A stretch of 54,173 bases of DNA from Actinomycetes bacterium (GCA_030614915.1 JAUXAG010000016.1:1-54173), one strand, 5' to 3'; counted from the stretch's first letter, positions 1-54,173 are shown. The notes: a model not told the origin generated them from the sequence alone. Program-made: numbers and translations.

Positions 1-643
1 GGGTGCCATCAAAGGTATTGGTAATTTGATTCACTTGAGACCCGCCGACCTCCGTGACCGTGAAGGTAACAGTAGTCTCGCCGTCGACGGTGTAGTCGGC
101 CTCAAGCAGAAGCTCGTACCACGTGTCTACGCTGATACCCCCAACCTCGTTGTCGCTCCAGTCCGCACTCGTATCCCCGCCCTGGACCAGGGCCATCTGT
201 ACACCGCTAGTATAGTTCCCTATCGACGCCCTGTACATAAGTTTGCCGCCATACGTGCCAATGTCGCCCAATTCCTGAGCATTGAGGAATATACCCCCCA
301 TTATAGTGTTGAAGCCAAATGTGTCGAAATAGACATCTGCCTGTACTCTTGTGTAGTCTTCATTCTCGTGCTCTTTAGCACTAGCAAAGGCCCCATCGTA
401 GGATGTCTGAGTTCTCTGAGCCACTTCTTTCGAGACTTTCGTGTGTTTCTCTAGGGCACCTTGGCTGGCAGCCACCCAATCGAGGTCACCCGCATTGTTG
501 GCCAGGTCCTGTCCGTCCGTATAACTGTCGAAGTCATCCGTGTAGTCCGCTCCAACACCCTGTCCGGCAGCTGTCCAAAATATGCCCTGAACAAGTATCA
601 CTAACAAGAGTTTCGTATTCCACGGGTGGATCTTCTTAGACAT
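1..643 (-). CDS. Secreted protein, N-terminal part (cut by window edge)
   Basis: An open frame runs leftward from ATG at 643 off the window edge without a stop, giving 214 codons. AGGAGG lies about 9 bases upstream of the ATG. Residues 1-34 look like a signal peptide: a basic start (MSKKIHPWNTK), a hydrophobic stretch LLLVILVQGIFWTAA, then a cleavage-like GVGA. The mature part begins DYTDDFDSYTDGQDLANN, an opening often seen in secreted planctomycete proteins with LamG/concanavalin-like beta-sandwich domains; later text (YRASIGNYTSGVQMALVQGG, WYELLLEADYTVDG) fits such a sandwich. Role: exported, perhaps glycan-binding or a surface protein. It is the last visible gene of the leftward cluster that starts near 4.4 kb, 91 bases after the aldo/keto reductase. 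Any C-terminal anchor such as PEP-CTERM lies outside the window. Confidence 0.75.
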   Translation of the reverse strand, partial: MSKKIHPWNTKLLLVILVQGIFWTAAGQGVGADYTDDFDSYTDGQDLANNAGDLDWVAASQGALEKHTKVSKEVAQRTQTSYDGAFASAKEHENEDYTRVQADVYFDTFGFNTIMGGIFLNAQELGDIGTYGGKLMYRASIGNYTSGVQMALVQGGDTSADWSDNEVGGISVDTWYELLLEADYTVDGETTVTFTVTEVGGSQVNQITNTFDGT

Positions 644-734
644 GGCTAAATTCCTCCTTAGTTTATCCTCGGACGTTGGACAGCTTCCAGGCGTTGCACG
701 TAATTACTTCTTCTATATCGCTGCTCATGGAAGC

Positions 735-1691
735 TTAACCAAGGCCAAACGCAGACCGCCAGATCTCCCGAGCCTTTTCCACGGTCTGCAAAGACGGGGA
801 GCTATCCTCAGCCGCCGCGATAATCCCGCTCACCTGTGCGGGTGTATTCAGGCCTACGATGAGACTGGACACAATCGGAGCGGCCAAGGCAAACCGAATG
901 GCAAAGCTGGTCATCGATTCCCCGATCTCATCACGGAAAACCTCTGAAATTTTCGCACGTTTAGCAAAATCGATGGCATATTCCTCGTCGGCAAAACGAT
1001 CACCTTTGCGTAGAGAGTTCTGATTAGCTCGCTCATCGGTGAGAATCCCCTGGTACAACGGACGAATGGCAAGGAATCCCATATCACGCTTCTCCAGCTC
1101 GCCAAATAAGTCAGCCATCTCCATTTCGACAAGGTTATAGAAGCCAATCAATCCAGAGAACTTTTCAGTTTCGATCGCCTTCTCACCGCAGGGAACCGTA
1201 TACGGAAATGTCATCAGATATCCGACTTTGCCCTCGTCGCGCATACGATGAAAGATATCCACTACCTCATCGATTATCTGGCCCAACAGGGGCAGACGCC
1301 TCTCATCAGTATTGGGCATGCTACGCCACATCCATTGTAGGACGCTGATCCGCTCGGTGTGCAGATCTGTCAAAGCTTCCTCGATCCGCAGACGGAACTT
1401 GTCGGCCTCGAAGTGGTCTCCGTCCGTAAAATCTGGAACAGGGACCTTGATAACATGATGCAGTTCACTACGACGAGGGTGGTTCGCCAGCACTCGACCC
1501 ATCATCCAGCGGGTCCGGTATTCGTAGCTGGAGTGGATGAAGTTGACACCTGCGTCCAAGGCCGTGCGCAGAGCCAGCTCTCCTGCCTTGGACTTTTCAT
1601 CGTTACCAGGCTCCGTCGCAGCCGCACGCATTGGGCCCACACAGATCACAGAAACGTCTAAGTCTGTTCGACCGAGCCTTCGATAATTCAT
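735..1691 (-). CDS. Aldo/keto reductase family protein, atypical active site
   Basis: The start MNYRRLGRTDLDVSVICVG is the standard N-terminus of the aldo/keto reductase (NADPH-dependent TIM-barrel) family. ATG at 1691 is chosen; an in-frame TTG at 1724 would add 11 residues. Length is 318 aa, normal for the family. The usual tetrad Asp-Tyr-Lys-His looks altered: where FIDTA..YG is expected the protein has FIHSSYEYRTRW, keeping Tyr but with His for Asp; Lys is kept in HHVIKVP; and where vD.y.lH is expected it has ISVLQWMWRS without the His. The C-terminal PIVSSLIVGLNTPAQV segment matches the family's cofactor-binding end. It lies 26 bases after a beta-propeller gene in the same direction, so a role in oxidising or reducing a sugar or sugar acid is plausible, but the altered tetrad makes true reductase activity uncertain. 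Confidence 0.8.
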   Translation of the reverse strand: MNYRRLGRTDLDVSVICVGPMRAAATEPGNDEKSKAGELALRTALDAGVNFIHSSYEYRTRWMMGRVLANHPRRSELHHVIKVPVPDFTDGDHFEADKFRLRIEEALTDLHTERISVLQWMWRSMPNTDERRLPLLGQIIDEVVDIFHRMRDEGKVGYLMTFPYTVPCGEKAIETEKFSGLIGFYNLVEMEMADLFGELEKRDMGFLAIRPLYQGILTDERANQNSLRKGDRFADEEYAIDFAKRAKISEVFRDEIGESMTSFAIRFALAAPIVSSLIVGLNTPAQVSGIIAAAEDSSPSLQTVEKAREIWRSAFGLG

Positions 1692-1749
1692 GGATAATTC
1701 TTTCTTGCTGAATTCAACAGCCAAGAAGTCTATTTCCTAAAATCAAAAG

Positions 1750-2874
1750 TCACTGGGCACTAGTGTTTGGCTGAATCCGAGGGAAGTACAACCAGAGGTG
1801 ACCAAGATCATCATCTTCACCAAATATGATCTGCCCATCACGCCCTACAACGGCAGCCCCAAATACATATCCGTATCGTCTCCGCTCAATCACAGATACA
1901 GCTACCCCCAGATCGCGCACTTTGCCCTGCCCGGGACACCAGCAGAACAATTTCGAAATCTCTCTTCCGCATGTGCCAAACAATCGCCCATCGAGTGTTA
2001 CCGCCATAGGGCCTACCGGGGCAAGCGGAGTTCGCCCCACTGGCCCCTGAAAAGCGTGTTCTTCGGTAAATGAAAACAACTGTCCTGTTTCGTCGGTTGC
2101 ATACAATATTGTCTGTCGAGGATCCTGCGCCCATCGAACTGCAGCTGGATTCGGAGCGACTGTATCTGGAAGGTCCACAGCCTTACGTTCCAGCGTCTCA
2201 TTATCAGCATCATAGCGCCAAAGTGTGCCCTCGTTATCAAATCCCAGTATATCTCCCCTTAAGCCAATGGTCAAACGTCCGGTTCCATGGATCTCCGCCA
2301 CGGTTTTCACTTCTTCGCTCTCTATATCCACGACAAAAAGATGTCTCTGAGTAATGCCAATAACCCGTCTTCTGGTCTGTTCAGCTACCGCGTGAACAAT
2401 CTGCTCTCCGGGTACTACTGTTCCTAAATCGTGAAAGGGGATTCGGGAAAAAGTCCATTCCTGGATTAAGCTGAAAGGTAATGGCTCAAAACCTCGGATG
2501 ATAACACGTCCGCCCGTAGGACCGTTCACGCAGGCCACAAATTTCTCCAGGCCACAGCACATTGCCATGCAACGGTCCGCACCTTGGACCGCTCCCATGT
2601 CAAAAACCGCTCCTGTGACGCCATGAAACATGGCTACGAACAGATGTGTCAAGCGGCCACTGGTACCGCCGTAGATGATTCCTGAGGAATCTACGTCCAG
2701 GGCAGTAATATGACTCTCGTCCGCAGGAATGGCAGTGCTGGCACCGGGAAAACACATGGGAAAGGCTACCATGGTTCCTTCCTTGATAAAGGTTCCGTGC
2801 ACGATCTTATCAATCAGAGGCTTTGCCTGCGGTGCATTCATATCGTAGGGTTTTTTGTCAGTTTTTATGTTCAT
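1750..2874 (-). CDS. Predicted beta-propeller protein (374 aa)
   Basis: Starts at ATG 2874, four bases after the stop codon region of the preceding propeller gene, so the two are translationally close. No signal peptide is visible, so a cytoplasmic protein is likely. The sequence is a series of short beta-rich blades with motifs such as ITALDVDSSGIIYGGTSG, LTIGLRGDILGFDNEGTLWRYD and ILYATDETGQLFSF, typical of NHL/WD-like propellers. The end, VFGAAVVGRDGQIIFGEDD followed by GHLWLYFP, resembles conserved hypothetical propeller proteins found next to sugar-catabolism genes in Planctomycetota and Lentisphaerota. Function is not known: a sugar-acid lyase or sensor role is possible but not shown. 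It belongs to the leftward cluster 4441 to 1. Confidence 0.75.
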   Translation of the reverse strand: MNIKTDKKPYDMNAPQAKPLIDKIVHGTFIKEGTMVAFPMCFPGASTAIPADESHITALDVDSSGIIYGGTSGRLTHLFVAMFHGVTGAVFDMGAVQGADRCMAMCCGLEKFVACVNGPTGGRVIIRGFEPLPFSLIQEWTFSRIPFHDLGTVVPGEQIVHAVAEQTRRRVIGITQRHLFVVDIESEEVKTVAEIHGTGRLTIGLRGDILGFDNEGTLWRYDADNETLERKAVDLPDTVAPNPAAVRWAQDPRQTILYATDETGQLFSFTEEHAFQGPVGRTPLAPVGPMAVTLDGRLFGTCGREISKLFCWCPGQGKVRDLGVAVSVIERRRYGYVFGAAVVGRDGQIIFGEDDDLGHLWLYFPRIQPNTSAQ

Positions 2875-2877
2875 TTG

Positions 2878-4110
2878 TTAACCCCACATCCGAATAGGTA
2901 GGTGTGAATTCTTCTTCTTACGATTGTCAGGCATGGTAACCTTAAATAATCCAACAGGTTTCGGGCCAACGTGTCCGAAAAAAAGGTCACCATTATGGTC
3001 CACAGCGCCTCGCGAAACATATTGTGCGCACTGTCCGGGTCGTTCCAGCAGGATCAGCTCTTCCCGCTCCAGAGTCTCGGGGTTCAGGCGTACGACTACG
3101 CCCTCTCTCTCCTTGTGGCTTTGGGGTAAGGGGTTATACAGCGGATCTCGCCAGCGGGAGACCACGTAGTATAACTGCCCGTCGGCTGCGAAGGTAAGCC
3201 CGCCACAGTGGTCAGTAAATGTGTCCATCGGAATGGTTGGATCACGGTCTTGTGTGGCTGGTCCAAGGTCTTCTATCCGGCCCCACGGTCCTTCATTCAG
3301 CCAGATACGTATTAGCCGAGGTTGGGCAATCCAGGTCACCGCGTAGATACATTCCCCATCTGCCGAGGCCACAGCATCGTAAAGAACGCTATGCCAACCG
3401 TTCTGGAAGACCTCATTATGCGGCAGAATATGCGGAGACACTTCCAAACGGTCCGTTTGAGGATCATATCGTACAAGGTGTCCATAGTCGTTCGACGTCC
3501 ACACCCGGTGTTTGCGGTCCAAAAACAACACCTGTGCGTTGATTGAACCGATGCGCCCGATGTCACGGGCTGTGCGGCTGCTTAGGTCATATGCAATGAA
3601 GTGATCGCGCGGATAGCTCAGGGCGTAAAGGATACGGCGCTGCTCGTCATGCAGTAAGCATCGGCATCCTTCCTTAGGGATTATCGTGTCCCACCACAAT
3701 GCGGTATCTGTCTTTGTATCCCATGCCAGCAGAGCACTGCCACGGAAGCAGCGTTTCGGGTCATGCCAGGAATCCCAAGGCGAGTAGGCTGGCTGATCGA
3801 TGGGCGGGCCGGATAAGTGCGATGCCATATACATCACCCCCTCCGACATCGACGGCGCAAAACTGTAATGGATCTTGCATTGAGTGGCACGCCCGGAGTC
3901 TTTCGGATCGTCAACCAGCTCGTCCATGGCGAAGAGATAGTCCAGCGAATCGGTCTCTTCGTTGTAACGTACTATTTTGACGGTTTCTCCAGGTACAGTT
4001 TCTGCACAAGCGGCTGCGTAGATGCGGCCGTCCGGCCCAACGGACAGAGACCAACAGGAATCAGAAGATGGATGTTCGGTAAACTCATACCATGCTGCAC
4101 TATATTCCAT
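2878..4110 (-). CDS. Predicted beta-propeller protein (410 aa)
   Basis: The ATG at 4110 (MEYSAAWYEF) is preferred; the frame also stays open to a TTG at 4134. There is no signal peptide. Repeating blade motifs are clear: WSLSVGPDGRIYAAAC, RILYALSYPRDHFIAYDL, VLFLDRKHRVWTSNDYGHLVRYDP, GGLTFAADGQLYYVVSRWRD and GAVDHNGDLFFGHVGP, the pattern of a six- to eight-bladed propeller. The protein also has conserved-looking histidines (FTDHCGG, WHDP), compatible with metal binding as in oligogalacturonate lyase-like propellers, but that assignment is only a possibility. Downstream lies a second propeller gene; upstream (overlapping within its TTG-extended end) lies the broken URO-D-like gene. The pair of different propellers suggests a conserved sugar-processing cluster. 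Confidence 0.75.
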   Translation of the reverse strand: MEYSAAWYEFTEHPSSDSCWSLSVGPDGRIYAAACAETVPGETVKIVRYNEETDSLDYLFAMDELVDDPKDSGRATQCKIHYSFAPSMSEGVMYMASHLSGPPIDQPAYSPWDSWHDPKRCFRGSALLAWDTKTDTALWWDTIIPKEGCRCLLHDEQRRILYALSYPRDHFIAYDLSSRTARDIGRIGSINAQVLFLDRKHRVWTSNDYGHLVRYDPQTDRLEVSPHILPHNEVFQNGWHSVLYDAVASADGECIYAVTWIAQPRLIRIWLNEGPWGRIEDLGPATQDRDPTIPMDTFTDHCGGLTFAADGQLYYVVSRWRDPLYNPLPQSHKEREGVVVRLNPETLEREELILLERPGQCAQYVSRGAVDHNGDLFFGHVGPKPVGLFKVTMPDNRKKKNSHLPIRMWG

Positions 4111-4123
4111 AACGGTTCTCTTT

Positions 4124-4441
4124 TTACTTCCCAAAAGGGTTTGTCACAGCAGAGTCTCTTGACACTGAGGGGGTTATAATCCGCTCCATCCCCGCCGCTG
4201 TTGGCTGAACTGGGTTGATGATGTCAACGCCTACTTCAACCAGATCGGCCATAATATCCACAATGCTCCCGCAAGTATGGAAAAAGACCTTCACAATTTG
4301 ATTTTCGAGGCCAAGACATCTTCGCAACTTATCCAAGGCAGTAGCATGGATGCCCGTGGTCACCGAACCGCCAAGATCTACGGGAACACGGTCCGGTTCC
4401 TTGTGCTGCAAAGCAGTTGTTACTCTTTTTCTGGAATCCAC
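4124..4441 (-). pseudogene. URO-D-like (uroporphyrinogen decarboxylase / MtaA family) gene with internal deletion
   Basis: The frame begins at GTG 4441 with GGAGAGATC just upstream. It reads DSRKRVTTALQHKEPDRVPV and DLGGSVTTGIHATALDKL, the exact opening of URO-D/methyltransferase-like proteins of roughly 330-400 aa. After about 45 residues it jumps directly to KVFFHTCGSIVDIMADLVEV and DIINPVQPTAAGME, which in full-length members lies near residues 230-280. It then ends in an unrelated tail and a stop. Only 105 codons remain, so about 200 central residues and the C-terminal part of the barrel are missing. The frame across the junction is intact, suggesting a clean in-frame deletion. It is the promoter-proximal member of the leftward cluster; the IS-like repeat lies 22 bases upstream. 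A functional small protein is unlikely. Confidence 0.75.
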
Positions 4442-4462
4442 TTGATCTCTCCTGTAAACAGT

Positions 4463-4578
4463 GGAGTAAAAGTGCCCCACTTGGCGTGGTAATAATGTAC
4501 CACCCGGCATCTATATAGCCAGGACCGTCCTGGCTGTCAAGGTGCAATCTTATCTTTACAGTGGCACACTTTTACTCC
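4463..4578. mobile_element. 116-bp element with IS-like terminal inverted repeats (MITE or IS footprint)
   Basis: Positions 4463-4481 read GGAGTAAAAGTGCCCCACT and the reverse complement of 4560-4578 reads GGAGTAAAAGTGTGCCACT, so 17 of 19 bases match. Such GAGTAAAAGTG-type ends resemble terminal repeats of IS21-like insertion sequences (from memory, not searched). Between them is a near-perfect palindrome at 4517-4535 (AGCCAGGAC, C, GTCCTGGCT). No transposase frame is present and no target duplication is obvious. The element lies between two divergent gene clusters, so it may carry or disturb their promoters. Confidence 0.5.
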
Positions 4579-4672
4579 GTCGTTTATACTCTATGTGGAC
4601 AGAGGATAATCGGTTTGCTGGAAGGATGGCTTTTGAGGTCCGAAGCTAGTTGCTTGTTCTAAAGGGATGCCG

Positions 4673-6352
4673 ATGGTCAGATGTACAATCGGTCTGGATT
4701 TCGGGACAAACTCTGCCAGAGCATTGCTGGTCAATGTGGCTAACGGCCAGGAGATAGCCACAAGCGTCTGTAATTACGCTCACGGACAGGAAGGGATAAT
4801 CCTCGATAACCAGGATCCCCATCTGGCTAGACAGCAACCTCAGGACTACCTGGATGCTGCCGCGATTTGCGCACAACAAGTCATGGCCAAGGCTGATAGT
4901 GAGGTTTCGCCCGGCGATATAATCGGCATCGGCGTGGACACTACCGGAAGCACACCCTTGCCGCTCGATCAGCAGGGAGTGCCCTTGGCATTTTCCGACG
5001 AATTCAAGGATCACCCCGCGGCGATGGCTTGGTTGTGGAAAGACCATACTTCCCACGCCGAGGCCGAAGAAATTACTCAGTTGGCTTCAACGCTCCGGGC
5101 CAAATATTTGGCCAAATGTGGCGGGAAATACTCTTCCGAATGGTTCTGGTCGAAGGTGCTTCATTGTCTTAGAACGGTCCCAGAGGTATATGACGCTGCT
5201 TACACCTGGGTGGAGATTGCCGATTGGATACCCGCTGTGCTTGCCGGTATCACACCTCCGGATGCCATTAAACGCAGTATATGCGCAGCAGGCCACAAGG
5301 CCATGTTCAATCCTGCTTGGAACGGCTATCCAGATGAAGAATTTCTCGGCCAACTCGATCAGAAACTGATTGCACTGCGGCATACGCTGTCGAACAAATC
5401 GTATAATATAGCTGAGGCTGCGGGCAATCTGACCGAGCAATGGGCACAAGAACTAAACTTACCGGCTGGTATTCCGGTCGCTGTCGGCGCCTTTGACGCT
5501 CATCTAGGAGCTGTTGGTTCGGGCATAAAACCTGGAGTACTCGTGAAAATCATCGGGACCAGCACCTGCGACATGCTCGTTGCCCCCCTGGATCAAAACT
5601 TACCAGACATACCCGGATTGTGCGGAGTCGTCCCGGAATCTATCTTGCCGGGCTTCTTCGGTCTGGAGGCTGGCCAATCCGCTGTGGGAGATATATTCAA
5701 CTGGTTTGTCAATCAAGTTCAGCCGGGTGGGGCAAGCAACGGTTCTCACCAGGCACTAACTGCCGGGGCCGAGCGACTCACACCCGGCCAAAGTGGCTTA
5801 CTTGGCCTGGACTGGCACAACGGCAACCGCACCGTTCTGGTCGACCAACGCTTGACGGGCATGCTCGTGGGAATGACCTTGGCAACCACCCCGGCTGAGA
5901 TTTATCGAGCATTGATCGAATCGACTGCCTTCGGTGCCCGAGTGATCGTCGAACGCTTCGAGGAATACGGCTTGAAGGTGGACCGCGTAATCAACTGCGG
6001 TGGGATCTCCGCCAAGAATGCTCTGCTTATGCAAGTTTATGCCGACGTGCTGGGAAGGCCATTGGAGATATCCCGCAGCAATCAAACTTGTGCCCTGGGA
6101 GCCGCAATTGCCGCAGCAGTAGTAGCTGGAAATCAAGCCGGAGGTTATGCCGACTTCGATCAAGCCATCGAGGCCATGACTGCTGTACAGGATCAAAAGT
6201 TCACTCCGAACTCGGACCACAAGAAGGTTTATGACCGGCTGTATGGATTATACAAACGGCTGCACGACGCTTTTGGTGTCAAGGGTGCTGATGGCGATCT
6301 GGCCGACGTGATGAAAGAACTGCTGATTATTCGAGAACAGGTGAACGGATAA
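4673..6352 (+). CDS. araB: L-ribulokinase
   Basis: FGGY-family sugar kinase that phosphorylates L-ribulose in L-arabinose catabolism. The N-terminal phosphate-binding motif GLDFGTNSARALLVN, the substrate-site text GVDTTGSTPLPLD and SSEWFWSKVLHCLR, and the C-terminal GGISAKNALLMQVYADVLGRP with CALGAAIAAAVVAG are all diagnostic of ribulokinase. Length (559 aa) is normal. Two ATGs compete: 4667 touches the AAAGGG box with no spacing, while 4673 stands 6 bases after it, so 4673 is chosen. The stop overlaps the araD start by one base (TAATG), a sign of translational coupling. No arabinose isomerase (araA) or regulator is visible nearby. Confidence 0.93.
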   Translation: MVRCTIGLDFGTNSARALLVNVANGQEIATSVCNYAHGQEGIILDNQDPHLARQQPQDYLDAAAICAQQVMAKADSEVSPGDIIGIGVDTTGSTPLPLDQQGVPLAFSDEFKDHPAAMAWLWKDHTSHAEAEEITQLASTLRAKYLAKCGGKYSSEWFWSKVLHCLRTVPEVYDAAYTWVEIADWIPAVLAGITPPDAIKRSICAAGHKAMFNPAWNGYPDEEFLGQLDQKLIALRHTLSNKSYNIAEAAGNLTEQWAQELNLPAGIPVAVGAFDAHLGAVGSGIKPGVLVKIIGTSTCDMLVAPLDQNLPDIPGLCGVVPESILPGFFGLEAGQSAVGDIFNWFVNQVQPGGASNGSHQALTAGAERLTPGQSGLLGLDWHNGNRTVLVDQRLTGMLVGMTLATTPAEIYRALIESTAFGARVIVERFEEYGLKVDRVINCGGISAKNALLMQVYADVLGRPLEISRSNQTCALGAAIAAAVVAGNQAGGYADFDQAIEAMTAVQDQKFTPNSDHKKVYDRLYGLYKRLHDAFGVKGADGDLADVMKELLIIREQVNG

Positions 6353-7056
6353 TGAAATTCCAACAACTTAAGCAAGAGGTTTGTCAGGCCAATCGGTCCC
6401 TGGCCGAAGCTGGACTGGTCGTGCTAACCTGGGGCAATGTCAGCGGTGTTGACCGCCAAGCAGGCGTGATGGCCATCAAGCCTAGCGGTATAAGCTACGA
6501 TCAACTCCAACCGAAAGACATAGTAGTCCTGTCCCTCGAGACATCTAAGGTAATTGACGGAAACTTCCGAGCCTCTTCCGACACACCTACGCATCTGCTA
6601 CTCTATCAGAAACTGCCCTCAGTTGGCGGCATTATTCACACCCATTCGACTTACGCTACCTGCTGGGCCCAGGCCCAGCGTCAGATCCCCTGCTTGGGAA
6701 CCACTCACGCCGATCACTTCCACGGACCGGTACCCCTCACCAGGCAACTCAAGCCCGAAGAAATCGCCAGCGATTATGAGCACAATACCGCCAAAGTCAT
6801 CATAGAGTACCTATCCGCAGAAGAAGCTAATCCAGAGCAAGTACCTGCTGTCTTAGTCCCTCAACATGGCCCATTTGTCTGGGGAAATAGTCCAGTTGCT
6901 GCTCTTGAAAACGCCATAGCCCTTGAGGAAATCGCCCGAATGGCTCTGTACGCTGTCCTGCTGAACCCACAGGCACAACAGCTTCCTCAAGCACTGCTGG
7001 ACAAACACTTCAACCGCAAGCACGGTTCGAACGCCTACTATGGCCAGGAGGATTGA
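6352..7056 (+). CDS. araD: L-ribulose-5-phosphate 4-epimerase
   Basis: Class II aldolase-fold epimerase that converts L-ribulose 5-phosphate to D-xylulose 5-phosphate; zinc-dependent and cytoplasmic. Family motifs are complete: LTWGNVSGVDR, AIKPSGISYDQL, SSDTPTHLLLYQKLPSVGGI, the metal-binding IHTHSTYATCWAQ and PVLVPQHGPFVWG-type segment VLVPQHGPFVWGNSPVAALE. Length 234 aa is as expected. It starts inside the araB stop codon, so araB and araD are one transcription unit. A ribulose- or fuculose-phosphate aldolase is the main alternative, but the ribulokinase partner favours araD. Confidence 0.92.
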   Translation: MKFQQLKQEVCQANRSLAEAGLVVLTWGNVSGVDRQAGVMAIKPSGISYDQLQPKDIVVLSLETSKVIDGNFRASSDTPTHLLLYQKLPSVGGIIHTHSTYATCWAQAQRQIPCLGTTHADHFHGPVPLTRQLKPEEIASDYEHNTAKVIIEYLSAEEANPEQVPAVLVPQHGPFVWGNSPVAALENAIALEEIARMALYAVLLNPQAQQLPQALLDKHFNRKHGSNAYYGQED

Positions 7057-7059
7057 AGG

Positions 7060-8010
7060 ATGGAGCCACAGAACTATGAGAAAAAGAATCAGTCTATCCG
7101 GGAGGCCTTCAAGAAGAAACTCAGCCAGAACCCCAGCCTGAAAGAAAAGCAAATCAAGTTGTCCTGGAGCAACTGGGGCTTTGGCATGGAGCCCTTGGCC
7201 GAATCTGCGCAGCGACTGAATCGATATGGGATCGAATGGATTGAACTACACGGCAACCGTTACGGAGATGACCTTGGTTATAAAACCAGGAACGTTCTGG
7301 ACATTCTCGCAGGCCACAACATCCAGGTGGCTGGCATTTGCGGTATGTTCGGCCCGGAGAACGATCTGTCCTCAAACTCCGGCCGGGTCCGCCAGGCTGC
7401 TGTCGACTACATCCGGCGTCAACTGGACTTCTGTCATGAGGTCAGTGGTTCCTATCTGCTGATAGTGCCAGCCGCTGTGGGCCGCCCGCAACCATATAAT
7501 GACAGCGAATTCGATCGGTCAGTAGAAACGCTTCAGCTTGTGGCCGATGAATTCGTAAAAGCTGGCGTTCAAGGTGCAGTTGAGCCTATCCGATCGGCCG
7601 AAGTTAGTATCGTTCACACTGTTGCCGATGCTCTAAGCTATATTCAGGCGGTAAATTCCCCGGGCATACAACATATCAACGGCGATGTGTACCACATGCA
7701 GGTTGAAGAATCGCATATCGGCCAAGTCCTGTTAAATACAGGTCAGCGGCTGGTGAATCTTCATCTAGCTGACTCGAACCGTTGTGCTTTGGGCGACGGG
7801 TCGATAGATGTGGACACCATTCTCATGGCTCTATACCTGATTGACTACACTCAAGGCCGACGCTTCGCAACGCCTGAACCGCTCGGTCCAGGCGGTGACC
7901 CCTATCCAGCTATGTATGGCCAACCGAAAGGCGAGATACTCGATAAGCTCGTAGACAGCACAGTCGCCTACTGGCGGCAGCGTGAAGCCGAAATTAAGAG
8001 CATGAGCTAA
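7060..8010 (+). CDS. TIM-barrel sugar isomerase/epimerase family protein (AP endonuclease 2 fold)
   Basis: Begins 3 bases after the araD stop, with AGGAGG just before the start region, so it is third in the ara operon. The 316-aa protein has the pattern of sugar phosphate isomerases/epimerases of the xylose isomerase-like TIM-barrel superfamily: GIEWIELHGNRYGDDLGY, NIQVAGICGMFGPENDL, a metal-site-like GAVEPIRSAEVSIVHTV, HINGDVYHMQVEE and LVNLHLADSNRCALGDGSID. Glu, Asp and His residues in these strands fit a divalent-metal site of the D-tagatose/D-psicose 3-epimerase type. Because no araA is seen, it may supply the aldose-ketose isomerisation or an epimerisation feeding AraB; this is inference from position. 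Confidence 0.8.
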   Translation: MEPQNYEKKNQSIREAFKKKLSQNPSLKEKQIKLSWSNWGFGMEPLAESAQRLNRYGIEWIELHGNRYGDDLGYKTRNVLDILAGHNIQVAGICGMFGPENDLSSNSGRVRQAAVDYIRRQLDFCHEVSGSYLLIVPAAVGRPQPYNDSEFDRSVETLQLVADEFVKAGVQGAVEPIRSAEVSIVHTVADALSYIQAVNSPGIQHINGDVYHMQVEESHIGQVLLNTGQRLVNLHLADSNRCALGDGSIDVDTILMALYLIDYTQGRRFATPEPLGPGGDPYPAMYGQPKGEILDKLVDSTVAYWRQREAEIKSMS

Positions 8011-8104
8011 TGTTTTCCGCGACGGATTGTCAACATTGCTTCCCGCAGAGCCCCAGAACCTATCGCAATCCATTTGACACTCTGCCATGATGTTAACTAT
8101 ATGG

Positions 8105-8126
8105 TCGCGGAAGTTCCGCGTTTTTT
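8105..8126 (+). terminator. Intrinsic terminator after the ara operon
   Basis: CGCGG (8106-8110), AAGTT, CCGCG (8116-8120) followed by six T. It lies about 95 bases after the epimerase stop, ahead of the tRNA on the other strand, and fits a factor-independent terminator for the rightward operon. Confidence 0.6.
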
Positions 8127-8129
8127 CTC

Positions 8130-8205
8130 TGGCTCCCCGGGCAGGGCTCGAACCTGCGACCTAGCGGTTAACAGCCGCTCGCTCTACCAATTGAGCTACC
8201 GGGGA
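8130..8205 (-). tRNA. tRNA-Asn (GTT)
   Basis: Read leftward from 8205: acceptor arm TCCCCGG, D-arm AGCTCAATTGGTAGAGC, anticodon stem-loop with CTGTTAA (anticodon GTT), T-arm GGTTCGAGCC, acceptor CCGGGGA, discriminator G and encoded CCA at 8130-8132. All four arms pair. The 76-nt length is standard. Confidence 0.96.
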
Positions 8206-8350
8206 ATAGCAACTCAACGCTACGCAGCTTATCGGTTTTGCCCGCCTCAGTCAACACCCTTGTCGGCTGAGTGCCAAAGCAGTATCCTAGCCTCCGAACA
8301 AAGCCAATGGCTCCGATTCATCGGCCAGCCCACTCGAAGGAGTATCAACT

Positions 8351-9406
8351 GTGATGCAACGCTACGAAAACAATCCGGTTGTCAGTCCCTCCGACGTCAA
8401 ACCATCCCGCCCCGAACTCAAGGTGGTCTGTGCCTTCAACGCCGCGGCCATCGAGCACGACGGCCAAATCCTTCTGCTCCTCCGCGTAGCCGAAACCGCC
8501 CACGAATCTCCCCCGGACTACATCACCTTTCCCGTGGTCGAGCAGACTTCCGACGGCCCGCAGGTCGCCCTCAAGGCCGTCAGCAAGAAATCCCCCGATC
8601 TCGACGACAGCGACCCCCGCATGATCATTTACAAAGGCCAGCCCTACCTAACCACGCTTAGCCACCTGAGACTGGCCCGCAGCAGTGACGGTCGAGATTT
8701 CACCGTCGATGACACCCCCGCCATGTTGCCCCAGAGCCCCATCGAAGCCTTTGGCCTGGAAGACCCCCGCATCACGCCAATCGACGGGCGACACTACATA
8801 ACCCACACGGCCGTCTCACCCGCCGGCATCGCCGCGGCCTTGGCCTCAACGGATGATTTCAAAACCTTCGACCGCTACGGCCTCATCTTCGCCCCCGAAG
8901 ACCGCGACGTAGTCATCTTCCCCGAAAAAATCGACGGCCAATATCTGGCCATTCATCGGCCCTATCCCAAGCACATCGGCACCCCGGCCATGTGGCTGGC
9001 CCGCTCGCCGGACCTGAAGCACTGGGGCCGCCATCAAAAGCTGATCGACGTCCGCCGCGATTGCTGGGATTGCGTCCGTGTCGGAGCTGGGGCCGTGCCC
9101 TTCCGCACAGCGAAGGGCTGGCTGGAGATTTACCACGGAGCTGATAAGGACAATCGCTACTGCCTGGGGGCTGTATTGCTGGATGGCGACGACCCCAGCC
9201 GCGTGTTGGCCCGCTCCGCCCAGCCGCTGCTGGTGCCCGAAGCGCCGTATGAGCTGAAGGGGCTGCTGGGCAACGTGGTCTTTACCTGCGGAGCCATCAC
9301 CTCCAACCCCGATGAAATTCTGCTTTACTACGGTGCCGCTGATTCGGTTACGGCTCTGGTGACTACCAGCGTGGATGAAATTACGGACTCCCTCGAACCG
9401 CTCTGA
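8351..9406 (+). CDS. Glycoside hydrolase family 130 phosphorylase
   Basis: GH130 enzymes split beta-mannosides (or beta-mannosyl-glucose and related) with phosphate to release mannose 1-phosphate; they are five-bladed propellers. Evidence: YENNPVVSPSDVKPSRPELK, FNAAAIEHDGQILLLLRVAE, DSDPRMI, the signature IEAFGLEDPRITPIDGRHYI holding the catalytic Asp, then DVVIFPEKIDGQYLAIHRP and the DCWDCVRVGAGAVPFRTAKG phosphate-site segment, ending with NVVFTCGAI. At 351 aa it is full length. GTG 8351 is followed at once by ATG 8354; AAGGAG at 8337-8342 has better spacing to the GTG. No secretion signal, so it acts inside the cell on imported oligosaccharides. Substrate cannot be read from sequence. Confidence 0.9.
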   Translation: MMQRYENNPVVSPSDVKPSRPELKVVCAFNAAAIEHDGQILLLLRVAETAHESPPDYITFPVVEQTSDGPQVALKAVSKKSPDLDDSDPRMIIYKGQPYLTTLSHLRLARSSDGRDFTVDDTPAMLPQSPIEAFGLEDPRITPIDGRHYITHTAVSPAGIAAALASTDDFKTFDRYGLIFAPEDRDVVIFPEKIDGQYLAIHRPYPKHIGTPAMWLARSPDLKHWGRHQKLIDVRRDCWDCVRVGAGAVPFRTAKGWLEIYHGADKDNRYCLGAVLLDGDDPSRVLARSAQPLLVPEAPYELKGLLGNVVFTCGAITSNPDEILLYYGAADSVTALVTTSVDEITDSLEPL

Positions 9407-9430
9407 TGTTTTTTTCGTAGGTTTATTACT

Positions 9431-10279
9431 ATGCCCGACAAATTTACCCTTACCGACCAGACTCGCCAAAAACTCGACGCGCTTCGCGCCGAGCTCAAGA
9501 AAATGGGCTCGTTGGTGGTAGCGTTTTCGGGGGGGGTGGATTCGTCGTTGCTGCTGGCTGTGGCTATTGAGACGCTGGGGTCTGAGAAGGTGTTGGCTGT
9601 TACCGCTCAGAGCGAGACATACCCCGCCAGCGAGCTGCCCGCAGCGAGAGCCCTGGCCGAGAAGTTGGGGGCCAAGCATCAGATCATCGAGACCTGCGAG
9701 CTCGACGATCCGCACTATGCCGAGAATCCACCACAGCGCTGCTATTATTGCAAGATGGAACTGCTCAGCAAACTAAAGGCGATAGCCCAGGAGCAAGGCT
9801 ACACCCAGGTAGCCACCGCCGCCAATGCCGACGACACCGGCGACTTTCGGCCCGGTCTGCGAGCCGGCAACGAGCTGGGCATCGCTCGGCCGCTGCAGAA
9901 GGTCGGCCTGACCAAGAACGAAATCCGGGCCCTTTCGCGCCAAATGGATTTACCCAGTTGGGACAAGCCATCGATGGCCTGTTTGGCCAGCCGTTTCCCT
10001 TACGGTCAGCGCCTCACCCCCGAAGCTCTTTCGCGGGTGGAAGCGGCTGAGGACTTCCTGACCGTAGCCGGCTTTTCGCCGCTGCGGGTCCGCACTCACG
10101 AATCTATAGCTCGTATTGAGATTTCACCCAGTCAGTTCGCTAAGCTACTGGACGAAAAGCTGCGGGAGAAGATTGTGGCCAGGCTCAAGCAGCTCGGCTA
10201 CACCTACGTTACCTTCGATTTGCAGGGCTTTCGCTCGGGATCGATGAATGAGCCGCTGAGCGACGGGGAAAAAGAATAG
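9431..10279 (+). CDS. larE: LarE-type ATP-dependent sacrificial sulfur transferase
   Basis: LarE supplies sulfur for the nickel-pincer nucleotide cofactor of lactate racemase and related enzymes. The PP-loop SGGVDSS (33-39), SETYPASEL, RCYYCKMELLSKLKA, DDTGDFRPGLRAGNELGIA, RPLQKVGLTKNEIRALSR and PSMACLASRFPYG are the family signatures. Cys184 in MACLASR corresponds to the sacrificial or cluster-binding cysteine; Cys104 and Cys107 form an additional CYYC pair, which might mark the Fe-S-dependent subtype (inference). 282 aa is the usual length. It begins 24 bases after the GH130 gene and is followed 9 bases later by another PP-loop enzyme. No larB, larC or lactate racemase gene lies in the window. 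Confidence 0.9.
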   Translation: MPDKFTLTDQTRQKLDALRAELKKMGSLVVAFSGGVDSSLLLAVAIETLGSEKVLAVTAQSETYPASELPAARALAEKLGAKHQIIETCELDDPHYAENPPQRCYYCKMELLSKLKAIAQEQGYTQVATAANADDTGDFRPGLRAGNELGIARPLQKVGLTKNEIRALSRQMDLPSWDKPSMACLASRFPYGQRLTPEALSRVEAAEDFLTVAGFSPLRVRTHESIARIEISPSQFAKLLDEKLREKIVARLKQLGYTYVTFDLQGFRSGSMNEPLSDGEKE

Positions 10280-10288
10280 ACCTCGCCC

Positions 10289-10963
10289 ATGCAACCCAAG
10301 GAGAAAATTCTGTTCTGCTGGAGTAGCGGCAAGGACTGTGCCCTGGCCCTGGAGCGGGTTCAGCGTTGCGGGCAATATGAAGTTGCAGCTCTGCTGAGCA
10401 CGATTACAGCCGACTACGACCGCGTTAGTATGCACGGCGTGCGCAGAGAGCTTTTGGAGCAGCAGGCCGAGGCGTTGGGCTATCCTTTGGAGAAGGTGCT
10501 CATTTCCAAAGATGCTGACAATGACCAATACGAGCGGCGAATGCTGGACTTGCTGTTGCGGTATGGACGGGACGGCCTGCGGACTGTGGCCTTTGGCGAC
10601 GTCTTTCTGGATGGTATTCGCGAGTATCGCGAGTCCAACTTGGCGAAGGCCGGCATGAGGGCCTTGTTTCCAATCTGGCAACAGTCTACAGCTCAGCTAG
10701 CTCAATCCTTCATCGACTCCGGCTACAGGGCTATTATTACTTGCGTGGATTCGCAGTTGCTCGATGGCAGCTTCGTCGGCCGAGAGTTCGACCAAGAATT
10801 TCTCGATTCGCTGCCCCCCGACGTGGACCCCTGCGGGGAGAATGGCGAGTTTCATTCTTTTGTATATGCTGGGCCGATCTTTTCGAGCCCCATCCCCTTC
10901 AAGCTCGGCCAAACCGTCGTCCGCGATGAGCGCTTTCACTTCACCGACCTGCTGCCCGCATAA
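10289..10963 (+). CDS. Dph6-related ATP pyrophosphatase
   Basis: Member of the adenine nucleotide alpha-hydrolase-like family related to eukaryotic/archaeal diphthine-ammonia ligase. The PP-loop variant CWSSGKDCALALERV is at residues 10-24; RVSMHGVRRELLEQQAEALG, FGDVFLDGIREYRESNLAKA, ITCVDSQLLDGSFVGREF and DPCGENGEFHSFVYAGPIF complete the family pattern. Length 224 aa is usual for the bacterial members. Bacteria do not make diphthamide, so the substrate is unknown. It is in the same unit as larE and is followed by a dispersed hairpin repeat that could end transcription. Confidence 0.88.
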   Translation: MQPKEKILFCWSSGKDCALALERVQRCGQYEVAALLSTITADYDRVSMHGVRRELLEQQAEALGYPLEKVLISKDADNDQYERRMLDLLLRYGRDGLRTVAFGDVFLDGIREYRESNLAKAGMRALFPIWQQSTAQLAQSFIDSGYRAIITCVDSQLLDGSFVGREFDQEFLDSLPPDVDPCGENGEFHSFVYAGPIFSSPIPFKLGQTVVRDERFHFTDLLPA

Positions 10964-10997
10964 GCTGGCCAGCCTTGTCATTTCCCCTTTTCTTGTC

Positions 10998-11017
10998 ATT
11001 CCCGCGAAGGCGGGAAT
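10998..11017. repeat. Palindromic dispersed repeat (ATTCCCGC-GAAG-GCGGGAAT)
   Basis: Perfect 8-bp stem with a GAAG loop, embedded in the text GTCATTCCCGCGAAGGCGGG followed by AATCCAG. This wording is a very widespread intergenic repeat in many bacterial genomes. It lies 35 bases past the Dph6-like stop, between convergent genes, where it could act as a transcription end. Confidence 0.6.
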
Positions 11018-11059
11018 CCAGTCCTAATCTTCCGCCTTTACTCTACTGTCAGGACCCCG

Positions 11060-12358
11060 TTAGCTATCAATGTTGGGATACTCCTCTTCACGCACGAGCG
11101 ATTTCTTAGGATTCCGGAGAATGTCCCCTTCTTCTTCTAAATCTTTCAATAACTTCTGGTCTTCCACCGACCAATCATGGATTTCGAAAAAGGCGAAATC
11201 GTAAGAACAACTGGATCTGATCTTTTGTTCGGTAGCAATGCCAATTATTTTCTTTTCTTGTTCCCTGCTTCTTGCTACATGACACATTGCGGCTAAGTGA
11301 CACCTACGGTTGTTTCTCGGTTCTGGATCATCCTGGAACAAGAAGCAGTAAACTACATCATCCGCAGAGACAAATCGCCGATAAACACGATTGCTTTCCT
11401 GTGCTATAAATTGAGCCCCAATAAAGGCCTTACTCAAAGACCTTCTTTCAAACCGCGTGGGCCTTGCGAGTTCGCGAGCAATACGTTCATATTCCGGATT
11501 ATCTCCTGTGTGTGCATTGTCTATCATGCCGTCCCATGCATAGCTTATTCTGTTTGCCTTCTTCTTAGCTACATATTGCGGGTTCTTCTCAAAATCATCC
11601 CATGAGTCTCCCTCAAACATAATGTGGGTATAGCCCTTGAAGGCTTCGAAAGTCCGGTTGTTCTTCAAATAATAAGCAAGGATGTCTTCCTCGCCACCAC
11701 TGATTACAACCTGCTTGACTTTCTGGGATAATGTGTCTTTTGCCCGCAAATAAGCACAAAAATCACTGATTGTATCTAATTCATTTAAAACAATCTCTGT
11801 AAAGCGTTGAGTAAACACATGAACCAAATTCCCTCTAATTGTTTCGCCAAATGCTAGGGCATCTGGTGGCTCTCCAAAAAATGCAGAAATTAAGTAGACT
11901 TCTTTGATCGCTGCGGGATCGAATATCTCCGATCCTCTTCGAGGGTTCTTAAGTGTTACCTGTGTCTGTAGTCCAAACAATTGACGTCGAGCCCCGGATA
12001 GCTGCCTAAAACTCTTATCGATCCCTGATTTCTTTAAGTAACCATCTTTGCCCAACTTCAGATCTTTCAATGACCAGATAATCGCAATATCATCGAATAC
12101 CACAAGCAAATCGCAAATCTCTCTACCATTTGGCAGGACAGGATTAGGATAACACCAGTCAGTTAGAAACGTTTTTTCCGCCAATTCATGCAGTGCGGCT
12201 TCTGCGTTTATCCCTTTGAAGCTGAAATAATGTTTGGAGTCGGGCACCTTTTCACTCTTCTTCTCGGAAGTCGAAATGGCTGTTTCTTTCGACAAACAGC
12301 ACTTCTTGTATTTCTTGCCACTTCCGCAAGGACATGGCTCGTTTCGGCCTATGTTCAT
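11060..12358 (-). CDS. SEC-C motif protein with a possible PD-(D/E)XK-like core
   Basis: 432 aa. The N-terminus MNIGRNEPCPCGSGKKYKKC followed by C is a complete zinc-binding SEC-C motif (Cys9, Cys11, Cys20, Cys21). Residues 55-100 read ALHELAEKTFLTDWCYPNPV and, after a short gap, EICDLLVVFDDIAIIWSLKD: an acidic residue, a beta hairpin and a Lys, which resembles restriction-endonuclease-like folds where D and (x)xK sit on neighbouring strands (the second acidic position here would be Ser). The rest is not recognised. Base composition is clearly more AT-rich than the genes on either side, suggesting transfer. It sits behind the corrinoid ABC genes (18 bases from btuD) but is unlikely to belong to them. 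Could be a defence or DNA-repair nuclease; function not known. Confidence 0.7.
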   Translation of the reverse strand: MNIGRNEPCPCGSGKKYKKCCLSKETAISTSEKKSEKVPDSKHYFSFKGINAEAALHELAEKTFLTDWCYPNPVLPNGREICDLLVVFDDIAIIWSLKDLKLGKDGYLKKSGIDKSFRQLSGARRQLFGLQTQVTLKNPRRGSEIFDPAAIKEVYLISAFFGEPPDALAFGETIRGNLVHVFTQRFTEIVLNELDTISDFCAYLRAKDTLSQKVKQVVISGGEEDILAYYLKNNRTFEAFKGYTHIMFEGDSWDDFEKNPQYVAKKKANRISYAWDGMIDNAHTGDNPEYERIARELARPTRFERRSLSKAFIGAQFIAQESNRVYRRFVSADDVVYCFLFQDDPEPRNNRRCHLAAMCHVARSREQEKKIIGIATEQKIRSSCSYDFAFFEIHDWSVEDQKLLKDLEEEGDILRNPKKSLVREEEYPNIDS

Positions 12359-12376
12359 CTAATAGCTCCCCCTTGT

Positions 12377-13162
12377 TCAAGAATCGTGTGCTCCGAGCAT
12401 CACATGTGGTCGGCCGGTGGTTTGATTGGTCTGCACGGTAACGGCTGTGCCGTAAACTTGCTCGAGGATATCTTTGCGGATAACCTCCTCAACGGAGCCG
12501 GTTCGGGCGACTCGGCCGGCGTCCAGCAGAATCAATTTCTGACAGTATTCAGCAGCTAAATTCAAATCGTGGCTGACGATCACGACGGTAAGCTTGCGTT
12601 GGCGGTGCAGCCGCGTCAAAAGCTCATAAATGCGCACCTGATGGGCAATGTCCAAATGGCTGGTCGGCTCATCGAGCATCAGCAAGTCCGGCTCCTGAGC
12701 CAAGGCCATAGCAATAAAGACCCGCTGGCGCTCGCCGGCACTTATCTCCGTGACCAGCTTATCAGCTAAATCTTCCACGGCTGCATCAGCCATCGCCCTA
12801 TCCGCTATTTGCTCATCACCCGGCCCCAGCCTTTGAAACCGTTTTAGATGCGGATTGCGCCCCAGCAGCACCACGGCCCGCACGCTAAACGGCAGATTCA
12901 CATTCACCGTCTGGCTCAGGCAGGCCATCCGCTTAGCCAGTTCGCCCCTGCTCACTTGGCTTACTGCCTTACCTTCAAAGTGTACCTGGCCCCTATCTGG
13001 CCTGATTACCCCTCCCAATGCCCGCAGCAAAGTGGTCTTGCCCGAGCCGTTAGGCCCGATGATCCCCACGAATTCGCCCGCTGCCACCTGCACATCCACC
13101 CCCCGCAGCACCGCCTGGGAGTCATAGGCATAATGAATATTAACAGCCCGCAACATACTCAT
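12377..13162 (-). CDS. btuD: Iron/corrinoid ABC transporter ATP-binding protein (FecE/BtuD type)
   Basis: Cytoplasmic ATPase of an importer for cobalamin or an iron chelate. Walker A GIIGPNGSGKTTLLRALGGV, Q-loop CLSQTVNVNLPFSV, signature EISAGERQRVFIAMALAQEP, Walker B LLMLDEPTSHLDI and switch VIVSHDLNLAAEYC are complete. ATG 13162 is chosen because the frame upstream of it lies in an AT-rich non-coding tract. 261 aa, usual length. It follows the permease gene after 141 bases; order is adenosyltransferase, binding protein, permease, ATPase, so vitamin B12 or cobinamide is the likely cargo. Confidence 0.88.
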   Translation of the reverse strand: MSMLRAVNIHYAYDSQAVLRGVDVQVAAGEFVGIIGPNGSGKTTLLRALGGVIRPDRGQVHFEGKAVSQVSRGELAKRMACLSQTVNVNLPFSVRAVVLLGRNPHLKRFQRLGPGDEQIADRAMADAAVEDLADKLVTEISAGERQRVFIAMALAQEPDLLMLDEPTSHLDIAHQVRIYELLTRLHRQRKLTVVIVSHDLNLAAEYCQKLILLDAGRVARTGSVEEVIRKDILEQVYGTAVTVQTNQTTGRPHVMLGAHDS

Positions 13163-13303
13163 ATCAAATATCAAAGTGTAAATATCAAAGATACAAATCA
13201 AAATTCAAAAAGATTCAGAGCACGCTATCCTGTCGTTTTGGCGTTTTCTACATTTTGATTTTTACATTGTAATTTTTCTTTTTGCATTTTGCCTTTTACA
13301 TTT
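13163..13303. repeat. AT-rich low-complexity tract between permease and ATPase genes
   Basis: On the plus strand this gap is built of short variants of TTTTACATTTT, TTTTTGCATTTTGCC and ATATCAAAGT (AATATCAAAGTGTAAATATC and AAAGATACAAATCAAAATTC near 13165-13205; CATTTTGATTTTTACATTG and TTTTGCATTTTGCC near 13252-13292). No gene is seen. It interrupts an otherwise tightly packed operon in GC-rich surroundings, so it looks like an inserted simple-repeat element or an RNA processing region. Confidence 0.45.
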
Positions 13304-14269
13304 TCACGTCCAGACACCTTTTCGCCTTCGCCGCAGCAGATAGATAAAGAAAGGCCCGCCCAGAAAAGCCGTCACCACCCCAATCGGCAAAACCCGCGGG
13401 GCGATAATCACCTGGGCAAAGGTGTTGGCTAATATCAAAAATCCCGCCCCCACTACCGCCGACGCCGGTATCAGCTTGCGATTATCAGGCCCGATGGCCA
13501 GTCGCACCGCGTGCGGCACGATCAGGCCGACAAAACCGATGAGCCCGCACACCGAGACCACCGCCCCGGTCATCAGCGAAGCCACCACGAAGAACAGCTT
13601 CTTAGCCAACTCCACCCGCACTCCTAGAAAGCTGGCCTCCTCTTCGCCCAGCACCATGACGTTTAGCTCGCGGGAGAACACCCAGGCCAGCACGACCCCC
13701 ACGGCTGTAGCCACTCCCACAAGAAGGGGCAGCTTCCAATCGGTCACCTGCACGTTACCCAGCATCCACCACAGAAGATCGTGCATCTGCTCATAAGAGC
13801 CGATTGAAACGATAAACATCAGCATTGCCCCGGTCATGGCTCCCATAATCACCCCAGCCAGCAGCAGGGTGGTAACCGGAATGGTCCGTCCCGTCTTGGC
13901 CAACAGGTAGACCAGCACCATAGTAGCCAAGGCCCCGGCAAAGGCCCCGGCCGGCAAGACCCAACTGCCCAGCCAAACCGCCCCGGATATCACTACCAGT
14001 CCGTACCCCAGCCCCGCTCCGCCGGACATCCCCAGCACGTACGGATCAGCCAATGGGTTCCGCAGCACCCCCTGCAGCACGGCCCCGGCTACACTGAGCC
14101 CCGCCCCGGCCACGGCCGCTAACAGCACACTGCCCAGCCGCAGTTTCAATATCGTCCAATCGTTCACGCACCAGCCGCTGGGACCGATGGCCAAGCCCAG
14201 AAAGACCACCAAGGCCAGGCTGGCCACCAAGGCCCCAATGCGAAAACTTCTGGCGGCCTTCTCATTCAC
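13304..14269 (-). CDS. btuC: FecCD-family ABC permease (BtuC type)
   Basis: Inner-membrane permease for cobalamin/siderophore import. It shows the FecCD signature series: LRLGSVLLAAVAGAGLSVAG, GAVLQGVLRNPLADPYVLGM, SGGAGLGYGL, LLLAGVIMGAMTGAMLMFIV, LLWWMLGNVQVTDWKL, ELNVMVLGEEEASFLGV and VSVCGLIGFVGLIVPHAVRL. About nine to ten membrane helices. Start: GTG 14269, because GGAGGAG lies 8 bases upstream and the new start overlaps the binding-protein stop (GTGAATGA); longer frames to 14374 would run into the neighbour. 321 aa is normal. Confidence 0.9.
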   Translation of the reverse strand: MNEKAARSFRIGALVASLALVVFLGLAIGPSGWCVNDWTILKLRLGSVLLAAVAGAGLSVAGAVLQGVLRNPLADPYVLGMSGGAGLGYGLVVISGAVWLGSWVLPAGAFAGALATMVLVYLLAKTGRTIPVTTLLLAGVIMGAMTGAMLMFIVSIGSYEQMHDLLWWMLGNVQVTDWKLPLLVGVATAVGVVLAWVFSRELNVMVLGEEEASFLGVRVELAKKLFFVVASLMTGAVVSVCGLIGFVGLIVPHAVRLAIGPDNRKLIPASAVVGAGFLILANTFAQVIIAPRVLPIGVVTAFLGGPFFIYLLRRRRKGVWT

Positions 14270-15149
14270 CCTTGCTACTCCTCCGGCCTTGGCCGGCAAT
14301 GATTTGTGCCAGTTTTTCAGCTTCTTCAAACAATCTTGGTCCCTGCCTTTGATATGCATCGGGCAGCTCAACAATCCGTCCGTTCTTGACCGCCTCGATG
14401 TTGTCCCAGCCGAGCCGAGAGCTGATTTGCTCTTTGAAACCGCCAGTGCGTTTCATCCCCAACACCAGTATGGTCTGTGGATTCCAGACCACCACCGTTT
14501 CGCTGCTGACGATCGGCCAGAGACTGCCCGTCGCCGCGTCGCCCAGATTCCTCCCCCCGGCCAAGCGGATCATCTGCGATAAATATGTCCCCGGCCCACA
14601 GGTCCGCAGCGGATTAGCCCCCACCTCCACATATACCTTCACTCGGTCTTCCTCGGCCAAGTGTGCATATCGTGTTTCCATTTCTTCTATTTTCTTTTGC
14701 CAGCGGTCGGTGAGTTCTTGTCCGCGTTCGATTGTGCCGCTGGCCTGGGCTAGTTGTTGGGTCGATTCTATAATCTCTGCCAGGGTGTCAACCTTAAGCA
14801 GCAAAAACTTACAGACTCCGGCGAGTTCGTTCTGCATCAGGATGATCTTATCAGGCGAAATTCTTTGGCTGACAACCAGGTCGGGCTTGGCCCGGATGAT
14901 CAGCTCGATATTAGGATCGCCGTATTTACCCATGCGGGGGATTTGCCGGGCGGCGGGCGGATAATCGGAATGCTCCGAAACCCCCACGATCTGCTCGCCC
15001 AGGCCGAGCTCAAAGAGTATCTCGGTAATAGCCGGGGAGAGCGAAACGATCCGCTGGCCGCTGACTTGACGCAGTTGCGGCCCGCGCAGCAAGGCCAAAC
15101 CCACAAGGATCACCGCCACCACCAGGATTACTGCTATCCACACTCTCAT
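14262..15149 (-). CDS. btuF: Periplasmic corrinoid/iron-chelate binding protein (BtuF type)
   Basis: Residues 1-22 form a signal peptide or anchor (MRVWIAVILVVAVILVGLAL). The mature part has the TroA/FepB-like fold: RIVSLSPAITEILFELGLGE, QIVGVSEHSDYPPAARQIPR, MGKYGDPNIELIIRAKPDLV, VYVEVGANPLRTCGPGTYLS and ILVLGMKRTGGFKEQISSRL. Trp-containing and SDYP text is as in vitamin-B12-binding BtuF relatives. It sits 5 bases after cobO and overlaps the permease. 295 aa, no lipobox seen. Confidence 0.87.
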   Translation of the reverse strand: MRVWIAVILVVAVILVGLALLRGPQLRQVSGQRIVSLSPAITEILFELGLGEQIVGVSEHSDYPPAARQIPRMGKYGDPNIELIIRAKPDLVVSQRISPDKIILMQNELAGVCKFLLLKVDTLAEIIESTQQLAQASGTIERGQELTDRWQKKIEEMETRYAHLAEEDRVKVYVEVGANPLRTCGPGTYLSQMIRLAGGRNLGDAATGSLWPIVSSETVVVWNPQTILVLGMKRTGGFKEQISSRLGWDNIEAVKNGRIVELPDAYQRQGPRLFEEAEKLAQIIAGQGRRSSKGE

Positions 15150-15154
15150 TTCAA

Positions 15155-15700
15155 TCAGTACTCAATGCCCTTTCGGGCTATTGTCCCCTTGCTGTAAGGA
15201 TGTTTGATATCCAGGACTTCGCTTACCAAGTCCGCGGCCTGGATCAATTCTGGGCTGGCGCCGCGTCCGGTCAAGATCAGCTCCAGTTGCGGATGCTTAG
15301 AGGTGAACAACTCCTCTAGGGCGGAAAACTCGATGAGCCCCTCGCTCAGACAGCAGTTTATCTCGTCCAGGATAACCAGATCATACTCACGCTCGCTGAC
15401 TGCCTTTACAATACTCGGCCAAATCTTGGCAATGGCCGCCCGCATCTTTTCCCGCAGCTCTTTGCTCGGCCCGCCCTTGATCAACGGCCAGCCGTTTTCG
15501 ATGCGTTCCCAGCGCAATTGCTCCGGAAATTTCTCCATCAGGCACATCTCCCCGCTCTTGACCCCTGCCGGTTTTAGAAACTGACACACGTACACCCGTT
15601 TGCCCCAGCCCAGAGCCCGCACCGCCAGGCCCAGGGCGGCGGTGGTCTTTCCTTTACCTTTGCCGGTGTACACCTGCACCAATCCGCGTTCTTTGCCCAT
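15155..15700 (-). CDS. cobO: Cob(I)yrinic acid a,c-diamide adenosyltransferase
   Basis: CobA/CobO/BtuR-type adenosyltransferase, which moves the 5'-deoxyadenosyl group of ATP to cobalt. P-loop VYTGKGKGKTTAALGLAVRA (residues 10-29), KRVYVCQFLKPAGVKSGE, DLVILDEINCCLSEGLIEF and LILTGRGASPELIQAADLVS, ending HPYSKGTIARKGIEY, are the complete family pattern. 181 aa is normal. As first gene of the leftward corrinoid operon it links uptake with cofactor activation. I looked for a cobalamin riboswitch upstream (15701-15800) and saw no B12 box. Confidence 0.93.
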   Translation of the reverse strand: MGKERGLVQVYTGKGKGKTTAALGLAVRALGWGKRVYVCQFLKPAGVKSGEMCLMEKFPEQLRWERIENGWPLIKGGPSKELREKMRAAIAKIWPSIVKAVSEREYDLVILDEINCCLSEGLIEFSALEELFTSKHPQLELILTGRGASPELIQAADLVSEVLDIKHPYSKGTIARKGIEY

Positions 15701-15804
15701 GATAGGTTCCTTGAAAAGGTGAGGTATCTTTACTGAGCAGCTGCTATGGTAAGCTGTAGGCGTGGTTTGGACAAGACTCGAGTATATTTGTTTTGGAAGT
15801 CGGA

Positions 15805-15909
15805 CTATTTTTTGCTGCCGCGGCCCGTACGGACTTGGCTGGCTAGTCTCTTAGATAATCGCTTCAGGGCCTGCGAATGGTCCTCCCGATCCAGACGCAC
15901 TTTGAGCAT
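15805..15909 (-). pseudogene. Ghost copy of the 3' end of the TPP decarboxylase gene
   Basis: The leftward frame from 15909 to a TAG at 15805 encodes 34 residues, ending [18 protein letters not shown] then GRGSKK. The intact decarboxylase at 20343-22022 ends [18 protein letters not shown] then SSGSKK. About 24 of 34 residues agree, with one in-frame 3-base gap; the DNA shares a 21-bp identical block (15829-15849 and 20370-20390) and a 17-bp block over the stop codon. Homology stops abruptly at about 15908, and an in-frame TAA lies just upstream. It is a relic of a paralogue or of an insertion event. The rest of the gap 15701-15981 holds nothing else recognisable. Confidence 0.8.
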
Positions 15910-15981
15910 AAATGTGTGTTATGCAAGCACGCAAAGATATGAAGAGCGGCTCGTTACCACGATCAAAACTGGCTACTACTT

Positions 15982-18900
15982 CTATTTCCACGATTTTTTG
16001 AGCTTCTGAACAGCAGGACCATATCCTGGGTATCTAGTCTCCACCTGTTCGAGTACCTCATTTGCCTCGTCAGCTTTGCCCCGCGCCTTCTTACAGCGAG
16101 CCAGACCGATCCCTCCCATAGGCGAAAAATACGAGTCCTCCTCAAACAGTGCTGAATAATGCTTCTCAGCCTCAGTGGACTTTTCCATTTCATATGCCCC
16201 TCCAGCAGCTAGCCTCGCCAAGCTTGTGTCAATTCGACTCCTGCCGTTCTCGGTCACACGCCGAATCGAAGCAGCGGACAGAATTTCTCCTGCATTCTCG
16301 TTGTCCCCCATATAGAGCGCCGAGCTGCCTTCTGCAAGTACATCCGTTGAGGCAAGCTGAGTCACGGCGGTCATAAAGGCCATTTCCATTTTCTTAGAAT
16401 CTCCACCTGCCAACTGCTGACGTGCCCGTATTTTGCCGTCCTTTATAATGGATCGCTGATACTTGGCCCAATCTAGCAACAGGTCCCACTCCTCCGTTTT
16501 TTTGTCCTTGTCAATGGACTCGATTGTTCGTACAACTTCGTCGAGTGTCCTCATGGCAAGGTCTTTGTCTTTGAGTTTTTCTACAGCTATCTCAGCTAAA
16601 TACAGCTTACATGGTACTTCATGGCCTACTTGGTTGATGCCCTCTAAGTTCTTCGAATTTTGCAGGATTGTCCCGTAAGCACGGATTGCCCTGGCCGTAT
16701 TTCCGGAATGCCTCGCTATGCTGCCAATCCAGTGATACGCAACTAAATTAATTGGTTCCGCGAATCCCGCTCCATCTTCGCTGCCATGTTTAGCAACCAC
16801 ATCTTCTAATATCGAAATTGCCTTGTCCGGCAGCCCACATAGATTAGCAATCTTTGCTGAGGCAAAATAAGCCTCCACACTTGGATTAGGCTGCGCCAAG
16901 AGCAAATCGATGAGCCTGTCAACCTCTACTTTGCTTGATTGCTCACCTTTGCTGACCCAGGCCGCAGCGGCATCACCCAATTCTTCCAGAATATGTAGTT
17001 CCCGACCAAGAGTTAGCAACTCCTCTGCTGTCCAGTTCTCCTCAACCATATTTGGCTGGTTAGCTCTGGGAGCTTTCCGCGTAGGTCTGGCTTTCCTGAC
17101 GAATCCGATAAACTTCCTGGGATAGATGATTTTCGCCCCGTTCTTATTTGTGTAGGCGGATTGGAAAAGCAGCTCTCGCATCTGTTCAGGCCCTATGTCA
17201 GGACGAACCTGCCAGCCCATTGCCAGCACACCGGCACAATAAGGTATTGCCCTGCTCAACCCACCGCGTTCAGCGTATTGATAGCCAGGTACGTCACCAT
17301 CTTCGGCAGCTGTTCGAGGAGATGAGGGCACAAGAAGATCAATTTGATTGGGATCAACTCTAAATTTTCTATTTGGTGGAACCCCGGGGTTGCACTTGGT
17401 TACGTTCTCTGGATACCTGGCATCGTACCAGCACTTACCGATAAACCCGCGACGACAACTATCGGTACAGTCGAGTACCATAATTCCATCTGCCTCTGCT
17501 CGGGCACAGGCCCTGTCCCACATCTGTCGATTTGCCCAGGATGACTGATTTGGTGATGCCGAAACTGATACCACACGGATTTTCTCTCCTTTCGGAAGTT
17601 TCTCGTTTTGTGCAATTATCCAGTCTAATCCCTTAGCATAGTAGGCTGCATCTGCTTTCCATGAAGGAGCCGCCACATAATACACGCGCACGCCCGGGGC
17701 TGTTCCACAATGAGTCCCCGCCAGCAGGCTTGTAACCAATGGACCATGCATGCTGCTATCATCATGCGGTGCGCAACCCATGTCGTGGTAGGCCACAATT
17801 TTTCCAGCGAATTCAGGATGGACCAGGTACACTGGCTGGTCGATAATAGCTACATTGACACCCTTACCGGTGATGCCCTGTTGGTGTAGTTCGCGAACGC
17901 CAAGGCCCGGATTCAATGCATCAGTAAGTATTTTGTTGGGATCACTTCCAGGGGGCATTTTTGCCTGTTCGGGCCAAACCGTTTTCTGATTAAATGTCAG
18001 TGTAGCAATGAGCCCCCTTCTGGCAGAAAAATCGAGTTTGCTCAGATCTTTCCATCTGACATCATCGTACGGCTTGACCGATTCTATTGGCTTAGGCAGA
18101 CGAGAGATCTTCTTTGTGACGCTGAACTCCATGACCGTTCTGTTCTTCTTGTGGATTATAAACTGGAGGCCTTTATCCTCGTAAGTAAGATAAAGCTTCC
18201 CCTGGTCTTCCGTAAATTGAAACTGAAGGCCAAACGCTTCTACAAATTCCTGTTTCGAGTTACCCACTCCCAACCCGTTGGTAAATTTGTAAAGAGGACT
18301 GTACACAACGATCGCTCGGACCGAATCATCTACTATCTCAAAGGAAATGTCGTCAAAACGCATGAAATATGTTTTCGGAAGATTGTTAAGGGTGTACTTT
18401 TCTCCCCCGTGGAAAATCGCCTTTGGTTTTCCCAGACTTTTCAAAACGTCGTCTTTACTCATGCCAAACTTGTAGTCACCAACTCGCACCCCAGGCACGA
18501 TTGTATTAGTCTCGGAGCGCACACGAGAAGTTTTCTGTGGAACAACGTTGATCTCTATCACAGTTTTATTATCATTCCAGATCACAAATACAAGGCCTTC
18601 CTTCTTGTAAGTCAGAATATCCTTCAATTTGAATTCTCTGAGATCAAAGTCATTCCCAAAATGTTCTTTGACTTTCTGCTCCGAGTCACCCACTCCCAGC
18701 CCATTGGCGAATTTATAACGGGGACTAAGAACAGTAATTCCTTTAAGTGAATCTCCAACGATACCAAGATGAAGACCATCCACTTTAAATACCGAACGCC
18801 CTTGCCCCTTTGGGGAATCTCCCTTTAGTTCCCCTATTCTTTCCAACACCTCGTCTTTGCTCATGCCAAACTTGTAGTCACCAACTCCCACACCGGGCAC

Positions 18901-19785
18901 GATTATATTAGTCTCGGATTGGGCAACCTTAGCGTTGATATCCAAAGGAGCGCTAATCGCTCCTTCAATAGTTTTTTTTTCGGCCTCACTCTGTGTGTCC
19001 GAACTAGTTTTCTCTGCCGCAGGGACCTTTTTGAGTACATAGTAACTTGGCCTTTGGCCTCGGATGGTGACGTCGCCACTGAGCCAAGGGAAGAAAAGAT
19101 AATGTTCTCCGCCTATCACCTTTATTTCGTACTGAGCTTTTATTTTGCCATTGCCGTGCCAAATCCAACCCTTGCTCCAGGTGTTAGGATGCGACATTCT
19201 GCCGTGTTCCATGAACCTGATCTTTTTCAGGAAAAGCTCTCCTTGCCACGTTTTTATCTCTGGTTCAAAGTCACCGACGAACTTCACAAAATCGACGCTT
19301 TGCCAGTTTCCCAAAATCCTAGCATCATTTACGAAAGGATGCGGCAAAGTATCTTCGCGACGCTGTATTTTAAAGGTGTCTTGCTCGGGTTGCTGTATTT
19401 TTGGAGGTCTCTTGGGCGGTATTGTGGGGCTGTCGTGGTCGGGTTGGTAGAGCTTTGGCAGAATTAGGATGGCAACAACGCCGATACCTAAAACAACAGC
19501 GAGAAGCACAACGAACTTCAGTGAGGGTCTTTGTTTCTTGAGAGTTTGTCTTGTATCCAGCAGCTCTGCGTATTCGCAAGGTGGCCCCATGTCCGTGATA
19601 ATGGCCTGAAAGTCTTCCCAGGTGTGCTGGTCCGCCGGAAGTTCCGCAAAACGCCGATCAAGATGAGAGCTTACATCATCGAGAACACCTTTGCTGCGAG
19701 GATGATTAACCAACGACAAAGCTTTCTCAACCTGGTGTAGGTACTCCGTTTTGAGAGATTCCCAGGTTCTGTTTTGAGAGTTCAT
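15982..19785 (-). CDS. Membrane-anchored multidomain protein: HAAS domain, TM, repeats, subtilisin-like protease, TPR-like C-terminus
   Basis: 1267 aa. Residues 1-80 resemble the HAAS/DUF1700-type domain usually paired with PadR regulators (EYLHQVEKALSLVNHPRSKG, EDFQAIITDMGPPCEYAELL). One membrane helix lies at about 90-112. Residues 155-252 are a beta-rich lipocalin-like domain (ILGNWQSVDF...FMEHGRMSHP). Two homologous repeats follow at about 293-416 and 426-556, each opening IVPGV.VGDYKFGMSKD.VL and containing NGLGVG.S. An S8 peptidase domain spans 635-880: Asp649 (NVAIIDQPV), His680 (SSMHGPLVTSLLAG), Asn746 (SVSASPN) and Ser844 (GGLSRAIPYCAG) make a full triad with oxyanion Asn. Residues 900-1267 are helical and TPR-like. 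The gene starts 2 bases after padR. It probably faces outward and cleaves or senses envelope proteins under PadR control (inference). Confidence 0.85.
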   Translation of the reverse strand: MNSQNRTWESLKTEYLHQVEKALSLVNHPRSKGVLDDVSSHLDRRFAELPADQHTWEDFQAIITDMGPPCEYAELLDTRQTLKKQRPSLKFVVLLAVVLGIGVVAILILPKLYQPDHDSPTIPPKRPPKIQQPEQDTFKIQRREDTLPHPFVNDARILGNWQSVDFVKFVGDFEPEIKTWQGELFLKKIRFMEHGRMSHPNTWSKGWIWHGNGKIKAQYEIKVIGGEHYLFFPWLSGDVTIRGQRPSYYVLKKVPAAEKTSSDTQSEAEKKTIEGAISAPLDINAKVAQSETNIIVPGVGVGDYKFGMSKDEVLERIGELKGDSPKGQGRSVFKVDGLHLGIVGDSLKGITVLSPRYKFANGLGVGDSEQKVKEHFGNDFDLREFKLKDILTYKKEGLVFVIWNDNKTVIEINVVPQKTSRVRSETNTIVPGVRVGDYKFGMSKDDVLKSLGKPKAIFHGGEKYTLNNLPKTYFMRFDDISFEIVDDSVRAIVVYSPLYKFTNGLGVGNSKQEFVEAFGLQFQFTEDQGKLYLTYEDKGLQFIIHKKNRTVMEFSVTKKISRLPKPIESVKPYDDVRWKDLSKLDFSARRGLIATLTFNQKTVWPEQAKMPPGSDPNKILTDALNPGLGVRELHQQGITGKGVNVAIIDQPVYLVHPEFAGKIVAYHDMGCAPHDDSSMHGPLVTSLLAGTHCGTAPGVRVYYVAAPSWKADAAYYAKGLDWIIAQNEKLPKGEKIRVVSVSASPNQSSWANRQMWDRACARAEADGIMVLDCTDSCRRGFIGKCWYDARYPENVTKCNPGVPPNRKFRVDPNQIDLLVPSSPRTAAEDGDVPGYQYAERGGLSRAIPYCAGVLAMGWQVRPDIGPEQMRELLFQSAYTNKNGAKIIYPRKFIGFVRKARPTRKAPRANQPNMVEENWTAEELLTLGRELHILEELGDAAAAWVSKGEQSSKVEVDRLIDLLLAQPNPSVEAYFASAKIANLCGLPDKAISILEDVVAKHGSEDGAGFAEPINLVAYHWIGSIARHSGNTARAIRAYGTILQNSKNLEGINQVGHEVPCKLYLAEIAVEKLKDKDLAMRTLDEVVRTIESIDKDKKTEEWDLLLDWAKYQRSIIKDGKIRARQQLAGGDSKKMEMAFMTAVTQLASTDVLAEGSSALYMGDNENAGEILSAASIRRVTENGRSRIDTSLARLAAGGAYEMEKSTEAEKHYSALFEEDSYFSPMGGIGLARCKKARGKADEANEVLEQVETRYPGYGPAVQKLKKSWK

Positions 19786-19787
19786 AC

Positions 19788-20120
19788 TTATGATCCCTTC
19801 CTTATGGTTTGCATGCTTTGGGTTAGTTCATCCCAATGCCTATTCATTTCGGCGACGGTTTCTTGGCCCAGCTTTGTAAGCTCATAGTATTTTCTGGGAG
19901 GGCCATCTCGTGAAGGTTCTTGATGGCACGTAGCCAATCCATCTGTTTCCAGGCGTGCAAGAATAGGATAGATGTTGCCCTCTCGGATTCTCAGAGCCGT
20001 GATTTGCTTTAGGCTCTGAACCATTTCGTAGCCGTGACATCTGCCCTTGCCTAGAAGGTTGAGTATTACGGTATCTAATAGGCCCTTACGAAGCTGAGAT
20101 TGCCAGTTGTTTAGATTCAC
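19788..20120 (-). CDS. PadR-family transcriptional regulator
   Basis: Winged-helix repressor. Motifs: RKGLLDTVILNLLGKGRCHG, YEMVQSLKQ, REGNIYPILARLETDGLATC and PPRKYYELTKLGQETVAEMN, all standard for PadR. GTG 20120 (VNLNNWQSQL) is chosen, with AAGGA 11 bases upstream; the open frame continues to 20192 but that part contains the promoter. 110 aa is usual. It is immediately followed by the HAAS/subtilase gene, the normal arrangement in which PadR represses itself and a downstream HAAS protein. Confidence 0.9.
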   Translation of the reverse strand: MNLNNWQSQLRKGLLDTVILNLLGKGRCHGYEMVQSLKQITALRIREGNIYPILARLETDGLATCHQEPSRDGPPRKYYELTKLGQETVAEMNRHWDELTQSMQTIRKGS

Positions 20121-20162
20121 GATCTTCGGTTCCTTTCCCGAGAAACTATGGAAGCTTTCCAG

Positions 20163-20192
20163 TATACTATATTGCAGTATAGATAAAGTCAA
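20163..20192 (-). promoter_or_regulatory. padR promoter with overlapping dyad (probable PadR operator)
   Basis: Read leftward: -35 TTGACT (20192-20187), 17-bp spacer, -10 TAGTAT (20169-20164). A perfect inverted repeat TATACT-N7-AGTATA covers 20163-20181 and includes the -10. Its place suits autorepression by PadR. The rest of the gap to the decarboxylase stop (20193-20342) contains a run of ten G at 20313-20322 and no gene. Confidence 0.65.
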
Positions 20193-20342
20193 GCCAATAT
20201 TCTGGATTTGGGACGAATTCTTGGATTTCGGAGGAGTTTCTTGGCGGCCTGTCGTTGCTATAGCGGACTATAGTTTGTAAGTCATACAATATAAAGTAGT
20301 TATGGAACAGGCGGGGGGGGGGTGTTTGTTTTTGAGGGAGGG

Positions 20343-22022
20343 CTATTTTTTGCTGCCGCTGCTGCTCGGACGGACTTGGCTGGCTAGTCTTTTGGACAAT
20401 CGGTTCAGAGCCTGGGAATGATCGTCCACGCCCAGGTGCACGTTGAGCAGACTGAACTGCTCGGTATTATCCAGGGCTGCGTTCAAGGCCTGTTCCAGCT
20501 CACCTTCAGTGCTCACCTCAAACCCCAGGCCGGCGCCGAGCACGTCGGCTATACGATGGTACTGCCAATCATAGATATCATTAAAAGGCCCGTCCCAGAT
20601 CACCCGTTCCGTGCCGTAGCCTTTGTTATTTAGCACGATGATAATCGGATTGAGCTTCCGGGCTGCTATTGTGGACAGTTCCATCCCCGTCATCTGAAAG
20701 GCCCCGTCGCCGACGATAACGATAGGCCTCAGGTATGGCCTGGCCAACTGGGCTCCCAGCGCCGCCGGCACCGCAAAGCCCATCGAGGTATAGTAAGCTG
20801 GACTGATAAACTCCGTCCGCTCCCGCACCACCAGATCGACCGCCCCGAACAACGCATCGCCGATGTCCGCGATGATCACCGTATCCTTGGTCAGCAGTTG
20901 ATTCAGTCGCTGGTACAGCCGGTCCGTGGTGATGCGGGCTCTCGGCCGAACCCTATATTTACGCAGCTCGGCCCAGGCGGCGGTGGGACGTTTTCGCCTG
21001 GCCCCGCAAATCTTGGCTGATATCAGACCCTCCACAAAGTCCCCCAGGCTCACGTCCTGATAGACGTGATGGCGGATCCGCACCTGTTCGCTCGAGGCCG
21101 AGATGCATTGGCCGGTATGCAGATTGGCCGTATTAATCCCCAGGTTGATGTCGGTCATAAACGCCCCCAGCATCAGCACGCAATCCGAGCTCTCCACGAA
21201 GCGCCGCACGCTTTCGCGTCCCATCGCCCCTTCGTAGACGCCCACGTACATGCGATGCGATTCGCTGATAACTGATTTACCCAACAGGGTAGCTGCCACC
21301 GCAATGCCGCTCTGCTCGCTGAGCTTGACCAGCTCGTCCTGCAGTCCGAAGCGGTGCATTTCCACCCCCGCCAGGATCACCGGCCTCTTGGCCGAGCTCA
21401 GCATCTGCCCAGCCTCCTCGAGTGCTTCTGCCAGCACATGGCCATCACTGGCCCCGGCCGCGGGCTTGCGCAGTGCCCGTTGCTCCGGAACGCTCAGCAC
21501 CCTATCCTGCGGCAGCTCTATGTACACCGGCCGCTTGTAGCGCATGGCCGCATTCAGAACCCGGTCAATATCCTCAAAGGCCCGGCTCGGATCTTCCAAG
21601 GCCGTGCTTGCCACCGTAATCCGTTCGAAGACCTCCCGCTGAGTCGAAAAATCCCTCACCCTATGGTGCAGCAGCGGATTGAGTTGGCGCTGAGCCATCC
21701 CCGGCGCCCCGGAGATGACCACTACCGGGGATTTTTCGGCGTAGGCCCCGGCAATCGCATTGGTCATGCTCAATCCTCCCACGCAATACGTAACACACAC
21801 CGCCCCCAGGCCCTTCACCCGGGCGTAGGCATCTGCCGCAAAGCCCGCGCAGTCCTCCCGCGTAGTACCTACCACCTCGATATCACTGCGGCTGAGCATA
21901 TCGTAGAAACGCAGCACGTAATCGCCGGGCACGCCGAAGATGTGCCTGATCCCCAACTTCTTCATCCGCTCGATGAGATAATCCCCCACGGTCAACAGCT
22001 GTTTTGACTTTTTATTCTTCAT
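20343..22022 (-). CDS. Thiamine-diphosphate-dependent 2-keto acid decarboxylase (pyruvate/indolepyruvate decarboxylase family)
   Basis: 559 aa. Three TPP-enzyme domains are visible. N-terminal: [20 protein letters not shown] with the activating Glu56 ([19 protein letters not shown]). His119-His120 ([11 protein letters not shown]) is the pair that marks decarboxylases rather than acetolactate synthases. Central: [18 protein letters not shown]-terminal TPP/Mg site: [19 protein letters not shown] through [15 protein letters not shown]. It would turn a 2-keto acid such as pyruvate into an aldehyde and CO2. The start overlaps the upstream lipoprotein gene by 11 bases. Its 3' end is duplicated at 15805-15909. 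Substrate cannot be told apart here. Confidence 0.85.
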
Positions 22023-23727
22023 CTGCTTTGTGCCTCTGTGGGGTCCCCAATCGCAGTGTATCGCGATTGGGGTTCCCCTTTGCCACTTTCTTTATCAGGC
22101 TTTGGCCGTCAAGGTTCTTATCGGCTTCTTGGCCCAGCAATTCCAGAATGGTCGGCAGAACATCCACCGCACGCCCCGTCGATAGCTCGCCGTGCGGGAT
22201 GCCCGGACCAGCCATAATCAACGGAAAGTTCATTTCTCCCGGACGAATCCCCCCATGCCCTGCCTTCCACTGATGCCCCAGGTCCCAGCCGGGAGCAGCA
22301 AAAACCACCAGGTCCGCCGCACGCGGGGCCTCGAAGTAGGCCAATATCTGTGGCACCAGATCGGGGAATGTCGTTTCCGCAGTCGCCTCCAGCCAAGCTC
22401 GGCTCGAATAATCAGCCCCGCCGAGCATTTCCGCCGGCACCTTGCCTGCATAGCCCAAAGGATTCTCTCCGGCTATCAGATGATAAGAGCACGCCCGCCG
22501 GTCGCTTTTGCCCCGGCAAATCTCGACCTCACCATCCTTGCGCACAACCCGTACCCTGTCAGGTCCAACCGAAAAAGCCACCGCATCGATGGCCTCGTGC
22601 TGCACCAGGCAAGAAATCAGATCTACCTTACCCCGACTTCTCGGATAGTTGCGCAGGTCGTACATGCTAGGCTTGCTTAGCCAATTCTCATAAGGCATCG
22701 GTCCTTTGACGCCGGTGGGTTTGCGGAGATAAAGCCCCACATAACGATCGCCTGAACTCGTCAACACTGCCGGGAATTTTCGATAGTATTTTATGCGCTC
22801 CCGCAGCTCGGTATCTTCCCAGAGCCTTTTGTTCGAGAGCTTCAGACCCAGTTCTTTCGACAGGAATTTCTCCATCCACAGATGTTGTTTTACCGGCATC
22901 ATCCCGTGATCGGACATAAACACCAGCACCAGTTTTTCCAGCAGACCCTGGTTCTCGAAGTCCTTTATCACCCTGCCGATCTGAGCGTCCGCATGGATCA
23001 GGGCTCGCCGATAGGCCAAACTTTCCAATCCCTGATGGTAGGCCTGCATATCCGCCGCCAGCAGATAAGCGATAACCAAACGCGGAAACTCCCCTCGCTG
23101 CCTGGCGATCTGGCCGACGATTTCGAATCGGCAAAGCGTGATCCGGTCCACGAATTGATACCAGCCGAAGAAAAAGGGCGGTCCGGCCGAGGTCCAGTTC
23201 TCCACAAACTTCGTAGCCCCCCGATGGGCCTGGAAGAATATCGACAAGCTGGTATTCTCCTTGAGCCTTTCGAAGACTGTCACCGCCCGGTAGTCACCAT
23301 CCAGGGTGTTTTTCTGGGCTATGGTTTCGTAGTCTCGCCAGATGCACTTATTGCGATCGAACCAGTTGATCCCTGTAACCCCATGTCCCCCGGCAAATAG
23401 ACCAGTAACCAGCGACGTCTCGTTGACCATCGTCACCGACGGAATGTTTGCCATACACCTGCGGACGTACAGCCCGCGGGAAACGAAGTACTTGTTTATG
23501 TTGGGCAGTTCACCCCTGGTGAGCATCTCGTTGAAGATATCGCTATTGACCCCGTCCACAAAAAAGACCACCACGCAGGGCTCAGCCACCTTGGCCGGCT
23601 CGACATAATCAAAGCCGAAGGGCTTGATTCGCTCGTCGGGCATAGCCGCGCAGCCCGCCAAGCTCCCCACCAGGAACAGAACAAGCATCTGCCGAGCGGC
23701 CCTCGCCGCAGTTATCTTTGACTGCAC
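22012..23727 (-). CDS. Alkaline-phosphatase-superfamily phosphodiesterase lipoprotein
   Basis: Type I phosphodiesterase/nucleotide pyrophosphatase-like hydrolase. GTG 23727 is preferred: it follows an AGGGGA box and gives a signal peptide with basic residues, then [11 protein letters not shown], a lipobox with Cys. The frame continues to a TTG at 23772. Metal-site motifs: [38 protein letters not shown] (Thr nucleophile candidate), [28 protein letters not shown], and [20 protein letters not shown] near the end with [11 protein letters not shown]. 571 aa. Probably outer- or inner-membrane-bound facing the periplasm. It overlaps the decarboxylase gene, so both are co-transcribed, though a common pathway is not evident. 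Confidence 0.85.
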
Positions 23728-23849
23728 ATCATCCCCTGTTTCAAGTAGCCTCGCTTTGTTCGATATCGGCAAGGAAGTTTCTAACGGAATTACGAAAGGG
23801 CTTCAAGAAAACAGTTGACAGCAATTATTGACGGTGATTTATGAGCTGC

Positions 23850-25223
23850 CTAAACAGCTAAGAATATATATCGCAGGACGAACAGTCCAGCCAGGACATA
23901 GACGAGCCAGTGAACTTTGCGGGCTTGGCCGGAGAGGGCTTTTAGCAACGGGTAGCTGATAAAGCCAATGGCCAGGCCGTGCGAGATACTGAAGGTCAAG
24001 GGCATCAGAATAATGGTCAGAAAAGCGGGGATGCCCTCGGTCATATCCCGCCATTTGATCTTGCCCACGTTGGCCATCATCAAAAAGCCCACCACAATTA
24101 GAGCCGGGGCCGTTACCGGATAGAGAAAAGTGGTGTATTGCTCGAGCTCACCAGCCACCACGATGGTGCGGGAGACCTCGACCCCGGAGCCGAACATGGC
24201 CGCTACCGGAGCGAAGAAAAAGGCCGCTACGAACAACAATGCGGTAACAATATTGGCCAGTCCGGTGCGGGCGCCCTCGGCCACGCCGGCAGCCGACTCG
24301 ATGTAACTGGTAACCGTACTGGTGCCCAGCAGAGCCCCGCTCATGGTGCCTACCGAATCGCTGAGCAGGGCCCGGGTGGCCCGGGGCAGTTTGCCCTGGC
24401 GCAGGAAACCAGCCTGGCTGGATACGCCGATTAGCGTGCCGATAGTGTCGAACATGTCAAAAAACAGCAGCACCACCATCGGAGCGATAAACTCCAGGCG
24501 AAGGGCACCGCGGATGTCCAACTGGGCGAATACCTTGCCCAGTTGCGGGATACCGGTAATACCGCCAAAGTGAATCATCCTCGTGGCCAGGGCCACGGCC
24601 CCGCTGGCTAATATACCGATAATGATGGCCCCGCGGACCTTGCGGGCCAAGAGTACGCAGGTCAAGGCCAATCCACCCAGGGCCAAGAGCGTAGCCGGGC
24701 GGTGCAGGTTGCCGATTTTCACCAGCGTTTCGTGTTGGATATCGACTACGCCGGCGTGCTCCAGGCCGATAAAGGCAATGAATACTCCGATGCCGGCGGC
24801 GGTGGCCAACTTGAGCGATTCGGGGATGGCCTCGAGGATCATCTCCCGTACCCGCACGAGGGTAAGGATGGTAAAGACCAGACCCGATATGAAGACCATG
24901 CCCAGGGCAACTTGCCAGGGCACGCCCATGGCGGCGCAGATCTCGAAGCTGAAAAAAGCATTCAGGCCCATTCCCGGAGCCAAAGCTATTGGGTAGCGGG
25001 CGGCGAAGGCCATCACCAGGGTGGCAAAGGCTGAGGCCAGGCAGGTGGCTCCCATGACCGCGGAAAAATCCATCCCGGCCCCGTTGCTGAGGATGGCCGG
25101 ATTGACGATCACGATGTAGGCCATGGTCATAAAGGTGGTCAGCCCGCCGAGCAGCTCGCGGCGCAAGGTGGTGTGGTTTTCGCGGAGGCGAAAGAATTTT
25201 TCTAGAATAGGAATAGTAGGCAT
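23850..25223 (-). CDS. NCS2-family purine permease (AzgA type)
   Basis: 457-aa inner-membrane transporter for adenine, guanine or hypoxanthine. Motifs of the AzgA branch: ELLGGLTTFMTMAYIVIVNP at the start, ALAPGMGLNAFFSFEICAAM, AIPESLKLATAAGIGVFIAF, FFDMFDTIGTLIGVSSQAGF, LLSDSVGTMSGALLGTSTVT and SYIESAAGVAEGARTGLANI. About 12-13 helices. ATG 25223 is preceded by a weak AGAGAA. Upstream I compared the leader with the purine riboswitch core and found no match. Separated from the lipoprotein gene by 122 bases. Confidence 0.93.
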   Translation of the reverse strand: MPTIPILEKFFRLRENHTTLRRELLGGLTTFMTMAYIVIVNPAILSNGAGMDFSAVMGATCLASAFATLVMAFAARYPIALAPGMGLNAFFSFEICAAMGVPWQVALGMVFISGLVFTILTLVRVREMILEAIPESLKLATAAGIGVFIAFIGLEHAGVVDIQHETLVKIGNLHRPATLLALGGLALTCVLLARKVRGAIIIGILASGAVALATRMIHFGGITGIPQLGKVFAQLDIRGALRLEFIAPMVVLLFFDMFDTIGTLIGVSSQAGFLRQGKLPRATRALLSDSVGTMSGALLGTSTVTSYIESAAGVAEGARTGLANIVTALLFVAAFFFAPVAAMFGSGVEVSRTIVVAGELEQYTTFLYPVTAPALIVVGFLMMANVGKIKWRDMTEGIPAFLTIILMPLTFSISHGLAIGFISYPLLKALSGQARKVHWLVYVLAGLFVLRYIFLAV

Positions 25224-25482
25224 TTTTCTCTAGATTTGAGTAGCGATCCTAGCCGCCCCTTACCATAGTGCCGACGAGGTAATAATCAGCAGGGCGTATT
25301 CTTTGTTGCCGACGATTTAAGATTCTATCTAGCCCTGCCCAAAAAGCAATCAGATAAACCTGGTCTCTACATGATGGGGAAGTGTATAATGGGGATTACT
25401 GCCTGTTGGTAGGCCGAGAAACCGCCAACACGTAAAACCGAGCAAAAATGGGTGACTGTCTCCTATATCCCTATATCCCACA
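25224..25482. other. Divergent intergenic region
   Basis: Between the purine permease (leftward) and the S41 peptidase (rightward). A GCAGGGC/GCCCTGC inverted repeat with a long loop lies around 25290-25340, and a GTTGG/CCAAC stem around 25412-25432. No open frame with coding character was found. The right end carries the phased-repeat promoter listed separately. Confidence 0.4.
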
Positions 25483-25547
25483 AAAACAGAAAAATAACAA
25501 AAATGTCACAAAACCGTAACAAAATGGTAACATTTAGGCAGTATAAT
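25483..25547 (+). promoter_or_regulatory. Promoter with 11-bp phased direct repeats upstream of the S41 peptidase gene
   Basis: Three near-identical hexamers, GTCACA at 25505, GTAACA at 25516 and GTAACA at 25527, are spaced by exactly 11 bp. Two weaker units continue the phase upstream (ATAACA at 25494, AAAACA at 25483). A consensus -10 box TATAAT lies at 25542-25547, about 10 bp after the last unit, while no good -35 box is present. This is the geometry of boxes for PhoB/OmpR-type response regulators, which bind 11-bp direct repeats in place of the -35. Confidence 0.55.
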
Positions 25548-25602
25548 CTAGCCCGCTTAAAGCAAAGTTTATTTTGTCACTTTATTCTGAAAGGACTGAT
25601 TA

Positions 25603-27351
25603 ATGACAGGCAAGAAAATGCTAGCGATGACAATTATGGTAGTTTTAATTTTTGTCGTTCCTAAAATAGCCCGTGGCAGTAATGACAATGTCGAAGGCAT
25701 TTGGCAGGGAACTCTAAATGCACCAGGGCTTGAACTCAGAGTCGTATTTAGGATTTCTCGAAAGTCTGACGGCACTCTTACTGCCACTATTGATAGTCCT
25801 GACCAAGGAGCATTTGGTATTCCTGTAGATGAAGTTACTTTTGAAAACGGCAAATTGTATATTGAGTCAAAACGCATCCAGGGAATTTTTGAGGGAAAGA
25901 TAAATGAAGATGCCTCGGCGATCGAAGGACAGTGGAAACAAGGAAGCGGACGATTACCGCTTGTGGTTAAGCGTGTCACAAAAGTCCCTGAAATCCACCG
26001 ACAGCAGCAACTTGATAAAAAACCCAGACATTCTAAGCTGATCCCACCTGATAAACTCAAGGAAGACCTCGGCTTTCTCTTCAAAACAATCGAAGAAGTA
26101 CACCCCAACATGTATGCATATACAAGCAAAGAGTCCTTTGCTAAACTTCGCGAGGAATTATATGGGGACATCGTTCATCCCATGAATAATAGAGAGTTTT
26201 ACAGAGTTGTTGCCCCAGCTGTCGCCGCACTAAAAAACGGTCATACGTATCTATGCCCATTTTCATTAACAGGTGAGGATAAGGTTTTTCCAATAGGCTT
26301 GCATTGGAACGGCGAAGATGTAATTCTGCAGAATGATTATGCGGGCAATACTCTACCTTTAGGTGGCACAGTATTGGCTATCAACGGTAAAGATGCCCGC
26401 AAAGTAATCCAAAAGATAGCCCGTTATTTCCCAGATGAGTGCAAAGAAACAAATCCTCGCGCAATAGAACACTATGGATTTTTGTGGATTTGGCTTTGGC
26501 TTGAATATGGACAGGACGATTCGCTAGATTTAAAAATCAAAAACACTGATGGAGAAATCAAGGAGTATTCCATTAAACCCATAAGTCTCGAAGAAATTTT
26601 TAGAGTAAACGAAAGTTTGAATAAAAACAAAGACGCATTAGTATCATATAAGCATATAGCCAAATACAATGCAGGAATAATAGAGATCAATTCTTTCGGT
26701 GGCGGTTCAGCGGAATTCCGCAAATTTTTGGAGAGCACTTTCAGCCAGATTAAGAAAGATAAAGTATCAAATTTGATTGTTGATATTAGGAAGAATAAAG
26801 GTGGCAATAGCGGCCTTGGTGATATTCTACTAGATTATTTGACCAATAAAAGCTTCAGACAATTTGAAGAATACCAAGAAAAAGTTTCAGTTCAGGCAGG
26901 TAATTTACGGAAGATTCAGCAAAATATACGTAAAGCCAAAGCCCAAATCGGTTCCGTAATAACCAATAAGGTTTCTTTTATACAACCTAAAGATAATCCC
27001 TTGCGTTTTAAAGGTCGCAAGTTTGTACTGGCAGGCCGGACAACATATTCTTCGGCGAATTCATTCGCTTCAGCCATAAAGTGCTTTGATATCGCAACTT
27101 TGATCGGAGAGGAAACAGGGGGAACAACAACAGCTTATGGTGATTGTTTGCACTTTAGTTTACCTAATTCTAAACTACGGTTCGATGTAGCATATAAATA
27201 CTTTGTTGAAGCCGGTGGTAAGCCTGATGGCCACGGGGTCATTCCTGATTATGAAGTAAAACAAAAACCCGAAGACACGGCACAAGGGCTTGATACTGTT
27301 TTGCAGTTCGCCCTTGACCTAATCAAAAAGCAAAATATATCTGCGAATTGA
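25603..27351 (+). CDS. Secreted S41-family (C-terminal processing-like) serine peptidase
   Basis: 582 aa. Signal peptide at 1-25 (MTGKKMLAMTIMVVLIFVVP). Residues 30-125 form a small beta domain (VEGIWQGTLNAPGLELRVVF). From about 145 comes an S41 architecture: LKEDLGFLFKTIEEVHPNMY, AVAALKNGHTYLCP, GGTVLAINGKDARKVIQ, GIIEINSFGGGSAEFRKFLE, NLIVDIRKNKGGNSGLGDIL and the catalytic serine region FVLAGRTTYSSANSFASAIK, then GEETGGTTTAYGDCLHFSLP and DGHGVIPDYEV. AAAGGA lies 9 bases before ATG 25603. The gene is much more AT-rich than its surroundings, together with the next gene. Exported, periplasmic or lipoprotein-processing role likely. Confidence 0.87.
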   Translation: MTGKKMLAMTIMVVLIFVVPKIARGSNDNVEGIWQGTLNAPGLELRVVFRISRKSDGTLTATIDSPDQGAFGIPVDEVTFENGKLYIESKRIQGIFEGKINEDASAIEGQWKQGSGRLPLVVKRVTKVPEIHRQQQLDKKPRHSKLIPPDKLKEDLGFLFKTIEEVHPNMYAYTSKESFAKLREELYGDIVHPMNNREFYRVVAPAVAALKNGHTYLCPFSLTGEDKVFPIGLHWNGEDVILQNDYAGNTLPLGGTVLAINGKDARKVIQKIARYFPDECKETNPRAIEHYGFLWIWLWLEYGQDDSLDLKIKNTDGEIKEYSIKPISLEEIFRVNESLNKNKDALVSYKHIAKYNAGIIEINSFGGGSAEFRKFLESTFSQIKKDKVSNLIVDIRKNKGGNSGLGDILLDYLTNKSFRQFEEYQEKVSVQAGNLRKIQQNIRKAKAQIGSVITNKVSFIQPKDNPLRFKGRKFVLAGRTTYSSANSFASAIKCFDIATLIGEETGGTTTAYGDCLHFSLPNSKLRFDVAYKYFVEAGGKPDGHGVIPDYEVKQKPEDTAQGLDTVLQFALDLIKKQNISAN

Positions 27352-27417
27352 GTGGCTAAACCACCTTTTTGGGTTCATACATTTCGCTAAAGGATTGAAC
27401 GAGGTTCATAAAAGAAT

Positions 27418-28188
27418 ATGCAAGAAATCATACAGTTTGGTGTTATGGCAGGTGTCTTTGCGGTTATCGGTGCGGCAGTCTACGGACTGGCAAGACTACT
27501 AAGGTGTAAGATGTTTTTGCCTATTTTGCCAAAACCTAAACAGAGTACGTGGTATGCGCTATTGGCGGTAGGGCTTAGCCTATTAATGGCAATACTGATC
27601 ACGATAATCGCAGTACGTTGGAAAGGACCGAGAACTGGTGAAGATATTGAAGTCTACGAGCTTAGACATCTAATACCGCAAATTATATTCCTGGCTATCT
27701 GGGTAGTTCCGGCTGTGATGGTGATGGTAGTAAGGCGAGAATCTTTGGAAACTGCTGGAATTACCTCTCGTAATTTATGGCAATCACTTATAATTGGTTT
27801 ATTGCTCGCTTTGTCTGCCTTTTACTTTCAGCCAGGTGGTTTTCTCGGGAAGATTGTCAATATTCGCTCTCATCATGCCGTTGCTTTTGCTTATTATTTT
27901 TTTATTGCGTTTGGTGAGGAATTTCTTTTCCGAGGGTTCTTGCAGACTCGTTTAGTCTGCCGGTGTGGAAATGTAAAAGGGTGGCTAATAACAGCAGTTA
28001 TATTTGCGTATGGGCATCTGCCTTACAACATGTTCATAAATGGAGCATCATTTTTTGATGCAGTTCTTGCCTCCACTAGCCTGATTCCAATCGGGCTTCT
28101 GATAGGATTTGTTATGTTACGCACAAGAAACTTAGTTGCGCCGTTGGTATTTCATATATTTGTTAATTGGGTTACAGTGTTCAAATAG
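27418..28188 (+). CDS. CPBP-family intramembrane metalloprotease (CAAX protease-like)
   Basis: 256 aa, six to eight membrane helices. The family's zinc motifs are present: FGEEFLFRGFLQTRLV (EExxxR), FAYGHLPYN (first His) and FHIFVNWV (second His region). CPBP proteins are Rce1-like proteases, often for bacteriocin immunity or peptide processing. The gene follows the S41 peptidase by 66 bases; the gap carries two copies of GGTTCATA (27371 and 27403 region). Both genes are AT-rich and likely acquired together as a secreted-protease/membrane-protease pair. Confidence 0.87.
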   Translation: MQEIIQFGVMAGVFAVIGAAVYGLARLLRCKMFLPILPKPKQSTWYALLAVGLSLLMAILITIIAVRWKGPRTGEDIEVYELRHLIPQIIFLAIWVVPAVMVMVVRRESLETAGITSRNLWQSLIIGLLLALSAFYFQPGGFLGKIVNIRSHHAVAFAYYFFIAFGEEFLFRGFLQTRLVCRCGNVKGWLITAVIFAYGHLPYNMFINGASFFDAVLASTSLIPIGLLIGFVMLRTRNLVAPLVFHIFVNWVTVFK

Positions 28189-28223
28189 CTATTTGAGGAA
28201 TAGGGGACAGTTACTATTTTGTG

Positions 28224-29045
28224 TCATTGCAGCAGCGATCTAATCAGCTCGGCGTCGGCCTTGAAGCCGACAGCCGGGGCCGGCTCGAGCTCCAGGGGCT
28301 CAACCTCGACGGGCAACTGGGCAATAGCCAGGTTATAAGTCCGCTGCAGGAGCCAGCGCAGATTGACCGCATCGTGGACATTGTAACATAAGAGGCTCCC
28401 AAGGGCACGGGGAGTTGCCCGCAGGTGTTCCTGCCAGAGCAGCACAGCCAGAAAACCATCGACGTCCTGGAGCTCGGCTGGGCGAGCCAACCCCATGGCC
28501 TGTTCGCAGGCCTTGAGCCCGCCGCGGTAGCCCAACCGGGCCAGAACATATCGCAAATCAATGTGAGCGGCTGGCAGGTAAAACCCGCCGAACTCGCGCC
28601 GCAGAAAGGGCAGGTCGAAACATTTGCCGTTGTAACTGACGATCAGGGCAAAGGAGCTGATATAGTCGGGGAACTCTTCCAGGTTTTGATCGTGAACAAA
28701 GGTGCGAACCTCCCGGCCGTCAAAGGTGGCGATGGTGGTGACATAATCGCTGTCCGAACCCAGGCCGGTCGTTTCGATATCGAAGAACAGGCAACTATGT
28801 TTGAACTCCGGGTAAATCCGCCAGAGCTGGTTGGCCGACAGCAGCTCGGCAAAAAAGCCGGCGTCCTGAGCGTCCAGAGCCCGCTGGGATTTTTCGATCC
28901 AGCGGAAGATTTTCTCCTGGGTTCTGGGGCCCAGCTGCCGCGGATTTGCCAGGCAACATTCCCAGTCAGCCAGACCTCTCTGCCAGAGCTTTTGCTCGGT
29001 GGCCGAGCCCACGCCGGGAATGTGCAGAAACGATTTGCGCAGCAT
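28224..29045 (-). CDS. YprB-like ribonuclease H-fold exonuclease
   Basis: 273 aa. The N-terminal 50 residues contain a helix-hairpin-helix element (HIPGVGSATEQKLWQRGLAD). The DEDD exonuclease core follows: LFFDIETTGLGSDSDYVTTI, ALIVSYNGKCFDLPFLRREF, AHIDLRYVLARLGYRGGLKA and CYNVHDAVNLRWLLQRTYN, giving the four acidic residues and the His. Predicted 3'-5' exonuclease on DNA or RNA. ATG 29045. Downstream of the cysteine-hydrolase-like gene but separated by a terminator. Confidence 0.87.
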   Translation of the reverse strand: MLRKSFLHIPGVGSATEQKLWQRGLADWECCLANPRQLGPRTQEKIFRWIEKSQRALDAQDAGFFAELLSANQLWRIYPEFKHSCLFFDIETTGLGSDSDYVTTIATFDGREVRTFVHDQNLEEFPDYISSFALIVSYNGKCFDLPFLRREFGGFYLPAAHIDLRYVLARLGYRGGLKACEQAMGLARPAELQDVDGFLAVLLWQEHLRATPRALGSLLCYNVHDAVNLRWLLQRTYNLAIAQLPVEVEPLELEPAPAVGFKADAELIRSLLQ

Positions 29046-29162
29046 TGTCGGACCTGACTACCAGGTGAGTCGAATGTTTTGCCCACATTGCCAAAGGTAT
29101 CATTTACAGGTCAGGGGCTCAACGATTTTGTTATCAGGGGGATGGGCTCGAAGGCGCAAAGA

Positions 29163-29195
29163 AAATCCGCGCCGCCATGAGAAAGACGCGGATTT
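29163..29195 (-). terminator. Intrinsic terminator of the cysteine-hydrolase-like gene
   Basis: AAATCCGCG (29163-29171) pairs perfectly with CGCGGATTT (29187-29195). Read leftward, the stem is followed by TTTCTTT, so it suits a terminator 49 bases after the stop at 29244. Confidence 0.6.
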
Positions 29196-29243
29196 GGAAA
29201 TTCTTTATAGTACGTCGACAGAGTCAGCGTCCCGAACGAGCCC

Positions 29244-30161
29244 TCAACTCACGCTGGCAACAGACCCGGCAGAAGGGACAGTGGCCCGCTTGGCAGGGCT
29301 CTTGCCGTTACGACCGTTGCCTCCGGATTTGACCTTGGTTTTCTTGCCATTACGGCCGTTGCCGCCGCGTACTTTGCTTTTCTTGCCATTACCTTTGCCC
29401 TTACCGTTGCCGCCCGGCCTCAGGACAGCAGCAACCACTCGGGCAATGGTTCTGCCGGCGGGCACTTCGCGGGCCAGTCGAGGCTGCATGGTGGGTGCCA
29501 ATTCTCTAGCGGTAATAACGCGGGCACCTTTGGCCATCATCAGTCGCAGAGCCATTTGGGCCTGATGGTTATCTCGGCTGGCCGCGGCGTCAATGACCAA
29601 CTTGACCTGTTTGCCTCGGGCCAACAAACCTAGCACGGTGTACTTGACCGCTTCCTCGACGGCCAAGCCGAAGACCACATACTCGCCAACCTGCATTCGG
29701 GTGAGTAGCCTGTCGAATTTGGGGTGCTCGAAGGGGTCCGCCCCGCGCTTCTCGAAGATTACCTGCTGACAGCGGCGCAGCAGTCCCGGGGGCAGGTCGG
29801 TATTGCCGTTCGGGGCGAAGCTGGCCCGGCTGGCCAACAGAGCAAAGGCGGGCTTCTTCTGGCCGTTGGTCCCTTCGAGACAACCGTTATTGGCTGGGGG
29901 GGATACCGAACCGTTCTCCCGCAGGCACATGGTCGTGGATATGACCGGGTACCCGCGGCATCTGGCGCAGCGGAAAAGTTTGGCCACCATGGGGGCGATT
30001 CGGCCTGCCTGGGGGAAGTAGTCCGCTCCGTGTGGATACATAAAATCACGCTGGGTATCCACGTCAATAAACACCCGCGTGATTCTACGCAATCCCGAGC
30101 CTCGGCTGTAAACCAAGCCTTCCTTGGCTGACCTGACCATCCTGTCAGCACCATTAGACAT
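29244..30161 (-). CDS. Isochorismatase/cysteine hydrolase-fold protein lacking the catalytic Cys, with Lys/Gly-rich tail
   Basis: ATG 30161 is chosen because GGAGGAG lies 3 bases upstream; 305 aa. The fold is clear: RVFIDVDTQRDFMYPHGADY with the catalytic Asp, VISTTMCLRENGSV, VIFEKRGADPFEHPKFDRLL with the Lys, and VVFGLAVEEAVKYTVLGLLA. In active nicotinamidase/isochorismatase enzymes the last segment reads G-hydrophobic-x-x-D/E-x-C-V; here the Cys position is Ala. Residues from about 245 are a low-complexity basic tail built of GGNGKGKGNGKKSK- and GGNGRNGKKTK-like units ending SPAKRA. The tail suggests nucleic-acid or polyanion binding. Likely a non-catalytic relative; role unknown. Confidence 0.8.
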   Translation of the reverse strand: MSNGADRMVRSAKEGLVYSRGSGLRRITRVFIDVDTQRDFMYPHGADYFPQAGRIAPMVAKLFRCARCRGYPVISTTMCLRENGSVSPPANNGCLEGTNGQKKPAFALLASRASFAPNGNTDLPPGLLRRCQQVIFEKRGADPFEHPKFDRLLTRMQVGEYVVFGLAVEEAVKYTVLGLLARGKQVKLVIDAAASRDNHQAQMALRLMMAKGARVITARELAPTMQPRLAREVPAGRTIARVVAAVLRPGGNGKGKGNGKKSKVRGGNGRNGKKTKVKSGGNGRNGKSPAKRATVPSAGSVASVS

Positions 30162-30652
30162 GGTCTCCTCCGATCTCTCGAACCCTTCTGTGTTCTCTCT
30201 CGGGCACCGGGTTCTTTGCCGGGACAAATCAGTCCCGGCGGCCATGAATTTATCCTTCTTCCAAACTCTCCGACTCTCTCGGGCTGTAACGATTTCGCCG
30301 GGTCCAACCGACCCCAGCGGCCATGGACTCACCTTCTGTGCAACTAGCTGGCACCGTGTGAAAGCCACGAGCGGCCCACAGGGCTCTCCGAGCAATTGCT
30401 GCGGCAAAAAGCCATCAAACGGCAGGTCGTCAGTGTGCATCCATGCGTAAAGGTGCAGACCGATTGGTATGTTTCTTAGCCGACTTAGCTGGGCAACTAT
30501 CCTACAAAGCCCAAAGCCGGCCGCAGGAGTGTCATTCGGTAGCCCGGCACTGATGGCCGAGCTGGTAGAAGTGCTTGCCGAACGGCAGCTCCGTGCTTAA
30601 TCTTCTCTAGTGGTCTGCTCCTCAAAAACGACTGCTCGATCTGTATACAAAA
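30162..30652. other. Intergenic region with a GC-rich hairpin
   Basis: A perfect 8-bp hairpin GCCGGGAC/GTCCCGGC lies at 30218-30239, 57 bases ahead of the cysteine-hydrolase-like start and so in its leader. Phrases near GGCCATGAATTTATCCTT and GGCCATGGACTCACCTT (about 30240 and 30321) are loosely repeated. A tentative small frame lies at 30469-30600 (separate entry). Nothing else is recognised. Confidence 0.35.
30469..30600 (+). CDS. Tentative 43-codon small ORF
   Basis: ATG 30469 to TAA 30600 encodes a short peptide opening MFLSRLSWATILQSPKPAAG and ending ALMAELVEVLAERQLRA. Codon choice (GCC, CTG, GTG, CGG) resembles the host's genes and the end is an amphipathic helix. There is no good Shine-Dalgarno site (AAAGGTG about 15 bases upstream) and no homologue I recognise. 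It may be a gene fragment or chance. Confidence 0.22.
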   Translation: MFLSRLSWATILQSPKPAAGVSFGSPALMAELVEVLAERQLRA

Positions 30653-30676
30653 TGAACCGGCTTTCGAACCGGTTCA
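30653..30676 (-). terminator. Intrinsic terminator overlapping the PilZ stop codon
   Basis: TGAACCGG (30653-30660) and CCGGTTCA (30669-30676) pair over 8 bp with an 8-base loop. Read leftward the stem starts at the PilZ TGA stop and is followed by TTTTGT. Confidence 0.6.
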
Positions 30677-31063
30677 AAATGACAGCTTGAAACTTTCCCG
30701 GAAAGCGGCTCCAACACCCATCCGGCGGTTGGCGGTGCGTCCGGCCGAGCCCGACGGCTTTTCCGTGCGCACCACTCTGGCCACGCTGCTGACTCGGCCC
30801 TGATAAGGAAAATGACCCTCCCCCGGGGGGATGGTCATTTCGATATCCAGGAGCTCGCCTTTTCGCAGGTCGTCCAAGACGGTCTCGAAATAAATACCGC
30901 CGGTACTTACGTCTCGGGTCACAGTGCGGTGTTGCCCCGCGGCCGATTCGGTCACGCGACGGAACTCCAGGGGCAACTGCATCTGGAGCCGACGGTGCTT
31001 CCTCCGCTCGGGCGGAAGCGAGGCCGCATCCTGCATTCCAGTCTGTTGAGAAATTCCTTCCAT
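30674..31063 (-). CDS. PilZ domain protein
   Basis: 129 aa. A stand-alone c-di-GMP receptor domain: the RxxxR switch appears as ERRKHRRLQMQLPLEFRRV (residues 19-37) and the second motif as TRDVSTGGIYFETVLDDLRK (D-x-S-x-x-G). It is followed by strands ELLDIEMTIPPGEG and GRVSSVARVVRTEK. Both ligand motifs are intact, so c-di-GMP binding is likely. It lies divergently from a polysaccharide sugar transferase 476 bases away, hinting at control of exopolysaccharide or attachment. Confidence 0.87.
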   Translation of the reverse strand: MEGISQQTGMQDAASLPPERRKHRRLQMQLPLEFRRVTESAAGQHRTVTRDVSTGGIYFETVLDDLRKGELLDIEMTIPPGEGHFPYQGRVSSVARVVRTEKPSGSAGRTANRRMGVGAAFRESFKLSF

Positions 31064-31539
31064 TAGTCCATCCGGGCCGCGAAGTGCTGCTCTCTCCCTG
31101 GACCAATTCCATAAGATCTGACATTATATTTCGCAAAATGCTTGCCAGCCGACTTGAAGAACCGAATCCATCCAACTGACCGTCTAAAAGCATAACCTAA
31201 AACAAGGCTTACGTAAAGGGGCCGAGGAAGTTTTTTTTGTACGGCTCCCCCGCGGCCTCCGCCTATGTTGACAATTGGCAACACAGGAAACAAGGCCACA
31301 AGCTCATATTTGCATAATTTGTGTAGCCATAAGTAGATATAGGTGATCTAGTCGGGTTGCTCCGGGGCAACACATTTGCAGGTTTGCAGCCAAAATATCG
31401 GACGGTCTGAGCCCATCATGGCCTGCTGGGGCAGGTGTTGGCGGACCGGTCCGCGGCGGCAATTGGGTTGTCTGGCCGAGTCAGGGAGGTTATATTGGCC
31501 GCCGACCCAGTGGGCTCGACAAGCCGGAGAACAGCCTTG
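31064..31539. other. Divergent intergenic region between PilZ and sugar transferase genes
   Basis: No gene is seen. An AT-rich part at 31290-31345 could hold the rightward promoter: TTGCAT (31310-31315), an 18-bp spacer and TAGATA (31334-31339). A perfect TTGACA at 31268 lacks a matching -10. A long leader of about 200 bases would precede the transferase. Confidence 0.3.
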
Positions 31540-32148
31540 ATGGCCAAATGGTACCTACCTCTCAAACGCCTGGCGGATATATTAGCTGCCGGGGTGCTGC
31601 TGATCGTGCTGAGCCCGCTGTTTGTGCTGGTAGTCATTGCCTTGAAATTATCGGACCGCAGGGCGGTGTTCTTCAGCCAGAAAAGGTCCGGCCTGGGGGG
31701 CCGGGAATTCACCATTTATAAGTTCCGCACCATGCGGGCCGATCGAAAGCACGACCCCTTCGAGTACGTCCCGGCGGGGCACTCGGACATCACGGCCGTC
31801 GGGCGAATGCTGCGACGGCTAAAACTGGACGAGACCCCACAGCTCTGGAACATCTTGAAAGGTGACATGTCGCTGATAGGTCCAAGGCCCACGGTACCCG
31901 AGCAGGTGGTCCGCTACAACGATTTCGAGCGTCGCCGGCTGGAGGCTCGGCCGGGGCTTACCGGCCTGGCCCAGATCAACGGGGGTATCCTCCTGCCCTG
32001 GCCCGAGCGAATCAAATGGGACGTCTATTATGTCCAGCACCTGGGCCCCGCACTTGATCTGCGGATCGCCTTTAAGACCGTCATCGTCATCCTGGCCGGG
32101 GATAAGAAATTCACCCGGACCATCGAACAGGCCAAACCAAGCGAATAG
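31540..32148 (+). CDS. Bacterial sugar transferase (undecaprenyl-phosphate glycosyl-1-phosphate transferase type)
   Basis: 202 aa from ATG 31540 (GGAGA 10 bases upstream); the frame is open further upstream but without coding character. It is the short, monotopic type with one re-entrant helix: KRLADILAAGVLLIVLSPLF. Catalytic-core motifs: FFSQKRSGLGGREFTIYKFR followed by TMRAD, LKLDETPQLWNILKGDMSLI followed by GPRPTVPEQ, and RPGLTGLAQINGG. It loads the first sugar phosphate onto a polyprenyl carrier for exopolysaccharide or glycan synthesis. No other polysaccharide genes lie beside it. Confidence 0.92.
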   Translation: MAKWYLPLKRLADILAAGVLLIVLSPLFVLVVIALKLSDRRAVFFSQKRSGLGGREFTIYKFRTMRADRKHDPFEYVPAGHSDITAVGRMLRRLKLDETPQLWNILKGDMSLIGPRPTVPEQVVRYNDFERRRLEARPGLTGLAQINGGILLPWPERIKWDVYYVQHLGPALDLRIAFKTVIVILAGDKKFTRTIEQAKPSE

Positions 32149-32169
32149 GCCCTGACCATGTTCAATAGA

Positions 32170-32207
32170 AAGGCCCGAGGCTTTGAGCGTCAAAGCCCCG
32201 GGGCCTT
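32170..32207. terminator. Bidirectional hairpin terminator
   Basis: AAGGCCC...GGCTTTGA, loop GCG, TCAAAGCC...GGGCCTT forms a long interrupted stem between convergent genes (sugar transferase and DUF4870). The plus-strand tail has only a short T-run (TTATT). Confidence 0.6.
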
Positions 32208-32241
32208 ATTCATGCTGCCCGAATCCTAAGTCCTTGATTGC

Positions 32242-32613
32242 TTACTTGATAAACCTGATACATAAAGGATAGCGGTACCTTTCACCACTGTTGGCCTTCA
32301 TAGCAGCGATAATAACCATAACTATGTTGAATATATACACAGCAGAAAGAAGCAAAAAGCCAATTAGCACAAACATCAGCACTATTGAGATCATCACATA
32401 AATGGCTATAGATATCTGAAAATTGAGAGCTTCTTTCCCATTATCGTCAATCAGAGATGATTCATCCTTCTTAATTAGCCAGATAACCAGTGGCGGAATA
32501 AACCCAATTAAACCGCCCAGGTGACAGAGCATTGCCCAGGTTCGCTCCTGCTTCTGGTCCATGCCGGCCGGCTTTTGAGCTACTTCAGATTGGTTTTGCT
32601 GAGCTTCATCCAT
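32242..32613 (-). CDS. DUF4870 (Tic20-like) membrane protein
   Basis: 123 aa with two to three membrane helices. The family pattern is present: QERTWAMLCHLGGLIGFIPP, LVIWLIKKDESSLIDDNGKE, ALNFQISIAIYVMISIV, then a C-terminal hydrophobic hairpin and KANSGERYRYPLCIRFIK. Function of the family is unknown. ATG 32613 has AAGGAGG 8 bases upstream. Composition is slightly AT-rich. Confidence 0.88.
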   Translation of the reverse strand: MDEAQQNQSEVAQKPAGMDQKQERTWAMLCHLGGLIGFIPPLVIWLIKKDESSLIDDNGKEALNFQISIAIYVMISIVLMFVLIGFLLLSAVYIFNIVMVIIAAMKANSGERYRYPLCIRFIK

Positions 32614-32811
32614 GATCGTGCCTCCTTTTTGGCTAAGACTTGAACCTGACGATACCCCAACTTGTACGACTTGGACTTGGCGTGTACAGATCTAAGCACC
32701 CGGGGCTGCTGGTTTCGCTTGTAATGATATGTCGCCGACGTTGGATCGGCAAGGCCTTAGATGGGCCTTTTTCCAGGCCAGTTGCGTGTGGGCTAGTGTT
32801 TGTCTTCGGGC

Positions 32812-33771
32812 TCAAACGCCTGATTCACTGGGTTTGAGATGATTTGGATGTCGCTTGGTATTGCCATATGGTTCGACGTGGATGGTGATCTCGGCTACTT
32901 CGGGCAATTGCTGGAGGACTCGCTGTTTGACACGCTCGGCGATATCGTGGCCGGCGGTAACCGAAATGTTCGGATCGACCTCGATGTGAGCGTCGGTAAG
33001 GACGTGGGCCCCAGCTGAGCGGGCTCGAACCTTGTGCACCAGCAGGACTCCGGGGGTCTGGGCGATTATCTCCAGCAGCTCCTTGGGCACGTGCGACTCG
33101 GGCACGGTGTCCAGCAGCTCGGCTACGGCTGGGACGATAATCTTGTAAGCGGCGTGGAAGAGAAAAATGCAAACCACCAGGGCCCCGATGTGGTCCAGAA
33201 AGGCCCACTCCGGTGGCAGGAGGATAGCGGCCAATACGGCCAGGCCGGCCGGCAAGGAACTGAGGGCGTCGCTACGGTGGTGCCAGGCATTGGCCAGAAG
33301 GGCCATCGAAGAGGTCTTTCGGCCCACACGCCTGGTCCAGTGATACATGGTCTCCTTGGAGACGATACTGATCCCCGCAGCAATCAGGGCGATCAGGCGC
33401 GGAGGCTCGAGGTGTTCTTGCTGAATCTCGCGCAACGAACCATAGGCTATACCCGCACCGATCACGGCCAGGAATACGCCCATGAACAGGGAGATGATCG
33501 TTTCAATCCGTTCGTGCCCGAAGGGGTGTCTCTCGTCGCGGGGCCTGCTCCAAGCCCGAATGCCCAGCAGCAACACCAGGTCTGTGCCGAAGTCGGAGAC
33601 GCTGTGGACGGCATCGGCAACGATGGCCTGGCTGTGGCCCACGATACCGCAGACGAGCTTCAGGACGGTCAGAAAGACATTCAAAAGCAGACCAATCCAG
33701 GTGATCCGCTTGACTTGGCGGTTGCGCCCAACAGCGGGAAGATGATGGTGATGATCGTGTCCAGCGGCCAT
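32812..33771 (-). CDS. Cation diffusion facilitator (CDF) metal transporter
   Basis: 319 aa. Six-helix efflux pump for Zn2+, Fe2+ or Mn2+ driven by protons. The N-terminus has a His cluster (MAAGHDHHHHLP). The metal site motifs are HSQAIVADAVHSVSDFGTDL (HxxxD) and LLANAWHHRSDALSSLPAGL (HxxxD). The C-terminal cytoplasmic ferredoxin-like domain reads PGVLLVHKVRARSAGAHVLT, DAHIEVDPNISVTAGHDIAE. With HxxxD at both helices the profile suits Fe/Mn/Zn-type CDFs. Monocistronic. Confidence 0.92.
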   Translation of the reverse strand: MAAGHDHHHHLPAVGRNRQVKRITWIGLLLNVFLTVLKLVCGIVGHSQAIVADAVHSVSDFGTDLVLLLGIRAWSRPRDERHPFGHERIETIISLFMGVFLAVIGAGIAYGSLREIQQEHLEPPRLIALIAAGISIVSKETMYHWTRRVGRKTSSMALLANAWHHRSDALSSLPAGLAVLAAILLPPEWAFLDHIGALVVCIFLFHAAYKIIVPAVAELLDTVPESHVPKELLEIIAQTPGVLLVHKVRARSAGAHVLTDAHIEVDPNISVTAGHDIAERVKQRVLQQLPEVAEITIHVEPYGNTKRHPNHLKPSESGV

Positions 33772-33974
33772 ATCAGCCCCAATCCCGGGTGAAAACCATT
33801 GTGTTAACCGTACTCGCTGAGCGAGCCGGGGTCAACCTCCCGGCCGGAGGGCATACGCGCAGACCCTGAGTCTGGGCAGTTGCGCCCGGACCGCCAAAGG
33901 CGATAATTAGACCTCAAGAAATATGCTATCCGTATCAACCAGGGGCAGGATCAACCGGGCTTAACCGGCCGGAC

Positions 33975-34148
33975 CTAGTCCGCCATCGTAATAGCTTCGG
34001 CGGGGCACTCATCGACACAGACACCGCAGTCGGTGCAGAGAGTCTCATCAACAACGGCCTTATCGTCGCACTTGATGGCCTCGGCTGGACAAGTATCGAC
34101 GCAGGCCTCACAGGCTGTGCAGGTATCGGCATCAACTTTTGCTGGCAT
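33975..34148 (-). CDS. 2[4Fe-4S] ferredoxin
   Basis: 57 aa, clostridial type. Two cluster motifs: CTACEACVDTCPAEAI and CTDCGVCVDECPAEAI. ATG 34148 (MPAKVDADTC) with AAAGG 9 bases upstream; the longer frame to 34244 is rejected because it is rich in unlikely sequence. A low-potential electron carrier, which supports an anaerobic lifestyle. Stands alone. Confidence 0.93.
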   Translation of the reverse strand: MPAKVDADTCTACEACVDTCPAEAIKCDDKAVVDETLCTDCGVCVDECPAEAITMAD

Positions 34149-34525
34149 CTTTCGACCTTTCTTCTCTTGACAATTCGACAGGAAAACTAAATTTTTCCAC
34201 CAGCCGCCGGTGAAAATCCCGGACGCCGGCCGGTCAGGACGCAAAGTCTTTTAGGAGGCAACCGGGAGCTTGTCAAGAGTCGGCCAAAAAAATTTTGGCT
34301 CGCAGCTAAGTAAAACCGGCCCAGCCGAGGCGGGATTTGCCTTGACGGTTCTCCAAGGCAGTGGGACAATGGCCGGGGCTGCTGGGGCGGGCTCGAACAG
34401 CTCGGTTTTATCCTTTTGTTATGGCAGAGGTTAGAAAAATAATCTGCCAAACCGGGCCAGACAGGCCCACTCGATCCGCCGAGGAAGCGACCCACAGAAA
34501 GAACACTAAAAATCGAGGTGCAAAA
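34149..34525. promoter_or_regulatory. Divergent intergenic region with a candidate rightward promoter
   Basis: TTGACG at 34342-34347, a 17-bp spacer and GACAAT at 34365-34370 form a fair sigma-70-type promoter for the FtsH-ext-like gene. GC-rich repeats of CCGGC type near 34200-34240 may form a hairpin in the ferredoxin leader. No gene is seen. Confidence 0.35.
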
Positions 34526-34960
34526 ATGAGGCATAGATTATTGTTTGCTGTGCTAACGGTATTTGCATTGTCAGTTTCCGGGGTCCAGGCTGCCGAGCCG
34601 GAGTTTCTGAAATACGAAGATTTCCTCCAGAAGGTTCAGGACGGCAAGGTCAAGTCGGTAACCGTGGGGGGCTGGCCGTTCAGTCAACTGCAGGGAATCT
34701 ATGGGGAAGGGGACAGCGAAACGCCGTTCTTTTCCCCGCGTCCCTTGGAGGCGGCCAACGATCCTCTCTTGCTCGAATTGTTGGAAAAATACCAGGTCAG
34801 CGTGGTCAAGAGAGAGCAGCCCAGGCCCGGTGTCATGGAACTGCTGGCTATGAATATTCAGGGACTGCTTTTGCTGGTGGTGCCCTCGATACTGCTGGTG
34901 TTCGTGATTATCTACGTAATCAAAATAAACAAAAAAATCGACCAAGTGATAATTCACTAA
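34526..34960 (+). CDS. Orphan FtsH extracellular-domain-like membrane protein
   Basis: 144 aa from ATG 34526 with GAGGTG upstream. Signal or first membrane helix at 1-22 (MRHRLLFAVLTVFALSVSGV). Then LKYEDFLQKVQDGKVKSVTV and LLLELLEKYQVSVVKREQ, which match the periplasmic FtsH_ext domain (pattern Y-x-x-F-L-x-x-V-x-x-G-x-V-x-x-V). A second helix follows (LLLLVVPSILLVFVIIYVIK). FtsH's AAA ATPase and zinc-protease parts are absent: it stops after KKIDQVIIH. It could modulate FtsH by mixing with its hexamer. No FtsH gene is in the window. Confidence 0.75.
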   Translation: MRHRLLFAVLTVFALSVSGVQAAEPEFLKYEDFLQKVQDGKVKSVTVGGWPFSQLQGIYGEGDSETPFFSPRPLEAANDPLLLELLEKYQVSVVKREQPRPGVMELLAMNIQGLLLLVVPSILLVFVIIYVIKINKKIDQVIIH

Positions 34961-35337
34961 GGCACAGGCGGGGACGACTTAGCAATCCGCCTGAGACAGT
35001 AAATTGAATAGGCACCTTTCTGCTCGTGCAGAGGTGGTTATTTGGAACTGCCCGTAGTTGCTCTTTAGCCGGGCGGGCATGAAGCTGATGTGCTTTGTGG
35101 GGTTGATGCGGGGCAAACGGCTAAGGTCTGTCCAGGAAAGGCTACAGGACCAATGGCCTGGCCTAAAACAACGTATTTTCGTGCAAATTTTCAACAAAGC
35201 TGTCTCGGAACAGAAAATCCTTGACTGCTCAAGATGATCTTAGCAAAATTATCGATGTCGCACGGAGAAAAGTATGTCGTTTAAGAGTCTATCTGGGAAA
35301 TGTCAGTTTGGATACAAGGCCCTAGTTGCCGCTTAAA
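34961..35337. other. Intergenic region upstream of the sulfatase-like gene
   Basis: No gene with coding character. A possible promoter is TTGACT at 35220-35225, 17-bp spacer, CAAAAT at 35243-35248, about 90 bases ahead of the sulfatase-like start. Confidence 0.3.
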
Positions 35338-36759
35338 ATGCCAGAGGATGATGTGGCCAGAAAAAGATACATTTTGCTGACATTACTGGCAGTGCTTGTG
35401 CTGGGGGGAATATGGGGGCTATACGTTGGCACCGGTGGGCCCACGGCAGCACGGCCAAGGATGCACGTTTTGTTAATCACCCTCGACACCACGCGAGCCG
35501 ACCGCCTGGGGTGCTACGGCTATACGAAGCAGACAAGCCCATGCCTCGATGAATTGGCGAAGCAAGCGGTACAGTTCGATTTAGCTATTGCTCAGGCTGC
35601 GGTGACCCCAGTTTCGCACGCTTCGATTTTGACCGGACTGGACCCCTACCGTCATGGGCTTCGCGTGCTTCATGGATTGGTGGAGAACCGCCTTGCCGAA
35701 GAGCACGAGACCTTGGCAGAAACATGGCAAAAAGTGGGCGGACAAACGGCGGCTTTTGTTAGCGCCTTTCCGGTGACGGCAGCCTTCGGTCTTGAGCAGG
35801 GGTTTGAGCACTTCGACGATCGGTTTCCGCAAGCTGACGGCAAAGGTCTGGTTTCGCCGGATGGCACAGTCAACACCGATATGAGTCAACGGCGAGCAGA
35901 TCACACCACGGACGCAGCAATCAAATGGCTCGACAGTAATGCTGATCCCGATAGGCCCTTGTTTATGTGGGTTCATTACTGGGACCCGCACGACCCCTAC
36001 ATTCTTCCGCCGCAGACGGTTCTTGATAAGTTTGAGCCTGCTTCGCAAAGTAGAGCGGATATCTTGCGGGCGATCTATGATGCGGACGTGTTTTACATGG
36101 ATGCCAATCTCGGCCGACTCTTAGAGGCATTTAGGCGGCGTGGCTTCTGGGATAATACGCTCGTGATAGTCGTAGCCGATCACGGCGAAGGTCTTGGCGA
36201 CCATGACTGGTGGACGCATGGCATACTCTACCAGGAACAAATCCACGTTCCTCTGATTATTCGCGCCCCTGGTATCAAAGGGGCTCTGCGAATTTCATCC
36301 TTGGTCCGCACAATCGATCTGATGCCGACAATTCTGGAGGTGGTGGGAGTTTCGCCAGAGTTCTGGCCAAATATGGATGGCGAAAGTCTCCTGGAAATGA
36401 TGCAGACTGGTCGAACCGGCAGGCAACGCCTTGCTTACTCTGATTCGGTGAACATGTTGACTTATGGAAGACCGGACACCGCAGACAAACGCGACCATAA
36501 GCGTGACAAACTCTACTGTCTCATGGACAAAACACACAAACTCATCTATCACCAGTTGGAGCCGGATAAAACCGAGTTCTACAACCTCCAAACTGACCCT
36601 GGGGAAACGACTAATCTGGCTGCCTCCAGGCCGCCGGCGCTGCAGGCGATGATGAAGCAACTCGAGGCCCTCGAGGCTTTTTCTAATATCATGCCTGGCA
36701 TGACACCTTCGGACTTGGAACGGCTCAAAAAACTAAGGGATTTAGGCTATGTCCAATAA
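35338..36759 (+). CDS. Sulfatase-like hydrolase (alkaline phosphatase superfamily), membrane-anchored
   Basis: 473 aa from ATG 35338; no clear Shine-Dalgarno. Residues about 10-32 form an N-terminal membrane anchor (ILLTLLAVLVLGGIWGLYVG). The fold is unmistakable: HVLLITLDTTRADRLGCYGY, TPVSHASILTGLDPYRHGLR, PLFMWVHYWDPHDPYILPPQ, NTLVIVVADHGEGLGDHDWW and FYNLQTDPGETTNLA. In true sulfatases the nucleophile motif is C/S-x-P-x-R; here the position has Thr (VTPVSHAS) and His instead of Arg. So formylglycine cannot form by the usual rule, and phosphatase, phosphoethanolamine-transfer or other esterase activity is as likely as sulfatase. Confidence 0.85.
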   Translation: MPEDDVARKRYILLTLLAVLVLGGIWGLYVGTGGPTAARPRMHVLLITLDTTRADRLGCYGYTKQTSPCLDELAKQAVQFDLAIAQAAVTPVSHASILTGLDPYRHGLRVLHGLVENRLAEEHETLAETWQKVGGQTAAFVSAFPVTAAFGLEQGFEHFDDRFPQADGKGLVSPDGTVNTDMSQRRADHTTDAAIKWLDSNADPDRPLFMWVHYWDPHDPYILPPQTVLDKFEPASQSRADILRAIYDADVFYMDANLGRLLEAFRRRGFWDNTLVIVVADHGEGLGDHDWWTHGILYQEQIHVPLIIRAPGIKGALRISSLVRTIDLMPTILEVVGVSPEFWPNMDGESLLEMMQTGRTGRQRLAYSDSVNMLTYGRPDTADKRDHKRDKLYCLMDKTHKLIYHQLEPDKTEFYNLQTDPGETTNLAASRPPALQAMMKQLEALEAFSNIMPGMTPSDLERLKKLRDLGYVQ

Positions 36760-37285
36760 AGCAAGCACACTCGGTATTGATTCCCGCCCCCGGCCCACCT
36801 GGCGTTCCAGTAGGTCTGCTTACACCGCCGCAGCAATAAGTCCGGGGAAACAGTTAGAAACTCTATTGAATTAGCGCAATTTAGCAATTCGGCTTAACAT
36901 CCTGATCGGCCGACGGCCAAGACCAGAGCGGATATTCGCGAGGCCATCAAATCGGTGAGGAGTTCTTCTTTCCAGTCCAACTACGCAGAATCTAGAAGAG
37001 TTAGCCGGCAGTAGATTAGAAAAGTCAGTCCGTCCAAAACCCCCAAGATGCCGGGGTCGTCGCCGGTTTCAGCGAGGCCGACCTCAGCGGACGAGTTTGG
37101 GAATGGTCTTTTCCTGGTTCTACTCATAGTAGTATCCAGCCGGCAGTTGTCTTGACAGGCCGGGTAAAATAGCAATACCATGGCCCCCGGAGAATGGCCG
37201 TGGCCGGACTGGTCAGTGGATTTTACGTTGGCTGGGCCGATGGTTCAAGTCTTGCCGGCACGGACCACTCGCTTAGAGGACACGC
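36760..37285. other. Intergenic region, nothing recognised
   Basis: 526 bases between the sulfatase-like gene and nadE. Neither strand shows a convincing frame, RNA gene or hairpin with T-run. It could hold the nadE leader. AGAGGA lies 7 bases before the nadE ATG. Confidence 0.3.
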
Positions 37286-38977
37286 ATGGCCGAGTTGCGT
37301 ATAGCTTTAGCTCAAACCAATCCTACCATGGGCGATTTGACCGGCAATGCCCAGCGGATAGCAGAGCTCAGCAGCCAGGCTCGCAAAGCCGGGGCACAAC
37401 TGGTGGTCTTTGGCGAACTGGCCATCTGCGGATATCCTCCGGAGGACCTGCTGCTGAAAAGGCACTTCCTGGAGGATAACCTCCGCACGGTTCAAGAGCT
37501 GGCTGGGCAGTGCCGCGATATCCCCGTGATAGTAGGTCTTGCCGAGCCCGCAGAGCATGGCTGCTATAACTGTGCCGCGGTCTTGGCTGACGGGAAGATA
37601 GCCGGGGTCTATCGCAAGATACACCTGCCGAATTATGGGGTCTTTGACGAGCGGCGTTACTTTCTGCCCGGTGATTCGCCGACCATTCTGCGGATCAACG
37701 GCCAACAACTGGCTTTGACCATCTGCGAGGACATCTGGGCCGATGTCGATCTGGCTAAGCTGTTGGGCGGCAAGGCCCGGGTACAGGGACTCATAAACAT
37801 CTCGGCTTCACCATTCCACGCCGGCAAGATGTCCCTTAGGCAAGAGCTGCTAACCGAGCGGGCCCGGCAATTGGCCGGACCGGTCTGCTACGTCAACCTG
37901 GTCGGCGGCCAGGACGAGCTGGTCTTCGACGGAGGCAGCATGATCACCGATGCCGCCGGCAGGATAATAGCTGCAGGCCGACGCTTCGCCGAAGACCTGC
38001 TTGTAGCCGACGTACCCCTGCCGGCGCCGGATAAAAAGGGCAAATCGCCCGGCAAGGCCAGGAGGATCACCGTCGAGTCCAAACCGCCAGCGAAGATTCC
38101 GGCGATCCCGGCCCGGCCGGTAGCCAAGATGAGCAACCTCCAAGAGATATACGACGCCTTGGTGTTGGGTACCCGTGACTACACGATGAAGAACGGTTTT
38201 AGCAAAGTGGTCCTGGGCCTTAGCGGGGGGATTGACTCAGGGCTAACCGCGGCCATTGCCGTGGACGCCATGGGAGCCGAGAACGTCATAGCCCTGACCA
38301 TGCCTTCGCAATACTCCTCCGCCGGTACACGCTCGGATACGGTAGCCATGGCCGAGAACCTGGGCATAAAACTAATCACCGTCGGTGTGCAGGAGGTATT
38401 CGAAAAGTACCTTGAGGTACTGAGCGAGGCTTACGGTTCCGGGCGGGGCAAGCTTGAAAATGAAAACCTCCAGGCCCGCATTCGAGCAAACATGCTGATG
38501 GCCCTGTCCAACCGTTTCGGATGGCTGGTCTTGGCCACGGGCAACAAGAGCGAGGTGGCCGTGGGTTATTGCACGCTGTACGGCGACATGGTCGGCGGCT
38601 TCGGCGTACTCAAGGATGTCTTTAAAACCACGGTGTACAAACTGTCCGGCTACGTCAACGACAAGGCCGGCCGGGCGCTCATACCAGCCAGCATCTTGGA
38701 GCGGGCCCCGTCGGCGGAGCTTCGGCCCGACCAGAAAGACTCCGACTCCCTGCCACCTTACGACCTTCTGGATGAGATTCTCAAACGATACGTGGAGGAA
38801 GATAAGGCTCTGGATGACATTATAGCCGAGGGTTTCGAGGCTGACCTCGTAAGGGAGGTGACCCGCTTGGTGGATCACAACGAGTTCAAGCGCCGCCAGT
38901 CAGCCCCCGGGGTGAAGATCACTCCCAAGGCCTTCGGGCGCGACCGCCGGCTACCGATCACCAACCGCTACCGTTAG
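37286..38977 (+). CDS. nadE: Glutamine-dependent NAD+ synthetase
   Basis: 563 aa, two-domain enzyme that makes NAD+ from deamido-NAD+, ATP and glutamine. N-terminal nitrilase-like glutaminase: Glu (VVFGELAICGYPPEDLLLKR), Lys (VYRKIHLPNYGVFDERRYF) and Cys (LALTICEDIWADVDLA). C-terminal synthetase from about 295: PP-loop VVLGLSGGIDSGLTAAIAVD, TMPSQYSSAGTRSDTVAMAE, VLATGNKSEVAVGYCTLYGD and PASILERAPSAELRPDQKDS. The linker at 250-290 is Lys/Pro-rich. ATG 37286 has AGAGGA upstream. Its last bases overlap the stop of a small gene on the other strand. Confidence 0.96.
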   Translation: MAELRIALAQTNPTMGDLTGNAQRIAELSSQARKAGAQLVVFGELAICGYPPEDLLLKRHFLEDNLRTVQELAGQCRDIPVIVGLAEPAEHGCYNCAAVLADGKIAGVYRKIHLPNYGVFDERRYFLPGDSPTILRINGQQLALTICEDIWADVDLAKLLGGKARVQGLINISASPFHAGKMSLRQELLTERARQLAGPVCYVNLVGGQDELVFDGGSMITDAAGRIIAAGRRFAEDLLVADVPLPAPDKKGKSPGKARRITVESKPPAKIPAIPARPVAKMSNLQEIYDALVLGTRDYTMKNGFSKVVLGLSGGIDSGLTAAIAVDAMGAENVIALTMPSQYSSAGTRSDTVAMAENLGIKLITVGVQEVFEKYLEVLSEAYGSGRGKLENENLQARIRANMLMALSNRFGWLVLATGNKSEVAVGYCTLYGDMVGGFGVLKDVFKTTVYKLSGYVNDKAGRALIPASILERAPSAELRPDQKDSDSLPPYDLLDEILKRYVEEDKALDDIIAEGFEADLVREVTRLVDHNEFKRRQSAPGVKITPKAFGRDRRLPITNRYR

Positions 38978-39150
38978 TCCGGCTCGAGCGCCCAGAGCCA
39001 GTGCTCGATCTTGCCGCGCTCTTCGAGTAGCTCCTGCCTGGTTTGGGCGTCGGTTTCGGACAAACCGGTGTCGGCTGTGGCCAGGGCATCCAACTGGGCA
39101 ATGACATCGGCGTAACGACGCTTGATTTGGTCCAATTCCGGCCTGGACAT
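38974..39150 (-). CDS. Small helical protein, 58 aa, convergent with nadE
   Basis: ATG 39150 to TAA 38974. GAGG lies 8 bases upstream of the ATG. Sequence opens MSRPELDQIKRRYADVIAQL and ends EERGKIEHWLWALEPD; it is highly charged, predicted to be two helices, and has host-like codon use. The stop codon overlaps the nadE stop on the other strand. No family is recognised. The clean frame, good ribosome site and protein-like composition support a real gene. Confidence 0.6.
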   Translation of the reverse strand: MSRPELDQIKRRYADVIAQLDALATADTGLSETDAQTRQELLEERGKIEHWLWALEPD

Positions 39151-39310
39151 GGTGAAAACCTCTTCTCTTTCGTTCAGGTGTGGCTGGACACTTATTATAA
39201 CATATTTTCGGTGGCTCGAAGCCGGAAATAAGAAAAATTTAGGGAGTATTTTCAGGTCAAAATAGGCCTAATCAGTCTACATCGGTCATGACTGTAGGAG
39301 ACCGGCGATA

Positions 39311-40315
39311 ATGAGCCGACATAACAGGATCGGCAAACTGGACGCGGCCAAACTGGCCAAGCTGCTGGCCCGCTATGCTCGCTGCAAAGACCGCTCGGTG
39401 GTGCTGGGTCCGGGAGTGGGTCTGGACGCTGCGGCTATAAAAGTCTCGGCTGGAACGCTGGTGTTGGCCTCCGACCCGGTAACCTACGCCAGCGATCAGC
39501 TGGGTTATTACGCGGTCTGCGTTAATGCCAACGACATCTACGTCAGTGGGGCTCGGCCGCGATGGTTCCTGGCCGACGTCCTGCTGCCGCCGGGCGGTGC
39601 TCGCTTGGCGGAGAGAATATTTCGGCAGATGCACCGGGCCTGCGAAGGGCTGGGTATCAGCCTAGTTGGCGGCCATACGGAAATGACACCGGATTTGCCC
39701 CGGCCGATGGTGGCCGGCTTTATGATCGGCGAGCTCTTGGGAAAGAAGCCGCTCAGCGCCGGCGGCTTGCGGGCTGGTGATCGAATAATTCTGACCAAAG
39801 CCTTGGCCATCGAGGGCACGGCCCTGATAGCCCGCGATAAGCAGAAGGAATTGGCGGGAGAGTTTTCCCAGAACTTGCTCAAGCGGGCCAAGCGCTTTTT
39901 GCATCGGCCGGGTTTGAGCGTCGGGGCCGAAGCCACAATCGCTCTGCGTGCCGGCGCCCATGCCATGCACGATCCGACGGAGGGCGGCCTGCTCAACGGG
40001 CTCTGGGAGATGGCCCAGGCCAGCCGCCTGAGCCTGCACATCGATGCGGACCATATCCGGGTATATCCCCAGACCCAGGCCCTGTGCGACCGATTCGGCC
40101 TGGACCCGCTGGGGCTCTTGGCCTCGGGGGCCCTGCTTATCGGTTGCTCGCAGAGGGTGGTAAAAGACTTGTGTCAGCAACTGGAAGCTGCCGATATAAT
40201 GTTTAGCGTAATAGGCTCGGCTGGAACGGGCTCACCGGGGGTGCATTTCACAGACGGCCGAGCGGTCAAGAGAGCCGTAACCGACGAAATACTAAAGGTA
40301 TTCAGGGAAGATTGA
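39311..40315 (+). CDS. AIR synthase-like ATP-binding protein (HypE/ThiL/PurM superfamily)
   Basis: 334 aa; GGAG is 10 bases before ATG 39311. PurM-like fold: VVLGPGVGLDAAAIKVSAGT, ASDPVTYASDQLGYYAVCVN followed by ANDIYVSGARPRWFLADVLL, ISLVGGHTEMTPDLPRPMVA, GDRIILTKALAIEGTALIAR and AHAMHDPTEGGLLNGLWEMA with LLASGALLIGC. Closest in look to HypE, but it ends VTDEILKVFRED and lacks HypE's C-terminal Cys, and no hydrogenase genes are near. Probably a HypE-like family of unknown substrate, common in anaerobes and archaea. Confidence 0.85.
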   Translation: MSRHNRIGKLDAAKLAKLLARYARCKDRSVVLGPGVGLDAAAIKVSAGTLVLASDPVTYASDQLGYYAVCVNANDIYVSGARPRWFLADVLLPPGGARLAERIFRQMHRACEGLGISLVGGHTEMTPDLPRPMVAGFMIGELLGKKPLSAGGLRAGDRIILTKALAIEGTALIARDKQKELAGEFSQNLLKRAKRFLHRPGLSVGAEATIALRAGAHAMHDPTEGGLLNGLWEMAQASRLSLHIDADHIRVYPQTQALCDRFGLDPLGLLASGALLIGCSQRVVKDLCQQLEAADIMFSVIGSAGTGSPGVHFTDGRAVKRAVTDEILKVFRED

Positions 40316-40343
40316 GCCGCACTTCTTTTTTGGAGGACGGACG

Positions 40344-40586
40344 ATGGCTGAAGACAAGAAGACGTCGTGTCCTTGTGGCGGAATAGCAGCTATTGTTATC
40401 GCCGTGCTGACGATTTTGGCCATGGCTGGGACGATAACTGGCCTATGGGTTAGCATTGTGATCTTGGTGCTGGCTATCCTCATAGCCCTCGGCTCATTTG
40501 CCGGTTGCTGCTGCGCCAAGTTCTGCAAGACCAAAGAAGGCGAGTCCTGCTGCCAGCCCCCCGCCGAGCCGCCGCCGACTCAATAG
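40344..40586 (+). CDS. Small Cys-rich membrane protein (80 aa)
   Basis: ATG 40344 with TTGGAGGA upstream. The N-terminal tail has CPCGG; a long hydrophobic part (GGIAAIVIAVLTILAMAGTI and LWVSIVILVLAILIALGSFA) gives two helices; the C-terminus has GCCCAKFC and SCCQPPAEPPPTQ. Both tails would lie on the same side, with eight cysteines that could bind a metal or form disulfides. No known family. It is the last host-like rightward gene before the prophage, 28 bases behind the AIR synthase-like gene. Confidence 0.7.
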   Translation: MAEDKKTSCPCGGIAAIVIAVLTILAMAGTITGLWVSIVILVLAILIALGSFAGCCCAKFCKTKEGESCCQPPAEPPPTQ

Positions 40587-40694
40587 CTCAGGCGATTCTT
40601 ATCGAGCGAAAGTCAGGCAAGTTGTACGCCGCGGGCCCTCAACTCGCTGCTGGATCAAGCTCTCCAGACGCGAAGAAGGCTATGATATAGGTCT

Positions 40695-40892
40695 TCATTC
40701 TAGTAATTGTTGCGCTTGCAGAATCTCTTCTAAGCTGGGATTGGTCAGAAACCAGCCGTCCTGGGGTGGGGTGAAGGGTACGTCTTTTTTTAGGGGGATG
40801 GGGCTGAGCTGCTCAACGTAGATGGCGGGGGGTTTGGCGCAGCCGCTGCAGAAGCTCAGCCAGACGATCGCGATCGTGAGAATATACCGCAT
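40695..40892 (-). CDS. Small lipoprotein, o-spanin (Rz1)-like
   Basis: 65 aa from ATG 40892, with AGGAGA 7 bases upstream. Signal peptide MRYILTIAIVWLSFCSG is followed by the lipobox Cys (FCSGCAK), then a short Pro-rich mature part (KPPAIYVEQLSPIPLKKDVP). It overlaps the preceding gene by 80 bases in another frame. Small outer-membrane lipoprotein plus overlapping inner-membrane coiled-coil partner is the Rz/Rz1 spanin layout, which fuses the two membranes at lysis. Confidence 0.65.
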   Translation of the reverse strand: MRYILTIAIVWLSFCSGCAKPPAIYVEQLSPIPLKKDVPFTPPQDGWFLTNPSLEEILQAQQLLE

Positions 40893-41019
40893 CGTGAATC
40901 TCCTGCAGGCGGGCAAGGCGTGTTTTGCGCTGCTGACGCTGCTGCCAGGCGCGGATCAGAAAAGGCAAGGCCGAGATTATCCCGGCCAAGGCAGAGAGCA
41001 GAGCGAGAAGCGATTTCAT
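40813..41019 (-). CDS. Membrane-anchored helical protein, i-spanin (Rz)-like
   Basis: 68 aa. N-terminal membrane helix MKSLLALLSALAGIISALPF followed by a charged helix (IRAWQQRQQRKTRLARLQEI, DRDRLAELLQRLRQ). ATG 41019 overlaps the stop of the holin-like gene (ATGA), indicating coupled translation. Its 3' part overlaps the lipoprotein gene. Shorter than lambda Rz but with the same topology. Confidence 0.6.
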   Translation of the reverse strand: MKSLLALLSALAGIISALPFLIRAWQQRQQRKTRLARLQEIHDAVYSHDRDRLAELLQRLRQTPRHLR

Positions 41020-41228
41020 TTAGAATCCCCATCGGGGCGGCTGAGCTTCTCGGCTACGTCCTCGGCGGCGGTGCCCAGAATGAACAGGCCGGCTACGGCT
41101 ATGATAGCGGTTACCAGTTTGGCAGCGACGGCCTCTTCAAAACCCAGCACCACGGCTACCGAAGCAGCCAGGGCGGTAAGGGCACTGACGAACTTGCGCG
41201 ATCTTAGAAGTGCTCGTATTACTGACAT
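41016..41228 (-). CDS. Holin-like small membrane protein
   Basis: 70 aa from ATG 41228, with AGGAGG 9 bases upstream. Two hydrophobic segments (VSALTALAASVAVVLGF and AKLVTAIIAVAGLFILGTA) flanked by a basic N-terminus (MSVIRALLRSRK) and charged C-terminus. Size, topology and position beside the spanin-like pair fit a holin, though no specific family is recognised. Confidence 0.6.
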   Translation of the reverse strand: MSVIRALLRSRKFVSALTALAASVAVVLGFEEAVAAKLVTAIIAVAGLFILGTAAEDVAEKLSRPDGDSK

Positions 41229-41260
41229 GTCAAACCTCCTATGGGCCATTCGGCCCCTTC

Positions 41261-41551
41261 CTAATCGGTCCAAGCGAAACTCGAACGTTCAGTCACTGTT
41301 TCCTTGCGGTCATCCAGGCGTCTTTGTATATCCCTAAGGCTCAGCTTGATCTCTTCGAGGCTGAGCTGGAAATGCTCGCGGTCAGCCCTGTAGGCAGCCA
41401 GGCTCACCGACTGCTGGTCGGAGTGGATGTTGCGGTTCTGGATGTGCGATACCAGCAGGGCCACAAACACGCTCTGCAGAGCCACCACCGCCCCCAACAG
41501 GGCCGCGACCAGCCTGGTGGCCGTCTTGGAGTTTGAGTTTGCTCCGGTCAT
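41261..41551 (-). CDS. Small phage membrane protein with coiled coil
   Basis: 96 aa. One membrane helix (TRLVAALLGAVVALQSVFVA) followed by a helical charged region (HFQLSLEEIKLSLRDIQRRL). Likely part of the lysis or host-envelope module. GGGAGA precedes ATG 41551. Confidence 0.6.
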   Translation of the reverse strand: MTGANSNSKTATRLVAALLGAVVALQSVFVALLVSHIQNRNIHSDQQSVSLAAYRADREHFQLSLEEIKLSLRDIQRRLDDRKETVTERSSFAWTD

Positions 41552-41572
41552 CTGTTCATCTCCCGCCCGGGC

Positions 41573-42136
41573 TTATCTGCCCGTCTGGCTGTGGTAGTAT
41601 CCGCAGCGGACGCTCAACTGGGCCTTGGCCCATTGTGGACTTTGCTCATCGGCGATTTCAAACTCGCTCACTTCCGTACCGTCCAGGCTGCTGGAGGTCC
41701 CATACTGGACGTACTCGGCATTACCCCCGCGGGTCTTGTCGGCATACAGAGCGTTGGCAGCGATGTCGGCTAGAGTCGCCAACTCGGCCAATACGTCGGC
41801 CTTGTCGCCCAACTCGTCGGTGTTCTTGCGGGCGTAGATATCCACCTGCAGATTGACGATGGTCACCCGGTTGGAGCTGCTGTCGGCTGCATCGTACTCC
41901 TGGTCTTTTAGCCAGACCACAGCCACGACGGCGTTTTGCTTGGCCAACTCCTCGCTGTAATCTTCGTCGTCCAGAATCACCACGTCGGCAAAGGCTGCCA
42001 CGCCGGATGTGCGTTCGGCCCCAGCCAGGGTCTGCTGAACGTTATTGATTACCGCCCAGCGTCGATTGTTGGTGCTGATCACCCCGGCAGCCGAGGCTGA
42101 GGCTATCACTGTAAATTGTGTTGATACCAATCCCAT
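41573..42136 (-). CDS. Phage structural protein, possible tail terminator/neck protein
   Basis: 187 aa, no signal peptide. Central text VVWLKDQEYDAADSSSNRVT and IVNLQVDIYARKNTDELGDK followed by helices (AELATLADIAANALYADKTR) resembles tail-terminator/minor tail proteins that cap the tube. It starts 2 bases after the upstream structural gene. Assignment is by position and general pattern only. Confidence 0.45.
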   Translation of the reverse strand: MGLVSTQFTVIASASAAGVISTNNRRWAVINNVQQTLAGAERTSGVAAFADVVILDDEDYSEELAKQNAVVAVVWLKDQEYDAADSSSNRVTIVNLQVDIYARKNTDELGDKADVLAELATLADIAANALYADKTRGGNAEYVQYGTSSSLDGTEVSEFEIADEQSPQWAKAQLSVRCGYYHSQTGR

Positions 42137-42138
42137 GG

Positions 42139-43062
42139 TTAGATCCTCACCAGGCCAGCCTGCATAGCATATGGCGAGCCGCCCTTATTGACTGTAGCTT
42201 TGACGTAGTATGGCGTGTTGTAGGCCAAGCTGGCTGCACCCGAGAAGTAAAACACCCCATTGGCGCTGTCGGTCGTGTCGTCACCGAGGTCCACTACCTG
42301 AGCGTCCGTAGCTGCGTTCCATATTTCCACGTCGGTAATACTGGTAACGTCAGTCTGCCGTTGGCCGGACTCCTCCAGCCACAGCCCAAGCTTGGCCGTA
42401 GTGCCGTCGTAACTGGCCGAGAGCCCCAGTCGCTGCTCCGAATCAGCCGAATCAATCTGGTCGGACAGAGTCTTGAGGGTATCGCTATCAACTCCGCGAA
42501 CGTTACTCTCAGCGGCTGCCACCGTCGTACCGCCGGTTACATCGCTAGCCGAATGTGAGCTGCGAGATGAAACAGCAGCGTCCAGCTTGCTGAGTCGAGT
42601 TTCCGTACATACGCTCGCAAGAGCGGCCGAATCTGTGCCCCGCATGGCTTCGCCGGCCAACCCTTCCACCTCTGCTTTGATAGCTGTCAAACCGTCGGTG
42701 GCATCGTCGATCTTATCGACGTAGGCTTCGATGTCGTCAAGTTCAATTTCCGCAGAACCGTCCCAGATCATCTTGCCCGTGTCGCCGATCCGCTCATCAT
42801 CGGCCACAACAGGGTTTGCACCGGCCTGCTCGAATAAAACCACAGAATAAACCCCGGCAGCAATATCAGAATCAAACGTTCCGCGATACTGACCGGAATT
42901 CGTTGCAATTTCAGACAGGGCAATATCATAGTTATCGATGTTCGCTGCAACATAAGCCACGAAAGTATTTGTGGTAAGTTGCCAAACCTCTCCGGCAGCA
43001 TTAAAAACCAGGGCGTATAGCGTTGCCCCTGTATCAGATGTCGCTCGAATTTCATTGGCCAT
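42139..43062 (-). CDS. Phage tail-fibre/appendage-like protein
   Basis: 307 aa. N-terminal beta-sandwich (ATLYALVFNAAGEVWQLTTN, GQYRGTFDSDIAAGVYSVVL), then helical linker containing GEAMRGTDSAALASVCTETR, a wording common in phage tail proteins (RGTD.AALAS), then a C-terminal beta domain (YFSGAASLAYNTPYYVKATV). Start overlaps the previous stop by 1 base (TAATG). Confidence 0.55.
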   Translation of the reverse strand: MANEIRATSDTGATLYALVFNAAGEVWQLTTNTFVAYVAANIDNYDIALSEIATNSGQYRGTFDSDIAAGVYSVVLFEQAGANPVVADDERIGDTGKMIWDGSAEIELDDIEAYVDKIDDATDGLTAIKAEVEGLAGEAMRGTDSAALASVCTETRLSKLDAAVSSRSSHSASDVTGGTTVAAAESNVRGVDSDTLKTLSDQIDSADSEQRLGLSASYDGTTAKLGLWLEESGQRQTDVTSITDVEIWNAATDAQVVDLGDDTTDSANGVFYFSGAASLAYNTPYYVKATVNKGGSPYAMQAGLVRI

Positions 43063-43316
43063 TATGGTAACTCCTCAACCGTTATTCCCTTGGCAGCCTC
43101 AATAGCTTCTTTGAGCTTGGCATAAGTCGTCAGCAAAGCTGCACTATCATCGCCAAGTTCGGCCGCTATCGCTGCTCTGGTATGCTCTCTTACAAGATTG
43201 CGAATTTCCAATAACCTTATATCCGCAAGACCCACGACTTGAGCTATCTTTTCCCTGACCTCATTCGCCACGTCTGTGATTGTCGTTTGTTCTACTGGAA
43301 CATCTGTCAATGCCAT
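43062..43316 (-). CDS. Small helical phage protein (84 aa)
   Basis: Predicted mostly helical (TDVANEVREKIAQVVGLADI, LLTTYAKLKEAIEAAKGI). AGGAG precedes ATG 43316. Lies between the fibre and appendage genes; may be a chaperone or trimerisation partner. No family recognised. Confidence 0.55.
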   Translation of the reverse strand: MALTDVPVEQTTITDVANEVREKIAQVVGLADIRLLEIRNLVREHTRAAIAAELGDDSAALLTTYAKLKEAIEAAKGITVEELP

Positions 43317-43326
43317 CTTATTGCTC

Positions 43327-44367
43327 CTATGTATAACGGACTTCAGTTACATGGATTGTCACTACCCATCGAACCACATCGCTGCCACTCGTTGCATCTT
43401 GGACTTGAATACTCAGGGCTTCATTCGTATCATCAGCCACAGCCTGACAATCAAAGTCAGCATCGTCCTCATGTATCACCGTTACATTATGAGCATGAAG
43501 CGTAGTAGTATTGCCAATTCTCTCAATGCAGCCATTGACGAGATAGCTAAACACCTTACCGCAATCCTGCGTTGCTCCTATGACCTCCGCTCTGAATGTC
43601 CAAGCGCTATCCTCAGAAATCACTGGCCCGACGCTTGAGCTATCAATTCCTATCGTGTACCAGTTAGCATCAGAGTGAGTTATTTCCTTCCTGCAAACAA
43701 ACCTTCGGTATTGTGCAAGGCTGCCTGCTGCAAATCGGTCTCCACCTTGAGCAAACTCAAACTTCTGGTCTGCGCTGGCATACTGACCCATTACATGAGA
43801 AGCCCAACCACTTGCTGTATTGTGTTCTCCTTCCGCAACAGCACCTTCTGCGGAAGCTGTGTTAGCAACGCCAGCCAATGTAGCAGCCTTTTGTGCCGAA
43901 ACTGTGTTGTTCTGACCGCTCAATACAGCAGAATAGTTTTCTGAAGCTGTGTTAGCAGCGCCCCCAAGATTCCGAGTTCCTTGGCCTACCAAGCTATTTG
44001 CACAACCAGCAGAATCTCTATCGAGTTCAAGCCAATCGCTCCCGTCCCAAACCAATAATAGAGTTCCATATCTCCAGCCGCTTTTCCAATCGCTGCTGAG
44101 CTTGGTGTTGGCATTGTCTTTGATTAGCACCCCATTGTAGTTACCTTCGTCTACCACGATAATCTTCAGCAATTGTCCGGTCGTCATGCCATCAGCAATT
44201 GCGGTAGTGGCAGAGCTTGTCCGAATCAAACCGGGGCCGGTAATCGTTAGCAAGACTGCAGGCCTGTTGTTATGCTGTAAGGTATAGCCATCCCCACTTA
44301 TTGTCTGGGTAGCAGCATCTTTGATATTCCGAGCATCAATCATCGGCCGATCCATAGGTATCAGCAT
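43327..44367 (-). CDS. Phage fibre protein with trimeric-adhesin-like head repeats
   Basis: 346 aa. Residues 10-115 form a beta-rich attachment domain (TISGDGYTLQHNNRPAVLLT, GTLLLVWDGSDWLELDRDSA). Residues 130-200 contain repeats of about 14-15 residues (GAANTASENYSAVLSGQNNT, GVANTASAEGAVAEGEHNT, GWASHVMGQYASAD) that match the YadA/Hia head beta-roll. The C-terminal part is a jelly-roll-like domain. More AT-rich than other prophage genes, suggesting exchange of the receptor-binding module. GGAG lies 6 bases before ATG 44367. Confidence 0.65.
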   Translation of the reverse strand: MLIPMDRPMIDARNIKDAATQTISGDGYTLQHNNRPAVLLTITGPGLIRTSSATTAIADGMTTGQLLKIIVVDEGNYNGVLIKDNANTKLSSDWKSGWRYGTLLLVWDGSDWLELDRDSAGCANSLVGQGTRNLGGAANTASENYSAVLSGQNNTVSAQKAATLAGVANTASAEGAVAEGEHNTASGWASHVMGQYASADQKFEFAQGGDRFAAGSLAQYRRFVCRKEITHSDANWYTIGIDSSSVGPVISEDSAWTFRAEVIGATQDCGKVFSYLVNGCIERIGNTTTLHAHNVTVIHEDDADFDCQAVADDTNEALSIQVQDATSGSDVVRWVVTIHVTEVRYT

Positions 44368-44409
44368 TCCAAGCTCCCTGTTATCTGAATTTGAATTCTC
44401 TGTGAATTC

Positions 44410-45174
44410 CTACTTGCGTTGCCAGCTTCGACTGCGGGAGCTGGCCAAATAGTCGGCGCTGCCGTCCTGGTCCACATCGATCGACAGCAGCAGGTTGCCC
44501 ATGGCTTCGGCATAGCGGGATTGGAAGTAGTCACGCTGTTCGGCAAAGAGCGAATCGGACCGCTGCACATCGGCGCCCAAAGCCTGATAAAGCACGCACA
44601 GGGCTTGGGCATCTCGCAGGCAGTCCGGGTTGGCTACCCGGCGAAGATCCGGGTAGAGCTTGTTGCCAGCCTGCCACCAGGGAACAGACCCGTAGCCGCC
44701 CAGCTCTTCGGCAAAACGCCGAGAAACGGAATCGAGCACCACACTAACAGCCCAGGCGTGATACTCCGCCAGCCCGTAGGTCCCGTCGTAGCCGCTCAGT
44801 TGAGTGTAGTCGCGCCACCAGCGGCCCACATCCTCGTCAGTGGCCAGGGATACGTAGAGTACAACACCACTCTGATCCTCAACGTATTCCTCCCAGTCCA
44901 GTTGGCCCGAGATGCCCGAGGAGTTTTCCTCTGACAAATCAATCTCACCCAGGGCACCTGATTGGCCGGAAGCTACCTTGTCAGCCGACTGACAATCCGC
45001 CGACTTGTACAGCTCCACCAGATAAGTCGAGCCCGAATAGCTCAAATCCGCCCAGAGTCGGCCACGGTCGGTATTGCCGGTCGGCGTGGTCTTGATTCCC
45101 TCTAGCCACCAACTGTGGGTCAGTCCTGCCCCGCGGTCCTCGTAGCAGATTACTCGTTCGAATTTCGCTGACAT
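44410..45174 (-). CDS. Phage connector/neck-like protein (254 aa)
   Basis: N-terminal beta domain (GLTHSWWLEGIKTTPTGNTD, YLVELYKSADCQSADKVASG) followed by a helical C-terminal domain (DCLRDAQALCVLYQALGADV, YFQSRYAEAMGNLLLSIDVD). The C-terminal part looks like head-tail adaptor proteins. Start overlaps the end of the DUF115-like gene by 25 bases. Moderately sure it is structural; exact role uncertain. Confidence 0.5.
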   Translation of the reverse strand: MSAKFERVICYEDRGAGLTHSWWLEGIKTTPTGNTDRGRLWADLSYSGSTYLVELYKSADCQSADKVASGQSGALGEIDLSEENSSGISGQLDWEEYVEDQSGVVLYVSLATDEDVGRWWRDYTQLSGYDGTYGLAEYHAWAVSVVLDSVSRRFAEELGGYGSVPWWQAGNKLYPDLRRVANPDCLRDAQALCVLYQALGADVQRSDSLFAEQRDYFQSRYAEAMGNLLLSIDVDQDGSADYLASSRSRSWQRK

Positions 45175-45974
45175 CGTTTGCTCCGTTTTGCTGTTTTTCT
45201 TGCCGAGCTGCCCTTTGGGCTCCGCTTGGCCCGTGCCGATCTCGATTTGCCCGCCAACAACTGCTCCAACCCCAGTAGCTCAAAACATTTCACCGCACTG
45301 AGTGGGTTGGCATTGACTACCGTAGTGCCCAGCTTTTTGGCCAGGGCTGCCAAGTGAGAGAAGTTGCCCACCGCATGTTCTTTGCCATAGGGTATGTCAG
45401 AGTTGTCCGTCTTGCGCCCGGCAGCGTGAACATTGGCCCGATAGTCCACACCCAAAAGTACGATGGGATTACAACCCATAATCAGGGCCAAATTTAGCCC
45501 TGCATGTACACTTGAACCGTTCCAGTACAATCCGTCTTCCATTCTCTTGGTGGGTACTGTCGATCGCATTACGCCGATAGCCGGGATCGAAACTTTCTGT
45601 CCCAGGTGAGTGAACTTGAAGCCGGCCTTGCTGGTGCGGATGCACTCGAACTCTTCTTCCAGTCCGCCGTCCAGGAACAACAGAAATTTCACGTCGTGGA
45701 CCGCGGGCACGTCGTTCACGCCGATGGTAATATCTTCGTCGATCTGCGCCCATTGACTCGGCGTAATTTCGTTCAGGCTCGGACCACAGCCCATCACCCA
45801 GGCTCGTTTGCCCGCGTACATACCGTTGAAATCCGGCAAGGCATCCAGATAAACGTAGCTGGCTCGATTAGCTGCCAACAACTGATCAGCCTGATCGTCG
45901 GGAAGCTCCTGCACCCCGATAGGCACCGGGACTCCTTGCAACAACGAATATTGCCTGACGTAAAGAGTTTTCAT
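45150..45974 (-). CDS. DUF115/MptE-like (6-hydroxymethylpterin pyrophosphokinase-fold) protein in prophage
   Basis: 274 aa from ATG 45974 (MKTLYVRQYSLLQGVPVPIG); the longer frame to 46061 overlaps the capsid gene and is rejected. Domain text GKRAWVMGCGPSLNEITPSQ, ITIGVNDVPAVHDVKFLLFL and ALIMGCNPIVLLGVDYRANV matches DUF115 proteins, which occur with motility-accessory/sialic acid genes and in phages. The C-terminus is a strongly basic tail (KSRSARAKRSPKGSSARKTA). Possibly sugar-nucleotide or pyrophosphate chemistry on virion or host glycans (inference). Confidence 0.7.
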   Translation of the reverse strand: MKTLYVRQYSLLQGVPVPIGVQELPDDQADQLLAANRASYVYLDALPDFNGMYAGKRAWVMGCGPSLNEITPSQWAQIDEDITIGVNDVPAVHDVKFLLFLDGGLEEEFECIRTSKAGFKFTHLGQKVSIPAIGVMRSTVPTKRMEDGLYWNGSSVHAGLNLALIMGCNPIVLLGVDYRANVHAAGRKTDNSDIPYGKEHAVGNFSHLAALAKKLGTTVVNANPLSAVKCFELLGLEQLLAGKSRSARAKRSPKGSSARKTAKRSKRCQRNSNE

Positions 45975-46041
45975 CGACAATCTACCTTTGCTTGCGGGCA
46001 CCGGGGGGCCGAATGGCCCCCCAGTTGAATCACACCGGTTG

Positions 46042-47058
46042 TTAGCTGTTAGCGCCCACACTGGAGACAGTGTAAACTTTGTGCAGCGACTCAGGCCGAA
46101 TCGCCCCGTAACCGATCAAGGCGTACCAACCCAGCGGGAAGAACCGCTTGAGCGTATCGGTGATCGGCCCAACCACCAGTTGAGCGTCAACCCCGACGGC
46201 CTTGCCGATGGCGTCGGCACCTACAAAGTAGTTGGTGTACACGTCGTAAGTATTACCCACTGAAGTGGAAACCGCAGTGCCGGCCGTCTGGTCAGCCTGA
46301 AGCTGACAGTTGGTCGAATCGATAAACCTAAAGCCCTCGAACATGCCCACCTCACCGGTGAACAGCCCATTGTCCAGCGAATCCTTGTACTCCAAGGCGT
46401 TCCGCCAAGACCCCGAGCCGGTCTCAGTCTTCAGGTCGTGCAGGCAGTGCGGATGACTGACCGCCACGTAGGCATTGCCGCCTTCGGGGCCCTCATAGAA
46501 GGGCACGTCGGCCGAACGCAAGGTAGTAAATGTCTTCCTTACCATTGCCGCTGAGAGTGTGTCTTCGTCGGGAATGGTATTGATAGCCGTGCGGTCGGCG
46601 CCGAAGGTGATGTAATCTGCACCGGCCTCAGCATCAAACGCTGCCCGGGCAATCAGGTCCAGTGACTGCTTCATGTTCTGAGCAATCACAGCCGCCTTGG
46701 CCCGATCCACGTCGATGTAGCTCAGAGCCTCCAGAGGCAGCGTAGTAATCACCGCCCGGCCGTATTCGCTCACGCTGACCGTCTTCTGCGTTTCGGTCAT
46801 GCCCACGGCGTCAATGTCGGAGGTCTCCGTCAGGGCTGTGGTTGCCGCGACAAGGGCCTGGAAGATGGTAAAGCTGGCCGTATCCCCCCGGCGGGGGGCC
46901 CGGCCGACGTTGACCCGCTGAGCTTGGGCCAGGGCGTCAAAAATCGGCTGCGGTTTGAACTGCAGTCGAATGTACTCGTTGTAGGCGGTCTGCACGATGT
47001 CGGTCATGGAGCCGGCCGTGCTGCCCGATCCGCCCGAATATGTGTAAGTGTGTGCCAT
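46042..47058 (-). CDS. N4-gp56 family major capsid protein
   Basis: 338 aa. HK97-fold capsid subunit of the N4 gp56 type: SMTDIVQTAYNEYIRLQFKP, RVNVGRAPRRGDTASFTIFQ, LTETSDIDAVGMTETQKTVS, VSEYGRAVITTLPLEALSYI, GNAYVAVSHPHCLHDLKTET and GNTYDVYTNYFVGADAIGKA. The scaffold gene lies 23 bases upstream. High confidence in role from both sequence and context. Confidence 0.9.
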   Translation of the reverse strand: MAHTYTYSGGSGSTAGSMTDIVQTAYNEYIRLQFKPQPIFDALAQAQRVNVGRAPRRGDTASFTIFQALVAATTALTETSDIDAVGMTETQKTVSVSEYGRAVITTLPLEALSYIDVDRAKAAVIAQNMKQSLDLIARAAFDAEAGADYITFGADRTAINTIPDEDTLSAAMVRKTFTTLRSADVPFYEGPEGGNAYVAVSHPHCLHDLKTETGSGSWRNALEYKDSLDNGLFTGEVGMFEGFRFIDSTNCQLQADQTAGTAVSTSVGNTYDVYTNYFVGADAIGKAVGVDAQLVVGPITDTLKRFFPLGWYALIGYGAIRPESLHKVYTVSSVGANS

Positions 47059-47081
47059 CTGTTTCTATACTCCTTCCTTAG

Positions 47082-47888
47082 TCATGATTGCCTGTTGAAG
47101 GCTTTTACGATTGCTTCGAACTCTTCCCGGTTGCGAGCTCTTTGCAGGCGCCGCTGCATGCTGGCCAAATCCAGGGGTCCCGGCTCAGCCGAGATCACCC
47201 CGGCGCCGGACCCACCGGCTGCCGGTGCCTTCAGCAGGAAGGCATTTTCCGCCCGGGCTAGATACCGCCCCAGCCCCTCCTCCACCGAAACGGGCCTGTG
47301 CGTATCCGGGTCTCGCAGCACTTGACCGTTGTCGTCCAGAACCACGGCTTGGTATTCGCCGTCCTGGTCGCGATCGACCTTCACGTGCGGCCCGAAGAGC
47401 CTGGCCACCGCCTGGGCGTTGGCAACGTTGGCCCGCTCGGCCGCGGTGATGATCTGGTTGTCACGCAGTAGCTGCTCGATGTAGTGCTGCTGAGTCGTCA
47501 TCGTAGCTTCGCGCTGGTCCAGCTCCTGTTGATGAGCCCGGACCAATTCGCTGCGCTCCTTTTCGAGATTTTCCTGAGCCGCAGCCAAATCGATCTCGGC
47601 CTGCTCATATGCCTCGAGCCACTTGCCGTAGGCCTCCAGATCTTGCGGCGCCGGCATCTGCTCCTTGAGCTGCTCGAGTTCCGCCGTGAGGCCCTTGCTC
47701 CGCTGCTTCCAATGCTCGCGCTCGCGGACCACCTCGGCCACAGCCTGGCGATGCTCGTCGCGGGAAATACGATCCCGATCGTTACCTCGATCGGTTTGCT
47801 CATTGCCTTGAGCCTGCAGGCTGGACGAATTCTCCTCGGCCGCCTGCTCACCTTGAGCGTTGCCTTGCTCGCTGGTAGTTTGGGTCAT
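47082..47888 (-). CDS. Phage scaffolding protein
   Basis: 268 aa, no signal peptide, Gln/Glu-rich. Long coiled coil at about 45-145 (REREHWKQRSKGLTAELEQL, LEKERSELVRAHQQELDQRE), then an acidic linker and a short helical C-terminus (ASMQRRLQRARNREEFEAIV) of the kind that docks capsid. AAAGGA precedes ATG 47888. Position directly before the capsid gene is typical. Confidence 0.85.
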   Translation of the reverse strand: MTQTTSEQGNAQGEQAAEENSSSLQAQGNEQTDRGNDRDRISRDEHRQAVAEVVREREHWKQRSKGLTAELEQLKEQMPAPQDLEAYGKWLEAYEQAEIDLAAAQENLEKERSELVRAHQQELDQREATMTTQQHYIEQLLRDNQIITAAERANVANAQAVARLFGPHVKVDRDQDGEYQAVVLDDNGQVLRDPDTHRPVSVEEGLGRYLARAENAFLLKAPAAGGSGAGVISAEPGPLDLASMQRRLQRARNREEFEAIVKAFNRQS

Positions 47889-47916
47889 TGTGATCCTTTC
47901 CTTTTTGAAATCCTGT

Positions 47917-48909
47917 TCATGCCGCTGCCGAAATCTTCCTGGCCGAGGCTAATAATGGCTCGTATCCCCGGCGAATCAAATCGACAGGCGACCAGCATTG
48001 TTCCATCCAAGCTCTGCCGGCCAAACCTCGTCGGGTCAGCTCAGCCGGTCCGGCATCGACCAACTCCGTCAGCTTCGACGAGAGTCCATCAAGCCGGCTG
48101 ATTACAAAGGGAGGCTCCGCTCCGCCGGCGCAATGCTTGACCGCATCCAGGCTCAGCCGATCCGCCGCGTTGACAACCACCGTTCCCAACGCCAAACCTT
48201 CCAACGAGCTGCGGTGGTACGATCCAGTCACGCACTCGTCGATGACAATGTGTGCCTGGCGCTTGCGAGCCAGACATTCCTTCAGACCACAGCCGGTGAT
48301 TACGTCCACCTCCACATCGGCCCGCCTGGCCAGCCGGGCCAGAATGCTCAGCGTCGCCTGATAACCTTTGTTGTCCCAGAAGCCCGGAGCTTTGCGATCG
48401 AAGCAAGCCGAATCATTGCTTGGTGCATAGGCGATTCGCACTTTGGCTTCTCGGGCCCTGTCCGCCTTGGCCGGTTGATAGCCCGCCTCATCGAGCGGAA
48501 TCAAATTGGCCACCAACAGGTATTGCCCGCCATACAAGCGAGGCTGATACTGACCCAACACCGCCGCCGGGGCCCCTTGCCGTTCGAGCGTCCGATCCAC
48601 GCGGCTCGGCTGAGAGTGATACACCACACAAACTTGTTTTTGCCCAACCGCCTGCCGGAACCACCTTGCCCGTGCTGGTCCGCCATTGTGAGCCACGATA
48701 ACATCCGCCTTTTCCAGCAGTTCGTCTCGCAGCCCGGCCTGGGCCGGATGGACGTCGCAGCCAAAATCCCGCCCGTCCGAGTATCTTCCGCCGGCAATGC
48801 AGCGGCTCTGGTAACCGCACTTGGCCAAGAGCCGACTGGTAATCAGGGGACTTCCAGCCAGGGGAGTTGCCGAGACGTGTACGATTAGCCGTGACTGTTT
48901 ATCAATCAT
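47917..48909 (-). CDS. Glycosyltransferase-like protein (GT4/GT-B type) within the head module
   Basis: 330 aa from ATG 48909, overlapping the portal stop by 8 bases. N-terminal Rossmann-like half: RLIVHVSATPLAGSPLITSR, LLAKCGYQSRCIAGGRYSDG, ADVIVAHNGGPARARWFRQA. C-terminal half: VRIAYAPSNDSACFDRKAPG, VEVDVITGCGLKECLARKRQ, AHIVIDECVTGSYHRSSLEG and LALGTVVVNAADRL, matching the GT4 donor-binding E-x7-E area (SLEGLALG). It may modify capsid or host glycans. Unusual between portal and scaffold. Confidence 0.75.
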   Translation of the reverse strand: MIDKQSRLIVHVSATPLAGSPLITSRLLAKCGYQSRCIAGGRYSDGRDFGCDVHPAQAGLRDELLEKADVIVAHNGGPARARWFRQAVGQKQVCVVYHSQPSRVDRTLERQGAPAAVLGQYQPRLYGGQYLLVANLIPLDEAGYQPAKADRAREAKVRIAYAPSNDSACFDRKAPGFWDNKGYQATLSILARLARRADVEVDVITGCGLKECLARKRQAHIVIDECVTGSYHRSSLEGLALGTVVVNAADRLSLDAVKHCAGGAEPPFVISRLDGLSSKLTELVDAGPAELTRRGLAGRAWMEQCWSPVDLIRRGYEPLLASARKISAAA

Positions 48910-50323
48910 CGCCGCCGGGCTCACTGGCCTGGTCCACCTGGGTTACGGCTTCATCGAGGTAGGGCGATCCTTGAGGAAGGACCCGCTGGATGAATCCGAT
49001 AAGCAGGGCCTTGATCGCTGCCGGACTGGCCCCGCCAATCGTCCGCATAGCCTTGCTCAGCGTCTGGGCCGCATCACCCAGCGACTCCAGGGCGTAGTCC
49101 CGGTGATAAGTAATGCCTATACCCAACTCGTTGGGATTGACGGGTTGGCCCTTTGTCCACCCAGCCACCATGGCCGCCACCCGCAGCTCGAAACGCTCCA
49201 GGGCGTTAGCCATATCCGACAGCTCGTTGAACAACTCCAGTCTTTCGACCAAGGCCTGTATACCGCTGTGAATCCGCAGAGACTCTCGACTCTGGCCCAA
49301 GAGCAGCTTACCCTCGGTCAAGACAAAACCTACGGCCTCACGGACCCGCTGCATCTTGGCTCGGATGTGATCCACCGAGCCGACGATAAAATCAGGGGCG
49401 TGCTTGGCCTCGGCATCGAAGGCCAAAACCGTATTGGGACCCAGCCGAGTTGGCAGCTCATCCTTGGGGCTTCGCCGCGGATAACGCAACATGCCCACGT
49501 TGTACAGTTCGTCGGTTTGAATCAGGCTGACGGTGTTGAGAATATCTTGCGTGTTAGCCACGGACGTCTTGAGAAGGCTCACGCCCACCCGCGGATAACG
49601 CTTGGAACGCTGGAAATACAGAGGCACGATGGGCACGGTTCCCAGTGGGTTATCATCGCCGGCCAATAATCCGCCCTCGTCGTCGAAACGCTCCCAACGG
49701 TGGCTGAGCCACTGCAAGTAAGTATCCATTTGTTCGTGTTGTTGGTCGTTCGGGTCTGCCGAGCCGACAACCGACTCGCGGATGCGCACCCAGAGGTAGT
49801 GCCCGCGGCTATCCAGGGCCCAGTCGGTGATATCCAGCGGCGTCAGCAGCACCACATAGGGACGCAGGTTCAGACCCTGCCGCTGCTCCTGGGTGAGCGG
49901 CCTGACTCCCTCCGGCGTGGTGGGCACATCAAAGAGCATTTCCGACCATCCAAATATGTAGGCGTTGGGCACCACTTGTTCCCGCAGGAAGTCGGTCCAG
50001 TTCGTGCCGTTGCGATCGCAGTTGCCGTAGAAATCCGCCAGTTCCCGACGATAGGGGCTGGCCTCGATGTGCCGCGTCGGCCGGCGGGCGAACAAATAAT
50101 TCTTGCGGATGCTCACCAGCAGCGGGCAAAGGTTGTAGACCGTGGCCCTGGCCTTGCGATTGACCCAGGCGTCGGCCGGCTCGGACTCGAACTGCTGCAG
50201 GTAGGCCCCGCGACGCAGGTCGGCCAAGTCGAGCTCGGCAAAATCCAGGTACGCTCGCCAGATATCCTCGTAAGCCAGGTACAGCGGATGCCGCACTGTC
50301 GGGTCAAACTTCTTATTCAACAT
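48902..50323 (-). CDS. Phage portal protein
   Basis: 473 aa. Portal-type pattern: NRKARATVYNLCPLLVSIRK, NYLFARRPTRHIEASPYRRE, WSEMLFDVPTTPEG, TPLDITDWALDSRGHYLWVR, VPIVPLYFQRSKRYPRVGVS, SLLKTSVANTQDILNTVSLI and long helices after 330 (LRIHSGIQALVERLELFNEL). It forms the dodecameric DNA gate. GAGG precedes ATG 50323. Located after terL as usual. Confidence 0.85.
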   Translation of the reverse strand: MLNKKFDPTVRHPLYLAYEDIWRAYLDFAELDLADLRRGAYLQQFESEPADAWVNRKARATVYNLCPLLVSIRKNYLFARRPTRHIEASPYRRELADFYGNCDRNGTNWTDFLREQVVPNAYIFGWSEMLFDVPTTPEGVRPLTQEQRQGLNLRPYVVLLTPLDITDWALDSRGHYLWVRIRESVVGSADPNDQQHEQMDTYLQWLSHRWERFDDEGGLLAGDDNPLGTVPIVPLYFQRSKRYPRVGVSLLKTSVANTQDILNTVSLIQTDELYNVGMLRYPRRSPKDELPTRLGPNTVLAFDAEAKHAPDFIVGSVDHIRAKMQRVREAVGFVLTEGKLLLGQSRESLRIHSGIQALVERLELFNELSDMANALERFELRVAAMVAGWTKGQPVNPNELGIGITYHRDYALESLGDAAQTLSKAMRTIGGASPAAIKALLIGFIQRVLPQGSPYLDEAVTQVDQASEPGGDD

Positions 50324-50363
50324 GTGTCTGAATCCTCATTGCTTTCGGTGCAGTAATTTGAAT

Positions 50364-51854
50364 CTACCAAACGCTAAGCCGCCCCGTGCCCGCAGCCGCC
50401 GAACCGCCCAACTCGTTGACAAAAAAGTATCGCAGGGCATCCAAAGGATGTTCCCAGGGCGTATTCTCTTCGGGCCTATCGAGGTACGAGCCGTTGGCCG
50501 TCCGCTGGTGGCGATAGTTACAGAACGATTTGATCAGCCATTTGCACCTGCCCGAAACCGCCAGTCGCCCTTTGCCCGCCGCCGGGGCCAGCCAATCTCG
50601 AATCAGCTCCAGGCCCGTCTGCACTGCTCGCAGCCGGCTCGCGGTGGTGTAGATACATTCAATGCCGTATTCGCTCCGCAGCAGCTCGATGTTGCCCAGC
50701 CCGCTTTGATCGTTTCGTCCGGCCCCAGCCGGGTCCACGTAGGTAGCAGTAATCTGATAACCCCGCTGCTTCTCCAGTTTCAGCATGGCCTCGATGTTGT
50801 CCCGCAGCCGGCGATTGCAGCCCTGGTATTCTTCGATGACCCAAACTCTTTGCTCGTCGAGCACTTGAATGTAGAGCCCGGCAAAATAGTTCCAACCCCA
50901 GTCGATGGCCCGGTACATCGGATAATCCGGTTGATAGATCACTTGATCGCTTACATGTCGGCCGTTGTTGCGCGGGTCGAATTCCGGAAAAACCAACCCT
51001 TCGACCGTCGGCCTCTCGCACAGGGCTTCGGCTTCCCAGCGATTCTTCGACCAGTTGCGATACTGCCTGATGGCATCCTCAAGCTTCACCAACCCCTCGC
51101 CGTCTCGGGCCTGACCGCGGCAAGTCTCCCACAGCCCACAGCGACTGCAGCTTCGCTCAGGACCGCAACGCTCGATGCTCTCCCAGATGTTCCACTTATG
51201 CACCGTAAAGCCGTTCTCCGGCGCGGCTGTCACCAGCTTATCCATAGTTCCGCCCGGCCGATGCAGGGTGCTCAAGCCCACTTGTCGTCCGGGAATATCG
51301 CCTCTGCCGGAGATCATACCCGTGGCCGCCTCCACGATCTCGGCATCCATCACGTCGATCTCGTCCTCGTACAATCGCGGGACGTGTGGGCCCCGAACGC
51401 TGTTCTGGCTGGCTGTGAGTATGCGAATACTCGAACCGTTTGCGTATCGGGTAATCGTCTCGCGGGGCTGATCGATCAGCAGATCACTAAGCACCTCCCA
51501 GCTGAAACGCTTGGTGTAGTCGTACATGTTGGTGGCCTGCAGTTTCGAACCTGAGAGAATCAGGCTCGCACAGCCGGGCAAAAATCTGCTCTCCAGACAA
51601 GCCAGGATCGCCGCCGAGAGGGTTTTGATGCCCCCGCGATTGGCATAGGCCAAGACGTCCTTTCCAGGATGGAAAAAGGCGTCAGCCAAAAACTCGAACG
51701 GGCTGCTGTGGCCGGCCGTGAACCGCCGACGCGGCAGGCCGATTTCAAAAAAGGTCTTTACGTAAGCCCATAGTTGCTCTTTACTGCCCGGCTTGCGCCG
51801 GCGGAATTTGCTCGCCGCCGCCTGCCAGGAGCTTCGCGAAGATGTTCCACTCAT
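50364..51854 (-). CDS. terL: Phage terminase large subunit
   Basis: 496 aa. Packaging ATPase and nuclease. Deviant Walker A region DVLAYANRGGIKTLSAAILA, Walker B/catalytic RLYEDEIDVMDAEIVEAATG and coupling motif GLSTLHRPGGTMDKL. A Cys cluster (CGPERSCSRCGLWETC) forms a zinc-knuckle-like insertion at about residue 235. The RNase H-like nuclease begins RAIDWGWNYFAGLYIQVLDE, with a second acidic site at ATYVDPAGAGRNDQSG and a third near EHPLDALRYFF. Overlaps terS by 74 bases. Confidence 0.9.
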   Translation of the reverse strand: MSGTSSRSSWQAAASKFRRRKPGSKEQLWAYVKTFFEIGLPRRRFTAGHSSPFEFLADAFFHPGKDVLAYANRGGIKTLSAAILACLESRFLPGCASLILSGSKLQATNMYDYTKRFSWEVLSDLLIDQPRETITRYANGSSIRILTASQNSVRGPHVPRLYEDEIDVMDAEIVEAATGMISGRGDIPGRQVGLSTLHRPGGTMDKLVTAAPENGFTVHKWNIWESIERCGPERSCSRCGLWETCRGQARDGEGLVKLEDAIRQYRNWSKNRWEAEALCERPTVEGLVFPEFDPRNNGRHVSDQVIYQPDYPMYRAIDWGWNYFAGLYIQVLDEQRVWVIEEYQGCNRRLRDNIEAMLKLEKQRGYQITATYVDPAGAGRNDQSGLGNIELLRSEYGIECIYTTASRLRAVQTGLELIRDWLAPAAGKGRLAVSGRCKWLIKSFCNYRHQRTANGSYLDRPEENTPWEHPLDALRYFFVNELGGSAAAGTGRLSVW

Positions 51855-52245
51855 TCTCGGTCCAATTTTTGGTCAACTCCTCGGTTACCTGGTTGGTGTC
51901 TTGCCCCGGCGACTCTGCCGAGCTGTCGGGCGAGTCCTTTCCAAAAGCCAGCTTGAGCAGGTCCACCAGGGCCTTGCGTCCCATCTCGTCGTCGCGATTG
52001 CTCAGTTGAATGAGTCGGCCCACCGCCCAACGGGCCCGCGACCAGGCCAAACGTTGTCCTGCCTCTTTGTGTTCGCGGGCAAGCTCGGCCACGCGCTGCT
52101 GTACTTGCGGCTGGGCTAGATAGCTTTGCACCGTTGCGACTGACACGCTCAGTTTTGCGGCCATGGCCTCTGCGGAGAGCACGGCCTCGGCCTGCATCCG
52201 GCAGAGCTGTTCGAGTTTGGCGCCGCTTAGCTTTCTCCTGGCCAC
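51781..52245 (-). CDS. terS: Phage terminase small subunit
   Basis: 154 aa from GTG 52245. N-terminal helix-turn-helix (AEAMAAKLSVSVATVQSYLA) for recognising the packaging site, then oligomerisation helices (RARWAVGRLIQLSNRDDEMG, ALVDLLKLAFGKDS). Overlaps both neighbours. Position before terL and HTH support the call. Confidence 0.75.
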   Translation of the reverse strand: MARRKLSGAKLEQLCRMQAEAVLSAEAMAAKLSVSVATVQSYLAQPQVQQRVAELAREHKEAGQRLAWSRARWAVGRLIQLSNRDDEMGRKALVDLLKLAFGKDSPDSSAESPGQDTNQVTEELTKNWTENEWNIFAKLLAGGGEQIPPAQAGQ

Positions 52246-52940
52246 GGATCATCTCGTTCCTGCGCTTGAATAAACTGCTCGGCTACAAGGCACAGTGCTC
52301 TGCCCTGCGGGGTATCACCTTCTTGGCCCGGCGGGTTGCTTTCCTCTGCCAAGGCAATGGCTTCCTCGATAACCGCTATCTGCTCGACGGTGGCAAAGAC
52401 CGTCCAGGGCAAGGCCAATTGCTCGGCGTCCGGCTCGGCCAATTCCTCCGGCGGATCGTTCAATTGCAAAAGCTTTTCCAGCTCTTCCTGCGACTCCGGT
52501 AAAACTTCAGCCAACTCCGTAGCCGAGAAGTCCAGACTCTGCTGCAACTCACTCAGCAATTCCGCTCGCCTGTCCGGATCGTCCTGTCCCTGGAGTCGAT
52601 TCAAAGTAGCCACTAAAAGTTGTGCCTGCCCATCACTCAGATCACCCCAGTTGTCCACTCGCACCTTTCGATAGCCAAGCTCTTTGAGCACCACCAACCG
52701 ATGATGCCCGTCGAGTATTTGCAGCTTGCCCGCCTGGTCCTCAAAATCCTTGGAGTTACCCAGCGAACGGACCACCAATGCTGGATAGCGACCGGACCTG
52801 CCGATGTGCCCCTTGAGTTTTTTGAGCAGCTCGGCCGGCACGACATTGGCGTTGAGCGGATGGGCGATGAGCCTGTCCAGCTCTGCCATCTCAAAACCGC
52901 CCGGCTTAGCTAGTTCCGTTGCCAATTCGGATTTCTCCAT
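52227..52940 (-). CDS. ParB-like N-terminal domain protein
   Basis: 237 aa. ParB/sulfiredoxin-like fold: LDRLIAHPLNANVVPAELLK, GRSGRYPALVVRSLGNSKDF and KLQILDGHHRLVVLKELGYR, with the DGHHR motif used for nucleotide (CTP-type) binding in ParB relatives. The C-terminal half is acidic and helical (ELLSELQQSLDFSATELAEV). In phages such proteins often act in genome packaging, partition or as nucleases. ATG 52940 lies inside the end of the GNAT gene. Confidence 0.8.
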   Translation of the reverse strand: MEKSELATELAKPGGFEMAELDRLIAHPLNANVVPAELLKKLKGHIGRSGRYPALVVRSLGNSKDFEDQAGKLQILDGHHRLVVLKELGYRKVRVDNWGDLSDGQAQLLVATLNRLQGQDDPDRRAELLSELQQSLDFSATELAEVLPESQEELEKLLQLNDPPEELAEPDAEQLALPWTVFATVEQIAVIEEAIALAEESNPPGQEGDTPQGRALCLVAEQFIQAQERDDPWPGES

Positions 52941-53704
52941 ATAAAGTAATCAGGCCGATTTAGCATGTTGGCTGAGACCCGTTGTATATCTTTCTTCCAA
53001 TCGCGTTTGATCGCCCGCGAAGTCCACGTCCGCTGATAAGAATCCAGGGCCGCATACATCTGCCGCACAACCAGTTCCTGCTGCTGCTTTGGCAGTTCCT
53101 CAATAGCCTTCTCCAACCGAAGCGGGTTGGGAATCACCTCTTTGGAGATACCCACCGACCGCAGAGCCCCGATAAACTTTTGGGCTGATTCGCTCGCCCG
53201 GCCCGGCCAACGAGTTAGCCCCGCTTTTTCAAAAAACGGGTTGACCCTGCCCATAGCCGCTAGGCTCTCGACATACAGGGCGTCCACCTCCAGCATCGTC
53301 TGGGCTACCAACCGTACAGCCAAGCCCACACCTCGAAACTGCGGGTCCACCACTACCCGGGCAATACTTTTTACTTCGCGGTTCAGTCGCCGATAGGCTG
53401 CCCGCGCGTTTTTGCCCGGCAGATATCTACCCGCCGTCGCCCGGTTACGCATAGCCAGGTGTAGAGCCGGCCGAGCATAAACAATGATCCCCACCAATCG
53501 CTCGCCCCGGCTTGGGCCCTTAACTCGTTGCCGGAAGAAGGCCCCGAACACGTCGCTGATTACCGCTGGTGCATTGCCCGCCCGATAGTGAAACTCCGCC
53601 AGCTCCTTGTACTGCTTGTATTCACAGCGGCGGATGATAACTTCTCGGCCAATCGAACAGCTCCTCTTTCCCGGCCATTCAGGGTAGCTTATCTTGGCCT
53701 GCAC
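52910..53704 (-). CDS. GNAT-fold acyltransferase paired with an ABC-type ATPase
   Basis: 264 aa from GTG 53704, chosen because GGAGG lies 5 bases upstream and the start then overlaps the ATPase gene by 26 bases; an ATG at 53761 would need an 83-base overlap. Acetyl-CoA loop: VARVVVDPQFRGVGLAVRLV (Q/R-x-x-G-x-G/A), then VESLAAMGRVNPFFEKAGLT. The N-terminal part reads YKELAEFHYRAGNAPAVISD and GERLVGIIVYARPALHLAMR. ABC-ATPase fused to such an acetyltransferase is known as COG2401; here the two parts are separate genes. Mu Mom, a DNA-modifying enzyme, is also GNAT-like. Substrate unknown; nucleic acid modification is a guess. Confidence 0.75.
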   Translation of the reverse strand: MQAKISYPEWPGKRSCSIGREVIIRRCEYKQYKELAEFHYRAGNAPAVISDVFGAFFRQRVKGPSRGERLVGIIVYARPALHLAMRNRATAGRYLPGKNARAAYRRLNREVKSIARVVVDPQFRGVGLAVRLVAQTMLEVDALYVESLAAMGRVNPFFEKAGLTRWPGRASESAQKFIGALRSVGISKEVIPNPLRLEKAIEELPKQQQELVVRQMYAALDSYQRTWTSRAIKRDWKKDIQRVSANMLNRPDYFIWRNPNWQRN

Positions 53705-54173
53705 CGTGTCCTCCGTGCTCGATCCGGCAGCGATTCCCGAAGAGCTTTTCGATATAGACATCCGGCCTCAGATCCTCGTACAAATCGTCATGGGCTGTAG
53801 CCACTACAAAAGTGGTCTTGAACTTGTCGGCAAACTTCCGCACGTTCGCGGCAATTATCCTGGCGGTTATCCGATCCAGCTTGGCGCAAAACTCGTCGAT
53901 GAATACGCATCCCGATTTTCTGGCCATCGCCTGGGCCAAGCGAAACCGGTACATCTGCCCGTCCGACAATTCGCCGGCCTTCCGCAAAAAGACAAAGGCG
54001 TCATTGAGCCCCGCCAGCGACAGGTAGTACAAGGCCTCGGACAGCTCCCCGGCAAAACAATCCACCAGGGGTTTGGCAGTTTCGATTTGCAAATCGTCCA
54101 GGTCCAGCCAATCGTCGATCTGCTTTTTTAGTTCCTTCAGGAGCACGGACTTGCCCGAACCCGATTGGCCGCT
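53679..54173 (-). CDS. ABC-type ATPase, C-terminal part (cut by window edge)
   Basis: The frame is open to the right edge and reads SGQSGSGKSVLLKELKKQID at its visible start, a Walker A, so only the N-terminus is missing. Then ELSDGQMYRFRLAQAMARKS (ABC signature LSDGQ) and CVFIDEFCAKLDRITARIIA (Walker B with Glu) and TTFVVATAHDDLYEDLRPDV (H-loop). No membrane part, so a soluble ABC ATPase as in COG2401, not a transporter. The gene overlaps the GNAT start. Confidence 0.8.
   Translation of the reverse strand, partial: SGQSGSGKSVLLKELKKQIDDWLDLDDLQIETAKPLVDCFAGELSEALYYLSLAGLNDAFVFLRKAGELSDGQMYRFRLAQAMARKSGCVFIDEFCAKLDRITARIIAANVRKFADKFKTTFVVATAHDDLYEDLRPDVYIEKLFGNRCRIEHGGHGAGQDKLP

What the first reader, a model, noticed from the sequence alone, without database searches (positions are those of the whole stretch)
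15982..20192. PadR-controlled membrane subtilisin with HAAS domain, twin repeats and TPR-like tail
HAAS-type domains paired with PadR usually sit in small membrane proteins. Here the HAAS domain is fused through one membrane helix to a lipocalin-like domain, two copies of a 125-residue repeat (VGDYKFGMSKD), a complete S8 triad (Asp649, His680, Ser844) and a long helical tail. A dyad TATACT-N7-AGTATA overlaps the promoter. This looks like a one-operon envelope proteolysis switch: a cytosolic HAAS signal, an outer protease and a self-regulated repressor. I know of no described system with this domain order.
Basis: partly seen in the sequence, partly recalled or inferred. Interest (0 to 1): 0.68.

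Follow-up and report, generated by a model that had tools for sequence, protein, structure and literature searches.

The report
PadR-HAAS membrane sensor fused to subtilisin
A planctomycete carries a self-repressing two-gene switch in which the membrane sensor protein that would normally only talk to the repressor has been fused to an outward-facing protein-cutting enzyme, so that sensing and response may sit in one molecule.

Summary
A padR gene (GTG start, 19788-20120) is followed 2 bp later by a 1267-codon gene: HAAS (Pfam E 4e-7, above its cut-off), one membrane helix, a small beta-rich domain (LIPO), two copies of a CAP_assoc_N/DUF4309-like domain (REP), a subtilisin-like S8 domain with D649/H680/S844, and a TPR tail. 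The dyad TATACT-N7-AGTATA overlaps the padR -10 region. It recurs exactly upstream of related padR genes in two other families and is absent from 500 shuffles each. Relatives show how the protein was assembled. PadR plus HAAS-TM-LIPO is a recurring small module. REP-S8 is a separate exported protease family. In genome G285 the same parts (PadR, REP-S8, TPR-LIPO, HAAS-TM-LIPO-LIPO) are separate genes in one cluster with the same operator. In G178 another PadR-HAAS pair precedes an S8-REP gene. LIPO and REP also form the outer part of BlaR1-type receptors. Best reading: a variant of the known HAAS-PadR dyad whose ectodomain carries a protease output. Protease activity, signal and polarity are untested, and the canonical oxyanion Asn is not conserved. 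The TPR tail is absent from the sister species. The full fusion was seen only in this genus.

The parts
19788..20120 (-). padR repressor gene, 110 aa from the GTG at 20120
   Evidence: Pfam PadR 1.1e-21; start inferred from relatives beginning MNLxNW
20163..20181 (.). operator-like dyad TATACT-N7-AGTATA
   Evidence: unique in window, 0 in shuffles; exact upstream of padR in G001, G285, G086 and 1 mismatch in G231, G240
20164..20192 (-). sigma70-like promoter: -35 TTGACT 20192-20187, -10 TAGTAT 20169-20164; -10 lies in the dyad
   Evidence: consensus match only
15982..19785 (-). fusion gene, 1267 aa: HAAS-TM-LIPO-REP-REP-S8-TPR
19564..19746 (-). HAAS domain, residues 14-74, with GxP (G67-P68-P69)
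19453..19515 (-). membrane helix, residues 91-111; positive residues on N side, so HAAS cytosolic and the rest outside
   Evidence: hydropathy, (inference on topology)
19024..19341 (-). LIPO domain (residues 149-254), small beta-rich ectodomain, lipocalin/DUF4909-like only weakly
18535..18918 (-). REP1 (CAP_assoc_N/DUF4309/YfeY-like domain)
18109..18516 (-). REP2 (same fold)
17089..18081 (-). S8 subtilisin-like protease domain (residues 569-899)
   Evidence: Pfam Peptidase_S8 5e-11
17839..17841 (-). catalytic Asp649 codon
17746..17748 (-). catalytic His680 codon
17254..17256 (-). catalytic Ser844 codon
17461..17463 (-). Asp775, aligned with the subtilisin oxyanion-hole Asn
   Evidence: position variable in the family
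15985..17031 (-). TPR tail (residues 919-1267), separate secreted protein in G035, missing in sister species G001
15808..15908 (-). remnant of the 3' end of the neighbouring TPP-decarboxylase gene, 78% identical to 20349-20449; marks the insertion of the padR-protease module before cobO

Best explanation
This is a HAAS-PadR signalling dyad whose membrane partner has been fused to an exported subtilisin. PadR binds the dyad over its own promoter and holds the two-gene operon low (inferred from the conserved operator and from known PadR autorepression). The HAAS domain sits in the cytosol and is tied through one helix to LIPO and the two REP domains outside the inner membrane, which bind a ligand or sense a state of the envelope (inferred from their use as BlaR1 ectodomains). 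A change there alters HAAS contact with PadR and relieves repression, so more of the same protein is made. The S8 domain on the same chain is the output: it cuts envelope or incoming polypeptides held near the membrane, the TPR tail helping to recruit substrates or partners. When the signal falls, PadR shuts the operon again. Shown here: parts, order, operator conservation, modular origin. Inferred: topology, sensing, direction of the signal, proteolysis.
For: HAAS over Pfam cut-off. PadR upstream of HAAS in 36/39 loci. Same operator in four families: two exact matches outside the genus and two with one mismatch, 0/500 shuffles each. HAAS-TM-LIPO with PadR as a small module in G240, G086, G205, G074 and G231. 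Same parts as separate genes in one cluster in G285 with the same dyad before padR. PadR-HAAS followed by an S8-REP gene in G178 from a different PadR clade and a different S8 subclade. LIPO and REP as ectodomains of M56/BlaR1 proteins: LIPO then REP in L175, REP-LIPO-REP in L178; BlaI-like repressor directly upstream in L178, L183, L184. Triad invariant in all S8 members that cover it. Purifying selection. Published model of HAAS-PadR as an alternative to two-component systems (PMC11237479) and autorepression of a PadR-DUF1700 operon in Listeria (PMC6624303).
Against: No experiment. The oxyanion Asn is not conserved (D775 here), so activity may be weak or changed. Full fusion seen only in this genus, and the G001 copy is split over two contigs. 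TPR tail missing in G001. In most genomes the S8 family lies without PadR or HAAS nearby. No second convincing operator in the genome: the other exact site (C1:207243) lies within the trmD coding region, so the regulon may be this operon alone.
Confidence: 0.5

Rival explanations
1. Proteolytic receptor: S8 is part of the sensing, not the output. On a signal it cuts its own LIPO-REP ectodomain or a bound partner, which frees or collapses HAAS and releases PadR, like BlaR1 or regulated intramembrane proteolysis.
For: LIPO and REP are the ectodomains of BlaR1-type metalloprotease receptors; protease and sensor are covalently joined; some S8 relatives carry the REP domain together with two S8 domains (L013, L162).
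Against: In G285 and G178 the S8 protein is a separate exported protein, and many relatives lack any PadR; HAAS-LIPO works with PadR in other genomes without S8.
Confidence: 0.2
2. HAAS as anchor and titrator only: the protein has no external signal; its level alone feeds back on PadR, keeping a constitutive membrane-tethered protease at a set amount.
For: Autoregulatory operon with one operator; no known ligand for LIPO or REP.
Against: LIPO and REP are conserved in several receptor contexts, which suggests sensing.
Confidence: 0.15
3. The S8 domain is a non-cleaving peptide-binding domain; the system is purely a sensor.
For: Oxyanion Asn replaced and variable across the family.
Against: Asp, His and Ser invariant in every S8 member that covers them, hard to explain without catalysis.
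Confidence: 0.1
4. Chance fusion of unrelated genes brought by the insertion next to cobO, with no joint function.
For: The module sits between the decarboxylase gene and a duplicated 3' remnant of it; congener G002 lacks it; the tail differs between sister species.
Against: The same parts are neighbours in G285 and G178 independently; purifying selection.
Confidence: 0.05

Closest known systems
HAAS-PadR-like wHTH dyad (mSystems 2024, PMC11237479)
   Same: HAAS at the N-terminus of a membrane protein, encoded next to a standalone PadR; proposed signal relay to PadR
   Different: The fusions named in the passages read are PspC, Toastrack, LiaI-LiaF, FtsX/MacB, FtsW/RodA, VanZ and pentapeptide repeats; no subtilisin, LIPO or REP ectodomain is named there
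Listeria lltR operon: LltR (PadR) - lmo0600 (DUF1700) - lmo0601 (DUF4097) (PMC6624303)
   Same: Self-repressed padR operon with a membrane DUF1700/HAAS-superfamily protein and an exported partner
   Different: Separate genes, no protease, multi-spanning membrane protein
BlaI-BlaR1 (M56) receptors
   Same: LIPO and REP ectodomains shared with M56/BlaR1-type proteins (L175, L178, L183, L184); repressor encoded next to the receptor
   Different: Cytosolic signalling part is HAAS, not an M56 metalloprotease; regulator is PadR, not BlaI; the protease is outside and of family S8
Subtilases (MEROPS S8)
   Same: Fold and triad; closest solved relatives by profile are subtilisin-like serine proteases (9ues, 3afg) and subtilisins
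   Different: No propeptide family detected, oxyanion Asn not conserved, membrane-tethered by HAAS-TM
CAP_assoc_N / DUF4309 / YfeY domains
   Same: Predicted fold of REP matches 4h0a, 4ifa, 4ygt, 2qzb
   Different: No Pfam family reaches its cut-off on the window protein

Membership tests
HAAS-PadR dyad | HAAS domain recognised by profile | tested here: met
   30.6 bits, cut-off 27
HAAS-PadR dyad | standalone PadR encoded next to it | tested here: met
   2 bp upstream, Pfam PadR 1e-21
HAAS-PadR dyad | GxP motif in the third helix | tested here: met
   G67-P68-P69 in the window; in several close relatives the motif reads MGPA or LGPV
HAAS-PadR dyad | physical HAAS-PadR contact and signal relay | not testable with these tools
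   proposed, not proven, in PMC11237479
PadR autorepressor | conserved operator over own promoter | tested here: met
PadR autorepressor | repression of its own operon | not testable with these tools
   needs binding and expression assays
Peptidase family S8 | Asp-His-Ser triad in S8 order | tested here: met
   D649, H680, S844, invariant in the family
Peptidase family S8 | oxyanion-hole Asn | tested here: not met
   Asp775 aligned; variable in the family. Some known S8 members have Asp here (own knowledge: PC2)
Peptidase family S8 | protease activity | not testable with these tools
   none
BlaR1 receptor family | M56 metallopeptidase domain | tested here: not met
   no M56 match; only the ectodomains are shared
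Lipocalin/calycin | calycin beta-barrel fold | tested here: inconclusive
   confident model (pLDDT 95.3) but best matches 4lqz E 0.2 and 4gzv E 0.8; profile hit to 4lqz E 0.009
CAP_assoc_N/DUF4309-like | fold match to solved members | tested here: met
   4h0a, 4ifa, 4ygt, 2qzb with E 1e-4 to 5e-4, probability 1.0
Known anti-phage defence system | match to a PADLOC system | tested here: not met
   only a generic subtilase model at 9e-8, nothing for PadR

The most novel reading that the evidence does not exclude
HAAS-PadR is a second chassis, parallel to BlaI-BlaR1, on which the same outer sensor modules (LIPO, REP) are mounted. In this genus the chassis, the sensor and its proteolytic output have merged into a single self-regulated transmembrane protease, a one-protein sensor-effector in which an external subtilisin is wired to transcription through HAAS.
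Probability: 0.35. Interest if true: 0.65.

Novelty: new variant of a known kind. Interest (0 to 1): 0.5.

Why it matters
HAAS-PadR dyads are proposed as an alternative to two-component systems, but what they sense and do is mostly unknown. Here the pair is tied to a defined enzyme and a conserved operator, which gives a direct test: one short DNA site, one repressor, one sensor domain and one scorable active site. The swap of LIPO and REP between BlaR1-type and HAAS receptors also suggests that these unnamed domains are general envelope sensors in planctomycetes, and that their ligand could be learned from either system.

Tried and rejected
Anti-phage defence: only a generic subtilase match in PADLOC. 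A wider PadR regulon from the operator: one other exact site in the genome, within the trmD coding region, and the reversed control pattern gave more matches (6 per strand at up to 1 mismatch) than the real pattern (2), so a regulon cannot be claimed. Sequence search for LIPO among solved structures: only DUF4909 at E 0.009. Pfam and NCBIfam for the whole architecture: no family covers it. Genome-contig scan for the full fusion: only partial relatives L013 and L014. S8 family outside the class: one clear hit among 392 phylum genomes. Literature searches combining PadR, HAAS, subtilisin and BlaR1 returned nothing relevant beyond the papers cited. Operator sequences in the LftR and Bacillus PadR structure papers: not printed in the text held, so no comparison with a proven PadR operator.

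Full report
What is there. On the minus strand a padR gene is followed 2 bp later by a 1267-codon gene. The padR ORF was listed from a TTG at 20192, but relatives begin with MNLxNW, so the GTG at 20120 is the likely start. This puts the dyad TATACT-N7-AGTATA (20163-20181) upstream of the gene and over the -10 of a promoter-like site. The big protein has HAAS (14-74, above the Pfam cut-off), one membrane helix, a 105-residue beta-rich domain here called LIPO, two copies of a repeat here called REP, an S8 domain and a TPR tail.

It is a real, selected gene. Against the sister species G001 the S8 part has dN/dS about 0.27 and PadR about 0.06. G001 keeps the gene order decarboxylase, padR, HAAS on one contig and S8, cobO on another; both contig ends fall inside the gene, so a continuous fusion there is likely but not proven. 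In G001 the ORF stops directly after S8, so the TPR tail is not a fixed part. A homologue of the tail is a separate 375-aa secreted protein in G035, and the tail was found in only 3 of 198 genomes including this one.

How the module arrived. In the third congener G002 the decarboxylase gene lies about 50 bp from cobO with nothing between. In the window a 101-bp copy of the decarboxylase 3' end (78% identical) lies between the protease and cobO. The padR-protease module therefore sits between a full gene and a duplicated remnant of its end, which points to insertion with a local duplication in the ancestor of G000 and G001 (inference; loss in G002 is possible but would not explain the remnant).

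Where the parts come from. HAAS was found in 72 of 248 genomes of the class, with PadR directly upstream in 36 of 39 loci examined. HAAS-TM-LIPO with its own padR is a small recurring module, for instance in G240, G086, G205 and G231. The S8 subfamily occurs in 21 of 298 genomes of the class and is mostly exported; about half of its members carry a REP domain. Several exported REP-S8 proteins start their mature part with DINxKVxQ or a close variant, and the same motif stands at residue 282 of the window protein just before REP1, which marks the likely fusion point. LIPO-S8 fusions without HAAS also exist (G193, G213).

The unfused equivalent. In G285, of another family, one cluster on one strand holds padR, a REP-S8 protein with a helical tail, a TPR-LIPO-DUF4019 protein and a HAAS-TM-LIPO-LIPO protein, and the exact dyad stands before padR. 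This is nearly the window protein taken apart. In G178 a PadR-HAAS pair is followed closely by an S8-REP gene. Its PadR belongs to a different clade and its S8 to a different subclade, so the link between PadR-HAAS and this protease family arose at least twice. A rough estimate, from about 0.36 HAAS-PadR loci per genome and some 3500 genes, makes three such neighbours among 22 S8 loci very unlikely by chance (order 1e-6; the inputs are approximate, the flanks are unequal and the loci are not fully independent).

The operator. Among ten padR genes of the LIPO type the dyad is exact in four (window, G001, G285, G086), has one mismatch in two (G231, G240), two in three and three in one. For the first six, none of 500 shuffles per locus did as well; the weaker ones are reached by 1 to 4% of shuffles. 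Thirty-three other HAAS-PadR loci do not have it (3 to 6 mismatches); a subset of those shows a different dyad of the type CATACTATG-N5-CATAGTATG. The operator thus follows the PadR clade. The same search over the genome found one further exact copy, within trmD, and cannot be told from chance.

Outer modules shared with BlaR1. LIPO and REP also occur behind M56 (BlaR1) domains: LIPO then REP in L175, REP-LIPO-REP plus a secretin domain in L178, REP in L183 and L184. A BlaI-type repressor lies directly upstream in L178, L183 and L184 (read from the sequence, not by profile). AlphaFold models of both domains are confident (pLDDT 95). REP matches CAP_assoc_N, DUF4309 and YfeY structures. LIPO has no clear match; DUF4909 (4lqz) and a lipocalin-family protein are the nearest, and weak.

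Is the protease active? The triad is invariant in every family member that covers it. The position of the oxyanion Asn is not conserved; here it aligns with Asp775. Catalysis is likely but not shown.

Mechanism. The published proposal is that HAAS relays membrane-linked signals to PadR through its GxP groove (PMC11237479), and a PadR-DUF1700 operon in Listeria is self-repressed (PMC6624303). With the operator, topology and modules found here, the most likely reading is a self-repressed operon whose product senses the envelope through LIPO/REP, talks to PadR through HAAS and acts through S8. Sensing, relay and proteolysis are inferred. The main rival is that S8 takes part in signalling by cleaving the receptor itself.

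Verdict. It is a new variant of the HAAS-PadR dyad, not a new category, and the complete fusion is confined to one genus in what was searched.

Noticed in passing
15808-15908 and 20349-20449: A degenerate copy of the 3' end of the TPP-dependent decarboxylase gene lies before cobO, and congener G002 has the decarboxylase and cobO side by side: an insertion scar of the padR-protease module.
   Followed up: yes
L178 3646-7665: One 1340-aa frame joins a BlaR1-type M56 domain, REP, LIPO, REP and a secretin domain, with a BlaI-like repressor directly upstream.
   Followed up: partly
L162 5836-8661: An S8-REP-S8 protein is encoded between FtsX/MacB-like permease genes; in other bacteria such permeases are themselves reported as HAAS fusions.
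   Followed up: no
L161 4231-7293: An S8-REP gene directly follows an ECF sigma factor gene that is fused to a carboxypeptidase-regulatory-like domain.
   Followed up: no
L056, L059, L062, L055 upstream of padR: A second, different dyad (CATACTATG-N5-CATAGTATG) precedes padR in another HAAS-PadR clade.
   Followed up: partly
L014: A public contig titled 'Actinomycetes bacterium' has the same length and the same coding sequences as a contig of congener G001 of this planctomycete genus: probably a mislabelled assembly.
   Followed up: partly
L188 1296-1412: Congener G002 keeps only a 39-residue C-terminal scrap of a LIPO domain, apparently a gene remnant.
   Followed up: partly
L045 (G000:C14:52583-52741): The same genome has a second HAAS-PadR pair, of a different PadR clade, with a 548-aa HAAS protein of unknown ectodomain.
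   Followed up: no
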